DNA of 64,000 nucleotides from NCBI GenBank assembly GCA_003211315.1, contig QCTC01000002.1, forward strand, positions 1 through 64,000. The letters run 5' to 3'. The notes below the pieces were generated by a model, which saw only the letters and a list, made by a program, of their open reading frames with translations, made no database searches and had not been told where the DNA came from. This stretch comes from Prochlorococcus sp. AG-670-O17 (GTDB lineage Bacteria; Cyanobacteriota; Cyanobacteriia; PCC-6307; Cyanobiaceae). Below are positions 1-64,000 of the stretch, in pieces. Every line of letters starts with the position of its first letter. Position 1 is the stretch's first letter. Both the position numbers and the translations under genes were made by a program.

Positions 1-2
1 TT

Positions 3-224
3 GAGCCTGAGGTAAAACTAAAGATAACTAGTTTTGATAATTCCAATTATCAATTCAAAGAAAAATCAAAGAATTCAAAATTTGGTACAGAGTCTAAATT
101 CTATCAAAAATTATTTGTAATACTTTTTGCATTGTGCGCATTTTTAATATTTCCCGAATCCCCACAAGATTCAGAAGCTTTATGTAAAAAATATCATTCT
201 ACAGAGGCATGTTTTGTCTGGTAA
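3..224 (+). CDS. 3' end of a hypothetical protein with a C-terminal hydrophobic segment (5' truncated by window edge)
   Basis: Frame 3 is open from base 3 to TAA 222-224 (...FYQKLFVILFALCAFLIFPESPQDSEALCKKYHSTEACFVW*). Confidence 0.6.
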   Translation, partial: EPEVKLKITSFDNSNYQFKEKSKNSKFGTESKFYQKLFVILFALCAFLIFPESPQDSEALCKKYHSTEACFVW

Positions 225-641
225 TTAAGCGGCATTATATTCATCATCAAGAACTTCGTTAAGAACTTCGTTATTTTTATTTTTTTTATTTACAAAGCTA
301 GGGTTTGCCCATTGCAATAATCTTAAAGCTAATCTTAAATCTCCCTCTAACCATGCTCTAATAGCCATAGCTCTTCTAGGATCATAAAATTTTTGTTTTC
401 GATACCAATACAAAGCATTATCATCTGATTTGTCGCCGTTACATGATAAGCAAGCTGGGACGCAATTTTCGGTTTTACTCAATCCTCCTTGACTTCTAGG
501 AAGTATGTGGTCAATAGATTCTGAAGGTTTTCCGCAGTATATGCAACTTTTTCCTGTAAATGTATGAATTGATTTTCGCCATTGCCTCAATCTGAATTTA
601 GGGCATAAATCTTCTAAAAAGACAGCATCATTAATGTGCAT
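225..641 (-). CDS. HNH endonuclease domain protein
   Basis: CxxC zinc-knuckle plus IDHILPRSQGG...N.. C..CN HNH signature. Confidence 0.85.
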   Translation of the reverse strand: MHINDAVFLEDLCPKFRLRQWRKSIHTFTGKSCIYCGKPSESIDHILPRSQGGLSKTENCVPACLSCNGDKSDDNALYWYRKQKFYDPRRAMAIRAWLEGDLRLALRLLQWANPSFVNKKNKNNEVLNEVLDDEYNAA

Positions 642-810
642 TCAGATTATTTAATTTCCTACAATTTTGACCGATTCAATATAAAAGTCAATAGGTTTTT
701 ATTATTTTTAAGACTATATTTCTTAGCTTGAATATATTTTATGTATTCAATTATACCTAATAAGTAATATTTAATTTATAAGCTAAATGTAATTAAATAT
801 ACTTTTAACG

Positions 811-1230
811 TTAATAGCTATATCTATCAAAGGTTTCTTTGGAGTAGTCTTCACTTTCTTTTTCTTGCAAAAGTTCTTCTTTCTTTCGCCTCTTTTCTTT
901 TCTATTATTTTCTAATTGCAGCTTTCTATCAGGATGAAGTTGATCTAAAAATTTAACACAATAAGAAAACTTATCTCTTTCTCTTACAACTGTTTCAATA
1001 ATTTGCCCGGCGGCCTGGTTCGGAGAGGTCTTAAAAATACCCCCTTTTTGTTTTTTAATATAACTATAAGCCGATTGCCAACTGCTTTCATGGTCATTCC
1101 CACCATCTCTCATCGTACAAAATATTTCTGCTCCAAAGGAACCTGCAATTGCTTTAGGGGCAAATAATAGTAATGGAACAAAGGTTGTAACTACAGGCAA
1201 ACTGAATCTTATCTTGTTATTACCCTTCAT
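811..1230 (-). CDS. hypothetical exported protein
   Basis: ORF with N-terminal signal peptide ending AIA-G. Confidence 0.6.
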   Translation of the reverse strand: MKGNNKIRFSLPVVTTFVPLLLFAPKAIAGSFGAEIFCTMRDGGNDHESSWQSAYSYIKKQKGGIFKTSPNQAAGQIIETVVRERDKFSYCVKFLDQLHPDRKLQLENNRKEKRRKKEELLQEKESEDYSKETFDRYSY

Positions 1231-1288
1231 TAGTTTTTTATCTGTCTATATAAAAAGTATCTTTAATTTGGATTATGTCTAGACAAAT

Positions 1289-1825
1289 TTAAGATTTTAT
1301 TACTCCAAATAGATTGAGCATTTTTACAACCAATGGCAGAATTAAAAGAACAGTAACTAATCTAACTGCGTGAAGAGTTGCAACTGCTGCCCCTACTCCA
1401 TATTCAGTACCAACCAAACTCATACCACTAATCCCTCCTGGGGCAGCGCCAAGAATTGTGGTAATTATATCTACATTAAGTAATCTGCTAGTCCATAAAC
1501 CAATCGCTAAACCAGTCATTATTAGTGTAAATGTGATTAAAATTGCAGGTTTCCATAAAGTTTGTAATTCAACTAATGAGTCTTTTGTTAGGCTTGTACC
1601 AATAACAGTACCAATGCCTATTTCTAATATAGTTCTTGTGCCATGTGGCCACATGGCTGCCTCAACTTTCCCGCTGATGCTTAAAATACTTGCACCAATT
1701 AAAGCGCCAGCAAGTGGAGCTGCAGGAATGCCTGTTTTTAAAGCTAGTGCTCCAAAAGCCGTACCAGCAATTAAATAATAAATTAGATTTATATTTGACA
1801 TTAAAAAAATAAACTGTTTGGACAT
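1289..1825 (-). CDS. AbrB-type (ammonia monooxygenase-like) membrane protein
   Basis: Multi-TM protein with GAAPGGISGMSLVGTEYG motif typical of membrane AbrB-duplication proteins. Confidence 0.7.
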   Translation of the reverse strand: MSKQFIFLMSNINLIYYLIAGTAFGALALKTGIPAAPLAGALIGASILSISGKVEAAMWPHGTRTILEIGIGTVIGTSLTKDSLVELQTLWKPAILITFTLIMTGLAIGLWTSRLLNVDIITTILGAAPGGISGMSLVGTEYGVGAAVATLHAVRLVTVLLILPLVVKMLNLFGVIKS

Positions 1826-1948
1826 AATATTAGAAACAAATTCAAAGGCTCGGGTATATATTAAAAATTTAATATTTAAAAATTAGTTAGATTTTCACTG
1901 CATAAAGGGCCTTCGAGTTGGCATAATATTAATAAAGCATTATTTGTC

Positions 1949-2146
1949 ATGACTCCACAAATTTCTTACAGAGGTAATAAAAACCCAATCAAAAAGAAAT
2001 TATCTTTTTTTGAAGGTGGTCATCAACTCGAAAAGTTAGAATTTGCTCTTGCAGTGGCTCAAACCAAGGGTGATGAAGAAAAATCTTTAGTACTAAAAGA
2101 AAAAATAGTTGAATTAGGTGGAAATGTTGAAGAGCCTGGTACCTAG
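1949..2146 (+). CDS. small conserved hypothetical protein
   Basis: 65-aa ORF, well placed in an intergenic gap. Confidence 0.5.
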   Translation: MTPQISYRGNKNPIKKKLSFFEGGHQLEKLEFALAVAQTKGDEEKSLVLKEKIVELGGNVEEPGT

Positions 2147-2156
2147 ATTACCTTGC

Positions 2157-3311
2157 TTATAGATGGCCAGATGCTATTTTCAAAGCTTCCCCCGCTTTTT
2201 CAGTAGAAATTATATTTTCTTCGACTAATGTATTCCCTACAGCCGCTATTACTGCAATTATGTCTCTATCATTTATGTAACCTAAATGACCAACTCTAAA
2301 TATTTTGCCTTTTAAATGATCTTGCCCTCCAGCTAATAAAATATCGTATTTATTTTTTATCGTTTTTCTAAAGTTTTCTGCATCTATCTCATCAATTTGA
2401 ATTGCAGTAACAGCAGGACTTAAATGGTTTTCATCAGCAAATAATTTAAGGTTAAGCATTTTTGTAGCTTTACTGACTGCGAGTTTATGTCTTTCATGTC
2501 TTTTAAAGATTTGATCTAGTCCTTCATCTTTCATCATTTTTAATGATTCATCTAAAGCAAAAACTAAATTAACTGCTGGAGTATAAGGATTGCTATTACT
2601 TAAAAGACTCTTTTTATATGATTTTAAATTTAAATAGAATTTAGGTAAATTTGAATTTTCTGAGGCTTTCCAAGCTTTTTTGCTCATTGATACAAAGCTT
2701 AGACCTGGAGGTATCATATATCCTTTTTGAGATCCTGAAGCAACAACATCTAGTTCCCAATCATCTACCGGCACATTACAAGCTCCAATACTTGTTACGC
2801 AGTCAATAATTGATAACGCTTTTTTATGATTACGTATATGAGAACTTATTGTTTTTAAATCATTTATAACTCCAGTTGAGGTTTCTGAATGTGTAAGGAT
2901 AACTGCTTTTATTTCTTTTTTATCATCTTTTTCTAAAATTGTTTTAAAATTTTCAGGATCAAGTGGTTTCCCCCATTCTGCCTCAATTTTAATCACTTCG
3001 AGTCCGAATTCTCTTGCAACTTTTACCCATCTTTGACCAAACTTTCCATTCTCACCACAAATAACTTTGTCTCCTTTGCTTAAGGTACTAATCATTCCAG
3101 CTTCCATGGCAGCTGTTCCACTACCTGTAATCGTTAAAACATCATTTTTTGTTTGATGTAGCCATTGTAGATTTTTAGTAGTGATTTCCATAAGGTCTTG
3201 AAAATCTTTACTTCTATGCCCTATGGGATGCCTTCCAAGTGCTTGTAAAACTTTTTCTGGAACTGGCGTGGGACCAGGTATCATCAATGATAATTTTTGT
3301 TGTATGGCCAC
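2157..3311 (-). CDS. class V aminotransferase (serine/alanine--glyoxylate type)
   Basis: MIPGPTPVPEKVL...; SGSQKGYMIPPGLSFVS PLP-lysine region. Confidence 0.9.
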   Translation of the reverse strand: MAIQQKLSLMIPGPTPVPEKVLQALGRHPIGHRSKDFQDLMEITTKNLQWLHQTKNDVLTITGSGTAAMEAGMISTLSKGDKVICGENGKFGQRWVKVAREFGLEVIKIEAEWGKPLDPENFKTILEKDDKKEIKAVILTHSETSTGVINDLKTISSHIRNHKKALSIIDCVTSIGACNVPVDDWELDVVASGSQKGYMIPPGLSFVSMSKKAWKASENSNLPKFYLNLKSYKKSLLSNSNPYTPAVNLVFALDESLKMMKDEGLDQIFKRHERHKLAVSKATKMLNLKLFADENHLSPAVTAIQIDEIDAENFRKTIKNKYDILLAGGQDHLKGKIFRVGHLGYINDRDIIAVIAAVGNTLVEENIISTEKAGEALKIASGHL

Positions 3312-3371
3312 TTTTTAATTAATAGGTCATTCTAAGATTAGTAGTCATAAAATATTTTTCAATTACTTGAT

Positions 3372-4490
3372 TTGAAAAAAGGATTTTCTTTACCTTTATG
3401 GGTAACTGGAGCTGCTAAGTCAGCAATAAAAAAATTAATAGGATTACCATTTGAAGATTATGAATTAATTAAAATTCCAAAAGATAAAAATTTAATAAAA
3501 ATCAAGGTTCATTCTTCTGGGCTAATTAATGAAGAGTCTCATGCCCTTGGAATTTCTTTTGTAGATTCTGGATTAGATCTTGATTTAACACAAAACCTAG
3601 AAATATGGACAATCGCTTCTTTAGAAAAAACTTGTAAGACAAGTAATAAACGATTAGATCGAGTCAATATTATTCCTGGTTACGGAGTTGGTATCGATCA
3701 AAAGACCTCGAAGATCTGCATTTCTAATTTTGCTAAAGAAGTATTAGTTGAAAATCTATTAGATATTATTCCAGAAGGATACAAACTTAATTTAGAGATT
3801 ATATTTCCAAATGGAAAATTTTTGGCCGAAAGAACTAGTAATAAATCATTTGGAATTGTAGAAGGCCTTTCAATTATAGGTACTAGCGCTGAAACTTTTG
3901 TAAGTGCTTCACCAGATCAATTAAAAAATGCAAAAGCTCAACTAAAACAAATTGTTGCTAATGAAGTTTCTGACAAAATAATTTTTGTTATTGGTGAAAA
4001 TGGCTTAAATTTGGCAAAAAGTTCGAACATAAAATTTCCTATTATTAAAGTAGGTAATTGGATAGGACCATTATTAGTTGATGCTGCGATACAACAGATT
4101 AAAACAGTAATTCTTTTTGGCTATCATGGCAAATTAATTAAATTAGCTGGAGGCATTTTTCATACTCATAATCATTTAGCAGATGCAAGAATTGAAATTC
4201 TTGTTTATTTAGCTGTAAAAGAAGAAGTTCCATTAGAAATAATTCAAAAATTATCGCAATCAAATACGGTTGAAGATGCTTTGCTAGTTCTTGAAAGTTT
4301 TAGTCTTTCTATGGCTGATAGACTATGGAATAAATTATCAGATACTATTGAGAAGCGCTCTATAGAATATGTTAATAGATATACAAAAACAGATATGAAA
4401 GTTGGAGCAATTATATTTGATAGAAATAGAACAATTCGTTGGTCAGGTAACAATAGTAAAGACTATATGTCTGCTTTCAAAGGTTTCTAA
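3372..4490 (+). CDS. cbiD: cobalt-precorrin-5B C1-methyltransferase
   Basis: CbiD-like sequence (TGAAKSA.., NIIPGYGVGIDQKTS, HTHNHLADAR); TTG start. Confidence 0.85.
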   Translation: MKKGFSLPLWVTGAAKSAIKKLIGLPFEDYELIKIPKDKNLIKIKVHSSGLINEESHALGISFVDSGLDLDLTQNLEIWTIASLEKTCKTSNKRLDRVNIIPGYGVGIDQKTSKICISNFAKEVLVENLLDIIPEGYKLNLEIIFPNGKFLAERTSNKSFGIVEGLSIIGTSAETFVSASPDQLKNAKAQLKQIVANEVSDKIIFVIGENGLNLAKSSNIKFPIIKVGNWIGPLLVDAAIQQIKTVILFGYHGKLIKLAGGIFHTHNHLADARIEILVYLAVKEEVPLEIIQKLSQSNTVEDALLVLESFSLSMADRLWNKLSDTIEKRSIEYVNRYTKTDMKVGAIIFDRNRTIRWSGNNSKDYMSAFKGF

Positions 4491-4538
4491 TTTTAAGTGG
4501 GTTATGTTTTTGTAAATAAATTGAGGTAACTTTTATAC

Positions 4539-6125
4539 ATGAGTAAAAAATTACTAAAAAAAGAGAGAGATCCTTCAATATTAATACTAGATTTTGGATC
4601 TCAATATTCTGAATTAATTGCAAGGAGAATAAGAGAAGCAGATGTATTTTCTCTTGTAGTTAGTAACTTTACCTCTATAAAGGAGATTCAAGATATAAAT
4701 CCAAAAGGGATTATTTTAAGTGGTGGCCCAAGTTCTGTTTATGAAGACAATGCACCTAATTGTGATGCAAAGATTTTTGACTTAGGGATTCCAGTTTTGG
4801 GTATATGTTACGGAATGCAATTAATGGTTAAAGAATTAGGAGGTGAAGTAACTCCAGCAATTCATAAAGCTGAATATGGAAGAGCTCCAATAAATATCGA
4901 TTGTGAAAGTGAATTGCTAACTAATGTCCAAGATAAATCCATTATGTGGATGAGTCATGGAGATTCTATAAATAATTTGCCTGAAGGATTTATTAAAATT
5001 TCTCATACAGAAAATACCCTGCATGCTGCAATATCAAATAAACAAAAGAAATTATTTGGTGTTCAATTTCATCCTGAAGTTATTCATTCAGAATTCGGAA
5101 TGACAGTTATTAAAAACTTTGTTTATTCTATTTCTAAATGTAAAGCCGATTGGACAACTGCAACTTTTTTAGAAGAAACAATTCCACGAATTAAGCAACA
5201 AGTAGATGATAAGAAAGTTTTACTTGCTCTTTCTGGTGGCGTAGATTCATCAACTCTCGCTTTTCTTCTCAATAAAGCTATTGGTAAACAGCTTACGTGT
5301 ATGTTTATTGATCAAGGCTTTATGAGAAAAGGGGAACCTGAATTTTTAATGGAATTTTTTGATAAAAAATTTCATATAAAAGTTGAATATATTAACGCTA
5401 GGGAAAGATTTATTAATAAACTAAGTGGAATAACTGATCCAGAAGAAAAACGCAAGATTATTGGTAGAGAATTTATTAGAGTTTTTGAAGAAGAGAGTAA
5501 TAGACTAGGTCCTTTCCAATATTTAGCTCAAGGGACTCTTTACCCAGATGTTATTGAGAGTGCTGGAACGAATTTAGATCCTAAGACCGGTGAGCGAATC
5601 GCAGTAAAAATAAAAAGCCATCATAACGTAGGCGGTCTGCCAAAAGATTTACAATTCAAATTAGTTGAACCATTAAGAAAACTTTTTAAAGATGAAGTAA
5701 GAAAGGTTGGGGGTGCTTTAGGATTGCCAGATGAAATTATAAAAAGACATCCATTTCCTGGTCCTGGCTTAGCAATAAGAATTTTGGGTGAAGTTTCTCA
5801 TGAAAAACTAAACTGTTTGAGAGATGCAGACTGGATAGTAAGAGATGAAATAAAAAAAGCAGGTCTTTATAATCATATTTGGCAAGCATTTGCCGTACTT
5901 TTACCTGTTAAGACTGTCGGGGTAATGGGAGATAAAAGGACTTATGCTTGGCCAATAGTTTTACGATGCGTATCAAGCGAAGATGGTATGACGGCTGATT
6001 GGTCGAGAATTCCTTATGAAACCTTAGAGAGAATTTCTAATAGAATTGTTAATGAAGTAGAGCAGGTTAATAGAGTTGTTTTCGATATTACTAGTAAGCC
6101 TCCAGGAACAATTGAGTGGGAATAA
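4539..6125 (+). CDS. guaA: GMP synthase (glutamine-hydrolysing)
   Basis: GATase motif [11 protein letters not shown]-pyrophosphatase LSGGVDSS; C-terminus KPPGTIEWE*. Confidence 0.98.
6104..6125 (+). repeat. Candidate left attachment repeat (guaA 3' end)
   Basis: AGGAACAATTGAGTGGGAATAA; 20/22 identity with 13050-13071, last 15 bases identical. Confidence 0.75.
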
Positions 6126-6165
6126 CAGATAGGTTATAAACCTAGTTATAGGCGCAAAAAGTTGG

Positions 6166-6235
6166 TTTCACGTAGAATATTTACTACCTATTTGCAATGG
6201 TTTTCGATGGCGGTCTTTCACGTAAGTTTCACGTG
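6166..6235 (+). repeat. Left subterminal TTTCACGTR motif cluster (candidate recombinase arm sites)
   Basis: TTTCACGTA 6166-6174, TTTCACGTA 6216-6224, TTTCACGTG 6227-6235. Confidence 0.55.
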
Positions 6236-6380
6236 ATGCAAAAAAGTCCGTCTCTATAGAGAAATCATAAAATTTTATTAAAAATAAAAAAAGATACACA
6301 AAGTGTTTACCTTCAAGAAATTTAAGTTTTATAAAGGTTGTCATTTAGCACATAAATGAGAATAAAATAATTTACTTCAA

Positions 6381-6418
6381 ATAAGTGTGTATAAGGGTGT
6401 ATATGTGTGTTACTATAA
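6381..6418 (+). promoter_or_regulatory. Three ~10-bp repeats upstream of mreB (candidate operator)
   Basis: ATAAGTGTGT/ATAAGGGTGT/ATATGTGTGT followed by TACTATAA; related repeats precede the RHH gene. Confidence 0.45.
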
Positions 6419-6455
6419 AAAGAAGTATTTAAATTTAGTAATTTTTAGTAGGTAT

Positions 6456-7508
6456 ATGTTTTGGAATAGATTTCAATTTTCTAGAGACATAGGTATTGAC
6501 TTGGGTACTGCCAATACTCTTATTCATGTATCTGGGAAAGGCGTAATTCTGGAAGAACCTTCTGTAGTAGCTATGGATTTAGAAGAGGGAACTCCTTTGG
6601 CAGTAGGTGAAGAAGCAAAATTAATGCTTGGAAGAACCCCAGGAAATATAAGAGCAGTAAGACCTCTAAGGGATGGGGTTATTGCAGACTTTGACGCAGC
6701 GGAACAAATGATAAAAACTTTTATTCAAAAATGTAATGAAGGAAAGGGTCTTTTAGCTCCAAGAATAGTTATTGGTATTCCAAGTGGCGTTACCAGTGTT
6801 GAACGAAGAGCAGTTCGAGAAGCAGGATTAGCAGGGGCACGGGAAGTCTATTTAATCGATGAACCTGTAGCTGCCGCAATAGGAGCTTCTTTGCCAGTAA
6901 CGGAACCAATTGGAACTATGATCGTTGATATTGGCGGTGGAACAACTGAAGTAGCAGTATTGAGTCTTGGAGGAACAGTTGTAAGTGAATCTCTTCGAAT
7001 AGCAGGAGATGAAATAAATGAATCAATAGCTACCTATCTTAAAAAAAAGCATAATATGGTTGTTGGTGAAAGAACATCAGAAAAGATAAAAATTAAAATA
7101 GGTTCTGCTTTCCCTGATGACAGTTTTGACAATACATCTTTTGAAGTTAAGGGATTACACTTATCTTCCGGTTTACCAAGATCTATTGCTTTAACTGCAG
7201 GAGAAATTAGAGAGGCTATGACTGATCCTCTTAGTAAAATAATTGAAGCTATAAAAAGAACTCTCGAGCGAACTCCTCCTGAATTAGCGGCAGATATTGT
7301 TGAGAGAGGAATCATGCTCGCGGGAGGTGGAGCTCTAATAAAGGGAATTAATGATTTAGTAACTCAAGAAACTGGAATTTTTACTCACATAGCAGAAGAT
7401 CCATTGTTATGCGTAGTTAATGGCTGCGGAAATGTACTTGATGATTTCAGAAGACTTAGGAGGTGTGTAGACACGGTTGATTTAGGAACTAATTCAATAA
7501 GGACTTAA
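6456..7508 (+). CDS. mreB: MreB rod-shape-determining actin homologue (island copy)
   Basis: MFWNRFQFSRDIGIDLGTANTLIHVSGKGVI...; IVDIGGGTTEVAVLSLGG. ATG at 6456 preferred over the track start at 6387. Confidence 0.93.
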   Translation: MFWNRFQFSRDIGIDLGTANTLIHVSGKGVILEEPSVVAMDLEEGTPLAVGEEAKLMLGRTPGNIRAVRPLRDGVIADFDAAEQMIKTFIQKCNEGKGLLAPRIVIGIPSGVTSVERRAVREAGLAGAREVYLIDEPVAAAIGASLPVTEPIGTMIVDIGGGTTEVAVLSLGGTVVSESLRIAGDEINESIATYLKKKHNMVVGERTSEKIKIKIGSAFPDDSFDNTSFEVKGLHLSSGLPRSIALTAGEIREAMTDPLSKIIEAIKRTLERTPPELAADIVERGIMLAGGGALIKGINDLVTQETGIFTHIAEDPLLCVVNGCGNVLDDFRRLRRCVDTVDLGTNSIRT

Positions 7509-7609
7509 TTACTTTTCTGATGAATTTTTTACTAGTAAAAACTAGATAAAAAATCATACTTTAATAAAAAAATTCTTTCTTTTAATATCCACTGAGAAAC
7601 AATTTAAAA

Positions 7610-7768
7610 ATGAATCAAGAGCAAAGAAAGAAATTACCTAATAAAAAAATAATTCGCTCAGCAAAATTTGAAGCAAAAGAACAATTTACCAAATCTGCAT
7701 TAGAAAATTTAAAAAATGAAAATGAAAGAATTGTTAATTCATTAAAAGAATCTGGTGAAATCGATTAA
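7610..7768 (+). CDS. small hypothetical protein (52 aa), charged
   Basis: MNQEQRKKLPNKKIIRSAKFEAKEQFTKSALENLKNENERIVNSLKESGEID*; not in the supplied track. Confidence 0.45.
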   Translation: MNQEQRKKLPNKKIIRSAKFEAKEQFTKSALENLKNENERIVNSLKESGEID

Positions 7769-7829
7769 TTAAATAAAGAACTTTCTACATGATTTATTAA
7801 AGCCTAAACGAAGAAAAATTTAAGATTTA

Positions 7830-8186
7830 TTATTTTTCTAATAAATAAAATTTCTCTTCACCAACTTTGTCTGGTTTCACTATTTTACAACCTTTATCTT
7901 TTTCTAAATCGCAATCTTTCGAGGCAGCAACTGTTTTCCATGAACAAACTTTTTCTTCTGAGTATTCTTGTTTAATCGTCCACCCATCGTTGATATACTT
8001 TTCGAGATTACTATTTTCTCCACATGAAACTGTAATTTCAATACTATTTTCTTTTTTAATACTTTCTTCTGATGATTGTATTCCAAAACTGTTTTTAATT
8101 TCAGTCGCTTTTTTCTCCAATATTTTGCAACCGCCAACTAGAAATAGGATCATAAATATATAAAGTAATTTTTTATATTCTTTCAT
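7830..8186 (-). CDS. putative lipoprotein
   Basis: Signal peptide with lipobox LVGGC; start overlaps the murA stop (ATGA). Confidence 0.7.
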   Translation of the reverse strand: MKEYKKLLYIFMILFLVGGCKILEKKATEIKNSFGIQSSEESIKKENSIEITVSCGENSNLEKYINDGWTIKQEYSEEKVCSWKTVAASKDCDLEKDKGCKIVKPDKVGEEKFYLLEK

Positions 8187-9808
8187 TTATCTATCATGCA
8201 AGTATTAAATTTTCTATTCGCTGTTTCTGTAAAGCCAAGATCCAAAAACTTTATGTAGTCACTATTTTTGTCCTTACATATTTTTTCTTTGTTTTCAATT
8301 TGTATTTTTCTCTGTTCTTGAATTAATATTTGATTTCTGAAGTTCTCGATAAATTTATAAATATATGGAATAGTTGCTATGAAGAATCCAATAAAAAATG
8401 AAAAAGCAAATGCCGAAGTATATTTTTTAGAGTTATTTTTAAGACTAATTTTTGCAAAATAATTATTTAGTTTAAACATAATTTTAATTTTTTTTTTAAT
8501 TACTATCGCTGCTCCAATTTCTTGTAATTTTGTAGAGAAATTTTCGTATCCTCTTTCTAAATGCTCTACCCCTCCAATCAAAGTTTTCCCACCTGCTGAA
8601 AGTCCTGCAAGAGCCAATGCAGCCGAAGCCCTTAAATCAGATCCTAGAATTACACTTCCTTTTAAGTTTTCAACCCCGACTACTGTTGCAATATTATCTT
8701 TTAAAGTAATGTTTGCCCCCATACGATTTAGCTCTTTAACATGATGCATTCTATTTTCAAATACTGTTTCTTTAATTTTTGAAATACCATTTGCTGTTGC
8801 CATTAAAGCCATAAAAGGTGCCTGTAGATCAGTTGGGAAACCAGGAAATGGACTTGTCGTCATATCAACTGAATTTAAAATTTGATTGGGAATGATTTTT
8901 AAACAAAAATCTGAATATTCGAACTTGCAGCCACAAAGTTCTAGTTTGTTAATTACTGCTTTTAAGTGATTTGGTTCGCATGGGAAAAGACTAATTGTTG
9001 ATCTTGTTATTGCCGCAGCAAGTAAAAAAGTACCTGCTTCAATTCTGTCAGGTATTACTGTGTAATCGCATCCTTTTAGGGATTCAACTCCTTCAATTGT
9101 TATACATTCAGATCCCGCACCTTTTATTCGTGCACCCATTAGATTCAACATGTTTGCTAAATCTACAATTTCTGGCTCCTCTGCTGCGTTGTTTAATATA
9201 GTTTTCCCTTTAGCTAAAGATGCTGCCATTAATAAAGTCTCAGTGGCACCTACACTTTTGCATTTAAAATTGATTGATGATCCCAACAATCTTTTTTTGG
9301 GATTAATTACTTTAGCTATTAAATAATTATTTCGGTATTGAAATACAACTCCTAATTTTTTCAGTGAATTTATATGTTCATCGATTGGTCTGGATCCTAT
9401 CGAACATCCTCCCGGTAAGGGTATCTTAGCTGTTCCAAATCTTGCAAGGATTGGACCAATACAAAAGAAACTCACTCTAAGGGCATGATATAAATCAAAA
9501 AATAAATCTTGAGGTGGAATGATAATTTCTTTAGTATTTATTGTTAATTGATTTGTATTCGATTTTATATTTATACCCATTGCAATTAATAATTTAGACA
9601 TAATTGCAACATCTGAAATTTGAGGAACATTAAAAAGATTTATTTCGCCTTTAGAAAGAATTGACGCTGCCATTAGGACTAGAGCAGAATTTTTAGCACC
9701 ACTAATTTTTAAATGCCCTTCAAGGGGGTTGCCTCCTTTTACTTCGATATAATTTTTGAAAAAGTAATCGACTCTAGGGGGTTGAAGAGTTTTATTTTGT
9801 ATTTTCAT
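8183..9808 (-). CDS. murA: MurA-like UDP-N-acetylglucosamine 1-carboxyvinyltransferase with C-terminal TM/charged extension
   Basis: EPT fold sequence (GAKNSALVLMAA, LPGGCSIGSRPIDEH, FPTDLQAPFMAL, HLERGYENF) followed by about 90 extra residues including SAFAFSFFIGFFIATIPYIY. Confidence 0.9.
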   Translation of the reverse strand: MKIQNKTLQPPRVDYFFKNYIEVKGGNPLEGHLKISGAKNSALVLMAASILSKGEINLFNVPQISDVAIMSKLLIAMGINIKSNTNQLTINTKEIIIPPQDLFFDLYHALRVSFFCIGPILARFGTAKIPLPGGCSIGSRPIDEHINSLKKLGVVFQYRNNYLIAKVINPKKRLLGSSINFKCKSVGATETLLMAASLAKGKTILNNAAEEPEIVDLANMLNLMGARIKGAGSECITIEGVESLKGCDYTVIPDRIEAGTFLLAAAITRSTISLFPCEPNHLKAVINKLELCGCKFEYSDFCLKIIPNQILNSVDMTTSPFPGFPTDLQAPFMALMATANGISKIKETVFENRMHHVKELNRMGANITLKDNIATVVGVENLKGSVILGSDLRASAALALAGLSAGGKTLIGGVEHLERGYENFSTKLQEIGAAIVIKKKIKIMFKLNNYFAKISLKNNSKKYTSAFAFSFFIGFFIATIPYIYKFIENFRNQILIQEQRKIQIENKEKICKDKNSDYIKFLDLGFTETANRKFNTCMIDK

Positions 9809-9811
9809 AAA

Positions 9812-10075
9812 TTAAAAGTCTTCAAGGTTTGTCATTGATGAAGAACAATATCGTTTTTGAGAAGCTAAATCCCCGATTTCCCAGCAACTTTTTATTTCAA
9901 CATTATTTTCAGGAGATGAAAACTTTATTATTAATGGTGATTGATTTGTATTAGTTAAATCGAAGGCATTAACACTTTTGTTCCTACCGAGAGATGAAGC
10001 TTCCTGTTTTGTTTGTTCTAAAAAAGCTAAAGGAAGAAAAAATAGAAGCGTTGTTAATACAGTTTTCTTATTCAT
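9812..10075 (-). CDS. small exported hypothetical protein
   Basis: N-terminal signal sequence; lies 3 nt upstream of murA in the same orientation. Confidence 0.55.
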   Translation of the reverse strand: MNKKTVLTTLLFFLPLAFLEQTKQEASSLGRNKSVNAFDLTNTNQSPLIIKFSSPENNVEIKSCWEIGDLASQKRYCSSSMTNLEDF

Positions 10076-10316
10076 TTTTAATTACTTTGAATAATTCATT
10101 TTCAAAATGATTCATTATTTCTGATGTCTCAAAAATAAAGATTTTAAGATTTGATCAGTCCAAGTATTAATAGATTGCTTTTTAAGAAAGCATTACTTTC
10201 TAAGGTTTTTAACTGAGCAAATAATTGTTTCACTGAAGAATTAAATAAATGCTAAAAAAACCTTTGACTGTTGTGATCCCCATCACCACTGCCTCGCAGA
10301 TGTGTCTCTTAATAGT

Positions 10317-10462
10317 TACACACTTATACATACTATAACACACTTTGAATATTTGTTTGTTATTTGGATATCATGATATAACCTATAAATAACAATAAAC
10401 ATTTAAAGTTAATTTGCCGGATTAGTATTAATAAATACTATTTGTTATACTATAAGTGTGTA
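10317..10462. promoter_or_regulatory. 12-bp inverted repeat TACACACTTATA/TATAAGTGTGTA upstream of the RHH gene (candidate operator)
   Basis: TACACACTTATA 10317-10328; exact reverse complement TATAAGTGTGTA 10451-10462. Confidence 0.45.
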
Positions 10463-10492
10463 TCGTTTTCTGTAATTTACATTAATCAACTA

Positions 10493-10972
10493 ATGCCTAC
10501 TAAGCTTGATAGGGTACAGGTTCTTTTTCAGAAAGATTTATTTAAAAAGCTTAAGGTAATTGCAAAAATTGAGCGCAGATCGTTATCTAGTATGGTTGGA
10601 AGCATTGTAGAAGATGCAATGAATTCTAAAAAATATCAATCTCTTTTATCGAAGGCAAAGTCAGATGATTTAAAATCAAAAATTGATCAAAGTAAACTAT
10701 TAATTAATGAAATTTTAAAATCTAAGAGTTCAAATCAATCAGATATTGATGAAAATTCTAAATTAAAACAAATTGAAGATATACTTTCATTAATATCAGA
10801 ATCCAATAAAGAATCATTAGAGGAACCAGTGGGAAAAGATTTATTATTAGTAGAAGAAGCTTTGAAACCAGACGGTTTAATTGAAGAATTAGAATTGGAA
10901 ACAGATTATAAGATTAATAAAATGAATGTAATGCTCAGTAAAATTAATAAAAATAAGGATTTAAATGTTTAA
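10493..10972 (+). CDS. ribbon-helix-helix/CopG-like DNA-binding protein with a long acidic C-terminus
   Basis: MPTKLDRVQVLFQKDLFKKLKVIAKIERRSLSSMVGSIVEDAM; ATG at 10493 preferred over the track start at 10442. Confidence 0.65.
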   Translation: MPTKLDRVQVLFQKDLFKKLKVIAKIERRSLSSMVGSIVEDAMNSKKYQSLLSKAKSDDLKSKIDQSKLLINEILKSKSSNQSDIDENSKLKQIEDILSLISESNKESLEEPVGKDLLLVEEALKPDGLIEELELETDYKINKMNVMLSKINKNKDLNV

Positions 10973-10990
10973 ATCAAGAGATTCAGAGTT

Positions 10991-11191
10991 ATGTGGATAG
11001 GAAGAATTTGCTTGTTTGGATGGTTAAGTTCATATATTTCAGGTTTTTTCATGGAACCTATTTCTCACCGAAAGTATGTTGCATTTTTAGAAAAAAAATT
11101 ACTTCAAGCATCAAGATTTCTGCCGTTTGGAAATTATAGTTTAAGAAAACTCATGAAAAAAGTATTAAATTCGACATTAAGAGATAAATAA
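10991..11191 (+). CDS. small hypothetical protein
   Basis: 66-aa ORF, N-terminal hydrophobic stretch, TAATG overlap with next gene. Confidence 0.4.
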   Translation: MWIGRICLFGWLSSYISGFFMEPISHRKYVAFLEKKLLQASRFLPFGNYSLRKLMKKVLNSTLRDK

Positions 11192-11505
11192 TGAATCAAT
11201 TTGAAAAAATGGAAGAGAAAATGAATGAGTGGCAGAGCGGAATAAGAATTCTCTACAAAGATATCCAAACAATCCGTAACTGGACAGATGAGCAGGTTTG
11301 GAAAGAACTTGAAAATGAGATAAAAAGAATTACTCCTGAGAGTCAATATGGTGAGGATGACTTGGCTTGGACCAGAGAAATTATTACATCAAAAAGAGAT
11401 GTTACTTTATGGGAAGCGGTAAGACTTACTATTAGATTTAAACATTCAACGCCTCTGTTAGATGCTCTTGGTAATCTTAGAGCTCGAGATAAATCTGGAA
11501 CTTAA
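11191..11505 (+). CDS. hypothetical protein, paralogue of the next ORF
   Basis: Shared pattern W..GI...K..Q......W.....E......DL.W......PLLDAL with 11570-11842 plus its readthrough. Confidence 0.55.
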   Translation: MNQFEKMEEKMNEWQSGIRILYKDIQTIRNWTDEQVWKELENEIKRITPESQYGEDDLAWTREIITSKRDVTLWEAVRLTIRFKHSTPLLDALGNLRARDKSGT

Positions 11506-11569
11506 ATATCTATTATGTTCTTTTATAAGCAAATAGAAAATAAGTTTTTTTCAAGAATTTATTTATAGT

Positions 11570-11842
11570 TTGACTAAATTTATAGATACATCTGGTTTTG
11601 ATAATGTCGAACAAGTCAGAAAATGGTATCTAGGTATTCAATCAACTTTTAAGCAAATGCAGCAACAAAATAATTATGATAAAAAACAAGCTTGGGATAA
11701 ATTAAAAATAGAATTACTTAAATCAGTTGCAAAAGAAGATTTTGTACAGAATGATCTTGAATGGGTTGAAGATCTCCTTCTTCATGAAATAATTCCAACT
11801 ACTGAAGAAGCCTGTAGATTTGAAAAAAAATATCCTAATTAA
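11570..11842 (+). CDS. hypothetical protein, paralogue of the preceding ORF; possibly truncated by an in-frame stop
   Basis: Same-frame readthrough past TAA 11840-11842 gives TPLIDALAKIF*, matching TPLLDALG in the paralogue. Confidence 0.5.
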   Translation: MTKFIDTSGFDNVEQVRKWYLGIQSTFKQMQQQNNYDKKQAWDKLKIELLKSVAKEDFVQNDLEWVEDLLLHEIIPTTEEACRFEKKYPN

Positions 11843-11890
11843 ACTCCTTTAATTGATGCGCTTGCCAAAATCTTCTAATTTATTTTTGAT

Positions 11891-12829
11891 TTAAATAACA
11901 CTTACCCCTGTAAACGTTTTGATATTATCTATAGTTTCTTTTGGAGTTTTTATAAGATCTTCATATGTAACTTCTATTAAATTGTCCTTAGGAATAAGAT
12001 TTTTCATTATTTGCCATTTATCTAATATGAAGGATCTAGTAAACTTTGCATCTTTCTCTGCGTTCCCAAGATATGGAATAAAACCAAATTCTTTATTAAA
12101 TGATTTGATAGATTTTTCTATACTTTTCACATGATCGTATTTACGTTCAATGTAAATAAATTTTGAGTTGGGAAATAACTCAAGTAATAAGTCAACTCTC
12201 GTTGTAAATGCTGGAGCTTTATTGATAAAAACTTTTCCAGGTAAACCATCATGAATCCATGCCCATTCAAGAAGTAATTTTAATTTTTTTTTGAAATCTA
12301 ATGTAGCTTTCCATTTGTACCATCTTTCTAAATCCTTAGATAATGACTTTCCAAGACCAATTGATGTTGGAGGATGTTCGCAACTCAATCTCATTAATGC
12401 AATATCTAACTCTTGAGGTCCCTCTGCTAATAATGGGACCCAATCAAAAAATCTATTTTTATAAGATGGTATAAATTTGCGAAAAAGTTCTTTAAATATT
12501 AAGGCTGCCTGAGGGCAACATGAAAACGTATTTTTTATTGTAGCTGCTTTAGTAGCTTTAACTATTTCTGTGTGGAGGTATGTTGTTCCACTTCTCCATG
12601 CACCTATAATAAAAATTGGATCAGGCATATTCTTTGGCTTCTTGTAAAGAATTTTTTGCAACCAATAAAGAGGTTCAGCCAACCAACCGAGTGCAATATT
12701 CTGGAATAAATAAAAAGAAATAATAGGAAATCTATTAGCTTTTTTTAACAACTCAAACTGAACAGAAGGTCTTAAGCATCCAATAATAATTAAGCGTGGA
12801 TTGAAAAACAATAATCTATTTATATCCAA
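11891..12829 (-). CDS. sulfotransferase family protein
   Basis: PAPS-binding P-loop-like FIIGAWRSGTTYLHTEI; C-terminal VTYEDLIKTPKETI. Confidence 0.85.
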   Translation of the reverse strand: MDINRLLFFNPRLIIIGCLRPSVQFELLKKANRFPIISFYLFQNIALGWLAEPLYWLQKILYKKPKNMPDPIFIIGAWRSGTTYLHTEIVKATKAATIKNTFSCCPQAALIFKELFRKFIPSYKNRFFDWVPLLAEGPQELDIALMRLSCEHPPTSIGLGKSLSKDLERWYKWKATLDFKKKLKLLLEWAWIHDGLPGKVFINKAPAFTTRVDLLLELFPNSKFIYIERKYDHVKSIEKSIKSFNKEFGFIPYLGNAEKDAKFTRSFILDKWQIMKNLIPKDNLIEVTYEDLIKTPKETIDNIKTFTGVSVI

Positions 12830-12963
12830 AATAAAGATTATCTATGGAACTTTCGATAAGTCAATCAGTACTTATTGCTTTTGTAAGATACTCAAAATAA
12901 TCTTTACATCTCTATGAAAGTAAAGTAATAAATATTTTTTCTTATGGTTCGCTGCCTACTAGG

Positions 12964-12995
12964 TTTCACGTGGGTTTTACGTGGCGGAATACGTG
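12964..12995 (+). repeat. Right subterminal TTTCACGTG motif cluster (candidate recombinase arm sites)
   Basis: TTTCACGTG 12964-12972, TTTTACGTG 12975-12983, GAATACGTG 12987-12995. Confidence 0.55.
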
Positions 12996-13049
12996 TTATA
13001 ATATGTTCAGACCCATTGATATAACTGTCTTTTTTATTAACCTTTTTGG

Positions 13050-13071
13050 AGGGACTATTGAGTGGGAATAA
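13050..13071 (+). repeat. Candidate right attachment repeat (displaced guaA 3' end)
   Basis: AGGGACTATTGAGTGGGAATAA; in frame GGG ACT ATT GAG TGG GAA TAA = GTIEWE*. Confidence 0.75.
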
Positions 13072-13116
13072 AAAATACTTTAATTTTTTTGTCTTTAACT
13101 TTTTTACAAAATTCTT

Positions 13117-13830
13117 ATGGATGAAACTATTAAATTAAGTAGGTCTACTGTTGAAAAATATCTTAATTGTCCTAGATGTTGCGTTCTTGATAAAAAGCAT
13201 AAAATAAAACCTCCATCATTACCATTTACTTTAAATATTGCTGTAGATAATTTATGTAAAAATGAGTTTGATTATTATCGTGATAGACAGGAATCTCATC
13301 CTTTATTTATTGAGCATAATATCGATGCTATACCTTTTAAACATAAAGATATAGATACTTGGAGAAGCAATTTTAAAGGAATTAGATATAAATCTACTGA
13401 ACATAATTATGATTTTGGTGGTGCGGTGGATGATGTCTGGCAAAAAAAGAATGGAGAGTTGATTATCGTTGATGTAAAAGCAACATCAAGAAATAATTTT
13501 GATTGGTTTGAAACTTTTAATAAATATGATTATGCAAAAGCATATAAAAGACAATTAGAAATGTATCAGTGGTTATTTAGAAAAAATGGTTTCAAAGTTG
13601 CAGATGAGGCCTATCTTCTTTATTTTAATGGGAAAAAGAATGAGAAATTTTTTAATAATCAGTTAAAGTTCGATGTGCATTTTATTAAGTTAGATTGTTC
13701 TTCAGCATGGGTAGAAGGCAAAGTTATTGAAACAGTAAAACTTCTCAGATCTAATTTGTTCCCTTCACCATCTTTTAAATGTGAATATTGTAATTATTTA
13801 AAAAAGCGTTGGCAGTTGTCAAAAAATTAA
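13117..13830 (+). CDS. PD-(D/E)XK nuclease superfamily (RecB/Cas4-like) protein
   Basis: GGAVDDVW...LIIVDVKATS...RQLEMYQWLF; N-terminal CPRCC and C-terminal CEYC cysteines. Confidence 0.7.
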   Translation: MDETIKLSRSTVEKYLNCPRCCVLDKKHKIKPPSLPFTLNIAVDNLCKNEFDYYRDRQESHPLFIEHNIDAIPFKHKDIDTWRSNFKGIRYKSTEHNYDFGGAVDDVWQKKNGELIIVDVKATSRNNFDWFETFNKYDYAKAYKRQLEMYQWLFRKNGFKVADEAYLLYFNGKKNEKFFNNQLKFDVHFIKLDCSSAWVEGKVIETVKLLRSNLFPSPSFKCEYCNYLKKRWQLSKN

Positions 13831-13920
13831 TTAATGACTTTGAAAAATAATATTATTGGATAATTCTGGAAAAATTCATAAATAAAGATAATCTTTAAGT
13901 AGACAATAAATTTTTAGATT

Positions 13921-14529
13921 TTGGTTAACCCGAAAAGCCCTGATAATAAAATTAGCAGTCATTTACAACAAGATGTTGTCAAAATTGCAGGCAAAACAAT
14001 CTTTATTAATCCATTTTTGTATTGGAGAAGGTTTGATGAAAATACCAATAGATGGTTAAGAGAACCAGGACAAATGTCAGAAGAGCAAATTCAGCCAAAC
14101 AGAAATCGTTTTTATCCTGAAATTGACTGGGCTGATTTAAGTCAAGATCAAAAGCTCGTAAAAGATGCAAGTGTAGAAATGTTTCTGAAGACTTTGGAAC
14201 TTATAAGCACGTTTCACCCTCAGCTTAACTCTGGACAACTATTAGAAGTTGAGAGGAAAATGGCAATTACAAAAAAGCTACCTTTTGAAAAGTGGGTAAA
14301 AAAGTCTTTTGCTAAAAAAGCTAGAGCTGAAGAAAATGAGAAAAGAAAATTTCAAAGAGATAGATTTATCAGAAGTTGGAAGGAATGGCTAAGTCTTGAA
14401 AATACTCAACAAGCTCTATTACCTATAATTGTCGTTGTCTTTGTCTCAGCATTTATTGGTTGGTCTTTAGGTGTTTCAAAAAACAGTTGCAATCCTTATT
14501 TTGAACAAAATTCAGATCAGTCAATATAA
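13921..14529 (+). CDS. conserved hypothetical membrane protein
   Basis: ORF with C-terminal TM segment LLPIIVVVFVSAFIGWSLG. Confidence 0.6.
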   Translation: MVNPKSPDNKISSHLQQDVVKIAGKTIFINPFLYWRRFDENTNRWLREPGQMSEEQIQPNRNRFYPEIDWADLSQDQKLVKDASVEMFLKTLELISTFHPQLNSGQLLEVERKMAITKKLPFEKWVKKSFAKKARAEENEKRKFQRDRFIRSWKEWLSLENTQQALLPIIVVVFVSAFIGWSLGVSKNSCNPYFEQNSDQSI

Positions 14530-14634
14530 ACCGTTTTATTAATTAGAATTTAATATCATTTAGATGATTTGTAATTTATTATTTGGGGTAATATTAAAGA
14601 AGTTCAGTTTTTAAGTTAACTTATTATTAGATTT

Positions 14635-14787
14635 ATGGATAACAAAGAGCAAGAAAAAAATATATCAAGTTTAGAATTTGATAAAGGAAAGACTCTAAAT
14701 GATTATAAATTTTTAGTTCAAAAACTAAAAAATATAAAGGAGATTATTACTTTGTTAGAAAATAAGTTTTTACAGAAAGAGATGTAA
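14635..14787 (+). CDS. small hypothetical protein (50 aa)
   Basis: MDNKEQEKNISSLEFDKGKTLNDYKFLVQKLKNIKEIITLLENKFLQKEM*; abuts pbp2; not in track; XseB-like size and composition only. Confidence 0.45.
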   Translation: MDNKEQEKNISSLEFDKGKTLNDYKFLVQKLKNIKEIITLLENKFLQKEM

Positions 14788-14791
14788 ATTT

Positions 14792-16582
14792 TTGAAAAAT
14801 AGTAATTTCAATAATAAGTTCCCTTCTTTTAATAGACAGCCTTTGGTTTTCTATTTAATTACTACTTTTACTTTTTTATTAATATTACTTAGATTAGTTT
14901 TTCTTCAATTATTAAATCATGAGACTTACAAAAAAATGTCTGATGAAAATAGAATTAGGCTAATTTCTACTCAACCAATTAGAGGAAGGATACTAGATAA
15001 AAATGGATTAATATTGGCAGATAGCCGTTTTAAGTACTCATTAATAGTTAAACCTCAATACGTCAGCAAAAAAGCATGGCAGAAAAATAAATCAAAGATT
15101 TCGAAATTATTCAATATTTCATCTGATTCACTTCAAAAGAAATATTCTGATGGTTTAAAAAATAAAAATTTTTCAATAACTCTTTTAGATGATTTAAAAG
15201 TTGATCAAGTTATCAAATTTAAAGAAAATGAAAATATCTTAAATGGCTTAGAGATCTCAACAAAAATGATTAGAAATTATCCTTATAAAACTGTTGCTTC
15301 TCATGTGATTGGTTATACCCAACCCATTACAGATTCTGAATTTAATATTTTGTCAAAAAAAGGTTATAAATTAAATGATTTAATAGGAAGAACTGGAATT
15401 GAGTTTGTTTATGAAGATCATATAAGAGGAGAATGGGGAGGAGAAATGATTGAAGTGAACTCTTCTGGCACTTTTACAAAATCTTTAGGTATTAAACCAT
15501 CAAAACAAGGGAAAGACCTTCAATTGACTATTGACTTGAATTTACAATTAATCGCTGAAGAAGTGCTTAAAGATAAAAATGGAGGAGCAATAATAGTTAT
15601 GGATCCAAGAGATGGTGCCATAAGAGCAATGGCTAGTAAACCAACTTTTGACTTGAATTTTTTTTCAAAAGAATTTAAACCAGAAAAAGAATATAATGCT
15701 CTGTTCAAATCTCCTGCAAAACCATTATTTAATAGAGCTTTAAATGCATATGATCCAGGAAGTGTTTGGAAAATTGTAACTGCTATAGCTGGTTTAGAAA
15801 GCGGAAAGTTTCCTCCTGAAACTTCTTTAGAAACTAAACCTTGTATTACATATGGAAGTCAATGTTTTAGAGAACATAATGACTTAGGGTTTGGAACAAT
15901 AGGTTATGAAGATGCTTTGCGGGTTTCAAGTAATACTTTTTTTTATCAAATTGGTTATGGCGTAGGTGTAGATGAAATTTATAACGTTTCTAAGAAGCTT
16001 GGCTTTGCCGCACTATCTGGAATCGAAATATCCGAACAAGAAAATGTAGGTTTAGTGGCAAGTAGTCAATGGGCTAAAAAAGGGAGAGGCTGGGGGGAAC
16101 CAGGAAGAACTCCTTGGGTTCCAGAGGATATCGCGAGTATGTCTATCGGTCAATTTGTTGTCCAAGTTACCCCTATTCAAATAGCTCGTGCATATGCCGT
16201 AATCGCGAATGGTGGTTATTTAGTCACTCCTCATTTATCTAAAAAAGAAGATCAACTATTAATAAATCAAAAACGTATAAAAATTGATATTGATCCAAAT
16301 AATCTTCAGTTAGTGAAAAATGGATTAAGAAAAGTAGTTGAATCTGGAACAGGAGTCTCTATCAATTATGGGGTATCTAATCTTCCTCCAGTTTCAGGCA
16401 AAACTGGTACTGCTGAAGATGGAGAAGGAGGTTCAGATCATGCATGGTTTGTTTGCTTTACTCCTTCTGATAAAAGTGAATTGTTAATAGTTGCTTTTGC
16501 ACAAAATACGCCTGGTGGAGGCTCTGTACATGCACTACCTATGGCTAGAGAAATTTTAAAAGTTTGGAATGAAACTAAATAA
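14792..16582 (+). CDS. mrdA: penicillin-binding protein 2 (transpeptidase)
   Basis: YDPGSVWKIVT (SxxK), SSN and SGKTGTAE motifs. Confidence 0.93.
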   Translation: MKNSNFNNKFPSFNRQPLVFYLITTFTFLLILLRLVFLQLLNHETYKKMSDENRIRLISTQPIRGRILDKNGLILADSRFKYSLIVKPQYVSKKAWQKNKSKISKLFNISSDSLQKKYSDGLKNKNFSITLLDDLKVDQVIKFKENENILNGLEISTKMIRNYPYKTVASHVIGYTQPITDSEFNILSKKGYKLNDLIGRTGIEFVYEDHIRGEWGGEMIEVNSSGTFTKSLGIKPSKQGKDLQLTIDLNLQLIAEEVLKDKNGGAIIVMDPRDGAIRAMASKPTFDLNFFSKEFKPEKEYNALFKSPAKPLFNRALNAYDPGSVWKIVTAIAGLESGKFPPETSLETKPCITYGSQCFREHNDLGFGTIGYEDALRVSSNTFFYQIGYGVGVDEIYNVSKKLGFAALSGIEISEQENVGLVASSQWAKKGRGWGEPGRTPWVPEDIASMSIGQFVVQVTPIQIARAYAVIANGGYLVTPHLSKKEDQLLINQKRIKIDIDPNNLQLVKNGLRKVVESGTGVSINYGVSNLPPVSGKTGTAEDGEGGSDHAWFVCFTPSDKSELLIVAFAQNTPGGGSVHALPMAREILKVWNETK

Positions 16583-16613
16583 ATATAATTCGCCTAGATT
16601 TTTATAAAATATT

Positions 16614-17138
16614 TTAAACTTTCAATTTTTTCATTTGTGAAAGTCGTTGAATTATATCTTCTATTGTTTTTATATCCACTGGTTTACTAAATGAAGATAA
16701 CAGTTGTCTACCTAAAACTTGACTTCCTAAATGTACTAATTGAATTCGTAATGAGGTTAACAGCTCTAATCCAACTCCACCAGAAAAAGTTGCAATTGCA
16801 ATTGGCTGACCATTAAATAAATTTCTAAAATCATCCCCTGATACGGATAGCCATGCTATGAGATTAGAAAGAATTGGAGGTATCGAACCGTTATATTCAG
16901 GAGCACATATAATCCATTTTTCTGTAGCAAAAAGCTTTTTTTTTATTTCAATTATTTCGACAGGAATATTTTCTTTTGTATGAATTCGTGGATTAAATAA
17001 AGGTATATCAAAACTAGTAAGATCCAAAATCTCAGAATTGAATTTTAGTTCATTACTTTTTTCTTGAAATTTTTTTGAAAGTTCTAGATTTTTTCCACAA
17101 CTTGCTGAAATGATTATTAGATCTTTTGCATCAGGCAT
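16614..17138 (-). CDS. NADPH-dependent FMN reductase family
   Basis: Flavodoxin-like fold; CAPEYNGSIPPILSNLIAW. Confidence 0.85.
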   Translation of the reverse strand: MPDAKDLIIISASCGKNLELSKKFQEKSNELKFNSEILDLTSFDIPLFNPRIHTKENIPVEIIEIKKKLFATEKWIICAPEYNGSIPPILSNLIAWLSVSGDDFRNLFNGQPIAIATFSGGVGLELLTSLRIQLVHLGSQVLGRQLLSSFSKPVDIKTIEDIIQRLSQMKKLKV

Positions 17139-17156
17139 AAATAAAAATAATTTGGT

Positions 17157-18959
17157 TTAGTAGTTAGCTCCACTCTTACGGTGATGAACGGCAGTTAGAC
17201 TATCGGATTTTAATATATTGCCGTGTAAAACCTCAGCATATATTACCCAATGATCTCCGCATTCCATTCTTTCTTTAACAGAAGCATCTAACCATGCTAA
17301 TGACTCAGGAATTATTACTTGATCATTAGGTGTTAATTCAATATCTAAGCCATCAAATCGATCTTCACCTGGTGAGAAAGGTTTTGTAAATCTTTTTAAA
17401 GGTTCCCTGAAATCTTTTTCGCTAAGAATATTTAAGGCGAAAGAGTCACCTTTTTGAAGAAGCGATTCTACTGATCTATCTTTTGCTACCGCAATACTTA
17501 ATCCAGGAGGAGAAAAACTTGCTTGGCTTACCCAAGATGCAAGCATAGCTCCTTTTACATTATTTTCATCTTTCCCTTTTGATGCAGTTAGAACACATAG
17601 TGAACCAAGTACTCTTCCTAAAGCTTGCAATGTTGGATCAGTTTTACTTGATATCATTCCGGTATCTGATTTTCTGATTTTTTGTTTTGCTTTTTTTAAA
17701 ATTTTTCTACCAAAATGAGTACCAATTTCTTCTAGTTCTTTAATTTTTGGTTTATTAGGACTAAATTTTATTCTTATTGGATCAAAACTAAATTTAAATC
17801 CACCATCTTTTAATTTTGTCTCAAGCAAATCTATTGCTTCTCCGCTCCATCCAAAACTACCGAAGATGCCTACTGGTTTATCTCTATTACCCTCTGATAA
17901 CAAAGTTCCTAAAGCACTTACTATTGGAGTTGGGGCGTGTCCCCCCAAAGTAGGCGATCCGATTAGATATCCATCAGCATGTTGAATAGATTTTATAAGT
18001 TCATCATTAGATGTAAATTCACAATTAATACTTTCAACTTCTACTGAAGTTCTATTTACACCTTTCGCTAATGCATCACCTATTGAGGCTGTATTGCCAT
18101 AAGCACTAGCGTATATCAAGACAATTTTAGAATTGTTTGTTGAAAGATTCTCTCCCCATCTAATATAGTCATTTAAAAAGCTTTTTAAGCTGTACTCAAT
18201 TGCTGGACCGTGAAGTGGAGCAATAGTTTTAATGTCTAGTTCAGAAATTTTTTCAGCTATTGATACGATTTGATTAGACATTGGTGCCATAAGACAATCA
18301 TAAAAATGTTTTCTATCAATTTCTGTACTTATTCTGTTGGTTTCTGACCATTCTTCAGATGCTAAATGTGCAGAAAATATTTTTTCACTTAAAAGTATTT
18401 CTTGATTCTCTTCATATATGATTAATCCACCAGGCCACCTGGCAGTTGGTACAGGAATTAGTTTTAATGAAATATTTTCTAGTTCTAGATAAAGTTCTTT
18501 TTTTACGATGTTAATTTCAGGTAATTCTTGCTCAATAAAAGTTTTTAAATTTGGATTTTTTTGATTCCAAAGTTCACTAATAAGCTTAAAACCAGGATTC
18601 GAACATGTGAGAGTTAAGTTGCTGAATTGGACACTGATTGATTTTATAGTTTCAATAATTTTAGGATTTACATGACCAGTAATTATGTTAATTTTGTTGA
18701 ATTTAAACTCATTATGAAAATTTGAAATTACTTCATTAATTAATTTTGAATATTCTTTTTCAGGTGGATGAATAATGAAAAAATCATTATTAGTTATGAT
18801 TAAAAAAGTATTAAATGAAGTTCCTTTCTCAAGATTAAATTCGAGCTCAAACCTTTCTTTGTTTTGATCAAGAAATCTGATGCAAATAAATTTTTCAGTT
18901 ATTTCAAATATTGATAAGTTTTTATTTTCTAAAAGTGAACTTGTATTAATTACTGACAT
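17157..18959 (-). CDS. flv1: flavodiiron protein, degenerate metal-site type (Flv1-like)
   Basis: Lactamase-like/flavodoxin/flavin-reductase architecture; GHVNPKI where the paralogue has SHTEPDHSG. Confidence 0.85.
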   Translation of the reverse strand: MSVINTSSLLENKNLSIFEITEKFICIRFLDQNKERFELEFNLEKGTSFNTFLIITNNDFFIIHPPEKEYSKLINEVISNFHNEFKFNKINIITGHVNPKIIETIKSISVQFSNLTLTCSNPGFKLISELWNQKNPNLKTFIEQELPEINIVKKELYLELENISLKLIPVPTARWPGGLIIYEENQEILLSEKIFSAHLASEEWSETNRISTEIDRKHFYDCLMAPMSNQIVSIAEKISELDIKTIAPLHGPAIEYSLKSFLNDYIRWGENLSTNNSKIVLIYASAYGNTASIGDALAKGVNRTSVEVESINCEFTSNDELIKSIQHADGYLIGSPTLGGHAPTPIVSALGTLLSEGNRDKPVGIFGSFGWSGEAIDLLETKLKDGGFKFSFDPIRIKFSPNKPKIKELEEIGTHFGRKILKKAKQKIRKSDTGMISSKTDPTLQALGRVLGSLCVLTASKGKDENNVKGAMLASWVSQASFSPPGLSIAVAKDRSVESLLQKGDSFALNILSEKDFREPLKRFTKPFSPGEDRFDGLDIELTPNDQVIIPESLAWLDASVKERMECGDHWVIYAEVLHGNILKSDSLTAVHHRKSGANY

Positions 18960-18976
18960 CTTTAAAGATTTATTTT

Positions 18977-20791
18977 TTAGTAGTGATTAGCAACTTTCCT
19001 ATGATGAACGGCTGTTTTACAGGATAAATCAGAAACGCTTCCATTTTTAACTATACCGTAAATAATCCAATGATCTGGAGTCTCTAATCGTGAACTTACT
19101 TTACAATCTAAAAATGCGAGAGAATCAGAAAGTACTGGTCCACCATTCGCGATATTGCTCACTACATCTACATCAGCAAATCTATCTGCTCCAGGTGCAA
19201 ATCTTTTTAAAAAATGTCTAAACATTTTTTGATAGTTATCTTCTCGTAAGATATTCACTACAAAACCTTCTCCAACTTGCATATAAGATTCAATAGCTCT
19301 ATCTTTTGCTACTGCAACTGTAATACCTGGCGGACTGAAACTTGCCTGACTAACCCAGCTTGCTACCATCGCGCTTTGTCTAAAAGTCGAACCTTCTCCT
19401 TGGCTAGCTGTAACTACATATAAACCTCCACTTAATCTCCCTAAAGCTTTATCCAGATTTGAATCAAGGCTTTTCATTGAAGCAATATTTTTCTTCTTAT
19501 TAATTAATTGTCCCAAGTCGGTTCCAGCTTCTTCAAATTGTTGATAGATAATAGGATCTGGAATATTTTTAACTCTTAGAGGTGAAAAGGCTTCTTTTTG
19601 TCCTAATTCTCTCAACTTATTTGCTAATGAGTCTATAGGTTCATCATTTCCTCCAAAAGCATCATAAACTGCCGTAAATTGTTTAGGCTTTAATGCGGCA
19701 AAAAGAGTGCCAAGAGACTCTTTTAATTCATTATCAGACTTAACTGGCCAGGTAGGGATTACTACGGCTTTAGATTCTGAAATTAAACCTGTTAATTCCT
19801 GAGAATCTGAAGATCTTAAATCAATTAATTGAACCTGTGCATCTGCTTTACTTATGCCGTGAGATATAGCTTGACTTAATCGATCACAATATCCATAATC
19901 ACTGATGTAGCAGACAGATACAAATTCATTACCTTTACTCTTGTTACTACTCCACTCTGAATACTTTTCTTTCCAAAAATTGACTTGATTATGAAGTAAT
20001 GGCCCATGACCCACAGCTATAGTTTTAAGTCTAGGTAACTTATCTATTCGTTTGATAGCTTGTAGAACACTTCTTGCGTTCGGGCCCATAAGACAATCGT
20101 AATAAAAACGAAAATCCTCATAAATTTCTTTTTGATCATTATCAAAAAATTCATCAGAGCAATAATGCAATCCAAAAGCATCGCATGTATATAAAACATT
20201 CGTACCGTGATCGTAGGAGAAAATAGTATCTGGCCAATGTAAATTTGGTGCACTTATAAATTCAATATTATGATTTACTCCACTTGTGGGGTTAGCTCCA
20301 AGATCTAAATATTGTCCACTTTTTACTTCTAATCTTTTAAATGGAATATGTATTTGATCCTCAATAAATTTAAGCGCTAATTTCGAACCAACTACTATTA
20401 TTTGTGGATTAAGAGTTAAGAGGTTTCCAATTAAACCTGAGTGGTCTGGCTCTGTATGACTTGTAATTAAATAATCAATTTCTTCTGGATTTACTTCTTT
20501 AAGTAATTGCTCAAACCATAGTTTTTCAAATTTAGCGTGGCTTGTATCAATTATTGCTAGTTTTTGGCCCTTAATGATAAAACTATTATAAGTAGTTCCA
20601 TTTCTTAATCCAAATTCAATATCAAACCTACTTCGATCCCAGTCAAGAGATCTAATTGCACTTGTGTCATCTGCAAAAACTTTCTGTTGCACAGATAATT
20701 TTTGCTCAACTTTATTCATCTCTGAAATATTTGTTTTTGCAGAAGTTATCATACTATTATTCTTTTGTATTATGACTTTAGTTAAATACAA
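18977..20791 (-). CDS. flv3: flavodiiron protein, canonical diiron ligands (Flv3-like)
   Basis: LITSHTEPDHSGLIGNLL plus flavodoxin and flavin-reductase domains. Confidence 0.87.
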   Translation of the reverse strand: MYLTKVIIQKNNSMITSAKTNISEMNKVEQKLSVQQKVFADDTSAIRSLDWDRSRFDIEFGLRNGTTYNSFIIKGQKLAIIDTSHAKFEKLWFEQLLKEVNPEEIDYLITSHTEPDHSGLIGNLLTLNPQIIVVGSKLALKFIEDQIHIPFKRLEVKSGQYLDLGANPTSGVNHNIEFISAPNLHWPDTIFSYDHGTNVLYTCDAFGLHYCSDEFFDNDQKEIYEDFRFYYDCLMGPNARSVLQAIKRIDKLPRLKTIAVGHGPLLHNQVNFWKEKYSEWSSNKSKGNEFVSVCYISDYGYCDRLSQAISHGISKADAQVQLIDLRSSDSQELTGLISESKAVVIPTWPVKSDNELKESLGTLFAALKPKQFTAVYDAFGGNDEPIDSLANKLRELGQKEAFSPLRVKNIPDPIIYQQFEEAGTDLGQLINKKKNIASMKSLDSNLDKALGRLSGGLYVVTASQGEGSTFRQSAMVASWVSQASFSPPGITVAVAKDRAIESYMQVGEGFVVNILREDNYQKMFRHFLKRFAPGADRFADVDVVSNIANGGPVLSDSLAFLDCKVSSRLETPDHWIIYGIVKNGSVSDLSCKTAVHHRKVANHY

Positions 20792-20866
20792 TATAAATCC
20801 GCGTGAATCTAAGTGTGGAATTACCGAATTTGTTTTTTAATCACTTCATTATTGATTCTGTTATAA

Positions 20867-23527
20867 ATGAAATCTCAAACTAAAAACACTCCAATTACAG
20901 GTGATGAAATAAGAAAAGAATTTTTAAATTTTTACCATGAAAAATTTCATAAAATCATTCCAAGTGCATCTTTAATTCCTGATGATCCTACAGTTATGCT
21001 CACGATCGCTGGAATGCTGCCTTTTAAGCCAGTTTTTTTAGGATTGCAAGAAAGGCCATCAAAAAGAGCCACATCTAGTCAAAAGTGTATAAGAACAAAT
21101 GATATTGAAAATGTTGGAGTTACAGCTCGACACCATACCTTCTTCGAGATGCTTGGTAATTTTTCTTTTGGAGATTATTTTAAGAAAGAGGCTATTGAGT
21201 GGGCTTGGGAATTAGTGACTGATATTTACGGACTTTCTGCTGAAAATATAATAGTGAGCGTGTTTCATGAAGATCATGATTCGGTAAAGATTTGGAAAGA
21301 AGATATTGGGATTGATCCACAAAGGATAATTAAGCTTGGAGAAAAAGATAATTTCTGGTCTTCAGGGAAAACAGGTCCTTGCGGACCTTGTTCAGAATTA
21401 TATTATGACTTTAAACCTGAAAAAGGTCTTCAGAATATTGATTTAGAAAATGGTGATCGTTTTATAGAATTTTATAATCTTGTATTTATGCAATATAACC
21501 GTGACCCTGATGGTCAATTGACAGATTTGAAATACAAAAATATTGATACTGGAATGGGGCTTGAAAGAATGGCTCAAATATTGCAAAAGAAGAATAATAA
21601 TTATGAAACAGATTTGATTTTTCCAATTATTCAAAAAACTTCTGAGATCTCCAAAATTGATTATTATTCTTCAGATGAAAGAACCAAAATCTCTTTAAAA
21701 ATTATTGGAGATCATATAAGAGCAGTTATACATTTAATTTCTGATGGGGTAGTAGCAAGTAATCTTGGAAGGGGATACATATTAAGAAGACTGATTCGAA
21801 GAATGGTTAGACATGGAAGGTTGTTAGGCTTAAAAAATGAATTTTTATCGAAACTTGCAAGTGTAGGTATTAAATTAATGCAAGAGAATTATCCAGATTT
21901 AAAAAATAATTGTGATCATATATTGAGTGAGATAAAAATTGAAGAAATAAGATTTAGAGAAACTCTTGATAGAGGTGAGAAATTATTAGATGAATTGATT
22001 TCATCGGGCCAGAAAATGATTACTGGGTTTAAAGCATTTGAACTTTATGATACTTATGGATTTCCATTAGAACTAACAGAAGAAATTGCTCAAGAAAACA
22101 ATATTGGTGTTGATGTTAAGGGGTTTGATAAAGAAATGTCTGCACAAAAAGAAAGAGCTAAAGCTGCTTCTCAGATTATTGATTTGACATTAGAGGGTTC
22201 ATTAGAACGAGAAATAGACTTATTTGATAAAACTCTTTTTAATGGTTATGATTCACTCGATTCAGATGCAGAAATTAAGGGTATATTTTTGGAATCAACC
22301 TTGGTTAAGCAAGCAAGTGAAGGGCAGAAAGTTTTAATTGTCCTTGATCAGACTTCTTTCTATGGAGAATCTGGAGGTCAAGTTGGTGATATTGGAACGA
22401 TATTCTCGAATGATCTAGAGGTTTTAGTTGATAACGTCATACGAAAGAAAAACGTTTTTCTGCATTATGGAATAGTTAAAAAAGGAATATTAAGTCTGGG
22501 ACAAAAAGTTAAAACTAAAGTAAATGATTTGGCTAGAGCTAAGGCTGCTGCAAATCATACTGCTACCCATTTATTGCAATCTGCTCTCAAAGTAGTTGTT
22601 AATGAAAGTGTTGGACAAAAAGGCTCATTAGTCGCATTTAATAAATTACGATTTGATTTCAATTCTTCTCAACCTATTACAAAAGATCAAATTTTTAAAG
22701 TTGAGACTTTAGTTAATTCTTGGATTTTGGAAAATCATTCTCTAAAAATTAAAAACATGGCCAAGAGTGAGGCTCTCGAGAGAGGGGCAGTGGCTATGTT
22801 TGGAGAGAAATATGATGATGAAGTAAGAGTTGTTGATGTGCCAAGTGTTTCGATGGAACTATGTGGTGGAACTCATGTAAAAACCACATCTGAATTAGGT
22901 TGTTTTAAAATAATTAGTGAAGAAGGTATTTCAGCGGGCGTAAGAAGAATCGAAGCATTGTCAGGGCAATCAGCTTTTGAATACTTTAGTGATAAAAATT
23001 CTCTTGTAAGTCAACTTAGTGATTTGTTAAAAGCAAATCCTAATCAACTCCTAAACAGGGTTAATTCTTTGCAATCAGAGTTGATTAATAAAAATAAAGA
23101 AATACAAAAAATGAAGGATGAAATTGCTTATTTTAAATACTCTTCGCTAAGTTCTTCTGCAAATAAAGTTGGTTTATTTTCGCTGATTATTAGTCAACTT
23201 GATGGACTAGACGGAAATTCTCTACAATCTGCAGCATTAGATTTAACTTCTAAATTGGGAGATAAGTCGGTTGTGATTCTTGGAGGAATACCAGATAAGG
23301 AAAATAGAAAATTGTTATTTGTTGTCTCTTTTGGGGAAGACTTAGTTAAAAAAGGTATGCATGCAGGTAAATTAATTAATGATATTTCACGTATTTGCTC
23401 GGGGGGAGGTGGAGGTAAACCTAACTTTGCACAGGCAGGTGCTAAAGATATTGATAAATTAAATGATGCTTTGGAATATGCAAGAAAAGATTTGAGGTCA
23501 AAGCTCCTTAGTTACTCTGATAAGTAA
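20867..23527 (+). CDS. alaS: alanyl-tRNA synthetase
   Basis: [34 protein letters not shown] motifs. Confidence 0.98.
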
Positions 23528-25458
23528 CTACTTTTTCTTAAACTGGTTTCTATTTGGTCGATTAACTTTCGTGCTTCTTGAATAGTTAAAGTTTTATTAT
23601 TGATGGCAGATTCAGTATTGATTCTTATTGATTCAACTAAATTATCTGAACTATAATCTAGTAACTCTAAAATTTCTGATTTGCTGTTTTCTTTAATAAT
23701 GTTTTCAATTTTATAAGAATTATCTTCATTTATATCAATATGAATAACATTTGTATTTCCAAATAAATTATGGAAATTCCCTAATGCCTCTTGATATGCC
23801 CCTGCCATAAAGATTCCTATTAGATAATCATTATTTTTTTCTGGAGGATGTAAATTCAATAGTGATTTAATCTTTCCATTGTCAACAAAACTATTCAGCT
23901 TGCCATCAGAATCACAAGTTAAATCTGCAAAGTTTCCCTTACAAAAGGGCTCTTCTAAATGTCTATGAATTGGAATAATTGGAAAAACTTGATTAATTGC
24001 CCAGGTATCAGGAATAGATTTAAAAACTGACAAATTTGCGTAATATGTTGATGCAAGCGTGTCGGTTATTTCAGATAAATCTGGATGGATAATCTCATCA
24101 TTCTCCAATTGATTTGCAATTTCTTTTGCACAAGCCCATGTAAGTTCTTCCGCATACGCACGTTCTTCCAGACAGATAAATCCCAGTCTAAAAGCAACTA
24201 AGCAATCCTCTTTAAATTTTTTAGCGTCATTCCATAATTCTATTATTTCCGATAAATCTTCTTTTTTATCTCTAAGATTCCTTATCTGATTAAGGGTTTC
24301 TATCAGATTTGTGATTATTAATGATTGTTTTTTTTGATCGGATACTTTAACTTGGGAGCTGACATGACTTGTTCCTAAAATATTAAAAATTAAAACTGAA
24401 CAATGACTGATTATCGCTCTACCACTTTCTGAGATTATGATTGGATGTTGAATATTATTTACTTCACATGAATCTTTTACTGTTGCAATGACGTCATTTG
24501 CGTAGTTTTGAAGAGAATAATTTGTAGAAGTATTGGAAGACGTTTTAGTTCCATCGAAGTCTATTCCTAATCCGCCTCCAACATCTATATATTTCATTGG
24601 TGCGCCTAACTTAGATAATTCAACAAATATTTGACTAGCTTCTTGCAATGCGTCTTTTATTACTGATATATCACTGATTTGGCTTCCAACATGGAAATGC
24701 AGCAACATCATTTCTTTTATTAGATTTGCTTCTTTTAGATCTTTTATTGTTAGCATTATCTCTGGAATTGATAATCCAAATTTGGAATTATCTCCCAATG
24801 ATTTACCCCACCTTCCACTACTCTTACTTGATAATTTTGATCTAATTCCAAGTATGGGTGTTGCTTTGAGATCTTTTACAGCCTCTATAATTCTTTGAAC
24901 TTCATCTCTTTGTTCAATAACTATAATTGGCTGTTTACCAAGTTTTCTGGCTAATATTGCAGTCTCAATATACTTTTTATCTTTATATCCATTACAAATT
25001 AAAAGTGATTTTTGATTTTCTAGGATTGATAATCCAATTAATAATTCTGATTTACTTCCTACTTCTAAACCAAAATTCCAACAATCCCCATATTCAATGA
25101 TTTTTTCCAATACATTCTTTTGCTGATTACATTTAATAGGAAAAACTCCTTGATAAATATTTTTATAGTCATAAGTTTCTATAGCTTGGGAGAAGGCATT
25201 ATTTAATTCCGTAATTCGGTCTTTTAAAATGTCGTTGAATCTTATTATTAAGGGAGTATTGATTTCTCTACTTTTAAATTCCTTAACAAGGTTAAAAAGA
25301 TCGACTTTTTTTTTGGATTTTTTATCTGGGCTTATCGATATATTGCCCTCTGAATTAATTGAAAAATATTTTTCTCCCCATTTATCAATACCATATGTAG
25401 AAATACTATCTTCTATAGTCCAATTCTTATTTAATTTTTTTGGATCAAAATCGGTCAA
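23512..25458 (-). CDS. speA: biosynthetic arginine decarboxylase
   Basis: [15 protein letters not shown] region; [25 protein letters not shown]. Confidence 0.97.
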
Positions 25459-25579
25459 TTTTATTTTTGTAATTTATATAAGTTTTTGAAAATTACTCAA
25501 AACAATATCTTTTATTTTAATGATTACTTGCCAAGTTACCACCTAAAAGAAGAATATACATAGAGAGATTACTAATTAA

Positions 25580-26038
25580 ATGATCAAAGAGAGAACGTTT
25601 CTTGCAATTAAACCAGATGGAGTTCAGAGAGGATATGTTTCAGAGATTATTGGAAGGTTTGAAAAAAAAGGCTTTAAATTGGTAGGTTTAAAACAATTAA
25701 TTCCATCAAAGCAACTTGCTCAAGATCATTATGGGGTACATAGAGAGAGACCTTTTTTTAAGGATTTAGTCGACTTTATATCAAGTGGTCCTGTGGTTGC
25801 GATGATTTGGGAGGGAGAAGGAGTAATCTTAAGCGCAAGAAAATTAATTGGGGCTACAAAACCACTTGAGGCTGAACCTGGCACTATAAGAGGAGATTTA
25901 GCTATTGATATAGGTAGAAATATAATTCATGGTTCAGATGGAGAAGAAACTGCAAAATTTGAGATAAATTTATGGTTTGATCAAGATGAAATATGTGATT
26001 GGGAGACTTCTGATTCTGAATGGCGAGCAGAAAATTAA
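25580..26038 (+). CDS. ndk: nucleoside diphosphate kinase
   Basis: [33 protein letters not shown]. Confidence 0.98.
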
Positions 26039-26050
26039 AGAAATTTATAT

Positions 26051-27154
26051 TTAAAATCTATTAAAACTAAATCTTTTAAGGAAAGTAGTTTCAATATCGT
26101 TGAGAGTTTTTTCTTGAATTAATTTGAACATAATATCGCTTGTAATTGCTGAAAAGAGCACTCCATTCCTGTAATGTCCAGTAGCTACATAAAGATTTAC
26201 GATTTGAGTTTTTCCAATTATAGGCTTGAAGTCAGGTGTACAAGGCCTGAACCCCCACCAATGTTCCATTTGTGGCCAGTTTAATGCTTCTGGTAATAAA
26301 GATTTAATACCCTCCTGAAGTTGATTTATGCCCTTTGGTGTATTTCCTTGATTAAATTCGGCCTTATCTTCAACGGTTGCTCCAACAACTATTAGACCAT
26401 CGTCTCTAGGAACTAAGTAAGTATTAGGACCAAAAAGAACTCTTTTGATAGAATTTTCTGGACCTTGTATTGAAAGCATTTGTCCCTTTACGGGAAAGAT
26501 AGGTAAGTTATTTAAAACTTTTTTACTCCAAGCACCGCAGCATAAAACTACTTTTTCCCCAAAAATATTTTTTATTTCTCCAGTAGCGTTTAAAACTTTT
26601 GCACCAAGAATTTTATTCTTTTCTAAGATTAATTCTTTTACATCTGCTCCTTCTTGGAACTTGACCCCATGCAAAGAACATGCACGCTCAAGAGCACGCA
26701 TAAGCCTCCTTCTATTATCTATTTGGCCGTCTTGTTCAAAAAGTAATCCATGCTCCCAATTTGTATTTATTCCACTGATTTCTTTCTTTAGGTTTTTCTG
26801 ATTTAAATATTTTCCATATTTATAAGTTTTGAATTTCTTCAATTTTTTTAAATTTTCAAACGGTACTACTATCCCACATTTTTTTAAACCACAATCTATG
26901 CCACTATCTTGTTCGATATTTTTAATCCATTCTGGAATTAAATTTTGACTTTCTTGTCCAAATATGAATAATTCATCTTCAAGTCCCTCAGCATGGGTGG
27001 CTAGCATTCCTGCCGCAACGAATCCAGCAGATTCGCTTCTGTTTTTGCTTAAAACTTCAACTTTAAATTTATTACGTGCAAATTCATAAGCAATAGATAA
27101 ACCTATTAATCCTCCACCAATAATTAGAATTGTATTTTTAGTTTCTGATTCCAT
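26051..27154 (-). CDS. thiO: FAD-dependent glycine oxidase/D-amino-acid oxidase family
   Basis: IGGGLIGLSIAYE Rossmann motif; ATGHYRNGVLFS C-terminal motif. Confidence 0.85.
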   Translation of the reverse strand: MESETKNTILIIGGGLIGLSIAYEFARNKFKVEVLSKNRSESAGFVAAGMLATHAEGLEDELFIFGQESQNLIPEWIKNIEQDSGIDCGLKKCGIVVPFENLKKLKKFKTYKYGKYLNQKNLKKEISGINTNWEHGLLFEQDGQIDNRRRLMRALERACSLHGVKFQEGADVKELILEKNKILGAKVLNATGEIKNIFGEKVVLCCGAWSKKVLNNLPIFPVKGQMLSIQGPENSIKRVLFGPNTYLVPRDDGLIVVGATVEDKAEFNQGNTPKGINQLQEGIKSLLPEALNWPQMEHWWGFRPCTPDFKPIIGKTQIVNLYVATGHYRNGVLFSAITSDIMFKLIQEKTLNDIETTFLKRFSFNRF

Positions 27155-27234
27155 TTAATTATTTTTATAATTTAGATATGTTTTGATCCTCTTTTACCTT
27201 ATATCCAATAAGATTAAGAAAGGAATATTTAATA

Positions 27235-28707
27235 ATGAAAAATTTAGAACCTTGGGAAGCTGTGATCGGTTTAGAAACCCATGTCCAGCTTAATACTAAA
27301 AGCAAAATATTTACATCTGCATCAACAGCTTTTGGTGATGAACCTAATACTCATATTGACCCTGTTGTTTGTGGTTTACCAGGAACTCTCCCTGTTTTAA
27401 ATAAGACTGTTTTAGAGTATGCAGTAAAAACTTCTCTAGCTTTAAATTTAAATGTGGCAGAACATTGTAAATTTGATAGAAAACAATACTTTTACCCTGA
27501 TTTGCCTAAAAACTATCAAATCTCTCAATTCGATGAACCTTTAGCAGAAAATGGCTGGCTAGAAGTTGAAATAGCAGAAAAAGATAAGGAAACGTACTTA
27601 AAGAAAATCGGTATAGAAAGACTTCATATGGAAGAAGATGCTGGTAAGTTAGTTCATGTAGGAAGCGATCGATTGGCTGGCTCTAAATATTCATTGGTTG
27701 ATTACAATCGCGCAGGTATAGCACTCGTTGAGATCGTAACTAAACCAGACATTAGGACAGGTAGAGAGGCATCAGAATATGCTTCAGAAATAAGAAGAAC
27801 TGTTAGATACCTTGGTGTTTCAGACGGAAATATGCAAGAGGGCTCACTAAGGTGCGATGTAAATATTTCAGTTAGGAGAGGCCCTAATGCCCCTTTCGGG
27901 ACTAAAGTTGAAATAAAGAATATGAATTCTTTCTCTGCTATTCAAAAGGCTTGTGAGTATGAAATAGAAAGACAAATTGATGTCTATGAGAATGGAGGAG
28001 AAATTTATCAAGAAACTAGGCTGTGGGATGAAGCTAAGCAATTAACAAAAAGTATGAGATTAAAGGAGGGTAGTAGTGATTATAGATATTTTCCAGACCC
28101 TGATCTTGGCCCAATTGAAATATCAAAAGAACAAAAAGATCAATGGCTTAATGAATTGCCTGAATTACCTTCTAAGAAAAGACAAAAATATGTCAAAGAA
28201 TTAGGCTTGTCACCATATGATTCAAGAGTTATTTCCGATGAAGTTTTTATGGCAAACTTTTTTGAAGAGACCGTAGCAAATGGTGCCGATCCAAAACTTG
28301 CATCAAATTGGATAACAAGTGATATTGTTGGGTATTTGAAATCAAATAAACAAAGTTTTGCTGAATTAAAGCTTAGCCCTATTAATCTTGCAGAGATGAT
28401 TAATATGATTTCTAAGAAAGTTATTAGTGGAAAAATAGCAAAAGAAATCTTACCAGAATTAATTCAGGATAATATTTCTCCACAAAAGGTAGTTGAAGAA
28501 AAAGGCTTGGCGATGATATCTGATTCTGAAAGTATTTTGCCTATTATTGAAGAACTTATCATTGAATATCCTAAAGAGGTTAAATCTTTTAAAGAGGGAA
28601 AAACTAAACTTCTTGGTTTTTTTGTAGGACAGCTTATGAAAAAAACTAAAGGTAAAGCAGATCCCAAACTTGCTAATAAACTCATCTCAGAAAAACTAAA
28701 TAGTTAA
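27235..28707 (+). CDS. gatB: aspartyl/glutamyl-tRNA amidotransferase subunit B
   Basis: EAVIGLETHVQLNTKSKIF; HMEEDAGKL. Confidence 0.98.
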   Translation: MKNLEPWEAVIGLETHVQLNTKSKIFTSASTAFGDEPNTHIDPVVCGLPGTLPVLNKTVLEYAVKTSLALNLNVAEHCKFDRKQYFYPDLPKNYQISQFDEPLAENGWLEVEIAEKDKETYLKKIGIERLHMEEDAGKLVHVGSDRLAGSKYSLVDYNRAGIALVEIVTKPDIRTGREASEYASEIRRTVRYLGVSDGNMQEGSLRCDVNISVRRGPNAPFGTKVEIKNMNSFSAIQKACEYEIERQIDVYENGGEIYQETRLWDEAKQLTKSMRLKEGSSDYRYFPDPDLGPIEISKEQKDQWLNELPELPSKKRQKYVKELGLSPYDSRVISDEVFMANFFEETVANGADPKLASNWITSDIVGYLKSNKQSFAELKLSPINLAEMINMISKKVISGKIAKEILPELIQDNISPQKVVEEKGLAMISDSESILPIIEELIIEYPKEVKSFKEGKTKLLGFFVGQLMKKTKGKADPKLANKLISEKLNS

Positions 28708-28710
28708 TTT

Positions 28711-29325
28711 CTAGATAAGTTTTTGTATTGTATTCTTCCATAACTGTTTATTATCTGAATTATCTAAAATTACATCTGAAAATTTAGATTTATCTTCAAA
28801 ATTTAATTGAAGATTTATAATTTTCTCAGCCTGATTTTCACTGATTATATTTCTTTTCATAAGTCTTTTCTTTTGGACTTCTTTTGGGCATTTTACTAAC
28901 CATATTTCTGTACAAATATCAGTAAATTTTGCTTCGAACAGCAAAGGAATAACTAAAACTAGATTTTTATTTTTATCAAATTGATTACATTTTTCTATCA
29001 TTTTTTCTTTTATTAATGGATGAAGAAGATTTTGTATCCATTTTCTATGTTTAGAATTTTCGAAAATAATTTTTTTTAATAATGCCCTGTTTATTTCATT
29101 TTCTGAAGAATGATGATCAACTATTTGAGGTCCAAAATAAGCGATAACTTTCTTATAGCAATTACTTTTCGGCTTGATTAGATCTTTTGAATATTGATCT
29201 GCATCCAATATTGGAATGTCTATATATTCTTTAATGTATTTAGCTATAGTAGACTTTCCACTTGCAATACCTCCAGTAAGACCTATTCTTCTTTGTTTAT
29301 TGTTTAATTTTGGGTGGATGCTCAT
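28711..29325 (-). CDS. coaE: dephospho-CoA kinase
   Basis: IGLTGGIASGKST; LDADQYSKDL. Confidence 0.95.
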   Translation of the reverse strand: MSIHPKLNNKQRRIGLTGGIASGKSTIAKYIKEYIDIPILDADQYSKDLIKPKSNCYKKVIAYFGPQIVDHHSSENEINRALLKKIIFENSKHRKWIQNLLHPLIKEKMIEKCNQFDKNKNLVLVIPLLFEAKFTDICTEIWLVKCPKEVQKKRLMKRNIISENQAEKIINLQLNFEDKSKFSDVILDNSDNKQLWKNTIQKLI

Positions 29326-29399
29326 AAATTTAATAAGAATCTATATTGCAGTGTTTTAATAGAAAGAATAGTTATTATGAATTTAATTTATAAAAAAGA

Positions 29400-30638
29400 T
29401 TGATTCAGCTTGAGACTAATTGGTCATTTGTGAGTGATAGTGAAGCAAAGCCTGATGGTTTTTCTTTCGCAGGGATCGCTGCAGGATTAAAGAATTCTAA
29501 CAAGAAAGACTTGGCTTTAATATTAGCCCCAGAAAATAGCATTTGTAGTGGCTTGTTTACACAATCAATAGTTCGAGCATCCTGTGTAGATATTTGTGAA
29601 CAAAGGATTAAAAAGTCTTCAGGTCTTATAAGAGCAATATTAATAAACTCCGGACAAGCAAATGCTTGTACAGGTGATTATGGTATTCAACATACTTTGT
29701 TTGCTACGAAGGAGGTCTCACAATTATTAGGAATAAATGAAGAAGAAGTTTTAATGTGCTCAACTGGTGTAATTGGTATACCGATTCAAATAAAAAATTT
29801 AATTGATAATTTGCCTAATTTGGTCAAGGAGTTAAAAACAAATAGTTTACAGAATGCTGCAGAAGCTATTTTAACTACTGATTTAGTTGACAAAAAAATA
29901 ACTATAGAAACATTTATTGAAGGTAGAAAGGTAAAGATATCTGGCTTCGCAAAAGGATCAGGAATGATTTATCCGAATATGGCTACTATGTTGGCCTTTC
30001 TTACATGTGATGTTGGTGTTGATAAAGAAGAATGGGACAAGATGATTTCTATTGCTGTTAAAAAGTCTTTTAATGCTATTTCCGTGGATGGAGAGACAAG
30101 TACTAATGATGCCTTTATAGGAATAAATTCAGGAAAAAAAATTGATAAGAGATTTTTATCAAAGATTCAATCAGGAATTGATATTGTATGCCAGAGTTTG
30201 GCAAAAAATATCGCTAGAGATGGAGAAGGAGCAAATTGTTTGCTAGAGGTTTTGGTTGAGGGAGCCAAGAATAATTCAGATGCAATTAAAATAGCGAAAT
30301 CTATATGTAATTCTTCACTGGTAAAAACTGCAATTAATGGGTGTGATCCAAATTGGGGCAGAATTATTTCAGCTGCTGGTAATTCTGGAATTGATTTTAA
30401 ATTAGATGTTCTTGATTTATATATTGGAGACTTTCAGATTTTGAAAAAGGGTAAGTTAAATAAATATGATTCCAAAAAAGTTGCCAATTACATGCAAACA
30501 AGAATGAATGGTAAATATTTAGTTGAGGATATAGTATCTATAGCTCTTAATCTTAATTCTGGTTCAGAAAAAGGAACTGCTTGGGGCTGTGATTTGTCTA
30601 AAAAGTACGTTGAAATAAATAGCGAATACACTACTTAA
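29400..30638 (+). CDS. argJ: glutamate N-acetyltransferase / amino-acid acetyltransferase
   Basis: KGSGMIYPNMATMLAFLTCD cleavage-site motif; TTG start. Confidence 0.97.
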   Translation: MIQLETNWSFVSDSEAKPDGFSFAGIAAGLKNSNKKDLALILAPENSICSGLFTQSIVRASCVDICEQRIKKSSGLIRAILINSGQANACTGDYGIQHTLFATKEVSQLLGINEEEVLMCSTGVIGIPIQIKNLIDNLPNLVKELKTNSLQNAAEAILTTDLVDKKITIETFIEGRKVKISGFAKGSGMIYPNMATMLAFLTCDVGVDKEEWDKMISIAVKKSFNAISVDGETSTNDAFIGINSGKKIDKRFLSKIQSGIDIVCQSLAKNIARDGEGANCLLEVLVEGAKNNSDAIKIAKSICNSSLVKTAINGCDPNWGRIISAAGNSGIDFKLDVLDLYIGDFQILKKGKLNKYDSKKVANYMQTRMNGKYLVEDIVSIALNLNSGSEKGTAWGCDLSKKYVEINSEYTT

Positions 30639-30873
30639 TTTTTAACAGCTCAATTGGTAAATATTCGTTTATGTAAAGAAAGAGGATTGAAATAGTTCCT
30701 ATTACAGAACCAATAAAACTTCCAATAAAATAATTAAATATCTTGGGTTGTATGATTTGTGAGTTTTCTCCATTTTCTATTTCAAAATCAGGAGAATCAA
30801 CTACTTTTAGGCGCTGATTAGTTGTTGGTTGTTTAAGTTGTTGGTGTCGGATGAGTGCTTCGAAATCAGGCAT
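30631..30873 (-). CDS. small hypothetical protein with a TM segment, overlapping the parA-like gene
   Basis: 80-aa ORF overlapping the 3' end of 30807-31478 out of frame. Confidence 0.45.
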   Translation of the reverse strand: MPDFEALIRHQQLKQPTTNQRLKVVDSPDFEIENGENSQIIQPKIFNYFIGSFIGSVIGTISILFLYINEYLPIELLKIK

Positions 30874-31478
30874 GGAATTTGAGATGCAATGGAACAGTAG
30901 GCAGACCAGCCCGTCATTCGACGAGGATCTGATCTTCCTAAATCGTCTACAGCTTCAAATACTGCATTTCCAGATGCTTCTGCTTTATCAAATGCTGAAA
31001 GTAAAGGAATAAATGTATCAAAAACGTGTAAACCGAAATTTTCTAACGCTGCCTTAGCTTGTTGAGCTGCTTTTTGTTGTCTAAAATCTACTTTTACAAT
31101 TACGACTGAATGGTTAACTTTTAAAGTATTTAATAAGCTGGCTAATTCAACAGTTAATTCAACAGACCTTGCTTTAGCGGTTGTGGGTAAAATAACTAAA
31201 TCTGATCCGTATGCAAGATGTTTAAGTTCTTCTTTATCACTGCTTGCCTGGCCATCAGTAATAACAATTTCCGAGGATCTGGAGGCTTTTGCGGCTGAAC
31301 TAACTGGAAAAACGGGAAATGGAAGATTTCCTCTGGATGAGTAGGCTAATGCTGATCTGTTTTTATCAGCATCAACTATACATACCTTTTTGCCTTCAGA
31401 ATGCCATACACTTGCAAGGTGAATACTTGTGCAAGTTTTAGCAACGCCTCCTTTTTGACCGCAAACAGTAATAAACAA
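30807..31478 (-). CDS. ParA/MinD-family Walker ATPase
   Basis: Deviant Walker A CGQKGGVAKTCTS; VCIVDADKNRSAL. Confidence 0.9.
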   Translation of the reverse strand: MFITVCGQKGGVAKTCTSIHLASVWHSEGKKVCIVDADKNRSALAYSSRGNLPFPVFPVSSAAKASRSSEIVITDGQASSDKEELKHLAYGSDLVILPTTAKARSVELTVELASLLNTLKVNHSVVIVKVDFRQQKAAQQAKAALENFGLHVFDTFIPLLSAFDKAEASGNAVFEAVDDLGRSDPRRMTGWSAYCSIASQIPCLISKHSSDTNNLNNQQLISA

Positions 31479-31630
31479 TTTTTTACTAATATTTTCCTTA
31501 CTTTGGAGAATAATTTCTTAATGTCAATAGGTAATTATTTGAAAAGTTTTAAAACTTATATTTCCTAATTACTCTTTTGTGGAATATATAGTTTCGAGTA
31601 ATCTTAAAAGTATGTTTTAAAAAATAGTAA

Positions 31631-32593
31631 GTGAAAAAAAGAATTGGACTAGGAACATGGTCTTGGGGAAATCAAGTTTTTTGGGACTATCAAATTAGTA
31701 ATGATGATGATTTACGTGAGACTTATAAAGAAGCGTTAAAAAGAGGTTTTAACTTAATTGACAGTGCAGATTCTTATGGAACTGGAAAACTTAATGGAAG
31801 AAGTGAAGAACTTTTAGGTAATTTTTTACTAGATACTCCTGCTTTTCAAAAAAAACGAGTTCAAATAGCAACAAAGCTCGCTCCTTATCCATGGAGATTG
31901 GGGAATAAAGGTTTCACCAAACCCTATCTCAAAAGTTTAGAAAGATTAAATAATAAATTAGATATAGTTCAAATACATTGGTCAACCGCAAAATATAACC
32001 CTTGGCAAGAACTACAATTATTAAATAATCTTTGTGATTTAATTGATCAAGGTTTTAATTTTCAAATTGGATTATCAAATATTGGACCCCAAAGATTAAA
32101 GAAAATAATTCAATACTTATCAAAAAGAGATAAGAAAGTTAAAAGTGTTCAAATTCAGTTTTCTTTATTATCTCCAGATTTCTTAAAACATAAAAATGTA
32201 AAAAGAATTTGTGAAAATAATGATATTGATTTTTTAGCCTATAGTCCTTTATCTTTTGGAATACTATGTATAGATCCTGAAAAAGATGAAGATAAGCAAA
32301 ACTCTTTTCTACGTAGTCTGATTTTTAAAAACTATAAAAAATCAAGTATTGAATTAAGGAGATGTCTTAAACAGATTGCTGTTTCAAGATCAGTTTCACA
32401 AGCTCAAGTAGCAATCAATTGGTGTTGTTATCAGGGAGCCATACCTCTTGTAGGAATGAGAAAAAGGTCTCAAGTTATTGATATATCGAATGTTTTTAAA
32501 TGGAACTTAAATAAAAAAGAATTTGGAATGCTTCAAGAAGCTTCTCAAAAGTGTTTGAAAAAGATGCCAAGTAATCCTTTCTCAAGCTTGTAA
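31631..32593 (+). CDS. aldo/keto reductase
   Basis: GTWSWG..., NLIDSADSYG, FLAYSPLSFG. Confidence 0.92.
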   Translation: MKKRIGLGTWSWGNQVFWDYQISNDDDLRETYKEALKRGFNLIDSADSYGTGKLNGRSEELLGNFLLDTPAFQKKRVQIATKLAPYPWRLGNKGFTKPYLKSLERLNNKLDIVQIHWSTAKYNPWQELQLLNNLCDLIDQGFNFQIGLSNIGPQRLKKIIQYLSKRDKKVKSVQIQFSLLSPDFLKHKNVKRICENNDIDFLAYSPLSFGILCIDPEKDEDKQNSFLRSLIFKNYKKSSIELRRCLKQIAVSRSVSQAQVAINWCCYQGAIPLVGMRKRSQVIDISNVFKWNLNKKEFGMLQEASQKCLKKMPSNPFSSL

Positions 32594-32611
32594 AAGAGAA
32601 TTAAATAAATT

Positions 32612-32746
32612 TTATGCAGATAGTTTTTTAAGATTTTTTATTGAATTATTGCTCCAAAGTTCTGTCGGAAAGTTTGAACCTGTAAATCTTAAAACTTTAG
32701 GTTTATATTTTATTAATAAGTCATTAATGTTATTTTTTGTGCTCAT
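32612..32746 (-). CDS. small hypothetical protein (44 aa)
   Basis: MSTKNNINDLLIKYKPKVLRFTGSNFPTELWSNNSIKNLKKLSA*; not in track. Confidence 0.4.
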   Translation of the reverse strand: MSTKNNINDLLIKYKPKVLRFTGSNFPTELWSNNSIKNLKKLSA

Positions 32747-32899
32747 TTTTATTGAGAATTTTTAGTATGCTAAAATATTTTTTTTCTAATCTTCTCAGTA
32801 TTTATACTTATAAAATTCAAAAATTATTTCTAATACATTATTTTGAACTAAATTTTACAAATTACTAAATTATCTAATACCATATTCTGTCAATTTAAA

Positions 32900-33175
32900 A
32901 TGGTGGAGCCCTTCCAGGCTCCTTGGATCATTTGGTTGATAAGGCTGATATCACCCCATCTCCTTTGAGATCAAGCAGCAACTGGTGCTGTTTGACGGGA
33001 GAAACTAACGATTTTGTTAGCGTTTGTGTTTTTGCCCTAACCGAGCAGGCTTCAGTCATCTTCCTTACGCCCCGTCGAAACCATTACAACCCCAAAAGGA
33101 AATGGAGTTGAGCGGAATCGAACCGCTGTCCGAAACATCGGTTGAGATCACCTAGTCCAATTGGACATTTATATT
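32900..33175 (-). ncRNA. ssrA: tmRNA (ssrA), circularly permuted two-piece type; ends approximate
   Basis: Minus strand: acceptor piece ...GGACAGCGGTTCGATTCCGCTCAACTCCA, then GGGGTTGTAATGGTTTCGACGG and tag ORF GCTAACAAAATCGTTAGTTTCTCCCGTCAAACAGCACCAGTTGCTGCTTGA. Confidence 0.95.
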
Positions 33176-33226
33176 CTGGCAGGCAAAATGAGTATTGAAT
33201 AGTTATTTCATTAATTTTTTAAATAT

Positions 33227-34351
33227 ATGAACGTAATTGCATCATCTCCTGAAGGTTTAGAGAAATATTTAGCAAGCGAAATTATTGAATTGGGTGGATT
33301 TAATATTAATACCTATAAAAGATCAGTTTCTTTTGAATGTGATTATGCCACTTTTTATAGAATTCATTTTTTTTCAAGAGTTGCGTTTCGTTTTTATAGA
33401 CAAGTTGCACGTTTTGTCTGCTACGACAGGCTTTCTTTATATGAGGGAGTTAGAGATTCATTTGATTGGTTGAAATGGTTACCTTCTGAAAAAACATTTA
33501 ATGTTCAAGTAACCGGCAGAACTTCATCGTTAAGTCATTCTCATTTCACTGCTCTTGAGGTTAAAAATTCAATTACAGATCTCCAACAATCTGTTTGGAA
33601 TAAAAGATCTAATATTTCTTTAGATAATCCTGATTTGATAATTCATTTACATTTAAATAATGATCGTGGGGTTCTTAGCCTGCAGAGCACTTTTGAAAGT
33701 CTTCATAAAAGAGGCTATAGACCTGCTATTGGAAATGCTCCACTTAAAGAAAATTTAGCTTCTGGACTATTAAAGATGACTGAATGGAACGGAACTAAAC
33801 CTTTGGTTGATCTTATGTGTGGTTCAGGAACTTTTTTAATAGAGGCTATTAATCAAATTCTTAAAGTTCCACTTAAATTTCAGCAATTTTATCTTTTTGA
33901 AAATTGGCTCGATTTTAATAAAAATATCTATCTAGAAGAGAAAAACAAGGCTCAGAAGAGAGTTGTTACCTTCGAGAAACTATCAAAAATTATTGGTTGT
34001 GAGATTAATAAAGATGTTTTTGATCAAGCAACAGTCAACATAAAAAAAGCAGGACTTAATAATTATATTGAATTACAAAATGATGATTTTAAAAATATTC
34101 AATTTAAATCTTCAGAAGGATTAGTTTTATGTAATCCACCTTATGGAAAAAAACTAGGTGATGAAAACGAATTAATTACTTTATATGAGGATATGGGTGA
34201 ATTTTTGAAGAGCAATTTTTCTGGTTGGGAATTCTGGTTACTAAGTGGGAATCCAAAACTTACAAGATATTTAAAAATGAAATCTTCTTTAAAAATACCG
34301 GTAAGCAATGGAGGTATTGATTGTAGATGGATTAAATATTTAATAAGATAA
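33227..34351 (+). CDS. THUMP-domain RNA methyltransferase (RlmL/Trm11-like N6-adenine/N2-guanine MTase)
   Basis: VDLMCGSGTFLIEA and LVLCNPPYGKKLGDE motifs. Confidence 0.88.
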   Translation: MNVIASSPEGLEKYLASEIIELGGFNINTYKRSVSFECDYATFYRIHFFSRVAFRFYRQVARFVCYDRLSLYEGVRDSFDWLKWLPSEKTFNVQVTGRTSSLSHSHFTALEVKNSITDLQQSVWNKRSNISLDNPDLIIHLHLNNDRGVLSLQSTFESLHKRGYRPAIGNAPLKENLASGLLKMTEWNGTKPLVDLMCGSGTFLIEAINQILKVPLKFQQFYLFENWLDFNKNIYLEEKNKAQKRVVTFEKLSKIIGCEINKDVFDQATVNIKKAGLNNYIELQNDDFKNIQFKSSEGLVLCNPPYGKKLGDENELITLYEDMGEFLKSNFSGWEFWLLSGNPKLTRYLKMKSSLKIPVSNGGIDCRWIKYLIR

Positions 34352-34352
34352 T

Positions 34353-34739
34353 TTATTTTTTTCCTAATACTGCTTTTGTTGTTTTACCTAAACCCTCTAG
34401 TGTTTGGGGGAGATAAGGGCCTTTAGCAAGTTTTCCTCCAAGCTTTAAGCTTAAACCTGCAAGAAATAAATCAACAAATATTATTAAAAGTAAATTATAT
34501 TCAGTGGCCCAATTATTAAACTTACTAAGAGTGAGATAAAAAATAACATGAATACAAATTAAAACTAATAGTAATAAAATTCCACCCATAGCAATAAATA
34601 CTCCCCCACTTATTAATCTTCTCTTTTCTCTATCAACTTCTTGAAGTGCGATTCGGACATGCAAATCCATTACCGAACTTGCAATTGCAGAGATTCTTGA
34701 AGCTGTATTAGCAAAGTTTTTGTTTTTAGGTTTATCCAT
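34353..34739 (-). CDS. phage holin superfamily III/YqjE-like membrane protein
   Basis: Two TM segments; SAIASSVMDLHVRIALQEVDREKRRLISG. Confidence 0.5.
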   Translation of the reverse strand: MDKPKNKNFANTASRISAIASSVMDLHVRIALQEVDREKRRLISGGVFIAMGGILLLLVLICIHVIFYLTLSKFNNWATEYNLLLIIFVDLFLAGLSLKLGGKLAKGPYLPQTLEGLGKTTKAVLGKK

Positions 34740-35201
34740 TTATTTGTTTCTACTATTAATTAAACTACCTATAAATAATCCTATACCAGCAGCAATAGCA
34801 ATAGATAAAATTGGTTTTTTTCTAATTGGGGTTTCTAGTTTTGGCCTTAATGTACTGTTCAGTTCATCTAGTAAATCTTCTAATTGACTTTCGATTGGTT
34901 CTATTTTATCTGCAATTTCCCAATTATTTTCTTGAATTGAATCAATAATTTGAAATAATTGATTTTTAATACCACTAGCAGATGATCCAGTATGACTTGC
35001 TATTACTCCAACTAAATCATCAATACTTCCTTTTGCAGTCTCAAGAGTTTGTTGTGCAATATTAGGCCATTTTTCTTGTATTAACGGAATCAAACTATCG
35101 ATTCTTTCACGCAACCATTTTTCTGATATGCCTTCTTCCTTTGGCAGATCAGAATCATCAATAGTTTCTTCAATTTCTTTGGGAGGATGAAAAGCTTCCA
35201 T
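34740..35201 (-). CDS. hypothetical protein with C-terminal TM/glycine-zipper-like segment
   Basis: KKPILSIAIAAGIGLFIGSLI at the C-terminus. Confidence 0.55.
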   Translation of the reverse strand: MEAFHPPKEIEETIDDSDLPKEEGISEKWLRERIDSLIPLIQEKWPNIAQQTLETAKGSIDDLVGVIASHTGSSASGIKNQLFQIIDSIQENNWEIADKIEPIESQLEDLLDELNSTLRPKLETPIRKKPILSIAIAAGIGLFIGSLINSRNK

Positions 35202-35391
35202 TAATCCACCTACATTTCTTTTACAGTAGTCCGTATTTTCTTAATTTGGAACCCTTCTATTTAGATTTGTTTTTAATAAAAAAATTATAGACATATAAAA
35301 TTTTATTTACATTTCATTTATCTCCTCTTTTCTGTCTTAAGGTTTTGATAAGCTATTACTGACTTTATTCAATTAAGTTTTTTATTTCATC

Positions 35392-35529
35392 ATGGATATC
35401 TCACTTGCAGCAATTATTTTTGCATCCCGTACAATTCCAACCGATTTTGGATTGGTAGCAGCAGCTATTGCAGGAGCTGGCAGTTTGCTATTTATTGCTT
35501 TGAGATTTGTTCCTGATGCGGGTAACTAG
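35392..35529 (+). CDS. small hydrophobic protein (45 aa)
   Basis: MDISLAAIIFASRTIPTDFGLVAAAIAGAGSLLFIALRFVPDAGN*; not in track. Confidence 0.6.
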   Translation: MDISLAAIIFASRTIPTDFGLVAAAIAGAGSLLFIALRFVPDAGN

Positions 35530-35586
35530 GTTTTTCCTTTTAATGATTGATTATTGAAATAAAATAACGTATTGATGCACTAGATA

Positions 35587-35949
35587 ATGAATCGATGGGT
35601 TTTACTCGAACATAAGATTCTTGGTAGTAAATTAATTGATATTCACTATGATTTTCTTGTTGAAGATCAATTAGATTGTTTAACTTGGAAATTTCGCGAA
35701 ATTCCATTACTAAATAAGGGTGTTGTTAAAATAGTAAAACAACCAAATCATAGATTGGTGTGGCTTTCTAGGGTTGAATATCAACTTTCTAATAATAGAG
35801 GTTTAGTAAAAAGAATTGATCATGGAATTTTCTCTAATATTTCTCATAATAGAGACTCTCAAGAATTAAAAATTATATTGAATGGTAAATTGTTAAAGGG
35901 TTTGTTCATAATTGAAGGAAATTTTTGTCAATTAACGAAAAATAATTAA
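35587..35949 (+). CDS. conserved hypothetical protein
   Basis: 120-aa ORF upstream of smc. Confidence 0.55.
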   Translation: MNRWVLLEHKILGSKLIDIHYDFLVEDQLDCLTWKFREIPLLNKGVVKIVKQPNHRLVWLSRVEYQLSNNRGLVKRIDHGIFSNISHNRDSQELKIILNGKLLKGLFIIEGNFCQLTKNN

Positions 35950-36025
35950 TTTGTTTTTAGAAATAATCTTAATAATTCTCTTGAGATTTTTTGAAAAGTA
36001 GCTATTCTTACTTAGCTATTGTGAC

Positions 36026-39000
36026 TTGCGATTGGTATACATCAATCAGGTCGAGTTTGAAAATTTTAAATCTTTTGGAGGAAGTGTAAAAATTCCTCTT
36101 GAAGAAGGATTTACAGTGGTTACTGGTCCAAATGGATCTGGGAAAAGTAATATTTTGGACGGAATTTTATTCTGTTTAGGTTTGGCAAATAGTAGAGGTA
36201 TGAGAGCAGAGAGATTACCAGATTTAATAAATAATTCTAAAGTAAAAGAAGGTAAAGCTTCCGAAACATTTGTTTCCGTTAAATTTAATATTGAAGATTG
36301 GTCGCCAAGGGAAGATGTTCCACCTTTGGATTTAGAAGAAGATGATATCGCGCTTAATAGAGGTCAAAAAGAATGGATAGTTTCCAGGAAATTGCGGTTA
36401 ATGCCTGGTGGATCTTATGCATCTACTTATACCTCTGACGGACGCCAGTGCACTTTACAACAGATACAGAGAGTTCTTAGAGATATAAGTGTTGACCCAG
36501 AAGGAAGTAATGTTGTGATGCAGGGAGATGTTACAAGAATAGTATCAATGAATAATAAAGAGAGGAGAACCCTTATTGATGAATTGGCAGGGGTAGCTCT
36601 TTTTGATAGCAGAATTGAACAAACACATTCAAAACTTAATGATGTTTTTGAAAGACAAGAAAGATGCGAGATTCTAGAAAACGAACTGCAATCTAGTAAA
36701 GTAAAGCTTCAAAAAGAATGTGAAAAAGCAAAAAAATATAAAGAGTTGAAGGCAAAACTTTTTCATATTAAGGAGATTGAAAAAGTACTTTTATTCGATA
36801 AACAAGTTCAAAATATTGAATTAATTAAGAAAAAAGCTATTAACTTGGATAAGAGTAAGATTTTATTTAATCAACAAAAAGAATCTCTTAGTAAAGAAAT
36901 ACAAGTATTGCAAGAGGCAATGCAAATCATGATTGCAGAATTAAAAGAGAAAGGAGAAGATAACCTAATCAAAGTAAATTCTGATATTGGGAGTATAAAT
37001 TCTAATTTAAGGGAATTAGAAAGAATAGCAGTTGTCAATAAAGAGGAGGGCATTAAACTGCAAGATCAACGCGATAAAATTGCAATATCTAAAAAAAATA
37101 CGGAGCTAGAAAAGAATCAACAAGAGGATTTTAATGATAATTATCTAGAAAAATTGAACATCGAGATTCAAGATTTAACGTTAAAACATAAGCTATCTAG
37201 AAAAAAACTTTCTGATGCTGCAGGTGAATCAGGTGAATTTTCAAAGCAAAGTATAAAGCTTAATAATGAGTTAGAAAATATAAAATTTTTAGTACAACCT
37301 CTTGAATCTAGTAAAAGGAATATTGAAGAGGAAATTATACAAATTAATATTCAAAGTGAAGAAATAGAATCTCAAAATGATGTTTTAAAGTTAGAAAAAC
37401 AAAAATTATCAGAATTTAATCAAAACAACGAAAAATCAACGGATATAAAAAATCGTAATTTGAGCAGTATTAGATCTGAGATTGATACTTTAAAAATTGA
37501 AATAGATTTGTTAAATAAAACTAAACTAAGGCTAAACAACGAACAATTAAGGCTTGAAAAGGATTTATCAAGATGTGAAAGTAGAAAAGAAGCTCTAAAT
37601 GAAACCAGGGGATCATATGCATTAAGAATACTTTTAGAGGCAGGTTTAGAAGGTATACATGGATATGTTGCTCAATTAGGTGCCGTTAATGAAAAGCACA
37701 GGTATGCATTGGAAATTGCAGCTGGTAATAGACTTGGACAAATAGTTGTTGATAATGACACTATTGCTTCAAAAGCTATTGAAATTCTGAAAAAAAAGAA
37801 AGCAGGCAGATTAACCTTTCTTCCACTTAATAGAATTAAAACCTATAAAAAAAATTTCGCGCTTAAAAGAGTTGAGAATTTTAAAGAGAATGGATTTTTA
37901 GATAAGGCTATTAATTTAATTGATTGTGATGATGTTTATGATGATGTTTTTAAATACGTTTTTGGAGATACAGTAGTCTTTTCAGACTTAGAGTCAGCGA
38001 AATCATCTAAACAAAAAATTAGAATGGTTACTTTGAGTGGAGAACTTTTAGAAGTGAGTGGTGCAATTACAGGTGGTAGTAAAGTTAATAAAGATCTTGC
38101 TTATAGGTTCGGAACCAATAATGATATTGACGAGGCTCACCCCATAAAACAAAGACTATCTACAATTGTAGAAGCTTTAAAGAAATCAGATAATGATATT
38201 TTAAATAAAACTAATAAATTGAATAAACTAAATTTTAATCAAAGGGAAATATTAGAGGATTGCGTATCCTCTAATAAAGAAATTGAAGTAAATAATAATT
38301 CTTTAAAAGTTTCTATGAAAAGAATTGAAGATAACAATTTGAGGCTTAATAAGCTTACGTCTCAAAATAATTTATTAAATGATAAGTTGGATAACATTCA
38401 AAATGAAATAAAACCATTTAAAAAAAAGTTGGATGAATTGGAAATGGTCCTTAAAAAGAATTATGAAGATAATCAAACATCCTCTTTAATGACTCATAAT
38501 AATGATTTCGAAAAGTTAGATAAAAAACTTGAATTAATGATTCAAGAGAAAGATAAATTATTAAATAAAAAGAATCAATTTGTTTTAAATCAAGAACGTA
38601 TAAATAATCAATTAAATCTAATATCTCTACAAGAAAAGAATCTACAAGAATCAGTTAAAGAGCTTTCTAATGCTCATAATGAATGGATAAAGAAAAGAGA
38701 TGATTATAAAAGTGAGCTTGCGAGTCTTGATGGTCAAAAATCATTGCTTGAAAAGGATCTCGGAATATTAAGAAGAAAAAGGGATGAGTTGAATTCATCT
38801 ATTTCCAATAAAAGACAAGAAATAAATCAGTTGACCCTTAAGTTGGAATATCTTGAAAGAGATATAAGTTCTCTAAATGAGGAAATGCGTAGCGAAACTA
38901 TCAAGTTAGAAAATTATAAAAAACAGCTACCTGATCCTTTGCCCAGCTTTGGAGAATATGAGACTATAACTATTGATTTATTACAATCAGAGATCGTTGT

Positions 39001-39616
39001 GATTAATACGAAATTGGAAAGTTTAGAACCGGTAAATATGTTGGCTTTAGATGAACTAGAGGAATTGACAGAAAGATTAAATGATTTGATAGAAAGACTG
39101 GAAGTTTTATCTAATGAAAGATCGGAGTTGTTATTAAGAATAGAAACTGTTTCAACTATGCGACAAGAAGCATTTATGCAGGCATTCATAGAGGTTGATA
39201 AGCATTTTAGAGAGATCTTTGCCAATTTATCAGATGGAGATGGGTTCCTTCAGCTCGAAAATCCAGAAGCTCCTTTGGAGGGAGGTTTAACTTTAGTGGC
39301 TCATCCTAAAGGAAAAAATGTTAGAAGATTAGCTTCAATGTCGGGGGGTGAGAAATCGTTAACGGCCCTAAGTTTTTTGTTTGCTTTGCAAAAATATAAG
39401 CCTTCTCCCTTTTATGCATTAGATGAAGTAGATAGTTTTTTAGATGGTATTAACGTTGAAAGGTTATCAAAATTAATAACAACTCAGTCATCAAATGCTC
39501 AATTTATAGTCGTAAGCCATAGAAGACCTATGATAAGTGCATCTGAACGAACAATTGGTGTTGCTCAAGCAAGAGGTGCTAATACTCAAGTTGTTGGATT
39601 ACCAAATGCTGCATAA
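36026..39616 (+). CDS. smc: chromosome segregation ATPase SMC
   Basis: GPNGSGKSNILDGILFCLG Walker A; hinge; SGGEKSLTALSFLFALQ signature. Confidence 0.97.
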   Translation: MRLVYINQVEFENFKSFGGSVKIPLEEGFTVVTGPNGSGKSNILDGILFCLGLANSRGMRAERLPDLINNSKVKEGKASETFVSVKFNIEDWSPREDVPPLDLEEDDIALNRGQKEWIVSRKLRLMPGGSYASTYTSDGRQCTLQQIQRVLRDISVDPEGSNVVMQGDVTRIVSMNNKERRTLIDELAGVALFDSRIEQTHSKLNDVFERQERCEILENELQSSKVKLQKECEKAKKYKELKAKLFHIKEIEKVLLFDKQVQNIELIKKKAINLDKSKILFNQQKESLSKEIQVLQEAMQIMIAELKEKGEDNLIKVNSDIGSINSNLRELERIAVVNKEEGIKLQDQRDKIAISKKNTELEKNQQEDFNDNYLEKLNIEIQDLTLKHKLSRKKLSDAAGESGEFSKQSIKLNNELENIKFLVQPLESSKRNIEEEIIQINIQSEEIESQNDVLKLEKQKLSEFNQNNEKSTDIKNRNLSSIRSEIDTLKIEIDLLNKTKLRLNNEQLRLEKDLSRCESRKEALNETRGSYALRILLEAGLEGIHGYVAQLGAVNEKHRYALEIAAGNRLGQIVVDNDTIASKAIEILKKKKAGRLTFLPLNRIKTYKKNFALKRVENFKENGFLDKAINLIDCDDVYDDVFKYVFGDTVVFSDLESAKSSKQKIRMVTLSGELLEVSGAITGGSKVNKDLAYRFGTNNDIDEAHPIKQRLSTIVEALKKSDNDILNKTNKLNKLNFNQREILEDCVSSNKEIEVNNNSLKVSMKRIEDNNLRLNKLTSQNNLLNDKLDNIQNEIKPFKKKLDELEMVLKKNYEDNQTSSLMTHNNDFEKLDKKLELMIQEKDKLLNKKNQFVLNQERINNQLNLISLQEKNLQESVKELSNAHNEWIKKRDDYKSELASLDGQKSLLEKDLGILRRKRDELNSSISNKRQEINQLTLKLEYLERDISSLNEEMRSETIKLENYKKQLPDPLPSFGEYETITIDLLQSEIVVINTKLESLEPVNMLALDELEELTERLNDLIERLEVLSNERSELLLRIETVSTMRQEAFMQAFIEVDKHFREIFANLSDGDGFLQLENPEAPLEGGLTLVAHPKGKNVRRLASMSGGEKSLTALSFLFALQKYKPSPFYALDEVDSFLDGINVERLSKLITTQSSNAQFIVVSHRRPMISASERTIGVAQARGANTQVVGLPNAA

Positions 39617-39661
39617 TCACACTTTTTTAAATTTTTACGTCAGAATGTCAGAAAGATATTA

Positions 39662-40684
39662 ATGAGTTTGTCGAACACATCCACAAATAATAATGGCCGC
39701 AATTCTGTACCTAGCGAACGTCTATGGTTAAGATCGGAACTTATGGGGACCCAAGTCATTACTACTGATACTGGTAGGAGATTAGGTGTTGTAGGTGAAG
39801 TGGTTGTTGATATTGATAGAAGAGAGGTAGTTGCTTTAGGTCTGAGAGATAATCCTCTCACAAGATTTTTGCCAGGTTTACCTAAATGGATGCCTCTTGA
39901 GAGCATAAAGCAGGTTGGCGATGTAATTTTAGTGGATTCTTTAGATTCTTTGAGCGACGGTTTTTCTCCTGAAAGATATGGCAAAGTTATAAATTGCCAG
40001 GTAATTACGGAATCTGGTCAGCTTCTTGGAAGAGTTCTTGGATTTTCTTTCGATATTGAGACGGGGGATTTAATTTCTCTTGTGATGGGTGCAGTAGGAG
40101 TTCCTCTTTTAGGTGAAGGCGTTTTAAGTACTTGGGAAATTCCTGTAGATGAGATAGTCAGTAGTGGTACTGACAGAATAATTGTTTATGAAGGCGCTGA
40201 GGAAAAACTAAATCAGTTAAGTAGTGGATTACTCGAGAAACTTGGTGTCGGTGGTTCTTCTTGGGAAGAAAGGGAAGCTAATAGGTATACAGCAAATCTT
40301 GTTCCAGTGGAGAATCAGCTATTGTCAGGTTCTGAATCAGAAGAACAAAATAATTTTATGGAAGAAATTAAAGAAGAAGAATTTATAGAAGAAGAAGAGT
40401 ATGAAGAAGAACTGGAATATGTAGAAATCGAAACCACAAAAGAAAAAATAAATAATAAAAAACAACTTTATTTGGATAATGACTCCTCTGAACAATTAGA
40501 TAATCAAACTGATGAAGAAAATACGACAGAATTTGCTTTTCAAAGGCCATCTATATCTAATCGGGCTTCAAAGAGACCTATTCAAAGGTCACAAGAACCT
40601 TTAGATATTGAACCTGTTGAAGAGAAAAAAACAGTTATAGAAAATCCTCAATCAGAATCTGTAGAAATTGATGATCCTTGGTAA
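39662..40684 (+). CDS. PRC-barrel domain protein with acidic C-terminus
   Basis: Two PRC-barrel-like repeats (ELMGTQVITTDTGRRLGVVGEVVVD; VINCQVITESGQLLGRVLGFSFD). Confidence 0.75.
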   Translation: MSLSNTSTNNNGRNSVPSERLWLRSELMGTQVITTDTGRRLGVVGEVVVDIDRREVVALGLRDNPLTRFLPGLPKWMPLESIKQVGDVILVDSLDSLSDGFSPERYGKVINCQVITESGQLLGRVLGFSFDIETGDLISLVMGAVGVPLLGEGVLSTWEIPVDEIVSSGTDRIIVYEGAEEKLNQLSSGLLEKLGVGGSSWEEREANRYTANLVPVENQLLSGSESEEQNNFMEEIKEEEFIEEEEYEEELEYVEIETTKEKINNKKQLYLDNDSSEQLDNQTDEENTTEFAFQRPSISNRASKRPIQRSQEPLDIEPVEEKKTVIENPQSESVEIDDPW

Positions 40685-40695
40685 TTATTTAGTAA

Positions 40696-41964
40696 TTAAC
40701 TGAATTTTTTGATCGAATTAAAAATTATGTAAGCTAATTTTTTAACTGCACCAGTTTTCCCTCGTTGTTTTGATAAATTATCTTTTTGCTCACTTAAATA
40801 TTTTTTATTTTTTATCAGAAATATAGCTTCATTAGCGATTTGTTTTGGTGAAATGTTTCCTATTCTTTCTGGAATAATTAACTTGTTAGCTTTTATATTT
40901 GGCCATGAAAAAAATTTTTTCTGCTTTAAGTACCAATTTTTAATTATAAAAGTGAAGAATTTATTGATAAAAGAAATTTTCCCAATTATTCCGAAGATAC
41001 CGTCCCAAGCGTTCATTACATTCAAATGTTGGGTGGGTAGAACAACTATCATGGGTAAAGTAAGTGAAGCTAATTCAGCAGTATTTGCTCCAACTGTGGT
41101 AATTGCAAGATCACATTTTTTTAGCACGTCATAGCAAGGGTGTTTATTAATTAAATAAATTTTTGTATTATTTGAGGTTTCAATAACATAATCAAAAACG
41201 GAACTTTTAATTTGTTTAATTTGTTTAATTTTGGATGAATAATATTTTGATATAGGATTCTTATTACTTTGAAAGAATAAATATTCGCTTGTACTTGTAG
41301 TTGGTGCTATGGGAATAATAAAGTTAATATTTTTATTATTTTTATTAATATGATCAGCCATTTCAAGAAAGAAAGGAATACCTACCATGAGCTTTGCTTT
41401 TTTAGAACCTGGTAGTAAAGCAATCCACTTTTTTTCTTCAAGATTTAAAGCAATTTCTTTTTTATTCGTAATGTCTGCCATTAAATCGCCAATAATTTTA
41501 CATTTATATCTATATTTTGAAGGAATGCTTTCCTTAACGTTTTTATTCATTGCTGCAATTACATTGTTCCAACGTGGCCATCTTGAAATCCATTCAGCAT
41601 ATGTGATGTTGATATAACCTAATCTTTTTGCTAACAAAACACTCCAAAATTGATCACCTCCAAGAAAAATAACAATGCCCTTTTTAGGCCATTTTGCATA
41701 TTGAGCAGGCCTGATTAACAATTTCCAAAAAGTCTTTGCTTCTGTAACTAATTCAAATTTGTGCCAAGATTTAGCAACTTCATATTCTTTACCAGTGGCA
41801 TTTGGACACGGTACTAAGACTAATCTTATTGAGAAATTCAGTTTATCAATATTTTTCGAAGTATCATTTATCTTATTTAGATAATCCACTACAGGTCTTA
41901 CCCACGTTGATAATTCTCCAGGCCCATTAGAGATAATTACAACTGCAATTGATTTTTCTTTCAT
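40696..41964 (-). CDS. lipid-A-disaccharide synthase-related protein
   Basis: MKEKSIAVVIISNGPGELSTWVRPVV...; start revised to 41964 because the track ORF runs through a tRNA. Confidence 0.65.
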   Translation of the reverse strand: MKEKSIAVVIISNGPGELSTWVRPVVDYLNKINDTSKNIDKLNFSIRLVLVPCPNATGKEYEVAKSWHKFELVTEAKTFWKLLIRPAQYAKWPKKGIVIFLGGDQFWSVLLAKRLGYINITYAEWISRWPRWNNVIAAMNKNVKESIPSKYRYKCKIIGDLMADITNKKEIALNLEEKKWIALLPGSKKAKLMVGIPFFLEMADHINKNNKNINFIIPIAPTTSTSEYLFFQSNKNPISKYYSSKIKQIKQIKSSVFDYVIETSNNTKIYLINKHPCYDVLKKCDLAITTVGANTAELASLTLPMIVVLPTQHLNVMNAWDGIFGIIGKISFINKFFTFIIKNWYLKQKKFFSWPNIKANKLIIPERIGNISPKQIANEAIFLIKNKKYLSEQKDNLSKQRGKTGAVKKLAYIIFNSIKKFS

Positions 41965-41989
41965 TGCAGTCAATCCAAGATACATTAAA

Positions 41990-42071
41990 TGCGGACGGCG
42001 AGACTTGAACTCGCAAGGCCTAAGCCACACGCTCCTTAGACGTGCGCGTCTACCAATTCCGCCACGTCCGC
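41990..42071 (-). tRNA. tRNA-Leu (anticodon read as AAG)
   Basis: GCGGACGTGGCGGAATTGGTAGACGCGCACGTCTAAGGAGCGTGTGGCTTAGGCCTTGCGAGTTCAAGTCTCGCCGTCCGCA; class II variable arm, acceptor GCGGACG/CGTCCGC. Confidence 0.92.
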
Positions 42072-42375
42072 AAAGGGTTTTCGAGCACAAGGGTGTTCTT
42101 AAACCACTAAGTTATCATACATTAATCGCATTAATTTGCGATAATGTTTTATTAATCTGCTCGGTTTAAATTCTTAAAAGATTTATTTTATCTAACTTTT
42201 TTTAAATACTTAAAATGACTGATTTTTTCTATTGCATAAATAAATAATTATCCACATATAACGTTTTAGGTTGTATTGTTAATCAATGCATTCTTGAAAT
42301 TCAAAAATTTTATTGAATACTTTTTAAAGTAATTTCAATTTAAATTAATTTTTATTTCTTCAATTTAATTTTGTA

Positions 42376-43725
42376 ATGGTTGAAAAAGTTTTAATTGCTA
42401 ATCGTGGAGAAATAGCTTTACGAATTATCAGAAGTTGTAGAGAGCTTGATATCGCAACTGTAGCTGTTTATAGCACCGTAGATAAAAAGGCATTGCATGT
42501 GCAATTAGCTGATGAAGCAGTTTGCGTTGGAGACTCACTAAGTAACAAGAGTTATTTAAATATTCCTAATATCTTAGCTGCTGCTACATCAAGAGGAGTT
42601 GATGCTATTCATCCAGGTTATGGTTTTCTTGCGGAGAACGATAAATTTGCAGAAATGTGTAACGATCATGGCATAACTTTCATTGGTCCATCTCCCAATG
42701 CTATTAGATCAATGGGAGACAAATCTACTGCTAAAGAGACAATGGAGAGAGTCGGCGTACCAACTGTTCCGGGAAGCAAAGGTTTATTATCGAGTGTCGA
42801 GGAGGCCTACGAAATGGCACAAGAGATTGGATATCCCGTCATAATAAAAGCCACAGCTGGAGGAGGAGGTAGAGGAATGAGATTGGTTGAAAATAAGGCT
42901 AATTTAGAAAAAATGTTTAAAGCAGCCCAAGGAGAAGCAGAAGCGGCATTTGGAAATGATGGTTTATATATGGAGAAATTTATAAAAAAGCCAAGACATG
43001 TAGAAATTCAAATCCTTGCTGACAGGTCAGGTAATGTGGTTCATCTAGGAGAGAGAGATTGTTCTGTACAAAGGAGGCACCAAAAATTATTAGAAGAGTC
43101 TCCCAGTCCAGCTATAAACCATTCTCTTAGAAAAAAAATGGGTAATGCAGCCATTGCTGCTGCAAAAAGTATTAGTTATGAAGGGGCGGGAACTGTTGAA
43201 TTTTTAGTAGATGATGATAATAATTTTTACTTTATGGAGATGAATACCAGGATTCAAGTGGAACACCCCGTAACTGAAATGGTTACTGGTGTTGATCTAA
43301 TCGCTGAACAAATCAAAATAGCTGGAGGTGATAATTTAGGATTTACTCAAGACGATATTCAATTAAACGGTCATGCTATTGAATGCAGAATTAATGCTGA
43401 AGATCCCTCACATAATTTTCGCCCATCGCCTGGCAAAATAACTGGATGGCTTCCTCCAGGAGGCCCGGGAGTAAGGGTTGATAGTCATGTTTATACTGGT
43501 TATGAAATTCCCCCATTTTATGATTCACTTATAGGTAAATTAATAGTCTGGGGTAAAGATCGTAATGCTGCTATTAAAAGAATGAATAGAGCTTTAAATG
43601 AATGCGCTGTAACAGGAATTCCAACAACAATTAACTTTCATTTAACCCTTCTCAATAAAACGAAATTTATGGATGGTAAAATTCATACGAAATATGTTGA
43701 AGAAGAATTATTACCTAAATATTAA
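42376..43725 (+). CDS. accC: acetyl-CoA carboxylase, biotin carboxylase subunit
   Basis: [42 protein letters not shown]. Confidence 0.98.
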
Positions 43726-43743
43726 ATGCAATATCATAATTTC

Positions 43744-44049
43744 TTAATTAATACTCTTTTGAATGGCTAGTTTGATTAAACCTTGCTGACCAACCAATAT
43801 TTCTCTTATAAAACTTATTATTCCTATCCAAATGACTGGCCCCACATCGACTCCCCCGATGGGAGGAATCAATTTTCTTGTAAAGTTTAAAATAGAACTT
43901 GTTGGGACTGCAATAAATAACCAAAGACCCTTATTTAAATCAACTTTTGGATACCAAGTTAATATTAATCTTATTAAAAAGACTAGCGTTAGAAAGGATA
44001 AAAGAATTCCTAGCGTAAGATCTAAAACGTTTAAATAGTTTTGAGACAA
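43744..44049 (-). CDS. YggT family/Ycf19-like membrane protein
   Basis: LIRLILTWYPKVD...LNFTRKLIPPIGGVDVGPVIWI. Confidence 0.85.
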   Translation of the reverse strand: MSQNYLNVLDLTLGILLSFLTLVFLIRLILTWYPKVDLNKGLWLFIAVPTSSILNFTRKLIPPIGGVDVGPVIWIGIISFIREILVGQQGLIKLAIQKSIN

Positions 44050-44139
44050 TGAAATGACAATTATTTAATCCATCTTAATAAATATCCCATAAGTTGGGAT
44101 TTAATTCGTATTATAAATTCAGAATTTAATTTTAAAAAA

Positions 44140-44328
44140 GTGATTCAAATTTCTAATCTTATATTAGCGGCTGATGTTTCCCCAGAAGTGGCTGGTAGTT
44201 CTGGATTTAATATGATAGCGAGTTTTTTCGCAGCAGCGTTACTTATAGTTATTCCAGCAGCAGCTTTTTTGATCTTTGTTAGCCAAAAAGATTCACTTGA
44301 ACGTACTTCAGCTACACGTAGACGCTAG
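44140..44328 (+). CDS. psbX: photosystem II protein PsbX
   Basis: [27 protein letters not shown]. Confidence 0.85.
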
Positions 44329-44405
44329 TTTTTATAAAAGTTTTAAGTAAACTATATATAAAGGTGCTTTATTGCACCTGAAAAAATAAGTTTTGGAGAA
44401 AAAAA

Positions 44406-45338
44406 GTGGTCAATGCTAGTCTAAATTGGGCGAGTATTGTAGGCATCGTACTAGCTGTATGTGGAGGTGGCCTATATTTTTTGAGGTCATTTAAACCTGC
44501 TCTGGCAAGAGATTATGATGTTTTCTTTGCGGCAATAGGTCTTTTATGTGGAGGGATATTATTTTTTCAAGGATGGAGATTAGATCCTATTTTGCAATTT
44601 GGGCAGTTTTTATTAGCAGGCACGACAGTATTTTTTGCCTATGAAAGTGTTCGATTAAGAGGTGTTGCCACTGACCAAGCAAGAAGATCTTCTTATTTTG
44701 AAGATGATCAGATTCCAGATATGCCTAGAAATTCTTCCAGAAATAGATTTAATGATGATTATGATCAATTTGACGATTCTGATAGACCTTCTAGAAGATT
44801 CAAACCTCAAGATGATGACTTCGAAGATGATTACATAGAAGGTAGATCGCAAAGGAGAAACACATCAAGAGCTATCCCTGAGTCTGCGGTAAGCAGGAGG
44901 CGTCCTTCTTTAAGAGAATCTATTCAATATGAGAATGATGCACCAAAGAGAAGAAGAAATCGGACTGAAGATAATAGGATGAGTAATGAGGATAGAAGAG
45001 GAAGTTTTGGAGAAAGACGAACATCAAGAAGTGAAATTAAAAGAGGCTCTCGGCCATTATCTAATCAAGAAGTTTCTAGAAAAACAAATAATTCCTCTCT
45101 TAAGGATTCTTCTCCTTCCTCTAATAAACCATCAAGGTCATCTATAAGATCTCAGACTTCAAGAGAAAAAGTAGAAGATGCATCATTTTCTACAAACATT
45201 AATGAAGTAAAAAAGCCCCGTCAAACAAGAAGTACGGCAGCTAGTGCAAGATCAACTTCTAAAAATAAAACTGGAAGATATACTGTAGGCACAAAAAAAA
45301 ATAAACCTAGAGATAATAGCTCTAGATTTGATGATTAA
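44406..45338 (+). CDS. Ycf66 family protein with Arg/Ser-rich low-complexity C-terminus
   Basis: N-terminal membrane domain (SIVGIVLAVCGGGLYFLRSFKPALARDYDVFF) and long RS/DDD-rich tail. Confidence 0.8.
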   Translation: MVNASLNWASIVGIVLAVCGGGLYFLRSFKPALARDYDVFFAAIGLLCGGILFFQGWRLDPILQFGQFLLAGTTVFFAYESVRLRGVATDQARRSSYFEDDQIPDMPRNSSRNRFNDDYDQFDDSDRPSRRFKPQDDDFEDDYIEGRSQRRNTSRAIPESAVSRRRPSLRESIQYENDAPKRRRNRTEDNRMSNEDRRGSFGERRTSRSEIKRGSRPLSNQEVSRKTNNSSLKDSSPSSNKPSRSSIRSQTSREKVEDASFSTNINEVKKPRQTRSTAASARSTSKNKTGRYTVGTKKNKPRDNSSRFDD

Positions 45339-45572
45339 TTAAAGTATTCCAGCCCAATCAAGAAATGATTTGTGACTTATTAATTCAATTAAAATAATTG
45401 CTAAAAATCCGAGCATTGCAAATCTTCCATTTGTTATTTCTGAATAATTGCTCCATCCAAACTTATATTTGTCTTTAATTTCATTTGTTTGCTCATCAAT
45501 TTTAATTTCTTCAGAATTTATTTTTTCTAAATCCATAGAATTTTCATTATTTTTTTCTTGATTTGAATTCAT
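45339..45572 (-). CDS. hli: high-light-inducible/Chl a-b binding-like protein
   Basis: EITNGRFAMLGFLAIILIELISH. Confidence 0.88.
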   Translation of the reverse strand: MNSNQEKNNENSMDLEKINSEEIKIDEQTNEIKDKYKFGWSNYSEITNGRFAMLGFLAIILIELISHKSFLDWAGIL

Positions 45573-45581
45573 TACTGTAGC

Positions 45582-47564
45582 CTAATTTTTAAAATTATAC
45601 TTATCTGTAGTAAATAATTTCCAGTCTCCTCTTCCATTTAATTCTAAAATGTTTTCATGAAAATCCTTTAAACTAGGCCTATGTCCTACGCTTATCAATG
45701 ATAATTCTCTATCTCTTAATAAATTATATAGTTTTTTTTCAGTTTTAATATCGAGTGCACTAGTTGCTTCATCTAATACAGCAAATCTAGGAGAATTGAG
45801 TAGTAATCTTGCGAAGGCTAATCTTTGTTGCTCTCCTAATGAAAGGATTCTTGGCCAATCTTGTTTGACGTCAAGATTGGGATATCTATCAACTATAGAA
45901 TTTAGATTTACTTCATTAAGAACAGAAATTAAGTGGTCATCACTAAATTTGTCAACTTCTGTTGGATAACATAATTGTTCCCTTAAAGAACCCAATAGCA
46001 TATAGGGTTTTTGAGGTATAAATAGCAAATCACCTGTCTTTGGTTTTTTAATCGATCCTTGATTGGGTTCCCATAATCCACTGATCATCCTTAACAAAGA
46101 TGTTTTGCCACAACCAGATGGTCCGACTACTAGTAATGATTGATTTATTTCAATACTAAGGTTTAAGTTTTTGATGATAGCTTTATCAGACCCCGGCGGG
46201 AAAAGATCAGCATCGTTGATAAGGATAGAAGAATAATCAGAAATTATATTTTGATTGTCTATTGGCTTTGTTTGACTGATACTTTCAACTTTTGACTGAA
46301 AACCTTCTAATCTTCCAATTCCTGCTGTGAACTTTGCTAGTTCCTCTATTTGATTAACTATAAAAAATAAAGAACCTTCTACCATTCCAAATGCAAAGCT
46401 TGCTTGAATAAATCGACCATAATCAATATCTCCTCTAAAGTAAGGAATTGCCATTATTAGATATGGAAAGAAGTTGCCAGCATAATTAATAGAACGTCTC
46501 ATTACATCAATAATTACTCTCCAAATTATTAGTAAGTTAAAGTTTTTTACCACTTCTCCTAATCTTCTCTCTGTTTCACTTTTCTCTGGTTTTTCACCTG
46601 AATAAAAAGCTATTGATTCAGCATTATCTCTAATATGCACTAATCCATATCTGAAATCCGCTTCATATCTAAGTTGATCGAAATCAATTTTTACAAGATT
46701 TTTGCCTGCAATCAAAAGGATAGCGGTAGCAAATGCAGCGTATCCAAATAATGAAAAAGTTAATGTCGTACTAATACTCCATAATATGAGAATGTTCAAA
46801 GAAAAAGTAAGAAGTGCATCAAAAACTCCTAAAGTAAAGGATAAGCTTTGACCAGTAAAAGCTCTGGTATCATCTGTTATTCGTTGGTCAGGATTATCAA
46901 CATCAGTTTGTTCTTCATCATTAGGATTTAGTTGGTAGTATGCTTTATTAGTCATATAGTCTTTAACTAAGCTTTTCGAAAGCCAATCTCTCCAAATTAT
47001 TCCTAATTTATAGGTAAAGAATATTTGAGAAACCCGAATAGGGAGAGCTACAGCGAAGCAACAAGCATAAATTCCTAGAATCCTATAAAACCCATCTTGT
47101 TGTTTTTCAACTAAAGCATTTGTTAAATCTCTTGCAATAAATCCTATTCCTGCATTAATTCCATTTACTGCTAAAAGCATTAATACTATGACTGCTAGGA
47201 ATAACCAATGTAGCCATCTGCGATTCTTAAGTTGACGCCTTAAACTAAAAAAACTTCCCGAACCAATAAGAAATAATGCTGAAAATAATAATCCCCACAA
47301 GCCAGACCATATTGTATTAACAGTATTAACTACTCCTCCAAAGTATTTATCAAGAAAAATAGGTTGAATGCTTTCAAAAAAACTAATTATGCCTGTAAGG
47401 CCTACAAGAACGATACCTCCTACACAAAATAAAAGAGATATTAAAAGCCATATAAATTGAAAGCCATTACATTGATCAATTGGTAAAAAAAACGGTTGGG
47501 CTAATCTTCTTAACTTTTGTAATTGATAAAATATTTTGGATTTATTTTGTATTACATTATTCAT
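45582..47564 (-). CDS. ABC transporter, fused permease/ATPase (SbmA/BacA-like)
   Basis: GPSGCGKTSLLRMISG, LSLGEQQRLAFARLLL, LDEATSALD. Confidence 0.9.
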   Translation of the reverse strand: MNNVIQNKSKIFYQLQKLRRLAQPFFLPIDQCNGFQFIWLLISLLFCVGGIVLVGLTGIISFFESIQPIFLDKYFGGVVNTVNTIWSGLWGLLFSALFLIGSGSFFSLRRQLKNRRWLHWLFLAVIVLMLLAVNGINAGIGFIARDLTNALVEKQQDGFYRILGIYACCFAVALPIRVSQIFFTYKLGIIWRDWLSKSLVKDYMTNKAYYQLNPNDEEQTDVDNPDQRITDDTRAFTGQSLSFTLGVFDALLTFSLNILILWSISTTLTFSLFGYAAFATAILLIAGKNLVKIDFDQLRYEADFRYGLVHIRDNAESIAFYSGEKPEKSETERRLGEVVKNFNLLIIWRVIIDVMRRSINYAGNFFPYLIMAIPYFRGDIDYGRFIQASFAFGMVEGSLFFIVNQIEELAKFTAGIGRLEGFQSKVESISQTKPIDNQNIISDYSSILINDADLFPPGSDKAIIKNLNLSIEINQSLLVVGPSGCGKTSLLRMISGLWEPNQGSIKKPKTGDLLFIPQKPYMLLGSLREQLCYPTEVDKFSDDHLISVLNEVNLNSIVDRYPNLDVKQDWPRILSLGEQQRLAFARLLLNSPRFAVLDEATSALDIKTEKKLYNLLRDRELSLISVGHRPSLKDFHENILELNGRGDWKLFTTDKYNFKN

Positions 47565-47612
47565 ATTTTTTCAATGCCTTTAATTAAATAGATTATATCT
47601 TTATGAAGATGA

Positions 47613-47888
47613 TTACCCAAATCCGATTAGCGAAAGTGCCCAATCAGGAAGGTTGAGGTAAGTTAATAGTTTTAAATCAAATTCATGAACTTTTACAATA
47701 GACACATCCATAATCCACCACATTAGAAAAGGTATATTAAATAAAATCTGTAGTTGCCATTTGTAAGTTAATACTTTCCAAATTTTAGTTAAAACTAACT
47801 TCTGAGATTCATCTAGACTATCCCAATTTGTGGTAATTAGATTTAATAGATTTTTAGGTTTATTTTTAAGGGACTCAGGAGAATTCAT
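47613..47888 (-). CDS. conserved hypothetical protein
   Basis: 91-aa ORF. Confidence 0.5.
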   Translation of the reverse strand: MNSPESLKNKPKNLLNLITTNWDSLDESQKLVLTKIWKVLTYKWQLQILFNIPFLMWWIMDVSIVKVHEFDLKLLTYLNLPDWALSLIGFG

Positions 47889-47936
47889 GTTTTATTTTCT
47901 CTTATTTATAGCTAAAAAGAAATTCTTTTGAGAGTT

Positions 47937-48278
47937 TTAGCCTGGAGGCCAACTCATTTTTCTACCAGCTAAAAAATGTATATGTAAATGAAATACTGTT
48001 TGTCCAGATTCTTCACCGGTGTTAATAACTGTTCTCCAATTTCTTAATTTCTTAGATTTGGCAATGTTTTTTCCTATTAAAAGAAGATGTCCTAATAACT
48101 CTTTATCTTTCTCCAAACACTCATACAAACTAACTAATGGTTTTTTAGGAATTACTAAGAAATGAACTGGAGCTTGAGAGGCAATATCATTAAATGCTAT
48201 ACAAAGCTCGTCTTCATGAAGCTTTTCACAAGGAATTTCACCATTTATTATTTTGCTAAAGATGGTAGTTTCAGCCAT
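47937..48278 (-). CDS. HIT family hydrolase
   Basis: Histidine triad HLHIHFLAGR. Confidence 0.95.
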   Translation of the reverse strand: MAETTIFSKIINGEIPCEKLHEDELCIAFNDIASQAPVHFLVIPKKPLVSLYECLEKDKELLGHLLLIGKNIAKSKKLRNWRTVINTGEESGQTVFHLHIHFLAGRKMSWPPG

Positions 48279-48298
48279 TCTTTTATTGAATAATTAAA

Positions 48299-48904
48299 TC
48301 AGTTGATTGGTATGACATCTTTTTGATGGAATCCTTCTTTAATGAGTTCTTTACTCAAATCTTCTTTTGAAGTAACTCTATCAACAAATAAAACTCCATT
48401 GAGATGATCCATTTCATGTTGAATGCATCTTGCTAATAGTCCATCAGCTTTCATTTTTCTAGGTCTGCCCATTTCATCTCTAAATCTTAATTTTATTGTT
48501 GATGGTCTTATAACATTTAAATAAACTCCTGGGATACTTAAACAACCTTCTTCATATGAATTTAAAGTTGTTCCATAATCGGTGATTTCTGGATTTATTA
48601 AAATTAATGGATCAGCAGCTGCATCTTCAAAATTTACATCAATTACAAGAAGCTCCTTCTTGATTCCTATTTGCGGAGCAGCTAGTCCGATCCCTTTTGC
48701 TGCATACATACTTTGGAGCATTTCTTTAGCTAAATTTCTTATGGAATTATCAACTTTACTTATTCTTTTAGCATTTTCTCTCAATATATCATCACCCAAT
48801 TTATATATTTCTAATGATGGAGTTCCTGCTTGTTCTTTAGATACTTTTTCTGCAGGACTATTTGCTTTTGACTTTCTTGCGAGTTGTGAAAAATTGTTTG
48901 CCAC
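48299..48904 (-). CDS. def: peptide deformylase
   Basis: GIGLAAPQIG, EGCLSIPG, QHEMDHLNGVLF. Confidence 0.97.
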   Translation of the reverse strand: MANNFSQLARKSKANSPAEKVSKEQAGTPSLEIYKLGDDILRENAKRISKVDNSIRNLAKEMLQSMYAAKGIGLAAPQIGIKKELLVIDVNFEDAAADPLILINPEITDYGTTLNSYEEGCLSIPGVYLNVIRPSTIKLRFRDEMGRPRKMKADGLLARCIQHEMDHLNGVLFVDRVTSKEDLSKELIKEGFHQKDVIPIN

Positions 48905-48983
48905 GGTAAAAAAAATTATTTACTCAACAGTTAAGCTATAAAAATATTAGCACTTTAAATTCACCTTTAAATAAATTTCCTTA

Positions 48984-50906
48984 ATGAGCAATGCTAAGAA
49001 TTTAAAAATTAAGCAAATCGATACAAAAAAAATATTTTTCAATGAGTTATCGATTATGAAGAATATGATCTTCTGGGTAGGTGTTATTCCTAATGAGGAA
49101 ACACCTAAGAATGCTATTTTTGCTAGACCTTTTAATGATAAAAATGCAATTCCACAAAAATTAACGGATGATAATTTTCATGTAAAAAGTAATTTTCATG
49201 GTTATGGGGGGAAATCATACCAATGTATCGAGGTACATGATAAAGTTTATTTAGTTTGGATTGATCAGCTTTCAAAAGCACTATGGTTAAAAATTTTTAG
49301 AGTCCAAGAGGTAGTTGAAAATGATAATGAATACCTCCTTTGTGATGATGAACCAAGACAACTTACTGAATCAATAGAAATTAATTTTGATACTTCATTT
49401 GTTTCTAAAAATAATCTTTTATACGGTTTATGTGAAATAGAACAAAGAGATTATTTATTCTCATTAAATTTAAAAAAAACTAAACAAGAAATTCGTAAAA
49501 TAAAAAAATTTGATAATTTTGTTGGAAATTTATCTTCTAATATCTCAGCTAATTTATTGTCTTGGATAGAGTGGAATACTGCCTCAATGCCTTGGGAAAG
49601 AAATGAGCTCTTTTTTGCGACTATTGATAATGATGGAGAGATAGAAACAATAAAAAAATTTTCTAATAAATTGATAAATGAGGATAAAAATGTTTCTTTC
49701 TTTCAACCTTACTGGCTAAGTGAAAATATTTTGGTCTGTTCTGAAGATAGTACAGGCTGGTGGAATTTATTATTTCTGGATATAACTGATATTAAAAATA
49801 TTATTCTCAAAAAGAAAATAATTAAACCTTTGACTGAGTATGGTTCGCCTCAGTGGGTTTCTGGAATTTCATTTTTTTCTGGAAATATTAAAAATTTATT
49901 TTGTGTTGCGAAAAAAGAAAATGGTTGGGTACTAGAACATTATCAGAACTGTGAATGTATTCAAGAACTTAAATTACCATTTTGTTCAATAAGTGATTTA
50001 GATGCTTTTGGTCGAAAATTAGTTATTAGAGGCTGTAGTTTTGGCTGTTCCGACGAATTATTCGAGTGTGATTTTGAAGAGCAAAGCCATAATAAGTTAT
50101 TAAATGAGATAAATTTTGAAGCTGTAAATGAATATGCAAGACCAGCATCTTTTTGGTTTAAAGGTTTTAATAATCAATCCACACATTCTTTTATTTATAA
50201 GCCTCTTTTTGAAATGTTTACTAAGTCACCATTAATTGTTAGGGCACATAGTGGCCCTACTGCTTGTTTTGACGGTTCTTTAAACTCGGAAGTGCAACAT
50301 TGGACTTCGAGAGGATTTACTGTTGCGGAAGTGAATTATGGTGGTTCTTCAGGTTTTGGGAGAGAGTACAGGGAAAGATTAAATTATAAATGGGGCATTC
50401 TTGATTCATATGACTGTAAAGCATTGGTACTTGAATTGATTAGGTTAAATTTAGTTGATAGCTCCAAAGTGGCAATTTTAGGTAATAGTGCTGGTGGTTT
50501 AACTGCAATTAATGCTTTATGTGATGGTGATTTTTTTAAAGTGGCGATTTGTAAATACCCTGTTCTCGATTTAAACGATATGTATGAAAATACTCATAGA
50601 TTTGAGAAAGGCTATTTAAATTCTCTTATAGGTGAATATTCAAAATTCCGCAATCAGTATAAACGTCGATCACCAATTTATAAAATTAATAAATTGAAAA
50701 AACCAGTTTTGTTATTTCATGGCAAAAAAGATTTAGTTATTTCATACAAAAACACCCTACAAATCAAAGAAAAACTTCTTAAAAGTAATAAAAATTCAGA
50801 AGTCATAATTTTTGACAATGAAGGACATGGTTTTAAAAATACTAATAATAAGAAACAAGTTCTTATTAAAACTCAGGAATTTATAGAGAAAACTTTAGAT
50901 ATTTAA
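48984..50906 (+). CDS. S9 prolyl-oligopeptidase family peptidase
   Basis: GNSAGGLTAIN nucleophile elbow; EGHGF catalytic His region. Confidence 0.9.
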   Translation: MSNAKNLKIKQIDTKKIFFNELSIMKNMIFWVGVIPNEETPKNAIFARPFNDKNAIPQKLTDDNFHVKSNFHGYGGKSYQCIEVHDKVYLVWIDQLSKALWLKIFRVQEVVENDNEYLLCDDEPRQLTESIEINFDTSFVSKNNLLYGLCEIEQRDYLFSLNLKKTKQEIRKIKKFDNFVGNLSSNISANLLSWIEWNTASMPWERNELFFATIDNDGEIETIKKFSNKLINEDKNVSFFQPYWLSENILVCSEDSTGWWNLLFLDITDIKNIILKKKIIKPLTEYGSPQWVSGISFFSGNIKNLFCVAKKENGWVLEHYQNCECIQELKLPFCSISDLDAFGRKLVIRGCSFGCSDELFECDFEEQSHNKLLNEINFEAVNEYARPASFWFKGFNNQSTHSFIYKPLFEMFTKSPLIVRAHSGPTACFDGSLNSEVQHWTSRGFTVAEVNYGGSSGFGREYRERLNYKWGILDSYDCKALVLELIRLNLVDSSKVAILGNSAGGLTAINALCDGDFFKVAICKYPVLDLNDMYENTHRFEKGYLNSLIGEYSKFRNQYKRRSPIYKINKLKKPVLLFHGKKDLVISYKNTLQIKEKLLKSNKNSEVIIFDNEGHGFKNTNNKKQVLIKTQEFIEKTLDI

Positions 50907-52180
50907 GAATTTAATTTTAAAAAACTTATAGTTTCTTTGAGTTTTTCGATAAAAGTATTGATATCTTCTTTGGTAGTTGTGAAGTTCATACTAACCCTAG
51001 CTGTTGAATTGATTCCGATATGTCTATGTAGAGGTTGACAACAGTGATGTCCGCTTCTTATGCAAATACCTTTCGTATCAAGAATTTCAGCGATATCGTT
51101 TGAATGTATTTCTTTTACATAAAATGTAGCCAATGAAGCTCTATTAGGATCTATTTTCGGAGAAGGACCTATTATTTCAAGGTCTTCTATTTGATTTAAT
51201 TTTTCAAATAAATATTTTGTAATATCCTTCTCATACTCACTAATACGATCTAACCCAATATTGTTAATGTAATTAATCGCTTCAGCTAATCCTATTGCCT
51301 CTGCAATAGCTGGAGTGCCAGCTTCAAATTTATGGGGGAGTTCAGCCCAAGTACTTTTTTCTTCAAAAACATCTTGAATCATCTCACCGCCGCCAAAAAA
51401 AGGAGGAATTTTTTCTAAAATTTCTTTTTTGGACCATAAGAAACCTATGCCTGTTGGGCCACATAATTTGTGTCCTGAACCAGCTAAAAAATCTATATCT
51501 AGTTCATGAACATCCAGCTTTTGATGGGCTAAACTTTGACAAGCATCAAGCAGAACTAAAGAATCCTTATCCCTAGCTAATTTAGATATTTCTTTTATGG
51601 GATTACAGCACCCTAAAGTGTTGCTTACGTGTAATAAGCTTATTAGTTTTGTTTTCTTTGTTAATTTGGATTTGAAATCATTTAAATCTAATCTTCCGTC
51701 TTGATCTATACCCACAAATTTCAATTTACATTTGTTTTTTGCAGCTACCATTTGCCAAGGAACAATATTACTATGATGCTCCATTATTGATAGAAGAATT
51801 TCATCATTCTCTTTTAAGGTGAATTCTCCCCATGATCTGGCAACCAAGTTTATAGCTTCGGTTGCATTCCTTGTGAAAATTATTTCTTTTGTTGAATTAG
51901 CATTAACATATTTAGCAATTAAAGATCTTGAATTCTCAAACTCTTCTGTTGCTTTTGCACTTAGCTGATGAGCACCTCTATGGACATTTGCATTGAAATT
52001 TTTATAATATTCGTCAATTTTTTTAAGAACTTGGATTGGTTTTTGGGTTGTAGCTGCGTGGTCTAAATAAATAACTGAATTTTTGCTTTTAAAATTATTT
52101 TCTAATAAAGGAAAGTCTTTTTTATCTATTAGAGGAAAGTTTTTTTTATCTATTTTTGGGAAATTTTTAATTGTTTCCAT
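50903..52180 (-). CDS. sufS: SufS-type cysteine desulfurase
   Basis: LDHAATTQKP; GSGHKLCGPTGIGFLW; RSGHHCCQPLH. Confidence 0.96.
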   Translation of the reverse strand: METIKNFPKIDKKNFPLIDKKDFPLLENNFKSKNSVIYLDHAATTQKPIQVLKKIDEYYKNFNANVHRGAHQLSAKATEEFENSRSLIAKYVNANSTKEIIFTRNATEAINLVARSWGEFTLKENDEILLSIMEHHSNIVPWQMVAAKNKCKLKFVGIDQDGRLDLNDFKSKLTKKTKLISLLHVSNTLGCCNPIKEISKLARDKDSLVLLDACQSLAHQKLDVHELDIDFLAGSGHKLCGPTGIGFLWSKKEILEKIPPFFGGGEMIQDVFEEKSTWAELPHKFEAGTPAIAEAIGLAEAINYINNIGLDRISEYEKDITKYLFEKLNQIEDLEIIGPSPKIDPNRASLATFYVKEIHSNDIAEILDTKGICIRSGHHCCQPLHRHIGINSTARVSMNFTTTKEDINTFIEKLKETISFLKLNS

Positions 52181-53397
52181 TAATTTTCTTTTAAAATACT
52201 ATCAAGCAAATTCCATCTGTCTTGTGAAATAGGAATAGTTGAGATAATCTCTTGTATGTAAGAACTTAATTGTAGTTTACTGGCTTCTGCTAACGTGAGT
52301 CCTCTTGATCTCATATAGAATAGTTCTTCTTCATTTAATTGTGAAATGGTTGCTCCATGTTTGCATTTTACGTCGTCAGCAATTATTTCTAATTGAGGTT
52401 TAGTATCTATTTTTGCGTGTCTCGATAAAAGTAAATTCCTACTCAATTGAGACGCATCGGTCTTTTGCGCAATTTTTGGAACAATGATGGAACCTTCAAA
52501 AACAGCATGTGATTTATCATCTGCTAAGGATTTATTAATTTGATCTAAAAATCCATTAGGACCATTAAATTGCATTTTTGTATAAGTAGCTATTTGGTCG
52601 TTATTTTTTGTTATTTGTATTCCTTTTATATTTGTTTTGGCATGCCCATCTAATTGATTAATGCGGATTTCAAATCTTGCATAGTTAAATTTGAAATGTA
52701 GTGATCCTAAGCTGTATTCACTTTTAGCCTTTTGAATTACATTTAAAGAATTTAATAAATTAGATTTGCTTTCTCCACATGAAACTACACTATGATTTAC
52801 TGAAGTATTTTCTTCTAAACAGAAATAAGTCGATTGAGATAGTGAAGAATTTTTGTTTCCGAGATTAATTTGTAATAAATCCACTTTAGAATTTTTTTCA
52901 AAGAATAAAATAAGTGTTTTGGCATTAAAAGAGTCAGGTGAGGAAGCACTAAATATCTCAAGAGGAGGAATCTTATTACCAGAAATATTTAAACCTAAGA
53001 TGTTTTCTTTAGAACTTAAACAATGATTTAGTAGGTCACTCCAATGATCATTTTGATTAAAATTAGATATATTTTTTTTTATATATTCTACTAGTTCTAT
53101 TTCTTTTAATTTTCTTATTGAATAGTTTTCTTCTTCAAAATTGATTGGGTTTTTCTCACCAATGATAAGTCTAATTATATTTTGAGAGGCTTTTCTATAT
53201 GGGAAGTTAACTTTAGATTCTTTATTCTTATTTGAATGATCTAAAAAGCTTGAAAATTTAGATTTATTTGACAGTCTCCAGTATTCACTTTTGATATTTG
53301 GTAACGGATTTAATTTTAATTTATCAAGACAAATTTTTTGTATCTCAGATGGATTACTAATTAATTCATTCTTTTTGATTTCTTCAATAATTTGCAT
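52180..53397 (-). CDS. sufD: Fe-S assembly protein SufD
   Basis: KCKHGATISQLNEEELFYMRSRGL; start at MQIIEEIKK preferred to limit overlap with sufC. Confidence 0.93.
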   Translation of the reverse strand: MQIIEEIKKNELISNPSEIQKICLDKLKLNPLPNIKSEYWRLSNKSKFSSFLDHSNKNKESKVNFPYRKASQNIIRLIIGEKNPINFEEENYSIRKLKEIELVEYIKKNISNFNQNDHWSDLLNHCLSSKENILGLNISGNKIPPLEIFSASSPDSFNAKTLILFFEKNSKVDLLQINLGNKNSSLSQSTYFCLEENTSVNHSVVSCGESKSNLLNSLNVIQKAKSEYSLGSLHFKFNYARFEIRINQLDGHAKTNIKGIQITKNNDQIATYTKMQFNGPNGFLDQINKSLADDKSHAVFEGSIIVPKIAQKTDASQLSRNLLLSRHAKIDTKPQLEIIADDVKCKHGATISQLNEEELFYMRSRGLTLAEASKLQLSSYIQEIISTIPISQDRWNLLDSILKEN

Positions 53398-53401
53398 TGA
53401 T

Positions 53402-54190
53402 TTATTGCTCTTTAATAAAATTATCAGTCCATTCATATCCATGTTTCTCAAGTTCTAGGGCAAGATCACTTTCTCCAGTTTTTATTATTTGACCATCTGA
53501 CATTACATGAACATAATCTGGTTGTATTTCGTCTAATAACCTTTGATAGTGAGTGATTAATATAATGCCGGTTTGTTCATTAGATATCTTTTTAATACCT
53601 GATGCAACAACTCTAAGTGCGTCAATATCTAAACCTGAGTCAGTTTCATCCAAAATTGCAATTTTTGGTTCTAATAATGCCATTTGTAATATTTCATTCC
53701 TTTTCTTTTCTCCACCTGAAAAGCCTTGATTAACACTCCTAGATAAAAATGCAGAATCCATTTTGACTAAGTCAAGTTTTTCTTTTACTAAGTCTTCAAA
53801 ATCAAAAGTATCTAGTTCTTCTTTATTAAGGAATTTTCTTCTTGCATTTGTTGCAACCCTAAGAAACTCTAGATTACTTACTCCTGGAATTTCAATTGGA
53901 TATTGAAAACCAAGAAAAATTCCAGATTGAGCTCTCTCTTCTGGTTCTAAAGAGTGAATATCATTTCCGGTAAATTTTATTTCGCCTTTAGTTATTTTGT
54001 ATGATGGATGACCTGCAATAATCTTAGAAAGAGTACTTTTGCCACATCCATTCCTTCCCATTATTGCGTGAATTTCGCCAGGATTAACTGAAATGGTTAC
54101 GCCTTTTAAAATGGGAAGATTTTCTATAGATGCAAAAAGATTATTTACTTCTAATATTGGATCTAATTCTTTCGTTTTGCTTTGCATCAC
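53402..54190 (-). CDS. sufC: Fe-S assembly ATPase SufC
   Basis: [45 protein letters not shown]. Confidence 0.97.
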
Positions 54191-54208
54191 ACTTTAGAAA
54201 TTGATTGA

Positions 54209-55651
54209 TTATCCAACAGAACCTTCTAATTTGAGGGCAAGCAGCTTATCGGCTTCAGCCGCAAATTCCATTGGTAGTTGGTTGAATACATCTCTACAAA
54301 ACCCACTCACCATCATTGATACAGCCTCTTCAAAATCAATACCTCTGCTTTGTAAATAAAAAAGTTGATCTTCAGAAATTTTACATGTACTTGCTTCATG
54401 CTCAACCTCTGAATTTGGTTGTTGGGATTGAATATAAGGGAATGTATTAGCAGCAGCTTGATCACCAATTAACATTGAATCACATTGACTGTAGTTTTTT
54501 GATCCAAAAGCTTTAGAACCCATTTTTACGAGACCTCTGTAACTATTAATTGAGTTGCCAGCACTAATTCCTTTACTAACTATTGTTGATTTAGTTCTTG
54601 GACCGATGTGAATCATTTTTGTACCTGTATCGGCTTGTTGAAGGTTATTAGTAAGTGCTACAGAGTAAAATTCTCCAACCGATTCTTCTCCTAAAAGAAT
54701 ACAGCTAGGATATTTCCATGTTATGGCAGAGCCTGTTTCAACTTGGGACCAACTTATTTTACTTCTTTTACCTATACATTTCCCCCTTTTGGTGACAAAA
54801 TTAAAAATTCCCCCAACTCCTTCTTCGTTTCCAGCATACCAATTTTGTACTGTTGAATATTTAATTGAGGCATCGTCTAAGGCGATGAGTTCAACTACAG
54901 CTGCGTGCAAAGTATTGGTATCAAACATTGGAGCTGTACATCCTTCAAGGTAGCTAACGGAGCTAGATTCTTCTGCGATAATTAGAGTTCTTTCAAACTG
55001 ACCTGAATCCCCACTATTTATCCTAAAATAAGATGAAAGATCCATAGGACATTTAACTCCTTTTGGGATGTAAACGAATGAACCATCACTAAAAACAGCA
55101 GAATTTAATGCAGCAAAATAATTATCATTAGCCGGTACTACAGAACCTAAATATTTTTCTATTAAATCTGAGTGATCTTTAACTGCTTCACTAATGGAAC
55201 AAAATATCACTCCATGCTCAGCAAGTTCTTTTCTGAAAGTTGTCGCAATAGATACACTGTCAAATACTGCATCAACAGCAACATTTGTAAGTTTTTTTTG
55301 TTCAGTTAGAGGAATTCCTAATTTATCAAAAGTTTCTAAGAGCTTAGGATCAACTTCATCTAGGCTAGAAATCTTTTCTTTTTGTTTGGGTGCTGAATAA
55401 TAAATTATATCTTGATAATCAATCTTTTTGTAACCTAGGTCTGCCCAGTTAGGCTCATTCATTTTTTGCCATTTCCTAAAGGCATTAAGTCTAAAATTAA
55501 GAAGATATTGGGGCTCTTCCTTTTTTTCTGAAATTAATCGAATTGTATCTTCATTTAGCCCTTTAGAAATCTTTTCAGTCTCGATATCAGTAACGAAACC
55601 ATATTTATATGGTTCTGATACGACATCTTTAACTAAGTTTTCACTTACCAT
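54209..55651 (-). CDS. sufB: Fe-S assembly protein SufB
   Basis: [41 protein letters not shown]. Confidence 0.97.
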
Positions 55652-55748
55652 AATTACTATAAATTAATCTATTACAATTAGATTCCTATACTTTAGCTAA
55701 ATATATGCCCAATATTGAGTTTTTATATTTAATTAAATCAAAAAATTA

Positions 55749-56111
55749 ATGTCTAATCAAACAAATTCTTTTCCAAGTCCGCTAAGCGATGAAATCGTGA
55801 AAAATATAGATCAACTTGATTTGCCCATAATCAAAAAGCAACATGTTAGATTGCTCGCCCATTGTCTTGAAATCTTCAAGGAAATCGGAACAGATCAAAA
55901 CTCTTTGTTTCAAGAAGATGAACTTCTTAAAAAATGGTGTGAAAAACAATCTCAAAAGTTTAATGATAAAAATTTCAATCAACTATTTTATGAACAAATG
56001 TCTTCTGCTGCAAAAAAGTTAATCTTTTTTTCCAAGAGTATTGACAAAAATTTAAAGGAATTGGATCTTGAGGATTTAATTATTTTAGTTCAACAAAGTC
56101 AAGAGAATTAA
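55749..56111 (+). CDS. conserved hypothetical protein divergent from sufB
   Basis: 120-aa ORF; no recognised motif. Confidence 0.55.
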   Translation: MSNQTNSFPSPLSDEIVKNIDQLDLPIIKKQHVRLLAHCLEIFKEIGTDQNSLFQEDELLKKWCEKQSQKFNDKNFNQLFYEQMSSAAKKLIFFSKSIDKNLKELDLEDLIILVQQSQEN

Positions 56112-56375
56112 TATGAAGTGATCCCGAAGAAAAAATATATTTTTGTTGAGTTCTTAACAATTCAAGGTAATAAAATTTAAGAAAATAGAAAATTAATTTA
56201 TTATTTATAGATTTCTAGAATTCTTCAAAATAACGTTATACCAACTATTTACAAGAAAGTTGTAAAATTTAAAAAATTTAAAGTAGTCAGAAGATGCTGA
56301 CGACTAGCTCGAATGTCTCCCAAACTGCAAAAAAAAAGAACATACTAATTCCATGCAAATAATGGAGTTTTAAAA

Positions 56376-57482
56376 GTGGTTGATGGGATCAAGAATAAAG
56401 AATATCTACTTAGTCTAACTCTCAGACAACTGCGTAAAGAAGCTAGTAAATTATCTGTACCTCTTTACAGCAGAAAAACAAAAGCTGTATTAATTGATCT
56501 CATTTATAAATACCAAAAAACCGCTAATAAAACATTCAACAAAACCTCAATTAAAAATACTGCGCCAAAGACCCCTAATCTTAATACTCAATCTTTAAAA
56601 GAAGAAGTTAATACAAAAATAGTATTTTTGCCTAGAGATCCAGAATGGGCATATGTATTTTGGCAAATCTCAGAAAGCGACAGAGATAAAGCTCAGTCTT
56701 TAGGTGCTAATAAATTATGTCTACGTTTATACGATGCCGCTGGTATTGGCGAAGAAAACTTAAATCAGGGAACTTTAAGAGAAATTGCTGTAGATAGTTA
56801 TAGTACTGAATGGTATTTGCCAATTCCTCTTTCAGACAGGGACTACAAGGTTGAATTGGGTTATAAATATGGATTTAAATGGATGTCATTAGCTTTCTCA
56901 TCTGTAAGTCATGTGCCAGGTACTCATCCTTCAGAGCAGATATTAGATAAATTTGTTCCTTTTAACTTAGAGACTCCTTCATCATCTGAGCCTCCTTCGA
57001 TAATGCAAAGCACACAAGAACAAGAAGCTAATGGGTTGCATGAACGATTATACCAGGCAGCTACAAGTTTCCCTACTAGAAGAAAGGTAGGTTCAGAAGA
57101 GTTTATGGAAAATATGAATTCAACAAATTTAAAATCAAATTTCACCGATTCTGGTGCAGGTCAATGGTCTTCAGGCTTAAATGAGTCTGGTAGTGGAATA
57201 ATACAAAAAAAATCTTTTTGGTTAGTTGCTGATGCGGAATTAATTGTCTATGGAGCAACAGATCCATCTGCCAAGTTAACTATTGGTGAAGAAGAAGTCC
57301 CTTTGGCTGCAGACGGCACTTTTAGACTTCAAGTTCCTTTTAGGGATGGATCACAAAAATATGAAATTAAAGCTGTTGATGCTTCTGGTGACCAAGAAAA
57401 AAATATTATAATGAAATTTGATAGAATGACACCTCTTGACAACACAAATGAGAAAGATAATGCTGAGACAGAATGGTTTTAA
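56376..57482 (+). CDS. DUF4912-type protein with Rho-N-like N-terminus
   Basis: LRQLRKEASKLSVPLYSRKTKAVLIDLI; FLPRDPEWAYVFWQISESD. Confidence 0.7.
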   Translation: MVDGIKNKEYLLSLTLRQLRKEASKLSVPLYSRKTKAVLIDLIYKYQKTANKTFNKTSIKNTAPKTPNLNTQSLKEEVNTKIVFLPRDPEWAYVFWQISESDRDKAQSLGANKLCLRLYDAAGIGEENLNQGTLREIAVDSYSTEWYLPIPLSDRDYKVELGYKYGFKWMSLAFSSVSHVPGTHPSEQILDKFVPFNLETPSSSEPPSIMQSTQEQEANGLHERLYQAATSFPTRRKVGSEEFMENMNSTNLKSNFTDSGAGQWSSGLNESGSGIIQKKSFWLVADAELIVYGATDPSAKLTIGEEEVPLAADGTFRLQVPFRDGSQKYEIKAVDASGDQEKNIIMKFDRMTPLDNTNEKDNAETEWF

Positions 57483-57498
57483 ATAAATAAAAATATTA

Positions 57499-57669
57499 AT
57501 GCTAAAAAAAATTGTTGCTTTTACACCTTTATTTGGAGCTTTAAGTTTCCCTTTAATAGTTCCTATTACTATTTCTAAGTTTGGAATCAATTATGGAATT
57601 CTAATCGCACTAGTTGTTTCCTCATTATGGTTTATCGCTATGTTAAGAACATCCGAAATGCCACATTAA
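57499..57669 (+). CDS. small two-TM protein (56 aa)
   Basis: MLKKIVAFTPLFGALSFPLIVPITISKFGINYGILIALVVSSLWFIAMLRTSEMPH*; not in track. Confidence 0.65.
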   Translation: MLKKIVAFTPLFGALSFPLIVPITISKFGINYGILIALVVSSLWFIAMLRTSEMPH

Positions 57670-57702
57670 TTTAGTTAGATTTTTTTAAGTTATACAGAAA
57701 TC

Positions 57703-59340
57703 ATGACGGAAGTTAATGTTATTAATATAAAAAATCCTTTTTTAGATCAGAAACCGGGCACTTCGGGGTTAAGAAAAAGTACTTTAAGGTTTAAAGAAGA
57801 GCATTACTTGGAAATATTTATAGAGGCAATTTTTAAATCACTTAACAATTTGCGAGGGTCAACTTTGGTTGTTGGTGGGGATGGTAGATATGGGAATATC
57901 GAAGCAATAGAGAAGATTATCCAAATATGCGTAGCTCATAAAGTTGGAAAAGTTATTATTCCAAAAAATGGTTTATTATCTACGCCTGCGACATCACATT
58001 TGATTAGAAAAGAGCGGGCTATTGGAGGAATTATCCTTTCAGCAAGTCATAATCCTGGTGGTATTGATGGGGATTTTGGAGTGAAATTAAACACTGCGAA
58101 TGGTGGACCTGCTCCTGAGTCAATTACAAATCAAATATTCCAATGTTCTCAATCACTTAAGAGTTATAAAATTAGTAATATTAAAATTCCAGACTTAGAT
58201 AAATTTGGTGTATTCTCGTTTGGTGAAACTTCATTAGAAATAATTGATGGATTAAAGGATTATTCAGATTTAATGGAGAATATTTTTGATTTAGATCAAA
58301 TAAGTGATTTTCTTAAAAATGATTTCTCTTTAATTTTTGATGCAATGAATGCAGTTACTGGTCCATATGCAAAAAGTATTTTTGTTGAAAAAATGGGTCT
58401 TATAGATGCTTGTGTAATGAATGGTACACCCTTAGAGGATTTTGGAGGTTTGCATCCTGATCCAAATCTTACTTATGCGTCTAAGTTGGCGGATTTTTTA
58501 TTAGTTCAAAAAGCCTATAGTTTTGGAGCTGCATGTGATGGTGATGGTGATAGAAATATGATCTTAGGTAAGGGATGTTTTGTAAATCCAAGTGATAGTC
58601 TGGCAGTTATTACTGCTAATACAAATTGTGTACCTGGATATAAAGATGGTATTACTGGTGTTGCAAGATCTATGCCTACGAGTTCAGCAGTAGACTTTGT
58701 TGCACGTGCATTAAATATTCCTTGTTTTGAAACACCAACTGGATGGAAATTTTTTGGAAATCTTTTAGATTCTAATTTAATTACAATTTGTGGAGAGGAA
58801 AGCTTTGGAACTGGTAGTAATCATGTCAGAGAAAAAGATGGCTTATGGGCAGTTTTATATTGGTTACAAATTTTAGCTGTGAAAAATTGTTCAGTTAGTG
58901 AATTAATTCAAAACCACTGGCAACAATACGGAAGAAATTATTATTCAAGGCATGATTATGAGGCTATTCCTTCTAGTATTGCAAATCAAATATACAATAA
59001 TTTATCTTCTTTGCTTCCAAGTTTAAAAGACAATAAGTTTGCTGGAAATCTGGTAAAAAAAGCGGATAACTTTTCATATTTAGATCCAGTAGATAATTCA
59101 ATTACTAAAAATCAAGGATTAAGAATTATACTTGAGGATAATTCCAGAGTAATTTTACGTTTATCAGGTACTGGTACAAAAGGTTCAACTTTAAGATTAT
59201 ATTTTGAAAAATTTGCAAGTTCTCAACAAAATTTAGATTTAAATCCTCAAATAGCTCTAAAAGATTTAATTAACGATTTAGATCATTTATTAAATATTTC
59301 AAAACTTACCAAAATGGAAAAACCTACCGTTATTACATAA
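57703..59340 (+). CDS. pgm: phosphoglucomutase
   Basis: KPGTSGLRKS; LSASHNPGG; CDGDGDRNM; GEESFGTGSNH. Confidence 0.96.
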   Translation: MTEVNVINIKNPFLDQKPGTSGLRKSTLRFKEEHYLEIFIEAIFKSLNNLRGSTLVVGGDGRYGNIEAIEKIIQICVAHKVGKVIIPKNGLLSTPATSHLIRKERAIGGIILSASHNPGGIDGDFGVKLNTANGGPAPESITNQIFQCSQSLKSYKISNIKIPDLDKFGVFSFGETSLEIIDGLKDYSDLMENIFDLDQISDFLKNDFSLIFDAMNAVTGPYAKSIFVEKMGLIDACVMNGTPLEDFGGLHPDPNLTYASKLADFLLVQKAYSFGAACDGDGDRNMILGKGCFVNPSDSLAVITANTNCVPGYKDGITGVARSMPTSSAVDFVARALNIPCFETPTGWKFFGNLLDSNLITICGEESFGTGSNHVREKDGLWAVLYWLQILAVKNCSVSELIQNHWQQYGRNYYSRHDYEAIPSSIANQIYNNLSSLLPSLKDNKFAGNLVKKADNFSYLDPVDNSITKNQGLRIILEDNSRVILRLSGTGTKGSTLRLYFEKFASSQQNLDLNPQIALKDLINDLDHLLNISKLTKMEKPTVIT

Positions 59341-59374
59341 TTTTTTAAAATGATTTATTCGTTAGATTAAAAAA

Positions 59375-60664
59375 ATGGAGTCAGATGATTTATTTAGCAA
59401 TACTTATCGAATAGAAAGTAACGCGCCATTAGCAGATAAATTAAGACCAAAAAATTTAGATGACTTTTTTGGTCAAGAATCCATTCTAGGAAATAATTCT
59501 TTATTGAGAAATGCAATCTTGAATGATAAGGTAGGAAATATTATTTTTTCTGGACCACCCGGTGTAGGGAAAACAACTTTAATTGAGATTATATCCTCTT
59601 ATACTCGTTCCTCATTAATAAAGTTGAACGCTGTTTTGTCTAGTATTAAGGAGTTAAGAAGTGAGATTGCTAAAGCCAAGGAAAGGTTACGTAGTTCTAA
59701 TAGGAAAACAATTTTATTTATTGATGAGGTACATAGATTCACCTCAGTTCAACAAGATGCTTTGTTGCCTTCAATTGAAAATGGCACCATTACTTTTATT
59801 GGTGCTACAACAGAAAACCCTTTCTTTGCTGTAAATAAAGCTCTAATAAGTAGAGCTCGTATTTTCTCATTACTTCCTTTAAATAAAAATGATTTGAAGA
59901 AAATAATTGATAAAGTAATAAAGTATTATTCTTGCCTCCAGGATTCCAAAGTTATTGAAATAAAAGAAGAGGCAATTAATCATTTAATAAAATTTTCTGG
60001 AGGCGATGCGAGGAATCTCATAAACGCTTTAGAGTTAGGTATTAGTATTACAAAGGAAAATAAAGAAAACTTAGTTGTTATTGATCTCCCAATTGCTGAA
60101 GATTCAATCCAAAAGAAAAATATTGTATATGACAAAAATGGACAAAATCATTTTGATGTTATTAGTGCATTTATAAAATCTATTAGGGGCTCAGACCCAG
60201 ATGCGACTTTATATTGGCTTGCCAATATGGTAGAGGCTGGTGAAGATCCAAATTTTATTTTTAGAAGACTTTTGATTTCTGCTTGTGAGGATATAGGTCT
60301 TGCAGATCCCAATGCAATAGTTGTTGTGCAATCATGCTGTGATGCTTTTGATCGAGTTGGTTTCCCTGAAGGATTATTTTTTCTTTCACAAGCTTCTTTA
60401 TACTTAGCAATTTCTCCAAAGAGTAATAGCACCAAATCAATTTTTAAAGCGGTAGAAGCAATTAAGGCTACTAATGTATCGTTAGTTCCCAATCATCTGA
60501 AAAATAATGCTAGTAATTACTTAAATCCGCATAATTATCAAGGGAACTGGTTGCAACAACAATATCTGCCAACAGATTTAAAAGGAATGAAGTTTTGGAA
60601 ACCAAAAGATTCTGGATGGGAAAAAAATAAATATGAAGATTTACGTAAAAAACAAAAAAGTTAG
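59375..60664 (+). CDS. rarA: RarA/MgsA AAA+ ATPase (replication-associated recombination protein A)
   Basis: GPPGVGKTTLIEII; FIDEVHRF; RRLLISACEDIGLADP. Confidence 0.95.
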   Translation: MESDDLFSNTYRIESNAPLADKLRPKNLDDFFGQESILGNNSLLRNAILNDKVGNIIFSGPPGVGKTTLIEIISSYTRSSLIKLNAVLSSIKELRSEIAKAKERLRSSNRKTILFIDEVHRFTSVQQDALLPSIENGTITFIGATTENPFFAVNKALISRARIFSLLPLNKNDLKKIIDKVIKYYSCLQDSKVIEIKEEAINHLIKFSGGDARNLINALELGISITKENKENLVVIDLPIAEDSIQKKNIVYDKNGQNHFDVISAFIKSIRGSDPDATLYWLANMVEAGEDPNFIFRRLLISACEDIGLADPNAIVVVQSCCDAFDRVGFPEGLFFLSQASLYLAISPKSNSTKSIFKAVEAIKATNVSLVPNHLKNNASNYLNPHNYQGNWLQQQYLPTDLKGMKFWKPKDSGWEKNKYEDLRKKQKS

Positions 60665-61317
60665 ACCATTTTTGAACTGCAAATAATATTAGGTATAAAG
60701 TGAAAGGTATTTTTATAAGCTAAAGAGATAGTCCATTTATATAAGTTAATTTGGTTAAATTTTAACTTCAGTTTCTTCTTTTTATGAAATAGTATTTTGT
60801 CCTTTTCAGAATATTGCCATTCCTTTATGTCTTCAGCTAACTTGCCATGATCCCATTTTATAGCGGCCTCAACTGCACACCATTGATTTAAGATGGAGTT
60901 TTTATATGATTCGCTCGTAGTATTTGAACTATTTGATTTGAGGAAATATTTTTCCCCTAATTTTTCATAATTGAAATCTCTATCAATTCTCTCAATATCA
61001 ATCCCAATTTTTCTTTCATGCCAAACTAATATAATCGCATCAATACAATGACTAAAACTACAATGCCCCATCCCTTTTGGTAATTCAGGAGGTTCTCCTG
61101 GATTTGCAATTATGGGTACCTCTAATGGATTCAAATTGAAAAGATTTCCTAAACATTGTCTTATATAAGCTCTGCTTTCTAAAAAAATATTTGCTCGATG
61201 TTTAGAAAGCTTATTTGCGATTTCAAGTTCTTTCAGTGTTGCGACATCTTGTACACCTTTTATCTCATGAAACCAGATTTTTGGTATTTTATGTTCATAG
61301 TTATTTAATAATGTCAA
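60661..61317 (-). CDS. 4'-phosphopantetheinyl transferase (Sfp-like)
   Basis: FSHCIDAIILVWHERKIGIDIERI; WCAVEAAIKW. Confidence 0.85.
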   Translation of the reverse strand: MTLLNNYEHKIPKIWFHEIKGVQDVATLKELEIANKLSKHRANIFLESRAYIRQCLGNLFNLNPLEVPIIANPGEPPELPKGMGHCSFSHCIDAIILVWHERKIGIDIERIDRDFNYEKLGEKYFLKSNSSNTTSESYKNSILNQWCAVEAAIKWDHGKLAEDIKEWQYSEKDKILFHKKKKLKLKFNQINLYKWTISLAYKNTFHFIPNIICSSKMV

Positions 61318-61784
61318 TGGCTCTTAAGGTTGGTGATAAAGCACCAGAATTTAATTTAAAAGACTCTTTTGAAAAAGATGTATCTTTAGAAGATTTTAAA
61401 GGTAAAAGAATAATACTATATTTTTATCCAAAAGATAATACTCCAGGATGTACTAAAGAGGCTTGTAATTTTAAAGAAAATTGGGATTTACTTAAGGAAA
61501 ATAACTTTGTAGTTCTTGGAATTAGTAAAGATAGCGCTGTTTCACATCAGAAATTCATTAAAAAATTTGACTTACCTTTTGTTCTCTTGACTGACCCTGA
61601 ACCTTATAAAACCTCTTCTGATTATGATAGTTATGGCCTTAAAAAATTTATGGGCAAGGAATATATGGGAATTATAAGAAATACTTTTTTAATTGATGTT
61701 GATGGTAGAGTTGAAAAAATTTACTTTAAGGTTAAAGCAGCAATTATGGCAGACCATATTATTTCAGATTTAGGATTAAGGTAA
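61311..61784 (+). CDS. bcp: peroxiredoxin (BCP/PrxQ family)
   Basis: YFYPKDNTPGCTKEACNFKENW; ATG at 61311 preferred over the track start. Confidence 0.95.
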   Translation: MSMALKVGDKAPEFNLKDSFEKDVSLEDFKGKRIILYFYPKDNTPGCTKEACNFKENWDLLKENNFVVLGISKDSAVSHQKFIKKFDLPFVLLTDPEPYKTSSDYDSYGLKKFMGKEYMGIIRNTFLIDVDGRVEKIYFKVKAAIMADHIISDLGLR

Positions 61785-61789
61785 ATATT

Positions 61790-62470
61790 CTAATGATTAA
61801 AGTGGGTGATCATACCTTGCATAACTAAATTAGGGGCGATAATAATTTCTTCTTTCCTTTCATTTAATAGACTACCAATTAATTCAGAGTCACCTCCGCA
61901 CATAATCAAAATATCTTGAGCAGGGTTAAATGATAATTTAATCACACCCATTAGAGAGTTAGATACTCCTTTTAACATTGCATCTTCTGTATTTATTAAA
62001 AAATCTTGAACAGGGATATCGTACTTTTTAGGAGCTTTGAGATTATTGGTGCATTTCTCCATAGATCTTAGCTGTGTAAGAAAACCAGGTGTTATTTGCC
62101 CGCCGATAATTGAGCCTTGTGCAGATAACTTCGTCAGAGACAAAGTTGTTCCAAAATCTGCTATTAATAGTTTTTTTCTGAATGGGTTCTCTATTATTTT
62201 TAAAGCTTCCAAACAACCAAGAGCTCTATCAACCCCAAAATGATTCGGAAGGTTTTTTAATTTAATATCTTGAGTTGAGATTCTATTTTCTTGCTTAAGA
62301 GGCAAATCTGGTAATCCCCCTACTGATGCCCAAATTAAATTATTTAAATTGATATTTTGAGGCACATTATTATTCTTTTTGGTGTGAAAAAAATTATACT
62401 TAGTTTGCAAATTTTCTGCCCAGTGAAGCCTGCTATTGCCAACTAAAAGGAAATTAATATTATCGATCAT
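61790..62470 (-). CDS. coaX: type III pantothenate kinase
   Basis: IADFGTTLSLT; GGQITPGFLTQLRSM. Confidence 0.85.
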   Translation of the reverse strand: MIDNINFLLVGNSRLHWAENLQTKYNFFHTKKNNNVPQNINLNNLIWASVGGLPDLPLKQENRISTQDIKLKNLPNHFGVDRALGCLEALKIIENPFRKKLLIADFGTTLSLTKLSAQGSIIGGQITPGFLTQLRSMEKCTNNLKAPKKYDIPVQDFLINTEDAMLKGVSNSLMGVIKLSFNPAQDILIMCGGDSELIGSLLNERKEEIIIAPNLVMQGMITHFNH

Positions 62471-62487
62471 AGTCCTGAATGAAAAAT

Positions 62488-63216
62488 TTAATTTTCAGTA
62501 TGAATTCCACATTCTTGCTTCATGCCGCCAAATCTTGTTGTCCTGCCTTCTTTATCGACACCTTCAGGAGAACTGGAATGCCAATCTCCAACAGTTGAAT
62601 AACCTTGTGAGAAAAGTGGGTGTGACGGTAATCGATTTTCTTTCATGTAATAAAAAATATCTTTGTTTTTCCATTTGAGTAAAGGCCTTAAAGAAAGTCG
62701 TTTGCGTATGATCTCAACAAAATCCATTTTATTCCTATTATTCGTTTGCTCCGATCTCACACCGCTAGCCCAGCAGAATATATCGTGTTTATCTAAAGCA
62801 TTTTCTAAAGGTTTGATTTTTCTTATGTCATGATATTTATCTAAATCACTAGATTTATTAGTTTCCCAAAGTTTTCCATAAAGGGATTCCATTCTTGCTG
62901 GAGATAGTTCACTTTGTAAAACCTCAATCTCTAAAGATAAATCATTAATTAGTCTCTCTGCGTACTTATAAGTCTCTGAGGGTAAGTAACCTGTATCTAT
63001 CCAGAAAATCTTAATTTTTTTTTGTAGTGATTGTTGATGCACCATATGTAAAATAACTGATGATTGTATCCCAAAGCTTGTTGTAATAGCAAAGTGATTA
63101 TCAAAGTTTTTATAGCCCCATAATATTATTTCTTTCGGAGTCATATCTTTTAATTTTTTATTATGCCCTTCTAAATTCAGTTGAATACTTTCTAGCGTTT
63201 TCTCAATCATTATCAA
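62488..63216 (-). CDS. cysH: phosphoadenylyl-sulfate (or APS) reductase
   Basis: ITTSFGIQSSVILHM; C-terminal KQECGIH. Confidence 0.93.
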   Translation of the reverse strand: MIMIEKTLESIQLNLEGHNKKLKDMTPKEIILWGYKNFDNHFAITTSFGIQSSVILHMVHQQSLQKKIKIFWIDTGYLPSETYKYAERLINDLSLEIEVLQSELSPARMESLYGKLWETNKSSDLDKYHDIRKIKPLENALDKHDIFCWASGVRSEQTNNRNKMDFVEIIRKRLSLRPLLKWKNKDIFYYMKENRLPSHPLFSQGYSTVGDWHSSSPEGVDKEGRTTRFGGMKQECGIHTEN

Positions 63217-63305
63217 AGGTAGTTAGGGATTAGAGGTTATTTCGCTCAGTTTGAAGATTATTCGTTTAATTTAATAATACATTTAGGTTTAACAATATAC
63301 CCTTT

Positions 63306-64000
63306 ATGAAATCAATAAAAAAACCAATAGTAATAGTTGGCGCAGGCTTTGGAGGTATGACTGTTGCCTCAAACTTAAAAAGACTTTATCCTTCTTTGCC
63401 AATCCTAGTTGTTGATTCTGAAGCAAAGTTTATATTTAAACCTCTAATGTATGAAGTTTTAAGCGAAGAATTATCAATGTGGGAGACTGCTCCTGAATTT
63501 TCAAATATATTTTCAAATTTAGGTATTACTTTTCTAAGAAATCGTTTAACTAAAATTAGATTTGATGAAAAGATTCTCGAATTAAGTGATGATTTAAATA
63601 TAGGTTATGAATGTTTGATTCTTTGTACAGGATCCTTACCTAGTAGTTTTTCAGTGAAAGGTGTTGATGAAAATTGTTATTTTTTTAATAATTTAAATGA
63701 CCTTAAAAAATTAAAGTCGTTTTTACAAAAATTTCAGAATGACAAAACAAAGAAAAACTTATTTGTAATTGGAGCTGGTCCTTCTGGAGTAGAGATCGCA
63801 TGCAAGATTAATGATATATATAAAAATAAATTTGATATCAGTATTGTTGAAAGGTCTAATGAAATTTTAGGTCGAAATAAGATTTTTAATCGAGAAGAAG
63901 CGGAGAAAGCTTTAGAAAGAAGAAATATAAATGTTCTTTTAAATTCAACTGTTCAAGAAATTTCTGATCAAAAAATTAGTATTTTGGATGGTTCTGAGAT
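63306..64000 (+). CDS. type II NADH dehydrogenase-like FAD protein (3' truncated by window edge)
   Basis: MKSIKKPIVIVGAGFGGMTVASNLKRL; second dinucleotide motif VIGAGPSGVEIACK; open to window end. Confidence 0.85.
   Translation, partial: MKSIKKPIVIVGAGFGGMTVASNLKRLYPSLPILVVDSEAKFIFKPLMYEVLSEELSMWETAPEFSNIFSNLGITFLRNRLTKIRFDEKILELSDDLNIGYECLILCTGSLPSSFSVKGVDENCYFFNNLNDLKKLKSFLQKFQNDKTKKNLFVIGAGPSGVEIACKINDIYKNKFDISIVERSNEILGRNKIFNREEAEKALERRNINVLLNSTVQEISDQKISILDGSE

Follow-up and report, generated by a model that had tools for sequence, protein, structure and literature searches.

Insertions at the 3' end of guaA have been described for GIsul2 (CR2-sul2) and related guaA islands of Enterobacteria, where the att core is GAGTGGGA, and elements of the GIsul2 type consist of tandem sub-units parted by an internal attLR, and the integrase can move a sub-unit alone (PMC9376610). 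In Prochlorococcus, tycheposons are described as tyrosine-recombinase integrative elements that reside at seven tRNA genes, carry cargo and remodel genomic islands (Hackl et al. 2023, as cited in PMC10872708). The locus analyzed here shares with GIsul2 the guaA 3' end as its target, the core GAGTGGGA and the arrangement in tandem units, but hosts and cargo are different, and neither families of arm-repeat sequences (arm words) nor gene-free cassettes of 138–148 bp are among the features of GIsul2 in the sections of that report consulted. With the tycheposons it has in common that tyrosine-recombinase integrative elements with cargo remodel Prochlorococcus islands; the target, however, is the protein-coding guaA instead of a tRNA gene, and the integrases share just 21–23% identity with the more distant ones of the genus, distinctions drawn against the second-hand description of tycheposons. 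No report of guaA islands in picocyanobacteria was found in the literature searched, with subscription papers mostly outside it.

In the window, i.e. the whole stretch of 64,000 nucleotides that was analyzed, the 3' end of guaA at 6104–6125 is repeated at 13050–13071, 6,946 bp downstream. The open reading frame of guaA (GMP synthase, 4539–6125, plus strand), for which genus-mates hold genes of 87–98% identity in the same place, terminates in the left copy. Both strings are present exactly as the initial annotation had given them, each reads G-T-I-E-W-E-stop, and the two mismatches between them do fall on third codon positions and are synonymous here. They concern the Gly wobble (6107/13053) and the Thr wobble (6110/13056), the Gly-Thr codons being GGAACA in the left copy and GGGACT in the right one. 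An exact core of 15 bp, ATTGAGTGGGAATAA, is found at 6111 and 13057 and nowhere else in the window. A chance repeat was ruled out, as 0.34 matches to ATTGAGTGGGAATAA are expected in 64 kb even with up to two mismatches allowed, and as an empty junction could be rebuilt. A tRNA as the target was likewise dismissed, for none lies near the site, and the tRNA or tmRNA genes that ARAGORN finds in the window are those at 32.9 and 42.0 kb. Note that synonymy does not hold generally: right copies at the guaA site also read AAAACC, AGTTCC, GGTTCT, AGAAAC or GTGACT, and the right half, which is not translated, is thus free of coding constraint. The silent Gly and Thr differences fit a recombinase whose binding tolerates variable positions, rather than coding selection.

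The host lineage is Prochlorococcus, the close guaA relatives being Prochlorococcus single-cell genomes. In the closest unoccupied strains, G010 and G015, a PD-(D/E)XK gene follows guaA within at most 45 bp. The same nuclease-like gene (13117–13830, plus strand, PF12705) is the first host gene to the right of the site in the window and serves as its right anchor. When the window flanks were joined across the core, the product matched the region downstream of guaA in G010 and G015 with 96.7–96.8% identity over about 755 bp, and the 6,946-bp segment between the copies is missing from these closest strains. This makes the segment an insertion with the repeat as its exact boundaries; as evidenced by the empty sites and the rebuilt junction, an island at the guaA 3' end has its right attachment site at 13050–13071, as had been proposed. 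The insertion regenerates the gene, as is characteristic of guaA-targeted integrative elements.

The left end of the inserted cassette (6126–6163, plus strand) is of the type CAGATAGGTTATAAACCTAGTTATAGGCGCAAAAAGTT, common to the loci L075, L078 and L080, and variants of it are found at most left ends. It is followed by a single copy of the left arm repeat, GGTTTCACGTAG (6164–6175, plus strand), where L075, L078 and L080 retain the pair GGTTTCACGTGGGTTTCACGTAG; with its left arm cut down to one repeat relative to L075, the window copy may be disabled. An additional arm-like pair with a period of 11 bp, TTTCACGTAAG TTTCACGTGAT, is located at 6216–6237 (plus strand). On the opposite side the pair GGTTTCACGTG GGTTTTACGTG at 12962–12983 (plus strand) repeats the word of the left arm about 74 bp ahead of the core. 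The cassette then ends on ...TGTCTTTTTTATTAACCTTTTTGGAGGGACT (13025–13056, plus strand), the element's half of the att site, which is also present in L075, L080, L085 (at 12965) and L088 (at 20543), and as a variant in L129 (at 15257).

Between these ends the cassette carries extra copies of mreB (6456–7508, plus strand; PF06723 and NCBIfam MreB) and murA (8183–9808, minus strand; NCBIfam murA), the latter with a membrane-like C-terminal extension; two additional cell-wall genes are hence combined on one cassette. Searches of the same genome gave 87% identity to its other mreB on contig C12 and 53% identity to its other murA on contig C20. The remaining cargo comprises a ribbon-helix-helix (RHH) DNA-binding protein (10496–10972, plus strand; PF07878, E = 3.5e-6), a sulfotransferase-family protein (11891–12829, minus strand; PF13469, E = 5.9e-22) and small unknowns, among them a lipoprotein-like open reading frame (7830–8186, minus strand) that matches no Pfam or NCBIfam family. 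An integrase was found neither in the window cassette nor in its own genome, an assembly of 82% completeness; the cognate integrase is borne by other guaA cassettes. A phage origin of the window cassette was considered and rejected, with matches in phage databases all short (at most 4% of the query), 67–69% identical and confined to murA or mreB, and with no match to the integrase among phage records.

Cassette DNA is better conserved between loci than the host DNA upstream of it, with identities of 96.7% versus 85.6% for L088, 96.4% versus 88.3% for L085 and 97.1% versus 90.7% for L080, which supports a recent horizontal spread of the cassette. In G010, where the guaA site is empty, the window cargo is present with 95.9% identity and has a core other than that of guaA, ATTATTGTGTAGGAATAA, at its end, beside an unrelated flank (L155:5340–5400, contig C25), and this suggests that the same cargo sits at a second target besides guaA. 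A similar end was seen on the reverse strand of L165 near 4514 (G021). At a further locus (L077:11585–11695) a footprint of 111 bp of the window type has its two ends joined at the arm repeat and lacks the right core, as if the arm repeats had recombined with each other.

The initial annotation had taken the two mismatches as the mark of a native guaA tail in the right copy, and had proposed to compare strains that lack the island. This comparison reversed the assignment. Both empty-site strains of the window's clade, G010 and G015, read GGAACAATTGAGTGGGAATAA, i.e. the GGAACA of the left copy, and an empty-site tail that matches the left copy is one half of what the annotation itself had named as speaking against its reading. 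GGAACA is also found in most occupied strains of this clade. The GGGACT of the right copy, preceded by TGTCTTTTTTATTAACCTTTTTGGA, also closes this type of cassette on the right in L075 and L080, recurs inside the L085 array and in the second cassette of L088, and appears as a variant in L129, whose host clade carries GGAACT. As cassettes of this type carry it on the right in other backgrounds too, GGGACT is cassette DNA and travels with the cassette.

An allele table of 104 distinct guaA loci, divided into clade A, that of the window, and clade B, was used to locate the strand exchange; note that the loci share descent, and that P values throughout this analysis are therefore optimistic. In clade B the host form of the Glu wobble and stop (GAG TAA/TAG) is present in 22/22 empty sites, in 7/62 left copies of occupied sites and in 15/18 right copies (Fisher P = 1.5e-8), while the host Thr wobble is found in 53/62 left versus 9/18 right copies (P = 0.003). 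For clade A the host Thr wobble is retained in 15/18 left versus 1/7 right copies (P = 0.003). Across the 104 loci, the Glu wobble and stop are of the cassette type on the left and of the host type on the right, and this allele linkage places the strand exchange inside the core, in the stretch bounded by the Thr wobble and the final Glu wobble. In L115 and L145, host GAGTAA is joined to right ends whose Ile codon is ATA, which moves the left bound beyond the Ile codon and leaves GAGTGGGA, the core of GIsul2 (PMC9376610). The crossover is thus bracketed to about 8 bp, from the Ile wobble to the Glu wobble, and the putative 7-bp overlap is most likely GAGTGGG (6114–6120, plus strand), flanked by a TATT-like and an AATA half-site.

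The attL core, GGAACAATTGAGTGGGAATAA (6105–6125, plus strand), accordingly carries the host allele GGAACA 5' of the crossover and is identical to the sites of G010 and G015, and the last codons of guaA, the integration target, are host DNA up to the crossover, with the last Glu wobble and the stop codon contributed by the cassette according to the allele statistics. In the attR core, GGGACTATTGAGTGGGAATAA (13051–13071, plus strand), the core search, the empty-site alleles and the rebuilt junction assign the 5' part to the element and the 3' part to the host. The idea that the element supplied the end of guaA and displaced the host end to the right is consequently correct for the stretch 3' of the crossover, but not for the Gly and Thr wobbles. 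Within the window the displaced host Glu wobble and stop are invisible, since both copies end in GAATAA.

The guaA 3' end is occupied in 80 of the 104 loci. Cassettes differ between most strains, several in a row are common, and they are arranged head to tail: with at most one mismatch allowed, 41 internal core sites were counted on the plus strand and none on the minus strand of 251 kb of island, and none in 1.12 Mb of flanking DNA. In silico, 68 cassettes were excised with sizes from 138 bp to 9.5 kb, the minimal ones of 138–148 bp consisting of two ends and one arm pair without any gene. In the arrays of L081, L118, L083 and L061 the integrase gene always resides in the guaA-proximal cassette, and we note that new cassettes seem to arrive next to guaA, as the arrays suggest.

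A typical cassette has tandem repeats with a period of 11 beside the core, detected in 20/50 left and 33/50 right arm zones versus about 2% of control stretches. The repeated word varies (TTTCACGTG, TTTCCCTCA, TTTCCCGTG, TTTGTCACG, TTTGTTGCG, TTTTACGTG, TTACACGTG, CTCACC), and left and right arms of one cassette match each other, with a mean best 20-bp match of 16.2 versus at most 14.2 in 20,000 shuffles, and of 15.6 versus at most 14.3 in 50,000 shuffles after de-duplication. Where L038 is compared with L109, L115 and L145, one backbone is found with the word switched at both ends together. When circularized, the order of P arms, 75 bp, core, 45 bp and P' arms is that of a lambda-type attP, with arm repeats matching across the core; at the left end of the window cassette they are reduced. 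Features resembling the lambda system are the arm repeats flanking the core, the putative overlap of 7 bp and the additional N-terminal domain of the integrase; unlike in lambda attP, one core is common to co-resident elements with many different arm words.

Proteins with a PF00589 domain and about 450–490 amino acids are encoded within the guaA islands of G009, G021 and G027. In a search of 267 genomes of the genus and 400 of the family, guaA was directly upstream of the integrase in 15/15 fetched matches with at least 35% identity. The layout recurs in the elements of the other Cyanobiaceae genera, and in several of these the left and right arm words agree. PF00589 is the sole domain detected in the guaA-linked integrases of cyanobacteria. 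The integron-integrase model was matched at no more than 19 bits versus a cut-off of 265 bits, which speaks against an IntI-type integrase. In a predicted structural model (mean pLDDT 78, pTM 0.52) a helix succeeds the N-terminal strands, and the fold matches that of tyrosine recombinases, lambda Int among them. For 10 loci with arm sequences read by eye, arm-word similarity tracks the N-terminal 101 alignment columns of the integrase (partial Mantel r = 0.64, P = 0.0008), in contrast to the rest of the protein (r = 0.01, P = 0.45). The covariation and the model suggest that the N-terminal domain may bind the arms. Distant tyrosine recombinases of about 505 amino acids (L173–L176 in G068, G171, G178 and G237) are located away from guaA; the more distant integrases of the genus have 22–25% identity, and no tRNA was found near them in the stretches fetched. 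Considered with the hallmark recombinase and replication genes of tycheposons in view, the large guaA element of L061 (4429–8736) encodes an integrase, an RHH-like small protein, a small serine resolvase and a protein that matches DUF5906 weakly, below cut-off, and looks like a satellite-type replication module.

Sequence comparison establishes the site, the reversed allele assignment, the occupancy, the arrays, the matching of arm words, the link of integrase and guaA, and horizontal spread. As a joint explanation we consider it highly probable that 13050–13071 is the attR of a non-autonomous cassette at the guaA 3' end that was moved by a lambda-type tyrosine recombinase. This recombinase would recognize the conserved guaA codons I-E-W-E and exchange strands within GAGTGGG, positioned by the 11-bp tandem arm repeats about 45 bp to the right and 75 bp to the left of the core. 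guaA would be left intact, its last Glu wobble and stop swapped for those of the cassette and the host end shifted rightward. In the right copy, the 5' half GGGACT would be a cassette half-site whose likeness to guaA comes from the recombinase having to bind it, and which differs where binding is tolerant, wobble positions included; head-to-tail arrays would be built by repeated insertion. An integrase that uses the TTTCACGTG arm word, which is also the word of the L179 element, probably mobilized the window cassette, and this movement would have occurred in trans.

An element that brought the whole guaA tail, both mismatch positions included, and left the displaced native tail as the right copy would account for a left copy that is in frame and completes guaA, and for the host origin of the right copy 3' of the crossover. 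The empty strains with GGAACA nevertheless refute this for 13053 and 13056, GGGACT moves with the cassette into other hosts, and the clade A Thr wobble (15/18 left versus 1/7 right) points the same way, so that we regard it as extremely improbable. We also find it very unlikely that RecA-type homologous recombination or an ectopic duplication swapped the region in, with the 22-bp repeat being incidental. Solo footprints such as that of L077 do resemble deletions between arm repeats, and homologous recombination in the flanks could spread cassettes, but the cores at cassette boundaries have one orientation (41 versus 0), the empty sites are precise and the integrase family is confined to guaA.

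A different question concerns the protein that reads the arm words. The window cassette itself encodes an RHH protein, and the minimal cassettes of 138–148 bp retain arms without any gene; both would be compatible with binding by an accessory factor, be it an excisionase or the cargo RHH protein, in place of the integrase N-terminal domain. Against this, the arm word covaries with the N-terminal region of the integrase once the remainder is controlled for, and the spacing fits P and P' arms, making an accessory factor a rather doubtful candidate.

The guaA 3' end of picocyanobacteria may be an integron-like platform, on which cassettes with and without genes are stacked head to tail and moved in trans by integrases that share one core; with a private 11-bp arm word per integrase, the word would be the address that determines which integrase moves which cassette. 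We judge the chances of this extended reading to be about even. As in integrons, a tyrosine recombinase adds mobile cassettes head to tail at a single platform site. Differences from integrons are that a host gene end, furnished with arm repeats, serves as the arrayed att site, that the integrase is located inside a cassette, and that cassettes hold multiple genes and reach 9.5 kb.

The analysis corrects a misreading that is easily made, since the element rather than the host can be the source of wobble differences in a displaced repeat. The relation of arm word and integrase N-terminal domain constitutes a testable code that would predict which cassettes an integrase can mobilize, and it points to integrases for site-specific insertion in cyanobacteria that leave guaA undisrupted. 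For Prochlorococcus itself, the analysis provides a base-level map of the place at which foreign genes enter the genome of a very abundant photosynthetic organism, at one conserved gene end that is occupied in about three quarters of the loci examined.
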